Positions 1 through 24,467 of a stretch of DNA of 24,467 nucleotides are shown piece by piece; position 1 is the first letter of the stretch; every line of letters starts with the position of its first letter. This stretch comes from a virus. Made by a program: the position numbers and the translations under genes. The stretch is taken from IMG/VR virus record IMGVR_UViG_3300042691_039109, positions 1-24,467 of that record; one strand, 5' to 3'. A model generated the notes under the pieces. It ran no database searches. It saw only the letters and a list, made by a program, of their open reading frames with translations, and was not told the origin of the DNA.

Positions 1-1647
1 ATACAATGTCACAACGCCATTTTCATAGTCTACTTCTCCGATCGCTGTGCTTTCCAACAAAACATTATCTGAGTCGTATTTGTACAATTTTGCAGAGGAG
101 TAAATATCTCTGATGATATAATCAGTGAGATTTATTGACACGTTTCCTTGCACATTTGTTGCAATTTTATTTTTAAAATTAACCCTCTTAACATCGTTGT
201 TTGTAGTAACCGATGCTCTGGCATAAACGAAAATATTTTCATCGTTTAAGGATATTTCTGGTATTTGTTGCCTTACTACATCTCTTATTTCGTCTTCGAT
301 AAAATGATTATTAAATTTGCTTATTCCATATTTTTCCATCAAAGCCGCTTTCACAGACGACTTTGCAGAATTTATAGTAGACTGAAGTGCCCCTGAAAGG
401 GTTCCGTTTACTATCAACTTCATGTCTATTTCAACTGGTGGGATATATTCTGGCAAGATGCTTATCACGGATTGATTTTTTAGGATAGACATTATCTGAT
501 TTACCTGATTTATATCCGTGTAGTTTTCCAGATCTGTTGGATTTAAATCTATTATAGACACAAAAACTCTTCCATAATAAGGTGGTGTTGCCTCTTCTCC
601 TCCAAATACTTTATAATCAAAATCTGGATTAGACCCAGATCCATATCCCAATTCATTTAGAACAGCATAATAATCATTTTTGGTAACTAATCTATTTTGC
701 CTAGAAAATGTTTTAGGTGCAAAAAATCTTATTGCTTCAATATCCGGATTGCTTCTACCATTTTTTGATTCTACTAATACAGCTATATCTGTGGTGGCAG
801 TAGTCACAGAATTTCCTAGAGAATCGGATACAAATTCAAACGATGAAATATCATTTGATGCTTCACCAGAAGCAATCAAATAAGAAACTCGTACCAGATC
901 TGTATCTGCTATTGTCTTCCCAACAGTTGCCGAAGAAACATCGGTGGACGATTGCCTTCCAAACATCACATTATATCCAGATACTTTTCTTTCCAAGAAG
1001 AAAACTTTAGTCGATGAATCTATTACAGTGTCTGGTTCTGTGTAATAATTTACCCATCGCTCAAAGTTAGTTCCATCTGTCGATACTTCAACCACAATAG
1101 TTCTTGGATCTACTTGTTTTCCTTCGATGAAAAAACTTTGTCCTGTTATCGAAACGTCCACTGTTTGTCTAAAAACTCTAGACTTTCCTTCATAAATGTT
1201 AAAATAGTTGGTTTCTCCTGTTTCAGATTCGCCCTGTACAACAGTGTTTACTTTTACATCGTCAATATTGAAAAAATAATATGCGGCTCCATTTTTGTCA
1301 TAACCTCTAAAAGTGGAAAAATATGACAAGTCTTGGTTTAAATTTAAATTTGTCATTCTTATGGTAGCAGTAGAAGAAGCAGAATTTGAAACCAGATATC
1401 CCAAAGGTTTGGTCAAAGATATCATAGAATTTTCTAATTGTGCCGTGTCTAAAAACATTTCATTTGCTATCATATTTGAATAAAAAGCATAATAAAATGT
1501 ATTATATGTCAACAAGTCAATCAGAGTAGATAAAGCAGAACCTGAGAAGTCATAACTCTTAAAAGTATCAGTGGTCTTCATGTAATCGACAAGAGACTGT
1601 TTTATCGCATCAAAACTTAAGTCTGATATTTTTATGTTTTCTGCCAT
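1..1647 (-). CDS. 6: Baseplate wedge protein gp6-like (3' part outside window)
   Basis: The frame is open from the ATG at 1647 to the window edge, giving the first 549 residues. T4 gp6 is about 660 residues, so roughly the last sixth is missing. The N-terminus (start MAENIKISDLSFDAIKQSL, then a stretch with LSTLIDLLTYNTFYYAFYSN) and the central RQNRLVTKNDYY stretch near residue 320 match the gp6/baseplate J-like family, whose members dimerise around the hub to form the inner baseplate ring. Its start overlaps the gp25 stop as TAATG, so the two are translationally coupled, as expected for wedge partners. A possible late-promoter box (AATAAATA on the minus strand, 1727-1734) lies inside gp25, but the DNA there is very AT-rich and I do not count it. 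The family call is firm from the translated sequence. Confidence 0.9.
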   Translation of the reverse strand, partial: MAENIKISDLSFDAIKQSLVDYMKTTDTFKSYDFSGSALSTLIDLLTYNTFYYAFYSNMIANEMFLDTAQLENSMISLTKPLGYLVSNSASSTATIRMTNLNLNQDLSYFSTFRGYDKNGAAYYFFNIDDVKVNTVVQGESETGETNYFNIYEGKSRVFRQTVDVSITGQSFFIEGKQVDPRTIVVEVSTDGTNFERWVNYYTEPDTVIDSSTKVFFLERKVSGYNVMFGRQSSTDVSSATVGKTIADTDLVRVSYLIASGEASNDISSFEFVSDSLGNSVTTATTDIAVLVESKNGRSNPDIEAIRFFAPKTFSRQNRLVTKNDYYAVLNELGYGSGSNPDFDYKVFGGEEATPPYYGRVFVSIIDLNPTDLENYTDINQVNQIMSILKNQSVISILPEYIPPVEIDMKLIVNGTLSGALQSTINSAKSSVKAALMEKYGISKFNNHFIEDEIRDVVRQQIPEISLNDENIFVYARASVTTNNDVKRVNFKNKIATNVQGNVSINLTDYIIRDIYSSAKLYKYDSDNVLLESTAIGEVDYENGVVTLY

Positions 1648-2063
1648 TATTGTCCACCTATCTCCAATGTCAATGTTTGAGTATACGACATATTTTCTAT
1701 TCCGGGATTTTTTACTTTATATTTAATATTTATTTCGATATTGAAATCAGATTTTTGGGTTATTTCGATGTCATTTGGAGAAACAATAACTCTGGGTTCT
1801 AGCATGTTTATGCTACTTGCCATTTTAGATTTAGCAGTCACAACGAAAAATGGATCATAATTTTCAAATAAATTATCATAAGCACCATACCATGGGTTAT
1901 TATTGAATGGCTTTTCTTTTTTAGATGTCAATATTATATTTTTTATAGACTGTGATATTGAGTTTATCCCCAATCTAGTTTTGACATCCTCTGTTATTTC
2001 ATTTTTTTTAAAATCAAAATCTACGTCATTATATAATTTTTGTAGATTATTACTGTTTATCAT
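1647..2063 (-). CDS. 25: Baseplate wedge protein gp25-like
   Basis: This gene encodes 138 residues, close to T4 gp25 (132). It has the family layout: an early YNDVDFDF segment, the SISQSIKNIILTSKKEKPF stretch that resembles the T4 segment on either side of QSIKNLVLT, and the EPRV motif at residues 89-92 (EPR is the family hallmark). gp25 homologues form part of the trifurcation unit that nucleates sheath polymerisation at the baseplate; despite older names they are not lysozymes. The start ATG overlaps the stop of the hub gene as ATGA (2060-2063), and its own stop overlaps the gp6 start, so hub, gp25 and gp6 form one coupled operon. Confidence 0.92.
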   Translation of the reverse strand: MINSNNLQKLYNDVDFDFKKNEITEDVKTRLGINSISQSIKNIILTSKKEKPFNNNPWYGAYDNLFENYDPFFVVTAKSKMASSINMLEPRVIVSPNDIEITQKSDFNIEINIKYKVKNPGIENMSYTQTLTLEIGGQ

Positions 2064-5000
2064 GAGCTCTCCTTGCTAGATGAATCCCTACACAGATATA
2101 AAGTCATCATATGATTTTTATTCAAGAAAGCACGCTCAACTTTATAAACTAACCACTTACCATACATTCTTTTTTGTTTAGTTTCTTTTGAGTCTTTTAA
2201 CATAGTATCTAAAAATATCAATTGTCCCGGTTTTATATTTAAGTCTCCAGTCACCAGTATGGACATCTTATTAGAAAGAAGCAAATTCATTTGTGCAGTT
2301 CTGTATAAGGGTGTCTCTAAAGGAGTATTCCAGAATGTGGAATACAACTGATTGTACTTCATATAATCATAGAACTTCTTACCTATACAAGGACAATTAC
2401 AGTTATAGGGGCTTTCTGGATTATCCCAGACACAACCTAACCATTCTTCTCCTAATACTTCTTTTATAAGTTTACATTCATTCGTTTGTTCTTTGAGCTT
2501 TCTTAATTCCAAAGACGATGGTTCTGGTCCAAAGTTGGCTGTAGAAGCAGGAACCATTGCTCCAGTAAATCTATCTTTGACTTTGGTTATCTTGTCCGGT
2601 CTAAGCTCTTGGCAAGGACAGTTACACAAAGGGTCTTCTGCAGGGCAAGTAGAATTGTCAACAAATCCTTCTGGGTTTGCACATGGATATTCTTTACATG
2701 ATGTTGTAGATTGTTTCGAGAACACTACAAACTGAGCAGAAAAATTATTGTCAAAAATAGTATTTTGATACCAATCCAAAATTTTATCATTTACCCAATT
2801 ATAATACTTCTGTAAATCTTGTATATTGGCACCAACACTTCCCATCAAACTCAATATAGAAGGAATAGAATCCGAACTTAACTGAACAATACCATATTCA
2901 GTTAATCGTGATGAATCGTATTTCCAAACTTGTCCGGCTGTAAATCCTGCTCCACCATAAATCATTGTTCCAACAGGGTATGAAATAACTGGATATTGCT
3001 TTTGTTGATTGATTTGTGTAATACCGGGGAAGTCTGCAAAATAATAATTTACATTTGATGGATCGTTTGACAGATATCTTTCTGGTTCTCCTCTCGAAGA
3101 AATAACCTGTTGATTTGGAGACAGTTTAATTTCAAATTCTCCCACCGCTAATTCACTATCCGATACTGCTTCATTTGGTACGATAGCAGCATTTCCCGGA
3201 TATGCTCCTGCCACTATATTTTCGGTGTTGGGTAATATGAAAATTGGCCAGCCTTCATAATTTCCTATGTCTGATGAGGGTAGAACTGTTTTGGGCTGTC
3301 CTGCAATGGCACCTTCTTCATAGAATGGAACCTTTCCTCTATCTGCTTCATTGACATATATTCTGTTGTAATAACTACTCATTGCCATTGGTGGCAAAGA
3401 AACCCAAAGGTCCCACCATGTCTTTACTGGGACACTTCTCTGTAGAGATGATGCAGCAAAAATATCTTGTATTCCAACGGGTACAAATATATCACCGTGA
3501 TTTGCATTTGGTTTATAGAACATTACATTTTGTGCATGTCTTAACCAAGAAGATGCCGTAGAAAAGGCTGTGCATGAATTTGTGAATGAAGAGTCTGCAC
3601 CCGAATCATGAAGATTCATTTTTGCAAAATCATCTTTATTCTTGGTCTTTTTTACTGCAATATCAAATCCATAAGGATCTTGTCCTATTACGGAAACATT
3701 TGCTTTTGCTGCTTCTGCTCCAAATGGACCTGCAGTTAACAACACAATATATGGCAAGAAATATTCCGATCCCGGTGTGTTTATAAATCCCTCGGGGAAT
3801 TCTTTAAGAGATTCCAAACCGATTGGAGAGGAGAACTCGACTCTCACATAACTCTCCATACTTTCTAGATTTAAAGCCGGTGGAATTACATCTGAAAGAT
3901 CATCTTCAAAAAGAGATGCTGATTTTTTGTATTCGATGTAATCGTCATTGTTAAACCCCGATGTTAATTCATCTGCTGCCCACGGGTGTAAAAGTTGCGG
4001 TTCATCTGCTACTGGGGTTATCTCTATTATTTCTATTCTATCACACAACTCTTCGTCGCTACACGCCTTTTCCAATTTAGCAACTGCATACCCATATACT
4101 TGTGTAGAATTTGTTAAAGTTATGCTGTCTTTTGCATTAGAGAATGTTTCAAAATACATTTCCTGTTCTGATTCATACACAGAAAGAGTATTTCTATTGA
4201 AATCACAGGAAGAGGAAGTTGCCTGTATTGCCGCTAGTGGACTTGTAGATCCTGTTGATCCGGACGATCCCGGTGTACCAGATAGAATACCATCACAATT
4301 AACTCTTTCCCATAACGTTCCAACCTGACTACAATTTGGAACCAAAGTCTGTAAATATTGACACAAAGAAACATCATCTGGAAAACTTTGAGAAACATCA
4401 AAATCATCACAACAACCTTGAGTTATATTACCTGCATAATACCAAGAACAGATGGGATCTGGAGGACTTGTATTTTCTGAAAAAATACAAGACACAGTGG
4501 GCATAGCATTGCATTGTTCTAGGAATGGGTTGCCTTCACATGGGCCATATGCATAATCCACCCCAAGTTCCCCATATTCACTGCAGTAAGGAGTGCCGCT
4601 ATATGCTCCCGGCTCAGGATTACATCTAGCATCTCTTGCAACACCACAACTGCATTGACATATGTCAACCAATCCATTGCAGCAATCAGATTGAGGTTTA
4701 TTGATGCAATAATCAGATGTCTTTATGTACTTATACTTTACTTTCCAATTCCTATACCATATAGGACCTTTCGGTGGAGTATTTCCTTCAGTATATGGAA
4801 ACTTTGATAATGGATTTTCAAAAGATTCCCAATAGTCTGCCTTATCTGCACTAGAATATTTTCTATCATAATAAGGATTTGCGTTTTGAGTAACTCCGCA
4901 TAAATCTTTATTTACAGAATAATCATAAGAAGATGTCAAGCCATTTTCTAGAGTGTATCCAGCAAATGCCTTTCTAGTTGCAAATTTTTCATATTTGCTT

Positions 5001-7099
5001 CCTCGAATCGGCATTCTCTTTATACTTTTTACATTGAATAAATTATTGCCAGATTTCAAGAAAGAGTAATCTATATTCTTGGAAAAGAAAAATGCTCTTC
5101 TATTCCAATAGCTTTCGTATAAATTCTGAAATTCCAATTTCAAAGCGTTCAATCTTTCAATTGCTGCCTGAATGGATACGGGATCTTGTAAATTAAGTAT
5201 GTTTTGTTCGTGATTCTTTAATATATTGTGATCGTCAATAATAGAATCGACTTTTTTCTCTGTCAGGCTAAAATGTTCGGATGGACAGACACACTGTGTT
5301 TCTGCACATGAAGATTGAAGACAGACTTCTTCTTTTTCATTCCATGCTGCTTTGTAAACTTCTTGTGCAGTTTCATATTGTGAAATTCTGTTGTTTCTAG
5401 CTTGAATGTTCTTTTGTAATATATCAAGAAGTTTTTCACATCTTTTTATTTCAAGATCAAATCTATATTTTGTGAATATATCTGGATTTCTTTGTAGATT
5501 GAAAAACTCACCCAAACTTAGACTAAATGGAGTTTCATTTAAATTATAGCTTAATGTTATTCCACTTCTTTCAAATGGATTTTCACTGTTTGGTTTTATC
5601 TTGGCTGCGTCATAATTTAAAACATCCGTGAAAGAACCAGCGGATACTATCTCATACGTTGACAATTGGTTTAGCAAAGTGGTCCCCATAGACCCATCTT
5701 CCATCAAACCTGCACAGCAAACTGAACACCTATACACTTTCCACTTTTCTTTGAGATTCATTTTTTTGGCATATTCTTGTTTTTTCTTTGCCAAAGGTTC
5801 TTTAATCTCTTTTTGAATCTTTCTTAAATTTTCACCATCCATGTCCGTTATATCGAACATAGTTTGCCATGTTGTTTCTTCATTTCTCGAAGAAAGAGTA
5901 TATCCGTAATATTCCCATGAAACTTTCTTTTTACGGTTGAAAAAATTAGGTTCAAAATAACCATATTTTTCATCTGTCTTTTTATTTTGTTCCCATTTTT
6001 CAAGATACTCATTTTCATTTACTATTGGGTGTTTTTCTATGGATTTCCATTTTACATGATCTTTTATGTAACTATACTTTATAGTCCTTATTTCATGTGA
6101 ATCGTGTGTGTCCAAGTATCTTGCATATGGATCTTGTTCATATTTGGGTTCTATGAAAACATAATAAGATCCGAAAGCATATGAATCGACTAATCTAAGA
6201 AAATCTGTTTCTGGATCTCCATCGACATTCATATTCATTTTTAATATTTTTCTTCCGTCTATATCATTCATAGTAAACTTGAATGAATCAAGTTCTTTAT
6301 TTTCATATTCTGATATTATAGATTCAATCGAACGAAAATTCCATCCGTCTATATCTTGCCAAAATACAAAGTTTGCAGCATTTGGATTATTTTTATCTAC
6401 AGAATTTTCAATTAAAAAATTCATCAATTGAAAAAATCTAACCGAACTGGATGGTTTTCCCCATGGATAATAATCATGGTTTTTCTTTAGATATATCCAA
6501 TTATAAGTTTCATCTGCTTTTATTTCTTTTGCTAAAGAAAATTCAGTGGAATTTTTCTCAACAATTTTACTAGAAAGATGTTGGACTAATCCATTTTCTC
6601 CTGATATGGGACCTATAAAATCTTGATCCAAATAACCAAATTGTGTATAATTTGACAACACTAATTCATTTGATGCAAAATCTATTTCTGCTTTTCTTGG
6701 AGGATCTTGATTTGCTAAATCTGCTATATCACTTTCATTATCTTTTTGAAAATAAGAAATTATAGAACCATATATTCTTTTTGGTTTTTCTATTCCATCT
6801 TGATTTAAATCTATTACAACTAAATCAAGTGGAGTCAGCTCCATCGATTCTATTAGTCTATTTCTATCCATTAAGCCTATAGAACCACTCAATGCAGGAG
6901 AAAATAAATCTTCTGTTAATTTTAAATAAGTAAACACTGGAAATATGCTACCAGCATTTTTATTTCCTCTTGGACCAAAGGAATCTGGGGATCCTATTAA
7001 ATATACTGGATCTCCTATATTTTTTCCTAATCTATCTCTCTTTTGAATGTAAAGAGAGGAAATTTCGGATTGTGGTATTTCCTTTATCCTGTCGCTCAT
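2060..7099 (-). CDS. Giant baseplate hub protein, gp27-type, with cysteine-rich insertions
   Basis: This gene encodes 1679 residues. The first ~330 resemble phage hub proteins of the gp27 type: a tube-like beta domain (FSPALSGSIGLMDRNRLIES) and a later NAANFVFWQDIDGWNFRS segment. The last ~90 residues also look like the end of a hub protein (VTGDLNIKPGQLIFLD, then GKWLVYKVERAF and a final RDS). Between them lies a very long insertion with about 40 cysteines, concentrated near residues 470-620, 790-940 and 1480-1580, many as CxC, CC or CNCPC. A short Gly/Ser/Thr/Pro linker sits near residue 945. I see no lysozyme or peptidase motif. T4 gp27 is 391 residues, so this is far larger. The position between gp53 and gp25 fits a hub or hub-lysozyme gene. 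The function of the insertion is unknown; zinc binding or disulfide-stabilised knobs are inferences. Confidence 0.7.
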   Translation of the reverse strand: MSDRIKEIPQSEISSLYIQKRDRLGKNIGDPVYLIGSPDSFGPRGNKNAGSIFPVFTYLKLTEDLFSPALSGSIGLMDRNRLIESMELTPLDLVVIDLNQDGIEKPKRIYGSIISYFQKDNESDIADLANQDPPRKAEIDFASNELVLSNYTQFGYLDQDFIGPISGENGLVQHLSSKIVEKNSTEFSLAKEIKADETYNWIYLKKNHDYYPWGKPSSSVRFFQLMNFLIENSVDKNNPNAANFVFWQDIDGWNFRSIESIISEYENKELDSFKFTMNDIDGRKILKMNMNVDGDPETDFLRLVDSYAFGSYYVFIEPKYEQDPYARYLDTHDSHEIRTIKYSYIKDHVKWKSIEKHPIVNENEYLEKWEQNKKTDEKYGYFEPNFFNRKKKVSWEYYGYTLSSRNEETTWQTMFDITDMDGENLRKIQKEIKEPLAKKKQEYAKKMNLKEKWKVYRCSVCCAGLMEDGSMGTTLLNQLSTYEIVSAGSFTDVLNYDAAKIKPNSENPFERSGITLSYNLNETPFSLSLGEFFNLQRNPDIFTKYRFDLEIKRCEKLLDILQKNIQARNNRISQYETAQEVYKAAWNEKEEVCLQSSCAETQCVCPSEHFSLTEKKVDSIIDDHNILKNHEQNILNLQDPVSIQAAIERLNALKLEFQNLYESYWNRRAFFFSKNIDYSFLKSGNNLFNVKSIKRMPIRGSKYEKFATRKAFAGYTLENGLTSSYDYSVNKDLCGVTQNANPYYDRKYSSADKADYWESFENPLSKFPYTEGNTPPKGPIWYRNWKVKYKYIKTSDYCINKPQSDCCNGLVDICQCSCGVARDARCNPEPGAYSGTPYCSEYGELGVDYAYGPCEGNPFLEQCNAMPTVSCIFSENTSPPDPICSWYYAGNITQGCCDDFDVSQSFPDDVSLCQYLQTLVPNCSQVGTLWERVNCDGILSGTPGSSGSTGSTSPLAAIQATSSSCDFNRNTLSVYESEQEMYFETFSNAKDSITLTNSTQVYGYAVAKLEKACSDEELCDRIEIIEITPVADEPQLLHPWAADELTSGFNNDDYIEYKKSASLFEDDLSDVIPPALNLESMESYVRVEFSSPIGLESLKEFPEGFINTPGSEYFLPYIVLLTAGPFGAEAAKANVSVIGQDPYGFDIAVKKTKNKDDFAKMNLHDSGADSSFTNSCTAFSTASSWLRHAQNVMFYKPNANHGDIFVPVGIQDIFAASSLQRSVPVKTWWDLWVSLPPMAMSSYYNRIYVNEADRGKVPFYEEGAIAGQPKTVLPSSDIGNYEGWPIFILPNTENIVAGAYPGNAAIVPNEAVSDSELAVGEFEIKLSPNQQVISSRGEPERYLSNDPSNVNYYFADFPGITQINQQKQYPVISYPVGTMIYGGAGFTAGQVWKYDSSRLTEYGIVQLSSDSIPSILSLMGSVGANIQDLQKYYNWVNDKILDWYQNTIFDNNFSAQFVVFSKQSTTSCKEYPCANPEGFVDNSTCPAEDPLCNCPCQELRPDKITKVKDRFTGAMVPASTANFGPEPSSLELRKLKEQTNECKLIKEVLGEEWLGCVWDNPESPYNCNCPCIGKKFYDYMKYNQLYSTFWNTPLETPLYRTAQMNLLLSNKMSILVTGDLNIKPGQLIFLDTMLKDSKETKQKRMYGKWLVYKVERAFLNKNHMMTLYLCRDSSSKESS

Positions 7100-7101
7100 A
7101 A

Positions 7102-8016
7102 TTATTCAGTCCCATATACGAAATTGAGATATTGTTTTTTTACTTCTCTTAAATGTTTTTGATTTATTGTTTTTATATTTTTTCTAAAAATCCATTCAGA
7201 TTCTAACTTATCTACAAATGATCTTGAAAAATAATTAGATGGTAAATTTCTTGTCATGTATCTATAAAGTAAAGTGTTAGGATAATCTGATATATCATCT
7301 GTTGAAAATGATATTAAAGTTGATGTTATATTTGTCACATCGTTATATGGAGATACAAACATTTTTGCACCATTATATGTGAAATAACCATAAAAATCTG
7401 AAACCGAATCAAGTTTTTTATCTTTTCTTAATAAAACAAGAGGATTCTCTAGTTCGTTTAAAGGTTTTATTAAAGTATCTGATGTTGGATCGATATAATT
7501 GTAATATTTACCGTCCTTTTTGAGAATATAATAACTATCTCCTTCTTCTATTTTTCCACTCAACATTGTAACATCAAAAGATCTGAGATATAAATTTGTA
7601 TCTACAATCACCCCATAATTACTAGAATCTAAAGCACCACTATTCATTCTTTTGACAACTAAATCTCCTTTCGATGCAGTCAATGCTGTTTTATAATATT
7701 TGTCATAAAATGTTTCTTCTGAATAAACACTATATAATTCGTCTTTCCACACTTGATATGCTGTTGGCCATTCTTTATAATAATCTATGATTTTATTTTG
7801 TAGTAAAATAATCCAAAAATAATCATGAGTCTGATACATCATATAAGAAACTTTATCTGGTGACACTCCGTCCTCTATGAATGTTGTAGAATCATTAATG
7901 TATGACGGATCGAAAGAATAATTTATATAAGGACGATTGAAGATATTCATTAAAGAAAGTTCTTCATTATCGAGAGTGTAATTTAATTTTTCAAACCCCT
8001 GAAAATATTTCAACAC
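7102..8016 (-). CDS. 53: Baseplate wedge protein gp53-like
   Basis: The product has about 304 residues (T4 gp53 has 196). The N-terminal part carries the gp53 signature: a segment reading PDKVSYMMYQTHDYFWIIL followed by LQNKIIDYYKEWP. In this family it connects wedge units around the hub. The middle (about residues 110-240) looks like an added beta-rich domain, and a C-terminal charged helix ends in VKKQYLNFVYG. I chose the GTG at 8016 because a clear AGGAG lies four bases upstream, directly after the stop of the preceding gene. The TTG at 8013 is also possible. An ATG at 8040 or 8064 would lie inside the upstream gene without a comparable ribosome site. Only 2 bp separate its stop from the hub start. 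Confidence 0.82.
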   Translation of the reverse strand: MLKYFQGFEKLNYTLDNEELSLMNIFNRPYINYSFDPSYINDSTTFIEDGVSPDKVSYMMYQTHDYFWIILLQNKIIDYYKEWPTAYQVWKDELYSVYSEETFYDKYYKTALTASKGDLVVKRMNSGALDSSNYGVIVDTNLYLRSFDVTMLSGKIEEGDSYYILKKDGKYYNYIDPTSDTLIKPLNELENPLVLLRKDKKLDSVSDFYGYFTYNGAKMFVSPYNDVTNITSTLISFSTDDISDYPNTLLYRYMTRNLPSNYFSRSFVDKLESEWIFRKNIKTINQKHLREVKKQYLNFVYGTE

Positions 8017-8026
8017 TGATCTCCTA

Positions 8027-8815
8027 TTATGGATTCGCATTCGCCCATGTGGGTACGAATGCATTGTCTGTTCTGCTGTATGCTATTGGTTCTATTTCCG
8101 TTAAATCCATTGTTATTATTTGTCTTGCTGAAGTTTTACCATCAAATGTTTGAATAAAATCTGATGGAGTATTATTAAATGATATCATGGCACACCCTTG
8201 TGGGTCTGGATACCAATATGATGTTACATCTGTTGGTCTATTGAATATATTTGACCAAATTTGAAATGTAAATATTGCTGGTGTTTTTAAAACATCGTCA
8301 CCGGTAGGAACTATAGTTGACAACCCATGCATCAATCTACAAAACCTATTAATATCTTCTGAATCTCTGTTTTCTGCAGAAAAAAGTTCAAGACTAAATC
8401 TAAAAGATCTTTTTTGCGTACCAAAGACTGATATTGCGGTGTAATCCATCGGAACGCTAGCATCACCAAACCCTTTTACCAATGCCGCTTCGACGGCTTC
8501 GGCAAAACCTTCACCTATAATTCCTGCCGCTTCAACACCAACTTCTTTTAATTTTCTCTCTAAGGAATCAAATTTATTATATGCCTGCCATCTATTTGCA
8601 CTTTCACTGAATTTTAATGCAGTCAAAACAGATAGATTTTTTTCTGGTAATGGAAGTATAAATTGATAACTGGAGTCTGCTATTACAGAATCCCTAGAAA
8701 CAGCCTCACCCCTCCATGCATTAAATAAATGACTCTCTTTAGCATACAACACTAAATAAAATGGAGTAGATGTCATTGAATATCTACCTAAAGAGCTGGG
8801 TACTGCTACTCCCAT
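8027..8815 (-). CDS. Baseplate tail-tube cap/initiator protein (gp48/gp54-type)
   Basis: The product has 262 residues. The central FGTQKRSFRFSLELF stretch, the later IFTFQIWSNIF and the final ITMDLTEIEPIAYSR follow the pattern of T4-like tube-cap and tube-initiator proteins, which adopt the tail-tube fold and join hub to tube. An Ala/Gly/Glu-rich helix lies near residues 85-115. I chose the ATG at 8815 because GGAGGT (minus strand, 8825-8830) lies ten bases upstream; a start at 8893 would overlap the divergent gp4 gene and lacks such a site. It is first in the minus-strand baseplate operon, with only 17 bp to the gp4 start codon. I cannot separate gp48 from gp54 by eye. Confidence 0.65.
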   Translation of the reverse strand: MGVAVPSSLGRYSMTSTPFYLVLYAKESHLFNAWRGEAVSRDSVIADSSYQFILPLPEKNLSVLTALKFSESANRWQAYNKFDSLERKLKEVGVEAAGIIGEGFAEAVEAALVKGFGDASVPMDYTAISVFGTQKRSFRFSLELFSAENRDSEDINRFCRLMHGLSTIVPTGDDVLKTPAIFTFQIWSNIFNRPTDVTSYWYPDPQGCAMISFNNTPSDFIQTFDGKTSARQIITMDLTEIEPIAYSRTDNAFVPTWANANP

Positions 8816-8824
8816 GTATACATA

Positions 8825-8830
8825 ACCTCC
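8825..8830 (-). promoter_or_regulatory. Strong ribosome binding site setting the tube-cap start
   Basis: The minus strand reads GGAGGT, ten bases before the ATG at 8815. It lies in the 17-bp gap between two divergent start codons and rules against the longer upstream reading of this gene. Confidence 0.7.
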
Positions 8831-8832
8831 GA

Positions 8833-9264
8833 ATGGCTTATAAAACAAAATATATACCAAAAAATCCGTCAAAATATATAGGCGACCCAACAAATATTAT
8901 ATGCAGGTCTCTCTGGGAAAGAAAGTTCTGTAAATATTTGGATGAGAACAGTTCTATTTTGCGTTGGGCCAGTGAGGAATTAAGAATTCCATACCTTTGT
9001 CCTATAAAAAACAAAGTGTGTTTTTACTACCCAGATTTTCTCTTTGAGGTAGTCGAGAATACAAATGATATAAAGACATATATCATAGAAATAAAACCAA
9101 AGAAACAAACAATTCAACCCGCAAACAAAAAGAGAAAAAGCTATCCTCAAGACATGATGACTTACGCTATAAATAAGTGTAAATGGAAGTCAGCCAATAA
9201 ATTATGTGAGGAAAAAGGATGGACTTTTAAAATCTTGACTGAAGACGAGTTACACATCAAATGA
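8833..9264 (+). CDS. 4: Head completion protein gp4-like
   Basis: The product has 143 residues (T4 gp4 has 150). It shows the family pattern: an N-terminal YKTKYIPKNPSKYIGDPTNI, then CRSLWERKFCKYLDEN, RWASEE, YYPDFLFEV and a YIIEIKPKKQT strand. The family resembles TnsA/restriction-type endonuclease folds (the D of YPDF and the E-x-K of IEIKPK would be the metal-site residues). In T4, gp4 with gp2 and gp50 finishes the filled head so tails can join. The start at 8833 (MAYKTKY) is chosen over 8770, which would add an unrelated hydrophobic leader overlapping the opposite gene. I see no clear Shine-Dalgarno in the short gap. It overlaps the next gene as ATGA. Confidence 0.88.
   Translation: MAYKTKYIPKNPSKYIGDPTNIICRSLWERKFCKYLDENSSILRWASEELRIPYLCPIKNKVCFYYPDFLFEVVENTNDIKTYIIEIKPKKQTIQPANKKRKSYPQDMMTYAINKCKWKSANKLCEEKGWTFKILTEDELHIK
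9168..9175 (+). promoter_or_regulatory. Possible late promoter box TATAAATA
   Basis: This is an exact match to the T4 late -10 consensus TATAAATA on the plus strand, inside gp4, about 85 bp before the next gene. It encodes ordinary residues (AINK), so chance in AT-rich DNA is a real alternative. Confidence 0.4.
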
Positions 9265-9926
9265 GCACATTTCAAAACATACTACAAAACGTAAGCTCGT
9301 CGGTTGTAAACACAGCAACTAATGCTGTTCGACAAGCAAAAGATAATGGATGGGGAGATTCTGCAGATCATTCAATTTCTCGTCTGGTATCTTCGATAGG
9401 AAAAAATGGATTACAAGACAAAACTAGGTATGGTGCTACAATATACGGATTTGGATTTATATTTGTTTGTGATCCCTATTTAATAGACATGCAAGTGCCC
9501 GGACCCAGATATACCTTTTATCTAGACAATTATTGGAGAGGAAATCCGGAATATAAAAGTCCTTCTGGAATAAGATTTGATGAGCCTTTGATAATGACAT
9601 TCATGGTTCCTTCAAAAGGATTAGACACTCCTCTTAATCAATCAGGTAATAATTTGTTATCATTTTTAAACAGATATCAAACTTCATACTTTTCTTCTCA
9701 ATGGAGAACTCCAGAGACTCCTTATTTTGCAGCATATGATGTTAAAAATGAATTAAATATACATGTAAGATCTTACAACAGATCTGATGGTGTTTCAACT
9801 AATCAATATATTTTTAATAGATGCTATCTGGAAAAAATTCTTCCATTCCAATTTTCTGCAGTTGAACCCGGATATCAAACTATGAATTTGTCGTTTACTG
9901 TGTCACACAGTTCTACTTTAGGATAA
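9261..9926 (+). CDS. Tail-tube-like baseplate protein (gp54-type candidate)
   Basis: The product has 221 residues. After a helical Ser/Ala/Asn-rich N-terminus it has a beta-rich body (YGATIYGFGFIFVCDPYLID, DEPLIMTFMVPSKGLD) and a C-terminal part, LEKILPFQFSAVEPGYQTM then LSFTVSHSS, that resembles the closing strands of phage tail-tube proteins. By position between gp4 and the gp26/51-type gene it is most likely the second tube cap/initiator protein, partner of the divergent gene at 8027-8815. A true tube monomer is less likely given the length (T4 gp19 has 163 residues) and the context. The start overlaps the gp4 stop. The exact T4 counterpart is not certain. Confidence 0.55.
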   Translation: MSTFQNILQNVSSSVVNTATNAVRQAKDNGWGDSADHSISRLVSSIGKNGLQDKTRYGATIYGFGFIFVCDPYLIDMQVPGPRYTFYLDNYWRGNPEYKSPSGIRFDEPLIMTFMVPSKGLDTPLNQSGNNLLSFLNRYQTSYFSSQWRTPETPYFAAYDVKNELNIHVRSYNRSDGVSTNQYIFNRCYLEKILPFQFSAVEPGYQTMNLSFTVSHSSTLG

Positions 9927-9938
9927 TGAAAGGTAATT

Positions 9939-10652
9939 ATGATCAATCAATTAATAAAAAGTACATTTCCAGAATATGAAATTACACTCCCAAGATCAAA
10001 ACAAAGAGTAAAATTTAGACCCATGACGGTCAAAGAAGAAAAAGTCTTGTTGTTGGCCCAACATCAAAAACAAAAAAATCAATTATATCTTTCAATTAAA
10101 AATATTTTACAATCATGTTATGAAGGACTTAAAAATATTGAATCATTAGAAATAATTGATATAGAAAAAGCTTTCTTACATTTAAGATCAAAATCAATAG
10201 AAGAAAATTTTAAATTTGGAATAGTATGTCCATACACAGAAGAAAAAATAGTTTTAAAAACCAGCATAGACAATTTTAAGGAAATATTTTCCGAAAAAGA
10301 AAACAACAAAATAAAACTAAATGACAAAATATCTTTGATACTTAAATCACCAACTTTTTCATATTTGTTAAACACAACTGAAGAAGAAGATCAAGAAAAA
10401 GAATTATTTTATCATTGTTTTCATGAACTTCAAACCGAAGATAACTCTTACAATAAAGAAAACACAACCAAGAATGAAATACTTGAATTTTTTGATTATT
10501 TAACAAAAAAACAGTATCAAGAAATTGTCAAGTTTTTTAATAATATACCCAGAATAGAAAATGAATTAAAATATTTCACATCCGATGGGGTAGAAAGAAA
10601 AATAGTAATAAAAGGATTAGACTCTTTTTTCGAGTTAGCCTCAGCCATATAA
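9939..10652 (+). CDS. 26: Baseplate hub assembly/tail chaperone gp26-like, unshifted product
   Basis: The product has 237 residues. The N-terminus (IKSTFPEYEITLPRSKQRVKF then RPMTVKEEKVLLLAQ) and the FGIVCPYTEE stretch mark the T4 gp26/gp51 baseplate family. In T4 these proteins act in hub assembly and are not major virion parts; they occupy the place where other phages encode tail assembly chaperones. A ribosome site AAAGGT precedes the ATG at 9939. In the last 90 bp the -1 frame is also open and continues 161 bp past this stop (see the frameshift product). The zero-frame ending is GLDSFFELASAI. The short form alone may be a functional chaperone, as gpG is in lambda. Confidence 0.8.
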   Translation: MINQLIKSTFPEYEITLPRSKQRVKFRPMTVKEEKVLLLAQHQKQKNQLYLSIKNILQSCYEGLKNIESLEIIDIEKAFLHLRSKSIEENFKFGIVCPYTEEKIVLKTSIDNFKEIFSEKENNKIKLNDKISLILKSPTFSYLLNTTEEEDQEKELFYHCFHELQTEDNSYNKENTTKNEILEFFDYLTKKQYQEIVKFFNNIPRIENELKYFTSDGVERKIVIKGLDSFFELASAI

Positions 10653-10813
10653 GCTTATCTCAATTTTTTAAATTGATATTTGTATTAACACATGTTCATA
10701 AATGGTCTTTGAGTGAGATAGAGAACATGATTCCATGGGAAAGAGAAATTTATGTTGGACAACTGGGGCAATTCATAAAGGAACAAAATGAAAAACGAAG
10801 ATCAACCACATAA
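9939..10813 (+). CDS. Predicted -1 frameshift product of the gp26-like chaperone
   Basis: Reading moves from frame 0 to -1 at T TTT TTC (10625-10631), giving 231 zero-frame residues plus 60 new ones, 291 in all. The extension begins RVSLSHISLSQFFKLIFVLTH and contains WSLSEIENMIPWEREIYVGQL, ending in a charged FIKEQNEKRR tail. That helical, Trp/Pro/Glu-containing pattern is typical of tail-chaperone C-terminal extensions (lambda GT-type). The -1 frame has no good start codon of its own: the only ATG, at 10727, would give 28 residues. An AAAGGA (10611-10616) nine bases before the slip site could act as an internal stimulator, and a 7-bp AT hairpin (TCAATTT/AAATTGA) follows the stop. A sequencing error would look the same, but the slip site favours real frameshifting. 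Confidence 0.65.
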
Positions 10814-12200
10814 TAAATTACCATTAGGAAAGAAAAAAAGATCTTTCCAAATAGCTTCTCCCTCACCCAAGACAAGAGAAATTTCTTTTTTTGCTGTAAA
10901 GAGTGAACTGCCCCCCGAGGCTGAAGCAGAAAAACAAAATAAAATACAAAATAGAAAAAATAACACATCATCTATAGATAAAAAACTAGATGAATTAACA
11001 GCCATCACACAAAAAAATAATACTTTATTAAATAATAATGAAAGTAAAAATTATAATATAAATTCAAGTTCAAATGAAACGAAAGTATTTGGTACTAATA
11101 ATTTTAGCGAAAATGTAAAAAATACAAATACAAATACTAATGTAGATAATCAAAAAATTAAATTAGATTCAAAAAACATATACAGCGTTCAAAAAGAAAG
11201 TTCTATACTAAACAACACAGATTCTACAAATCAAGCAAAAATATTCAGTCCGACTTTTATTTCAAGAACTGTAAATCCGTATTTAACAAATACTGTAAAA
11301 AATGTTAAATCATATAATATTGACACAACACAAAATACAAATCCATATTCATCACAAAACATTGAAAATAAATCATTTTTAAATGTTAGTAAAAATAATT
11401 CTTCTGCCGAAGCAATAACGGATTTAAATTTCAATACTAAAAATAATGTTAGTTATAGTCAAGCTAATTTAACAAACAACGATCCCAGATACACACAGAC
11501 CAACTTGACAAATAATGATCGCGAATACAGTGAGACAGAACTAATAAACAACAATCCCAGATACACACAGACCAACTTGACAAATAATGATCGCGAATAC
11601 AGTGAGACAGAACTAATAAACAACAATACAAACACACAAAGTAGTTCAACAGATAAAAATTTTTCAATTTCAAATTACAAAAATAATTTATATGATAATT
11701 TACAGATATCTGAAAATGAATTTGATGCCAGATCACCAAAACAATATTTAAATATCAATCAAAATAGTAAAACAGAAAATATCAATTCCGTCAAGAAACC
11801 TCAAAGGTTTATTAAAAATGGAATTAATATGATTAAATTTGAAAATATAAATCAAGAAATACCTACTTTTGCGGCGGGGGGAGAAGCTGTCGTAACAGGA
11901 CAGAGTTTGATTGAAGTTGGAACTGATATCAATAATAATCCTAAAACAGAAAGATTAAAAGTTCAAGCAGATCCAGAAATGGATAGAGTGAAAGAATTGA
12001 TACAGTTGACATCATATAAAGAAAAAGAAACTAAATCTAATTCAAATACGAAACAAATAATGACTATCCCAACAGAGTCTGCTCCTATTAATTCTCCACC
12101 ACCATCTTCTAATAATTTTACAATAAAAAGCATGAGCACCCTTGATGAGGTGCTCATGCATTCAACATTTGTTCCTAGTTGGAGAAGCTATATAGCCTGA
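10788..12200 (+). CDS. Asn-rich virion protein, candidate tape measure or hub protein
   Basis: The product has 470 residues. It starts with a good ribosome site (AAAGGA, six bases before the ATG) and overlaps the end of the frameshifted chaperone frame. Residues ~40-340 are extremely rich in Asn, Ser and Thr and look disordered; they include an exact 72-bp tandem duplication. A short ordered segment near residues 355-390 (FAAGGEAVVTGQSLIEVG) resembles the GG-x-VTGPTLxxVGE motif common near the C-terminus of tape-measure proteins, then comes a charged helix with DPEMDRVKELIQ. A gene right after a frameshifting tail chaperone is usually the tape measure. Against this, most of the protein is not helical. 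The last 25 codons overlap the antisense terminator of gp32. Confidence 0.45.
   Translation: MKNEDQPHNKLPLGKKKRSFQIASPSPKTREISFFAVKSELPPEAEAEKQNKIQNRKNNTSSIDKKLDELTAITQKNNTLLNNNESKNYNINSSSNETKVFGTNNFSENVKNTNTNTNVDNQKIKLDSKNIYSVQKESSILNNTDSTNQAKIFSPTFISRTVNPYLTNTVKNVKSYNIDTTQNTNPYSSQNIENKSFLNVSKNNSSAEAITDLNFNTKNNVSYSQANLTNNDPRYTQTNLTNNDREYSETELINNNPRYTQTNLTNNDREYSETELINNNTNTQSSSTDKNFSISNYKNNLYDNLQISENEFDARSPKQYLNINQNSKTENINSVKKPQRFIKNGINMIKFENINQEIPTFAAGGEAVVTGQSLIEVGTDINNNPKTERLKVQADPEMDRVKELIQLTSYKEKETKSNSNTKQIMTIPTESAPINSPPPSSNNFTIKSMSTLDEVLMHSTFVPSWRSYIA
11484..11627 (+). repeat. Exact tandem duplication, 2 x 72 bp
   Basis: Two identical in-frame 72-bp copies (11484-11555 and 11556-11627) each encode 24 residues that fall into two related 12-residue halves (NPRYTQTNLTNN and DREYSETELINN). 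A more diverged half-copy precedes them. The identity at DNA level points to a recent duplication. Confidence 0.9.
12121..12160 (-). terminator. Intrinsic terminator of the gp33-gp32 transcript
   Basis: On the minus strand an 11-bp perfect stem (12149-12159 with 12130-12140, arms GCATGAGCACC and GGTGCTCATGC, 8-nt loop) is followed at once by TTTTT (12129-12125). It lies about 40 bp past the gp32 stop. On the plus strand no T run follows, so it should act only on minus-strand transcripts. Confidence 0.85.
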
Positions 12201-13088
12201 TTATTCGTTTGCCAACTTTTCTAGATATGACATAGCATCCATATCATCATCGACATCCGATGCTGCTGTCTTCTTTGAAGACGACTTTTGAGGAACAACC
12301 TCATCCATATCATCCTCTACAGTAGAATCATTCGTGCTGGTATCACGAATATTTGAACCCAGAACGTTATTGACCTTCTTCTTCAAGTCTTCATATGACT
12401 TAAAGTTCGATGGATCGATAAATTCCTTGAGTGCATATTGCTTCTTCCAAAGAACTTCGAGCTTCTTGTCATCCCCATCAAACAAAGCAGATGTGGAATC
12501 AAACTCGGACTTATCATAGTTGACATATCCGGCAACATTTCGGATCTTCATGCGGAAGTTAGCACCGCCCCAGAAGTCAAAAGGATTGACCGGATTCTCA
12601 TCTTGGAAGTCGGGCTTCATGGCTTCCTGAATCTTGTCGAAGATCTTCTTCCCATACTTGAAAAGGAAAACCTTCCCATCATTCTGGGGATTTGCTGGAT
12701 CTGAAACAACAAGAATATTCGAAATGTAATTAAGCTTGCGCTTACGATCGCGAGCAATATTCTTGTCGCTCTCGATACCGGAATTCCACAGTTCATTGTT
12801 AATTTCACAAACAGGACATTTCTGACCGATAGCAGTGGGACAATTCTCGATAAACCATCCTCCCTTTCCACGGAAGGCATGACTATAAATCTTAGCCCAC
12901 GGAATGTCCTCTCCCTCAACTGCAGGGAGGAAGCGAATTACAGCGTAACCACTTCCTGTCTTATCCAGCTCCGGTCGCCAAAATCGGTCATCCTTGAAAT
13001 CCTTCTTGGTTCCGATATCTTGTTCCAGTTTCTTTGCGAGTTGTTCAATACTGTTTTTTGACTTTTTCTTGAAATCACTAAATGACAT
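12201..13088 (-). CDS. 32: Single-stranded DNA-binding protein gp32
   Basis: The product has 295 residues (T4 gp32 has 301). The basic N-terminus with KKKSKNS resembles the T4 LAST motif used for cooperative binding. The core has the zinc site in the T4 arrangement: H70-x12-C83-x7-C91-x2-C94 (T4 has H-x12-C-x9-C-x2-C). A linker rich in Ser/Asp leads to an acidic tail (DVDDDMDAMSYLEKLANE), which in T4 recruits replication partners. The protein coats ssDNA in replication, recombination and repair. I chose ATG 13088 because AAGGAA lies seven bases upstream; the TTG at 13106 lies inside a leader hairpin. It is preceded by its own promoter and hairpin. Its stop abuts the stop of the convergent gene with no gap. 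GC content is clearly higher than in neighbouring virion genes. Confidence 0.95.
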   Translation of the reverse strand: MSFSDFKKKSKNSIEQLAKKLEQDIGTKKDFKDDRFWRPELDKTGSGYAVIRFLPAVEGEDIPWAKIYSHAFRGKGGWFIENCPTAIGQKCPVCEINNELWNSGIESDKNIARDRKRKLNYISNILVVSDPANPQNDGKVFLFKYGKKIFDKIQEAMKPDFQDENPVNPFDFWGGANFRMKIRNVAGYVNYDKSEFDSTSALFDGDDKKLEVLWKKQYALKEFIDPSNFKSYEDLKKKVNNVLGSNIRDTSTNDSTVEDDMDEVVPQKSSSKKTAASDVDDDMDAMSYLEKLANE

Positions 13089-13102
13089 ATAAGTTTCCTT
13101 TC

Positions 13103-13119
13103 CCAAGGGACTACCTTGG
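13103..13119 (-). promoter_or_regulatory. Leader hairpin just upstream of the gp32 ribosome site
   Basis: The minus-strand leader has a 6-bp perfect stem CCAAGG/CCTTGG with a 5-nt loop, ending four bases before the AAGGAA ribosome site. In T4, gp32 represses its own translation through a folded leader RNA; this hairpin is a candidate for the same role, by inference. Confidence 0.4.
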
Positions 13120-13130
13120 CCTATGGCTGT

Positions 13131-13158
13131 ATTGTATCAGATTTTAAAACAATGTCAA
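13131..13158 (-). promoter_or_regulatory. Sigma70-type promoter for gp32
   Basis: The minus strand reads TTGACA (13158-13153), 16 bp, then TACAAT (13136-13131) preceded by TGA, an extended -10. Transcription should start near 13124, giving a leader of about 35 nt. The -35 lies against the end of gp33. Confidence 0.8.
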
Positions 13159-13159
13159 G

Positions 13160-13381
13160 TCAAAAAGGAAGTTTACTTTTTTCCTTGGATACCAAATTCA
13201 AGGATTGACCTTCCATTTTGATCTTTTCTATTAAGGGTTTGCTTAAAAATTTTGCAATTCCTTCAGGTTCTACTTTATACTCTTCGCAAAGAGCCAAAAT
13301 AGCATCTATATAAGGAACTTTCCATTTTTCAACATAAAGTTCTACACTTCTTGAGAATTTATTCTTTAAGTCTATTATCAT
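13160..13381 (-). CDS. 33: Late transcription coactivator gp33-like
   Basis: The product has 73 residues (T4 gp33 has 112). The helical core with KWKVPYIDAILALCEEYKVE and the later ..IAKFLSKPLIEKIKMEGQSL matches short gp33-like proteins of T4-like phages. In T4, gp33 bridges RNA polymerase to the sliding clamp and co-activates late promoters with the gp55 sigma factor. It lies directly upstream of gp32 on the same strand, as in T4 (where gene 59 is between them and is absent here). No Shine-Dalgarno is visible. A TGGTACAAT -10-like box lies only seven bases before the ATG (13388-13393), which would give an almost leaderless mRNA if used, but no matching -35 is seen. Confidence 0.72.
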   Translation of the reverse strand: MIIDLKNKFSRSVELYVEKWKVPYIDAILALCEEYKVEPEGIAKFLSKPLIEKIKMEGQSLNLVSKEKSKLPF

Positions 13382-13446
13382 GTTTATATTGTACCATAAA
13401 AAAGTAGAATATATAGGTATGATCTCAAATTTTCGGAGAAATTTTA

Positions 13447-14811
13447 ATGGCAGATGAAACAGATAATATTTTAATAACCACCGCTGATGGAACTGCCCTA
13501 ATAGGCTCTGATATTTTTACAAATGACGGTGCCACAGCCCAAGCTCAAATATTTAAAACTAGCTGGGGAGATGACAATTACACATATAAAGTAAATACAA
13601 ATACACCTCTTCCTGTAAGGATATATGGATCTACCGGTGATCCAAATAGAACTGTAGTTACAGGTGGTGTATTTGGATTGGGATCATTCACGGTTCAAAA
13701 CACATACTCCACTCCATTGTATGTCAATGGTGGCACAGGAGGTCCTATAGGGGTATGTGGAGCAGTACAAGGTATAACCAACGGAATCCCACTAGCAGTC
13801 ACAGGATCTGTTAGAATACTTGGAGACATTGGTATAACCGGCACAGTTGCGGTCACTGGAGGACGAGGACTCTCACATGCAACAGACAGTGTAAGAGTAT
13901 TTGGTGTGATAGGAACAACCCGTGGGTGGAATCTAAATGCCACTGATGACGTAGTTAAAGTATCTCCAGCACAAGGTGGATTGACACATTCAACATATAT
14001 TGTTTCAGCCGGAGGAACTGTATTGGGTTCTAGTGGTGATGCATTAAAAGTGCATGTGACAAATGCTGGTATTACCATAGACGCAACTTTGTCGCCAATT
14101 GTCTGGATAAAAAATGCAACGGGTGACATATTAAGAATGCAGGGAACAACTTGGATATCTGAGACAAATCCAACACCGGTTGTAATCAGAGGAACAAAGG
14201 CTTACGCAAAATCAAATGCCGGTATAAATTCTGGAGATATGGTTGTCACTTTTGAAGGGACGCAACCAGTACAAGTGATAAACAGTCCGACTGTTGATAT
14301 TGCAGCCACTTCTAATATGTACAAATATTTGCATGGTGCAAGTGGATCTGGCAACACTGCGTCTATTGGTGTTAATATAGCGTCTATGCAGACAGCAGTA
14401 AATACCATAAACAATAAATTAAACACCTCTATCCCGGTTAAAGTCAGAAACGACACTGCACAAACCACATCAATGAAAAATTGGTTTGTTACTTTAGCTG
14501 CCAATGATACTGCCGGTAAACTTATAGCAAATCCAAACGATTTAAATTTAGTTCCAATTCAAGGAACTCATATAAAGAATCTAACTTACTTAAGATCAAC
14601 TAATGATCCACCACCGGTTACGATTGGAATAGGAACGCGAACTGCGGGAGCAACTGGAGGATTTAATTTTAGCTTATATCTCGATCCGGGTGAAAGTGTG
14701 TTCTTACCAGTCTCGGTATCTGGAATATATGCTAAAATTATAGAAAAGAGTGTAGATTCAGGATATGCAAATCAAACTTACACAAATGCTTTGGGTATAA
14801 TGTCAATATAA
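13447..14811 (+). CDS. Beta-repeat virion protein, fibre- or decoration-like
   Basis: The product has 454 residues, rich in Gly, Thr, Val and Ala and poor in charge. The first two thirds are made of short irregular beta repeats of the type P-[LI]-x-V-x-[IG]-x-G (for example PLPVRIYGSTG, PLYVNGGTGGP, PLAVTGSVRI, TGTVAVTGG). One helical stretch (ASMQTAVNTINNKLN, near residues 320-335) precedes a C-terminal beta domain with LYLDPGESVFLPV. Such composition is usual for fibres, collars or capsid decorations of T4-like phages, but I do not recognise a specific family. The ribosome site GGAG precedes the ATG. The next gene starts directly at its stop (TAAATG), so they are co-expressed. Confidence 0.5.
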   Translation: MADETDNILITTADGTALIGSDIFTNDGATAQAQIFKTSWGDDNYTYKVNTNTPLPVRIYGSTGDPNRTVVTGGVFGLGSFTVQNTYSTPLYVNGGTGGPIGVCGAVQGITNGIPLAVTGSVRILGDIGITGTVAVTGGRGLSHATDSVRVFGVIGTTRGWNLNATDDVVKVSPAQGGLTHSTYIVSAGGTVLGSSGDALKVHVTNAGITIDATLSPIVWIKNATGDILRMQGTTWISETNPTPVVIRGTKAYAKSNAGINSGDMVVTFEGTQPVQVINSPTVDIAATSNMYKYLHGASGSGNTASIGVNIASMQTAVNTINNKLNTSIPVKVRNDTAQTTSMKNWFVTLAANDTAGKLIANPNDLNLVPIQGTHIKNLTYLRSTNDPPPVTIGIGTRTAGATGGFNFSLYLDPGESVFLPVSVSGIYAKIIEKSVDSGYANQTYTNALGIMSI

Positions 14812-15840
14812 ATGCTAAGCTCAAATTACAAAGCAAAACAACGAAAGACTCCTGCTCTAGTGCAAATAGTAACTAGAGGTGGTGTCTTTTCTGGGCTTAG
14901 CTTTCAGACTACAAAAGAAAATGATATTCAAAAATCTAACTTTCTTTCTTCTGTTCCAAGCATATCATTTTCCTTTGATTATAGTAGAGTAATTTTTGAT
15001 TATGGTCAATCTAAAAATGAAAATGATAAAGAATTAATTAGATCTATATTTTCTGAAATGGCACCCGGAACAAATTTTACTGTTAGTCAAGGTGGTTTTT
15101 TAATAGAAACTTCTGCGACCGCGGCAGATTTATCCGGAACTTATTCTTTGATAAGACTAGTTGGAAATGCTGTAATAGCAAGACCAGTTACATTAACATC
15201 GTTGAATCAAAGAATAACAATATACGAAAATAAATATTTTACTTCTATTCCTCAAATAGGTACAGCATCTGTTCCAAAAAACACAAATTTAAAATATGTA
15301 ATAACAAACAGTTTGTTGTCAGAAAAAACTATATCTTTTTTTAAATTTGGAATATATCCAAACGATTTAATAAAGATAACTGGAAGTTCATATAACGATA
15401 AAATATTCAAGGTTATATCATTATCAAAAAATTCAGATGGATCTGAAACTTTAATTGTTAATGAAGAATTAACAAATGAAGTTGCATTTGGAAATCCTAT
15501 TTTAATAGAATTGATACAAAGTGGACCATTTGATCTTAATAATTCAGAAAAAGCAAAAGATAATAATACAGGTTCATGTACTTTATCTTTTTTAACTGGA
15601 TCTAGTTTTTGCTATGATAATCACAATGAAAATCAATGTGCAATAAGAAGTGCCGAAAAGGGTGCATCAAATTATGTTTGGTCATATGGTGCAGAATGCA
15701 ATTCTTCGATGAATGGAACAACTGTTCAAAGTAGAACCGGTACTTCAACTAGAAAAACTTCCATAAGTAGAATAATAAGTTCTGCAGTAAGAAACTCTAC
15801 AAACACTGGTACAACAGAAACCACTACAGAGGCTGTATAA
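14812..15840 (+). CDS. Unknown protein, probably virion-associated
   Basis: The product has 342 residues and I do not recognise it. The N-terminus is basic (SSNYKAKQRKTPALVQIVTRGG), the middle is mainly beta-strand-like, and around residues 255-300 there are five cysteines (CTLSF, FCYDN, QCAIR, ECNSS) in a region reading SYGAECNSSMNG. The C-terminal ~40 residues are Ser/Thr-rich and probably flexible. It is transcribed with the preceding fibre-like gene with no gap, which suggests a virion or assembly role. The start ATG is the first codon after the upstream stop. A GC-rich hairpin follows its stop. Confidence 0.5.
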   Translation: MLSSNYKAKQRKTPALVQIVTRGGVFSGLSFQTTKENDIQKSNFLSSVPSISFSFDYSRVIFDYGQSKNENDKELIRSIFSEMAPGTNFTVSQGGFLIETSATAADLSGTYSLIRLVGNAVIARPVTLTSLNQRITIYENKYFTSIPQIGTASVPKNTNLKYVITNSLLSEKTISFFKFGIYPNDLIKITGSSYNDKIFKVISLSKNSDGSETLIVNEELTNEVAFGNPILIELIQSGPFDLNNSEKAKDNNTGSCTLSFLTGSSFCYDNHNENQCAIRSAEKGASNYVWSYGAECNSSMNGTTVQSRTGTSTRKTSISRIISSAVRNSTNTGTTETTTEAV

Positions 15841-15841
15841 G

Positions 15842-15870
15842 GCAACACCCCCCAGAACGGGAGGTGTTGC
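15842..15870 (+). terminator. Terminator-like hairpin after the virion gene pair
   Basis: GCAACACC (15842-15849) pairs with GGTGTTGC (15863-15870); after one mismatch, three further G-C pairs extend the stem to a 5-nt loop. It starts just after the stop at 15840. No T run follows on either strand, so it may block or stabilise transcript ends rather than act as a classic terminator. Confidence 0.45.
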
Positions 15871-15894
15871 ACCCTGACGGTCCTAAGCGGCATA

Positions 15895-15904
15895 AGTATT
15901 TATG
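15895..15904 (-). promoter_or_regulatory. Late-promoter-like box beyond the tmRNA terminator
   Basis: The minus strand reads CATAAATACT, matching 9 of 10 bases of the extended T4 late consensus TATAAATACT. No minus-strand gene follows, so it would make a short RNA ending at the 15842-15870 hairpin or an antisense transcript. Chance is possible. Confidence 0.25.
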
Positions 15905-15928
15905 AAAACGGAGTCCTTGCGGACTCCG
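15903..15928 (-). terminator. Intrinsic terminator of the tRNA/tmRNA cassette
   Basis: The minus strand has CGGAGTCC, a GCAA tetraloop and GGACTCCG (15928-15909), a perfect 8-bp stem, followed by TTTTC. It directly follows the tmRNA coding piece. Confidence 0.85.
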
Positions 15929-15964
15929 GGCAAATTCAGATGCGGGAAGCCACTCCCCACTGCT

Positions 15965-16003
15965 TCAAGCAGCCATTGCCAGATTGTTGGCAATTAAATT
16001 TGC
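15965..16003 (-). other. tmRNA proteolysis tag reading frame
   Basis: The resume codon GCA (16003-16001) begins a frame of twelve codons and a TGA stop (15967-15965), encoding ANLIANNLAMAA. With the alanine carried by tmRNA itself, the tag would be AANLIANNLAMAA. The -AMAA end fits the hydrophobic LAA/VAA-like degradation signal read by ClpXP-type proteases. I do not recognise the exact tag. Confidence 0.85.
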
Positions 16004-16084
16004 AACCGTTGTTTACGGAACCCGTTGCCGGTCCCGGATATCTCCCCTTTGCCTACTCAACGCCAGTCGAAGCCTATCGGTCCC

Positions 16085-16090
16085 GTCGAA
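16085..16090 (-). other. Intervening segment of the permuted tmRNA
   Basis: Six bases (TTCGAC on the minus strand) separate the discriminator of the acceptor strand from the first base of the 5' acceptor strand. They would be removed when the precursor is cut into two pieces. This is very short, and repeats the TTCGAC of the D-loop, possibly by chance. Confidence 0.6.
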
Positions 16091-16155
16091 TGGAACCGGG
16101 GGGATTCGAACCCCCGTGCTGTTCGCCTTTCTTCTCCGGATCAACAATATCAATT

Positions 16156-16368
16156 TTATGTAGGTTCAAATCTATCTTTTGACAGACCTAATGTTCCACT
16201 TGCATGAATTTTAATTTGGTCTGTTCTATAATGGCGAATTGTTCCACCATCGCATAACATCACACACCAAATATCATTTTCGAAAGTACCGCTGTCCGAA
16301 GCGTAAAGAGCGTAACCTTCTTTGCTTCCCTCAACTACAACTGGTATTGGTTTTTTAAATTCCATCAT
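16156..16368 (-). CDS. Small conserved-looking phage protein inside the tRNA cluster
   Basis: The product has 70 residues: a start MMEFKKPIPVVVEG, a core GTFENDIWCVMLCDGG and a TIRHYRTDQIKIHASGTLGL end. The strand-rich pattern resembles short proteins of unknown role that I have seen in T4-like marine phages, but I name no function. The first of two adjacent ATGs (16368) has an AAGGAG six bases upstream; these bases are the 3' end of the tRNA-Asn acceptor stem (16375-16380), so translation and tRNA maturation compete for the same RNA. The tmRNA acceptor piece starts just after its stop. It has no membrane segment. Confidence 0.7.
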   Translation of the reverse strand: MMEFKKPIPVVVEGSKEGYALYASDSGTFENDIWCVMLCDGGTIRHYRTDQIKIHASGTLGLSKDRFEPT

Positions 16369-16374
16369 ATACAA

Positions 16375-16447
16375 CTCCTTCAGTTGGGCTCGAACCAACG
16401 ACATTCGAGTTAACAGCTCGACGCTCTACCAACTGAGCTATGAAGGA
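16375..16447 (-). tRNA. tRNA-Asn (GTT)
   Basis: The minus strand gives a 73-nt cloverleaf: acceptor TCCTTCA/TGAAGGA (7 of 7 pairs), D arm with GCTC...GAGC, anticodon loop CTGTTAA (anticodon GTT), T arm GTTGG-TTCGAGC-CCAAC, discriminator G. CCA is not encoded. Its 3' end doubles as a ribosome binding site for the next gene. Confidence 0.93.
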
Positions 16448-16451
16448 TCAA

Positions 16452-16525
16452 TACTCCCACGGGGACTCGAACCCCGAGTCACCGCCTTGAAAGGGCGGGG
16501 ATTTAGCCGGTTAATCTATGGGAGC
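16452..16525 (-). tRNA. tRNA-Glu (TTC)
   Basis: The minus strand gives a 74-nt cloverleaf: acceptor GCTCCCA/TGGGAGT (first pair G-U), anticodon stem CCGCC/GGCGG with loop CTTTCAA (anticodon TTC), T arm CGGGG-TTCGAGT-CCCCG, discriminator A. The CCGCCCTTTCA pattern is typical of bacterial tRNA-Glu. CCA is not encoded. Confidence 0.92.
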
Positions 16526-16551
16526 GTGTGCCCGGTTTTCCGGGCGGATAA

Positions 16552-16824
16552 TTACTTGCGAGGACCGCGATTGTGAAGATCGCCGATTTCACGACGAATA
16601 TCACGAATCTCGTCAGTGACATAACGTTCACGATCATCGATATCGCGACCGTTAAACGCACGATCAAGATCCTTCTCAACCTCAGCAATCTTCATGTAAG
16701 CCATGAGAAGAGCGATCGCACCACAAATAGCTGCATAAACATGATACTCGCTACCAGCAGCAATGAGAAAAACAGCAGCAGCCAAAAACGCATACGAAGT
16801 GTTTCTAGATCCAAATCCAAACAT
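16552..16824 (-). CDS. Small membrane protein with charged helical tail
   Basis: The product has 90 residues. Two hydrophobic helices lie near residues 10-25 and 29-46 (SYAFLAAAVFLIAAGS and YAAICGAIALLMAYM), then a strongly charged, probably coiled-coil tail with many Arg/Asp/Glu (DIDDRERYVTDEIRDIRREI). The ATG at 16824 is chosen for its GGAGGT five bases upstream; an in-frame ATG at 16860 would add 12 residues without a good site. It lies between tRNA-Gly and tRNA-Glu and shares their transcript. Two inner-membrane helices plus a cytoplasmic tail could fit a spanin, holin or superinfection role, but nothing in the sequence decides this. Confidence 0.65.
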   Translation of the reverse strand: MFGFGSRNTSYAFLAAAVFLIAAGSEYHVYAAICGAIALLMAYMKIAEVEKDLDRAFNGRDIDDRERYVTDEIRDIRREIGDLHNRGPRK

Positions 16825-16857
16825 TGTGTACCTCCATGGTAAAAGTTTTATACGAGC

Positions 16858-16870
16858 CATAGTATTTATT
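16858..16870 (-). promoter_or_regulatory. Probable late promoter before the 90-residue membrane protein
   Basis: The minus strand reads AATAAATACTATG, matching 11 of 13 bases of the extended T4 late consensus TATAAATACTATT. It lies 34 bp before the ATG at 16824, in the short gap after tRNA-Gly, so this gene and the downstream RNAs may also be made late. Confidence 0.5.
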
Positions 16871-16881
16871 CTCCGAACAAG

Positions 16882-16954
16882 AGCGGGCGAAGGGGTTCGA
16901 ACCCTCGACATATAGCTTGGAAGGCTATCACTCTACCAACTGAGTTACGCCCGC
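16882..16954 (-). tRNA. tRNA-Gly (TCC)
   Basis: The minus strand gives a 73-nt cloverleaf: acceptor GCGGGCG/CGCCCGC (7 of 7), D arm ACTC...GAGT, anticodon loop CTTCCAA (anticodon TCC), T arm GAGGG-TTCGAAC-CCCTT, discriminator T. CCA is not encoded. It reads GGA, a frequent glycine codon in the AT-rich genes here. Confidence 0.93.
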
Positions 16955-16957
16955 AAA

Positions 16958-17030
16958 CATTCCCGACAGGACTCGAACCTGTAACCAACGGTTTAGAAAA
17001 CCGTTGCTCTATCCATTGAGCTACGGGAAT
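16958..17030 (-). tRNA. tRNA-Arg (TCT)
   Basis: The minus strand gives a 73-nt cloverleaf: acceptor ATTCCCG/CGGGAAT (7 of 7), D arm GCTC...GAGC, anticodon stem ACGGT/ACCGT with loop TTTCTAA (anticodon TCT), T arm ACAGG-TTCGAGT-CCTGT, discriminator G. CCA is not encoded. It reads AGA, the main arginine codon of the phage and often rare in hosts. It begins a few bases after the promoter. Confidence 0.93.
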
Positions 17031-17039
17031 TCTAGGTAC

Positions 17040-17067
17040 ATTGTACCACAGATCTCAAGCAAGTCAA
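17040..17067 (-). promoter_or_regulatory. Sigma70-type promoter of the tRNA/tmRNA cassette
   Basis: The minus strand reads TTGACT (17067-17062), 16 bp, then TACAAT (17045-17040) preceded by TGG (extended -10). The predicted start is within a few bases of the tRNA-Arg 5' end. Confidence 0.78.
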
Positions 17068-17078
17068 TCCCTATAAAC

Positions 17079-17102
17079 AACAAAGGGGGGATTTCTCCCC
17101 CC
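17079..17102 (-). terminator. Terminator after the OM-protein transcript
   Basis: The minus strand has GGGGGG, a 6-nt loop AGAAAT and CCCCCC (17102-17085), then TTTGTTGTTTAT. The stem is strong and the T tract interrupted. It separates this transcript from the tRNA promoter just downstream. Confidence 0.7.
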
Positions 17103-17124
17103 AATGTCCAAGATGTAATCATTC

Positions 17125-17283
17125 TCACTTAGCAGCAGGAATGACGTTGCCGAATAGATCAGCAACAAAACGAACGCCCGCTACGAAGAACGGAAGAGTG
17201 GCAATCAGGAAGTACCAGTGACGCGGATTGCGCCAGCAGAATACACAAGCATTTGCCATAGGACAAGTCTTTTCGTTAGCCAT
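17125..17283 (-). CDS. 52-residue membrane protein with N-terminal cysteines
   Basis: The product has 52 residues with an excellent ribosome site (AAGGAG, six bases before the ATG at 17283), placed 12 bp after the stop of the beta-barrel gene. The N-terminus has C7, C13 and C16 (TCPMANACVFCWRNP), a possible metal or disulfide site, followed by one hydrophobic helix (about residues 22-42, HWYFLIATLPFFVAG) and a short tail. The terminator follows 22 bp later. The context suggests a partner of the outer-membrane protein or a separate membrane modulator. No family is recognised. Codon choice is GC-richer than in the virion genes, like its neighbour. Confidence 0.7.
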   Translation of the reverse strand: MANEKTCPMANACVFCWRNPRHWYFLIATLPFFVAGVRFVADLFGNVIPAAK

Positions 17284-17295
17284 GTTCTACTCCTT

Positions 17296-18075
17296 TCAGA
17301 AGTTGATAGTAATGCCGCCAGAGACAACGCAGTTGTTCTCAGGACGGAAGCTTTGGAGATCTTGCCACACTGGAAGATCAACGCCAAAGTCAATGGTGGC
17401 GGTGCTGGTTGGCTTCCAAGTGATGCTAGGACCAACGAACAGCTGTTGCTCACCCGGATCTACGGCATAGTTCTGCTTGACAGTCAATGCACCAACGAGG
17501 GCATTGCCCCAAACAGGAGTCGAAAGATCCGTACGCATGAAGATGATATCGGCATCAGTTTGACCACCAAGATAGGGGTTGAATGCCTGACCACCCACAA
17601 ACTTATAATCAAAAGTTTGGGTGAAGTCAAACTCTGACTTCGCAATATCATCAAGACCGAACACAAACCCAACGAAGGGATTCACGTTCGCAGAACCTAG
17701 TTCACCACCAGCAGTGGGGATATCGGCTCCTGCTTCGACGTTCAACCAAGCGGCACCAAATTCGGTGGCCTCTTGAAGAACGCGAAAAGATGCTCCGAGA
17801 GTCAAATCACCGAGACCAGTAGTATCGGCAACATTGTTATCGGAGTACACAGGGAGTTCGGCAAACAGAACGAGTCCTTCAGCAATACCATGAACTTCGA
17901 GTTCAGGAACAACTGAAAGAATCGAACCACCTTGTCCCTTGAAGTTGTACACTGCCGCCTCCGCGCCAAAGTCCAACTTCAGGTTGCCCAGCCCAGCCTC
18001 CGCAGCCGGTGCAGGATTAGCTGCAACAGCAGACGAAGCAACAAGACCAGACAATACAGTAGCAAAATTCTTCAT
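17296..18075 (-). CDS. Secreted outer-membrane beta-barrel protein
   Basis: The product has 259 residues. The N-terminus is a clear signal peptide (MKNFATVLSGLVASSAVA, cleavage likely after AVA before ANPAP). The mature part has alternating amphipathic strands and ends in GGITINF; a C-terminal Phe is the usual recognition signal for BAM insertion. Segments such as GLGDLTLGASFRVL and ..EAGADIPTAG recall transporter-like barrels of the MetA-pathway/OmpW type, but the exact family is unsure. The ATG at 18075 is chosen over an upstream in-frame start because GGAGA lies five bases before it and the signal peptide begins there. It has its own host-type promoter and leader hairpin. A phage-made OM protein could alter the host surface; that is inference. 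Confidence 0.72.
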   Translation of the reverse strand: MKNFATVLSGLVASSAVAANPAPAAEAGLGNLKLDFGAEAAVYNFKGQGGSILSVVPELEVHGIAEGLVLFAELPVYSDNNVADTTGLGDLTLGASFRVLQEATEFGAAWLNVEAGADIPTAGGELGSANVNPFVGFVFGLDDIAKSEFDFTQTFDYKFVGGQAFNPYLGGQTDADIIFMRTDLSTPVWGNALVGALTVKQNYAVDPGEQQLFVGPSITWKPTSTATIDFGVDLPVWQDLQSFRPENNCVVSGGITINF

Positions 18076-18090
18076 AGAATCTCCATTTCT

Positions 18091-18109
18091 CCCCCACACC
18101 ATGTGGGGG
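18091..18109 (-). promoter_or_regulatory. Leader hairpin of the OM-protein mRNA
   Basis: CCCCCACA and TGTGGGGG form a perfect 8-bp stem with a 3-nt loop, between the expected transcription start (near 18109) and the ribosome site. It would sit at or near the 5' end of the mRNA, where such hairpins often stabilise transcripts. Confidence 0.6.
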
Positions 18110-18115
18110 TCATAT

Positions 18116-18144
18116 ATTGTAACATATCAGATCAACTCAGTCAA
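18116..18144 (-). promoter_or_regulatory. Sigma70-type promoter of the OM-protein gene
   Basis: The minus strand reads TTGACT (18144-18139), 17 bp, then TACAAT (18121-18116) preceded by TGT (extended -10). The -35 overlaps the stop codon of the upstream dockerin gene. Confidence 0.8.
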
Positions 18145-20534
18145 GGGTTGTCTTTCGTTTTTCCAAACTGGCTTAAGAATATAGCCATGTCTTTTCCATC
18201 AACAATACCATCCCCATCAAGATCATAATCTGGATCTTGAGTTCCCCATTTTGCTAGTAACATTCCTTGGTCAATAGCATCTACAACACCATCATTGTTA
18301 AAATCACCAATTAATTTATTTTCAAATGTACTAACATCTACGCCACACCATGTTTTTATTCCCGGAATAGTTGACCAATTTATTGTCTTTGCAATCTCGA
18401 CTGCGGTATTCGGTCTATAATACCATTTGTTCAAAATTGCAGTATCCCATGGGTAACAACCCATGTAATGATGATCTGTGCTGTAACTTACCCATTCATA
18501 AGGACTGCTGGTCAATATTTTTTGAATATATTCATGTGTAAGAACTGCGTCTTTATCCAAATCAGGATTCACTCCTGTTTTCTTTTCTATGTAATTCATC
18601 CATCCGTATAATTTAACAACAAGGACTTCACAAATCCCTGCGTAGGGGCTTGTGGGAGAAAGATTTGCATCTGCCATTCCATTAAAACGAGTTGGTCCAA
18701 TTAGATAGAACACTTCTCCGACATTTTTATCAATGCAAGTTATCATTTGAAATTTTGATGTTTCATCTGGTTGACCATTTTGCCAAGGTCTATCTAAAAT
18801 AAAACCATAACCGCTTATGTTTTGAGAAGTTTCTGGTTTGGCATTTCTGAAATCACCCCACGATTTTATAACTCTGTAAAGAGTATCACCAGCACCCGGA
18901 CCCGATATTACTTTAATATAGGAATACCAGAAAGTTGACGATTTTCCGTCGTGTGACGCTGCCCAGCCTTTATTTAAATCTGCAGGAACTGTATTCCATT
19001 GAATTTTTGCAAATCTTCCTGTAAAAGTTGATGTTTCCCTATAAACATGAATCAACCCATATTTTGTATTTTCATTAGTTTCTTCTAAATTTGCACCAAC
19101 AGCAGAAAATATTCTTCTATGTGTTTTACCAAGAGTTCTATAGTCAAGATCATTTCCAACTTGATCAACAACTTTAAAATAACACAATGCCTCTAGTGCT
19201 GTTTGAAGTGCATGCCACCTTTTCTTTGCTGTTAAACTTGTGTGTGGATCTCCATATATCATAATCATTTTTTCATTTGATTGTGATTCTGATTCTTCCC
19301 CATCTTCACTTTCAACACCGGCACCCCTGTCCGACAATAATCCATTTGATCTTGCTGTATCTGAAATCATGGTAGTTTCTGGCATACGCATAGCAAGTTC
19401 ATTTAAGAAATATCCAGATATGATAGACCAAGGACGAGCTGTACATGGTTTTTGACCGGCTCCACTCGAAGTGGAAGTATATGTCTTAATAGACCCAAAT
19501 GCATCAATTCCCCATTGAATTACTGTCTTTAAATTTTCAAATCTTTGTGATTGTAAAACATTTTTTGAATACAATGTTTGTAAACGATTCATCAAAGGTC
19601 CTTGATAATACGCTCCATATGCAGATATTTTTCCGTCTATACTTGCGGAATAAAGCGGCATCGCTTGAGAATAATCAGTACCACCACCAAATGCAAACCC
19701 ATAGCAAAATGTTTTAAATGATGGATCGTTTGCATATGTTGGCATTTTAAATTGTGGTGCGGGATTATCAACAAGTTCAGAATCACCCGGTAATTTACCA
19801 TTTAGTTTTGAAACGGCATGTAAAGGTCTGTTTTTTCTATCCTCTTCTGGCCAAAGAACAGGAGGTCTAAATGAAACTTCAGTAGGGTGATTCTCCAAGA
19901 CAAATAAAGTACCATAAGACATTGAACATGATCTGCTCATAATTCTTTGATAAGGATATCCGCTTGCATTTGAAATGTTCCATTTGTATGGACAATTGAT
20001 ATCAAAATTAGACCATTGAACTACAAGCACATCACCAAATTGTACTTCTATTCCACCATTTTCCAGTTGTTGTTTTGTATCTAAAAATTTATTAAGGTCA
20101 AATGCTTTATATGATGAATTTAAATTTGTTGGTAAAGGTACTTTTGTCCATTTCCCATTTACGGGTTGTGTTTTATACGGTGTCCAACCTTTGTTTGATG
20201 TTCCGAATGATCTAGAATCAAATGCATTTCCTTTACTTCTAGGAGTACCATCTGGTCCATAATCATGCATGCCTCTTGGATTTTTTACCAAACCGTTAAT
20301 GTATATTTCACCTTTAAATCCTTCTTTTCCTGCCCAACCCAATTCCAAATCAGCAATAATTCTGTTTGGTTTTTCAACACCAAATTCGGATTCCATTTCC
20401 ATATCAATAAGCTTTAGTCCCGGCTTATTGATAATATATGGACTTCCGTCCCAGAAAGTACCAGTTTCAACGTCTTGATTAAAAGTCCATTTATACTTTA
20501 CTTTGTGAGCTTCGTGAATTATCTGGTTTGGCAT
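18141..20534 (-). CDS. Large protein of unknown function with C-terminal dockerin
   Basis: The product has 797 residues. The C-terminal ~55 (742-797) form a type I dockerin: two calcium loops (DFNNDGVVDAID at 744-755 and DLDGDGIVDGKD at 771-782), each followed by a helix (QGMLLAKWG, MAIFLSQFG). The WG-ended, GDGxVD style is common in planctomycete proteins. The first ~740 residues are not recognised: Trp- and Tyr-rich, mixed alpha/beta, with an acidic Ser/Glu stretch near 410-425 (ESEDGEESESQ) and no signal peptide or membrane segment. It overlaps the 49-residue gene by 44 bp and sits in an operon with a second dockerin protein. It could be a virion surface protein, host-binding factor or enzyme; nothing decides this. 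Confidence 0.65.
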   Translation of the reverse strand: MPNQIIHEAHKVKYKWTFNQDVETGTFWDGSPYIINKPGLKLIDMEMESEFGVEKPNRIIADLELGWAGKEGFKGEIYINGLVKNPRGMHDYGPDGTPRSKGNAFDSRSFGTSNKGWTPYKTQPVNGKWTKVPLPTNLNSSYKAFDLNKFLDTKQQLENGGIEVQFGDVLVVQWSNFDINCPYKWNISNASGYPYQRIMSRSCSMSYGTLFVLENHPTEVSFRPPVLWPEEDRKNRPLHAVSKLNGKLPGDSELVDNPAPQFKMPTYANDPSFKTFCYGFAFGGGTDYSQAMPLYSASIDGKISAYGAYYQGPLMNRLQTLYSKNVLQSQRFENLKTVIQWGIDAFGSIKTYTSTSSGAGQKPCTARPWSIISGYFLNELAMRMPETTMISDTARSNGLLSDRGAGVESEDGEESESQSNEKMIMIYGDPHTSLTAKKRWHALQTALEALCYFKVVDQVGNDLDYRTLGKTHRRIFSAVGANLEETNENTKYGLIHVYRETSTFTGRFAKIQWNTVPADLNKGWAASHDGKSSTFWYSYIKVISGPGAGDTLYRVIKSWGDFRNAKPETSQNISGYGFILDRPWQNGQPDETSKFQMITCIDKNVGEVFYLIGPTRFNGMADANLSPTSPYAGICEVLVVKLYGWMNYIEKKTGVNPDLDKDAVLTHEYIQKILTSSPYEWVSYSTDHHYMGCYPWDTAILNKWYYRPNTAVEIAKTINWSTIPGIKTWCGVDVSTFENKLIGDFNNDGVVDAIDQGMLLAKWGTQDPDYDLDGDGIVDGKDMAIFLSQFGKTKDNP

Positions 20535-20640
20535 TTTTCTTTCCTTTTTTTGAAAAAATTTTATCCCAATTTTCCGACCACTTTTTGTAGTCTACAGATC
20601 TATATGTATCTCCCTTACCGGCACTGTGTTTCCTACTCAT
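20491..20640 (-). CDS. 49-residue basic protein (SRKHxxGKGD type)
   Basis: The product has 49 residues and starts MSRKHSAGKGDTYRSVDYKKW, with ..ENWDKIFSKKGKKN after it. Short proteins with a SRKHxxGKGDxxRPVD-like start and a Y/W...IF-K end occur in many unrelated tailed phages, always of unknown function. Its ribosome site (AAGGTGAT, on the minus strand just upstream) lies in the 3' end of the protease gene, whose stop is four bases before this ATG. The reading frame overlaps the start of the 797-residue gene by 44 bp in another frame. It is strongly basic, so nucleic-acid binding is possible. Confidence 0.75.
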   Translation of the reverse strand: MSRKHSAGKGDTYRSVDYKKWSENWDKIFSKKGKKNAKPDNSRSSQSKV

Positions 20641-20644
20641 AAGA

Positions 20645-21718
20645 TCACCTTGGTTTAATAATATTAATTGGTGGTATTATTGGTGGTTGTGTGTTTGGAT
20701 TATATACAGAGTTTTCTATTGTATATTCTCCCCAATTAGCCATCAAAATAGACATGTCTTCTGCATCGACAAATCCATCACCATTTAAATCATATTCTTT
20801 ATTATTAGTTCCCCATGCTGACAATAATTTAGTTTGATCCATTGCATCAACTTTTCCGTCTTGATTAAAGTCCCCCGGTCTTACAGATATTTTTACATAA
20901 TCTAAAGAATATTGATTTCCTATTTCTTGCTTCAAAATATCGATTAATGTGGGGGGTATTATATGCCCACCAAATGCCAATCCTACTAAGATTGTATTTC
21001 CGGATTTATCTAACACAAATGTAGGAGAACCACTGTCCCCGCCAAACACATTTGGAACTTGAATTGGTCCGGTTGATCCGTTGAATGGTATTCCTTCATT
21101 ATAACCCATTCCGTCGTCTGTGTAAGGCTTCGACATCCAAGTCGTCGGTTCTGTATTGACTGTGCCGTCCTTTGTTCTACTTTCTTTAAGCCGAGTCCTG
21201 TATATTCTGCATTGACCATCTTGCATCCACATCTCTGTTTCTCTTGGAATATATCTTACATCGGCTATTTTTGAATATATTTTAATATCGTCTACTGGAA
21301 ATTCTTGTTCGAATTCGACTAACCTTAAATCATAAGGATTTAATTGTTTTGTTGTTTTTACTTTTCTGGTATAAGTTTGTTGACTTTTGCCCAACCATTT
21401 AAGATCGTGAACCTGTGATGGTATAGCAGCATAATAATGCTGACAGATCAACGCATGTTTTGGTGTTATTAAGACTGCTGCAAAATAACCGTTATTCCAA
21501 TAATTGATGTTTCCCCAATCGGATTGGACATATGCAGATCTATTATTGAACCTTTGATTTTTAGCAGCACAACCAGAAAAGTCAACATTATAGTATGCTG
21601 CTGGACAGCGAGAATTATACTCAATAGGAATACCATCATTTTTTGGGTCTAATGAAACCGGGGGTGAAAATAAATGAAGATCGTGATATTCTCTATTATA
21701 GTTTTTAATTACTGCCAT
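20645..21718 (-). CDS. Trypsin-like serine protease with C-terminal dockerin
   Basis: The product has 357 residues. The catalytic triad of a chymotrypsin-fold (S1/S6-type) protease can be read as H94 (ALICQHYY), D130 (NPYDLRLVEF) and S229 in GGDSGSP. The calcium loops DFNQDGKVDAMD (283-294) and DLNGDGFVDAED (310-321) form a type I dockerin, followed by a Pro-rich tail (TQPPIIPPINI). No signal peptide is seen, so it may be a virion part or act in the cytoplasm or after lysis. A box TATAAATT (21739-21746) and an AAGGAT site precede it. Dockerins bind cohesins; none is visible in this window. Protease and dockerin calls are firm; the role (host surface digestion, protein maturation) is inference. 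Confidence 0.82.
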   Translation of the reverse strand: MAVIKNYNREYHDLHLFSPPVSLDPKNDGIPIEYNSRCPAAYYNVDFSGCAAKNQRFNNRSAYVQSDWGNINYWNNGYFAAVLITPKHALICQHYYAAIPSQVHDLKWLGKSQQTYTRKVKTTKQLNPYDLRLVEFEQEFPVDDIKIYSKIADVRYIPRETEMWMQDGQCRIYRTRLKESRTKDGTVNTEPTTWMSKPYTDDGMGYNEGIPFNGSTGPIQVPNVFGGDSGSPTFVLDKSGNTILVGLAFGGHIIPPTLIDILKQEIGNQYSLDYVKISVRPGDFNQDGKVDAMDQTKLLSAWGTNNKEYDLNGDGFVDAEDMSILMANWGEYTIENSVYNPNTQPPIIPPINIIKPR

Positions 21719-21738
21719 ATAAATCCTTTTTGATTTTT

Positions 21739-21746
21739 AATTTATA
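21739..21746 (-). promoter_or_regulatory. Possible late promoter before the protease gene
   Basis: The minus strand reads TATAAATT, 7 of 8 bases of the T4 late consensus, overlapping the stop codon of the 618-residue gene and 20 bp before the protease ATG, leaving room for a short leader with its ribosome site. Confidence 0.45.
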
Positions 21747-23598
21747 CCCCATACATTCTTTTTGCTGCATCTCTAACTTCTTCGTGAGGTGAATATCTTG
21801 CATATTCTTGTGCATCTGGGACTTCTCTTACATAAGGATGAATTAATGCACGGAAAGCTACGCTTGGGTCGCTGTGAGTTAACGCCCAACCAGCGTTGTC
21901 TAAATGAGTTCCAAATGAAGGATGTTCTATTGCCTTAATAGCTACAGATGGATGTTTAGAAAACTTAAATATTTGATACATATGATCGTCATTTCCAAAT
22001 TCTGGATGTTCAGTTGCCTTCAATTGAACACTTTCGTGGGGTGAACGAAGTGCATCCAAAATGTTCTTTCCTCTAAAATTAGGATGATTTGCTGCAGCTA
22101 ATGCAATGCTTTCATGTTTTGAATTCAATCCGGCTGTAATATGTCCCACATAATCACCAAAATTTTCGTGGCTTATTGCTTTTGCTTGAACACTTTCATG
22201 TGGATTCATTAGTGCCGACATAAGAACTCCATATTTTCCAAAATCTGGGTGTTTTGTTGCTTCTAATCCGACAGATTCGTGTTTACTCTTACTTAGAGCA
22301 ACTTCTGGATTATATTCGCCCTTTTTAAACTTTGGGTGATTTACTCCAGCCAAGGCGACTTCCTCATGTGGAGAAACTAACGCCGCGGTTATGTGAACTC
22401 CACGAACTCCAAACTGCGGATGTTTTGTTGCTGCTGTTGCAACTGATTTAAACGGTGATCTGACTGCATCTTCCATGTCCGGACCATAAAGATTATCTGC
22501 AAATCTTGGATGTTTTACTGCAGCTAAAGCTACGCTTTCGTGTGGAGATCTAAGTGCATGATTTACATTACCTTCAGATCCATCAAAATTTGGATGTTTA
22601 AATGCTTTCATAGCCACTGATTCGAATGGCGAATGTAAAGCATAACGTAAACTTAGTACATCATGTTCTCTTATATGATCTAAAGCAGCTAAACTAACCT
22701 TTTCATGCTTTGATCGCAATGCAACATCAACATTGCTGCTGTCTTTTGCAAAATTTGGATGTTTCATTGCTTCCAACACTTCTTTTTCTTTTGAGTCCGG
22801 ATTGCTCAATACATCATGTATCGTAACATGGCTTAAAGTATCTTGAACTTCTTTTGGTAATGGTCTTTCTCTTGTTCGTAATCCCGACATTCTAGGGTTG
22901 TCGTAAACAGGTTTATCTCTGTCGTCCATCATTTGAAGGGAATATTCTTCTGGTTTATGAGATTGGTATCTTTCCCCAGAATATCTTGGGTTTTTGGGTA
23001 TGAATATATGAAGTGGTCCGCGTTGATTATAATGACCAAACATATTATGTCGTCCAGTTGAAGCCGTACACCAATTTGTACCTTTTCCTAAAGTACATGC
23101 TGCTCTTTCGGTGTGAGGCTGGACAACAGTCCAGTGCTTGTTTTCTCCATGCACCGTATATTCGTCTGGATCTAATTCATCAAACGACCCCTCACCAATG
23201 GGGTCTACTCTGCTTAGATGTCCGTGCAGTTCGTCTGGTCCTTTGATTTTACTGAGTGAAGCATCACTTTTTCCAGAAGAACGTGCATCACGCAATCGCA
23301 TTAAATTTGGAATAACAGTAGCTTGTATATCTTCATGTCTTTGAATTTTTCCATTCTGGAAATGCTTCAATACCCAACGACCCTCATCATCTGTCAAATC
23401 ATGAAGACCCAACATCTGAGTTAAAAAATCTGTTACATGTTTTGGAGTCCCATGACCGGGTTCCGATGAAAAATTACTATATCGATCTGTTAAACCTGCA
23501 CGGTTCAATAGTTCAGCTCCATGCTGACCCACGAACTGGTGCCAAGCTTTATTTTCTAGTAAAAATGATTCTTTTAAATATTGACGAAATGATAGCAT
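21742..23598 (-). CDS. 618-residue helical-repeat protein with capsid-targeting-like leader
   Basis: The N-terminus MLSFRQYLKESFLLE resembles the capsid targeting sequence of T4 internal head proteins (MKTYQEFIAEA) and contains LKE and LLE, fitting the L/I-x-E cleavage rule of the T4 prohead protease gp21. Residues ~165-235 form a globular domain with TLGKGTNWCTAS (169-180) and a following GHYNQRGPLHIFI, a motif I have seen in phage proteins of unknown function. From ~265 to the end come about twelve 26-31-residue repeats of the pattern SPHESVALAAxKHPxFG, probably a HEAT- or LRV-like solenoid. It may be packed in the head and injected. The start codon is 12 bp from a divergent gene with a related leader. 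Confidence 0.7.
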   Translation of the reverse strand: MLSFRQYLKESFLLENKAWHQFVGQHGAELLNRAGLTDRYSNFSSEPGHGTPKHVTDFLTQMLGLHDLTDDEGRWVLKHFQNGKIQRHEDIQATVIPNLMRLRDARSSGKSDASLSKIKGPDELHGHLSRVDPIGEGSFDELDPDEYTVHGENKHWTVVQPHTERAACTLGKGTNWCTASTGRHNMFGHYNQRGPLHIFIPKNPRYSGERYQSHKPEEYSLQMMDDRDKPVYDNPRMSGLRTRERPLPKEVQDTLSHVTIHDVLSNPDSKEKEVLEAMKHPNFAKDSSNVDVALRSKHEKVSLAALDHIREHDVLSLRYALHSPFESVAMKAFKHPNFDGSEGNVNHALRSPHESVALAAVKHPRFADNLYGPDMEDAVRSPFKSVATAATKHPQFGVRGVHITAALVSPHEEVALAGVNHPKFKKGEYNPEVALSKSKHESVGLEATKHPDFGKYGVLMSALMNPHESVQAKAISHENFGDYVGHITAGLNSKHESIALAAANHPNFRGKNILDALRSPHESVQLKATEHPEFGNDDHMYQIFKFSKHPSVAIKAIEHPSFGTHLDNAGWALTHSDPSVAFRALIHPYVREVPDAQEYARYSPHEEVRDAAKRMYGV

Positions 23599-23603
23599 AC
23601 ATA

Positions 23604-23611
23604 TATTTATA
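23604..23611 (-). promoter_or_regulatory. Late promoter box between divergent starts
   Basis: The minus strand has an exact TATAAATA, ending five bases before the ATG at 23598. If used, RNA would start at about the start codon, giving a leaderless mRNA. It also occupies most of the 12-bp gap to the plus-strand gene. Confidence 0.45.
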
Positions 23612-24051
23612 TGTTATCTTTTTCTCAATTTTTACTACTCGAAGACGATGATTTTCCATCAAATCAAAAATATTTGTATGGCATTAATCATACAGATAGA
23701 GATGCATCAGACGAAATATTGAAATTAGCAGGATCTCTTGGATATAGAATTTCACAACAAAGAGGCGGACACATTCAAATACACCACCCAGAAACTGGTG
23801 AGCATGTTACGGTAGTAAGTATGGGAACGGGTGGGCCAAAAAGATACAGAGATGCTTTAAAACAAATACATGATCACCAAATGTCTATTGGTGGTTTTAG
23901 TGGTTTTGAGCACGACATAAAATCTATTAAGAAAGAAATGCGAGTTAGAGAATTAAACGTTGATGACGAAAATTTAAAACGCCAACGCATAAAAATAAAA
24001 ACCCCTGACTCCCCTAAAACAGACATAGACACACCAAAAAAGTATCTTTAA
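23611..24051 (+). CDS. HicA-like protein with capsid-targeting-like leader
   Basis: The product has 146 residues. The leader MLSFSQFLLLEDDDF parallels that of the divergent 618-residue gene and holds an LLE site for a gp21-type protease. Residues ~33-88 resemble the HicA/YcfA fold (a dsRNA-binding-like domain of toxin mRNA interferases): a helix SDEILKLAGSLGY, the strand ISQQRGGHIQIHHP with the G-G-H54 in the place of the HicA catalytic His, then HVTVVS and a final helix RYRDALKQI. The C-terminal 50 residues are charged and probably flexible. No HicB-like antitoxin is adjacent. No Shine-Dalgarno is visible. It could be an RNA-cleaving or RNA-binding protein delivered with the genome; activity is not proven by the sequence. 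Confidence 0.5.
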   Translation: MLSFSQFLLLEDDDFPSNQKYLYGINHTDRDASDEILKLAGSLGYRISQQRGGHIQIHHPETGEHVTVVSMGTGGPKRYRDALKQIHDHQMSIGGFSGFEHDIKSIKKEMRVRELNVDDENLKRQRIKIKTPDSPKTDIDTPKKYL

Positions 24052-24054
24052 AAA

Positions 24055-24467
24055 TTAAACTAATACTTTGCTGCAATAATCATACATTGCAATCGAACTG
24101 GCACACCCAACATTCAGACTACGCACAGAGCCGTATTGGGTAATATAAAGTTTCACATCACACAGTTCCAGAACATCTTCTGGGATGCCTACCTGCTCCT
24201 GTCCAAATACCATCACCACATGTTCGTGGGCTGGCCAGTCATAATGTTCAATTGGCTGTGCGTCAGAAACATTGTCGATTCCGACAACGAACTTTCGTGA
24301 CAGGAACTTTCGCACATCGTCAAATGTCGGTAGGTATCGGAACCGAGTGTAGTTATGAGTTCCAACCGTACCCCTGCGATCAAATCGCTTGGATCCATAT
24401 AGTAGTACCTCTGAAGCGAGGAAAGCATTGGAATTCCGAACAACGGTGGCAATATTAAAATCGTTGT
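24055..24467 (-). CDS. SpoU/TrmH-family RNA 2'-O-methyltransferase (5' part outside window)
   Basis: The frame is open to the window edge, giving the last ~136 residues. All family motifs are present: motif 1 near the visible start (NIATVVRNSNAF with GASEV-like FLASEVLLYG), motif 2 VMVFGQEQVGIPEDVLELCD and motif 3 YITQYGSVRSLNVGCASSIAMYDY, which form the knotted SAM-binding site. Members methylate ribose 2'-OH in tRNA or rRNA. Only a few residues before motif 1 are likely missing, so it is a short TrmH/TrmL-like enzyme. A phage copy near tRNA and tmRNA genes suggests tRNA modification, by inference. It converges on the HicA-like gene with a 3-bp gap. Its base composition is GC-richer than that of the virion genes, which may mean a host origin. 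Confidence 0.85.
   Translation of the reverse strand, partial: NDFNIATVVRNSNAFLASEVLLYGSKRFDRRGTVGTHNYTRFRYLPTFDDVRKFLSRKFVVGIDNVSDAQPIEHYDWPAHEHVVMVFGQEQVGIPEDVLELCDVKLYITQYGSVRSLNVGCASSIAMYDYCSKVLV

Follow-up and report, generated by a model that had tools for sequence, protein, structure and literature searches.

This locus raises the question of whether a phage carries its own ribosome-rescue RNA in two pieces and, if so, with which tag and to what effect. The window, i.e., the whole stretch of DNA analyzed here, is the IMG/VR virus record IMGVR_UViG_3300042691_039109 of 24,467 bases. An initial annotation had read on it a circularly permuted tmRNA brought by the phage itself. Results of Rfam and ARAGORN searches, the identity elements of the tRNA-like domain, the pseudoknot PK1, a conserved tag and conservation in relatives all uphold that reading, and in our view this T4-like phage very probably carries a tmRNA (ssrA) that functions in two pieces.

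The source contig and its permuted tmRNA gene

Comparison of the window proteins with PHROGs revealed baseplate wedge and hub proteins, a head closure protein, a gp32-type ssDNA-binding protein and a late-promoter regulator; PHROGs 219, 261, 232, 150, 218, 224 and 254 place the window among the T4-like myoviruses. Its gp32 was about 56-63% identical to gp32 of Synechococcus, Prochlorococcus and Pelagibacter phages (those looked up belong to the Kyanoviridae), with 58% identity to that of Pelagibacter phage Mosig, and gp6 showed less than 30% identity among the best matches listed. A nucleotide search of named phages gave short matches only (30-42 bases), and tblastn of the 1679-aa tail protein against named phages gave no match. 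Judged by sequence similarity, the window is a distinct branch of the T4-like myoviruses. Two of its proteins, both on the minus strand, presented dockerin-like C-terminal repeats (PF00404), that at 20645-21718 scoring above the cut-off and that at 18141-20534 just below it; a SpoU-type RNA methylase domain (PF00588) at 24055-24465, minus strand, was truncated by the contig end.

ARAGORN called a permuted tmRNA (tmRNA*) at 15874-16183, minus strand, and the Rfam model tmRNA_permuted (RF04321) matched from 16151 to 15965 on the same strand over its full length (1-213) with 68.7 bits (E 1.6e-11; cut-off, 47 bits), confirming a circularly permuted tmRNA at about 16183-15903. The covariance-model check that had been suggested for the locus was otherwise negative: the alpha model (RF01849) gave no match at E 0.001, and the beta_tmRNA model (RF01850, aligned over the full length, 15903-16183) and the cyano model (RF01851) scored 41.7 and 34.9 bits, below their cut-offs of 84 and 70. 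Since none of these three models matched above its cut-off, the coding domain is diverged or reduced. Both halves of the molecule lie on one strand, the 3' half (3' strand of P2, T arm and 3' acceptor strand) preceding the 5' half. The elements of the gene, in the order of transcription and with the evidence for each in brackets, are listed below; L121 is a relative bearing a similar tmRNA.

15903-16183, minus strand: whole permuted tmRNA gene, acceptor piece first, coding piece second (ARAGORN, RF04321, RF01850)
16146-16151, minus strand: P2 3' strand GATATT, outer end, in the acceptor piece, pairing with 16037-16042 (Rfam alignment; two-piece cofold of the tRNA-like domain, TLD, with P2)
16099-16115, minus strand: T arm GGGGG-TTCGAAT-CCCCC with a 5-bp stem (sequence, RF04321 alignment)
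16092-16098, minus strand: acceptor 3' strand CGGTTCC, with U70 paired to G3 (7/7 pairing)
16091, minus strand: discriminator A73, CCA not encoded (sequence)
16085-16090, minus strand: intervening segment TTCGAC of 6 nt, predicted to be cut out of the precursor (sequence)
16078-16084, minus strand: acceptor 5' strand GGGACCG, G1-G7 (RF04321 alignment, pairing)
16066-16074, minus strand: D-loop signature GGCTTCGAC (sequence, RF04321 alignment)
16037-16042, minus strand: P2 5' strand GATATC, in the coding piece (Rfam alignment, cofold)
16002-16036, minus strand: pseudoknot PK1 (shuffles; helices kept in L121 and L200)
16036-16030 with 16022-16016, minus strand: PK1 helix S1, CGGGACC/GGTTCCG, 7 bp
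16028-16024 with 16006-16002, minus strand: PK1 helix S2, GCAAC/GTTGC, 5 bp
15975-15994, minus strand: hairpin ATTGCCA/TGGCAAT around the resume codon and first tag codons (folds; in L121 stem unchanged, loop changed)
15965-15991, minus strand: tag GCC AAC AAT CTG GCA ATG GCT GCT TGA, ANNLAMAA-stop (ARAGORN, Rfam alignment, L121)
15960-15972, minus strand: stop-codon hairpin CTGCT-TGA-AGCAG, P5-like (fold; unchanged in L121)
15909-15928, minus strand: intrinsic terminator CGGAGTCC-GCAA-GGACTCCG TTTT (sequence; stem conserved in L121)

The order noticed at first, with the T arm and CGGTTCC lying 5' of GGGACCG and GGCTTCGAC, was borne out on the minus strand, as were the terminator after the gene and the pairing of the acceptor strands at 7/7 positions across the 6-nt spacer. 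One of these pairs is G3·U70 and the discriminator is A73, so that together with the T arm an alanine-type tRNA-like domain is present. A G·U third acceptor pair is a classical alanine identity element. The initial annotation had considered the spacer unusually short, but its length is ordinary: in a set of 53 distinct, well-formed permuted tmRNAs of viruses, each with a fully paired (7/7) acceptor stem and G3·U70, the intervening segment ranged from 4 to 147 nt and was ≤6 nt in 19 and ≤9 nt in 33, although the search pattern favored short spacers and the 19/53 proportion is no estimate.

P2 was weakly predicted, as the cofold of the TLD with P2 gave the GATATT/GATATC end for the window and not for L121 (one of two cofolds), and the inner part of P2 in the window contains non-standard pairs. 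A pseudoknot compatible with the permuted order was found in PK1, which is of the H type and ends 10 nt before the resume codon GCC. L121 retains both of its helices, and so does L200, in which S1 pairs despite a different sequence; the score of PK1 was equaled by 2 of 500 simple shuffles for the window, by none for L121 and by 16 for L200.

The tag and its distribution

ARAGORN and the Rfam alignment both start the tag at GCC (15991), and the resumed peptide, including the charged alanine, reads A-ANNLAMAA. The frame is also open in L121 (GCC AAC CAA CTG GCA ATG GCT GCT TGA, ANQLAMAA) and is conserved among phages as ANNLAMAA, ANQLAMAA and ANNFALAA, with an Ala resume codon, a hydrophobic end and a stop. 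The complete tag frame proposed at first was a different one, of 12 residues (ANLIANNLAMAA), beginning at GCA (16003). We rejected it on two grounds: in L121, whose tmRNA is 90% identical, one extra A stands between this GCA and the GCC (GTTGCAAAATTTAATTGCC vs GTTGCAAATTTAATTGCC), so that the ANLIANNLAMAA / ANLI frame is broken and not conserved, and the GCA itself (16003-16001) overlaps the 3' strand of the second PK1 helix.

In ANN(L/F)A-type tmRNAs, both of phages and of Aminicenantes, the resume codon lies within a hairpin made by tag codons 1 to 5. Codons 1 and 4 form a standard pair through their third bases in 34 of 37 tag haplotypes, of five kinds (C-G, T-A, A-T, G-C and G-T), these haplotypes having been gathered from phages and bacteria by a tag pattern that fixes most of the other stem bases, and many of them being related. 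The pairing of the tag hairpin is a lead rather than proof.

A tag-pattern search found the identical tag ANNLAMAA in 17 other viral contigs, whose permuted tmRNAs are quite unlike that of the window (T loop TGCAATA); the search of viral contigs gave 60 matches, screened mostly by an upstream TTCGA, and many of these are probably ordinary protein-coding sequence. In one of the 17 contigs a neighbor gene resembles by eye the rubrerythrin annotated in Mosig. Among 84,980 prokaryote species, the pattern A-N-[NQHK]-[LF]-A-M-A-A within 45-75 nt of TTCGAC matched zero genomes, a scan that would miss hosts with other tags and does not indicate the host's own tag. Because it is identical in 17 viral contigs and had no match in the prokaryote scan, ANNLAMAA looks phage-associated on sequence grounds. 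We also tried to assign a host through the tag and discarded this route, as the exact pattern had no match and a looser one matched 25 genomes, mainly Aminicenantes/Acidobacteriota, in none of which inspection showed a permuted tmRNA gene. The suggestion that the tag is tuned to its host consequently found no support, the exact tag class occurring in a tmRNA context in none of the scanned species. One could go further and propose that T4-like phages share a phage-specific tmRNA type, with an 8-residue tag ANN(L/F)A(M/I/L)AA that differs from host tags and whose first codons pair in a hairpin (GCNAA...TTNGC) at the resume codon, and that the phage would thereby override host ssrA tagging during infection; we hold this idea to be rather doubtful.

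The tRNA-tmRNA unit in the window and its relatives

The tmRNA gene and its terminator stand at the end of a unit that begins with four tRNA genes:

17040-17067, minus strand: sigma-70-like promoter from which the unit starts, TTGACT-16-TACAAT, its -10 preceded by TG (sequence)
16958-17030, minus strand: tRNA-Arg(TCT) (ARAGORN, Rfam)
16881-16954, minus strand: tRNA-Gly(TCC) (ARAGORN, Rfam)
16452-16525, minus strand: tRNA-Glu(TTC) (ARAGORN, Rfam)
16375-16447, minus strand: tRNA-Asn(GTT), whose end borders the site found empty in relatives (ARAGORN, comparison)
16156-16404, minus strand: small ORF of up to 82 aa, inserted with the tmRNA (translation)

The promoter lies about 10 bases upstream of tRNA-Arg, and in L121, L124 and L125 the first tRNA is immediately preceded by a promoter matching the consensus at 11-12 of 12 bases. 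No family match was found for the small ORF, for which an ATG after AAGGAG gives a shorter product; L121 has a different ORF in its position, and a look-alike (FENDI.CV...GG.IRH.R.DQI) was seen, by eye only, elsewhere in L124, before the tRNA promoter. The T4 late promoter TATAAATA showed no excess in the window. At 15855-15905 of the window, and in L124, L125, L127 and L121, a conserved ATGCCGCTTAGGACCGTCAGGGTGC is followed by a variable hairpin; in the relatives TATAAATA, of the T4 late type, precedes it, with a copy at their empty site. This stretch and its hairpin may represent a small late RNA or a terminator acting in both directions.

Three contigs from other datasets (L040, L121 and L122) carry the tmRNA with 90% identity over 326 bases, and therefore it is neither a chance pattern nor an assembly artefact. 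Above the RF04321 cut-off there were 4 of the 80 contigs of gp32 relatives, many of them fragments, namely these three near-identical ones and G010, in whose tmRNA a long helix closes a far longer intervening segment and the tag, as read from the sequence, is ANNFALAA. A near-exact pattern for close relatives of the tmRNA, GGNACCGNTAGGCTTCGACTGG, gave no matches. The alignment of L124 to the window showed 78% identity over 3.8 kb up to 15903 and resumed at 16375, the end of tRNA-Asn; L124 thus lacks the 471 bases holding the tmRNA and the small ORF, which L125 and L127 lack as well. L121, with the tmRNA, is less similar to the window in the flanking genes (67-71%) than L124, without it. Since the closer relative in the neighboring genes has no tmRNA there, its presence is patchy and the gene comes and goes as a cassette. 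Judged by these alignments, the patchy presence is one of gain, loss or exchange, and the gene occupies a mobile slot that follows the last tRNA gene of the array; as L124, L125 and L127 do without it at the corresponding place, it is dispensable.

Such patchiness would also be seen if the gene were a decaying, captured ssrA fragment without function, left for example when an element integrated at a host ssrA excised imprecisely, and genomic islands do often integrate at the tmRNA gene (PMC11915505). However, both gene halves are complete and the tag is intact, the annotated proteins of the T4-like contig yielded no integrase, and between the window and L121 the tmRNA is 90% identical against 67-71% in the flanking genes, with the TLD, the PK1 stems and the stop hairpin nearly unchanged and the helices, promoter and terminator conserved. 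This conservation disfavors decay, which we regard as very unlikely.

Proposed working and comparison with known systems

As a functional tmRNA, the gene would be transcribed from the sigma-70-type promoter together with tRNA-Arg, -Gly, -Glu and -Asn as one transcript, probably early in infection. Host tRNA-processing enzymes would remove the 6-nt intervening segment, a nucleotidyltransferase would add CCA, and the acceptor stem and P2 would keep the acceptor and coding pieces joined. Charging would be carried out by the host alanyl-tRNA synthetase (AlaRS) through G3·U70, and host SmpB would bring the molecule to stalled ribosomes. The use of host SmpB is presumed because no SmpB gene was found in 24 viral records (the window and 23 tmRNA-bearing or related ones, including Mosig and Melnitz), most of which may be fragments. 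Translation would then resume at the GCC behind PK1 and append A-ANNLAMAA, a proteolysis tag ending in Ala-Ala, presumably to the benefit of the phage.

Alternatively, the main role of the RNA might be to interfere with host trans-translation, as a decoy or inhibitor that engages SmpB or AlaRS, rather than to tag. A related T4-like phage, G022, has a standard-order, tag-less tmRNA-like RNA of ~80 nt (locus L151, G022:C1:8858-8940; RF00023, 62.1 bits), and strong inhibition of tmRNA has been reported for a molecule resembling the TLD-only RNA of mycobacteriophage DS6A (PMC4131195). The tag frame, the stop hairpin and PK1, which a decoy does not need, are nevertheless conserved here, and we find this explanation even less likely than decay. 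A tagging RNA accordingly remains the preferred reading of the window gene. Tag-less RNAs form a large set of their own in viral contigs (L299-L418 and L151), in standard order, ~80 nt long, with a tRNA-like domain and a closed P2-like hairpin. A pattern search gave at least 93 distinct ones with 7/7 acceptor and 5/5 T-stem pairs among the matches listed, all 93 of which had G3·U70 and A73 although the pattern demanded neither, and RF00023 was above cut-off in six of the seven loci checked, that of G022 included. By analogy with the DS6A RNA they are possible SmpB or AlaRS decoys. In the literature consulted, DS6A provides the only TLD-only phage tmRNA (PMC4131195) and so the only precedent for this set, which offers a testable point; a 2025 database holds nine standard tmRNAs without a tag frame (PMC11915505).

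The window tmRNA shares with the bacterial RF04321 tmRNAs (Alphaproteobacteria, some Betaproteobacteria and Cyanobacteria) the gene order, the G3·U70 acceptor, the T arm, GGNTTCGAC, PK1 and an Ala-Ala-ending tag behind PK1, and differs from them in being a phage gene with an 8-codon tag and no alpha, beta or cyano submodel above cut-off. The DS6A RNA is likewise a phage-borne tRNA-like domain, of the same kind as that of G022, but has no tag and little beyond the TLD, whereas in the window RNA the coding domain is complete. Cyanophage-type permuted tmRNAs in IMG/VR (e.g., L002 and L041) resemble it in their intervening segments of 4-9 nt and adjoining tRNA genes, and differ in their longer ANNIVAFSR-type tags and RF01851 scores of 128-133 bits (34.9 in the window). 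Methylophilales phage Melnitz and Pelagibacter phage Mosig, T4-like marine phages of the Kyanoviridae (PMC9004378), carry a permuted tmRNA as the window does; that of Melnitz has been described in detail and is also placed after an early promoter (PMC9004378). Their tags are ANDNYVPVDYALAA and GEDNFALAA and their intervening segments long, in contrast with ANNLAMAA and 6 nt here, and Melnitz has a glutamine riboswitch at the tmRNA locus (PMC9004378), whereas no Rfam riboswitch family reached its cut-off in the window. As of 2021, 133 distinct tmRNAs were counted in phages, and 53 of them had been called two-piece, the majority from phages of marine or aquatic origin (PMC9004378); the window gene is hence a well-supported further example and not a new kind. 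Among phages carrying their own ribosome-rescue RNA it is one more well-bounded case, in which a short tag is combined with a clear empty-site comparison, and that this short tag is common to dissimilar phage tmRNAs and occurs in none of the scanned host genomes is a first point open to testing.
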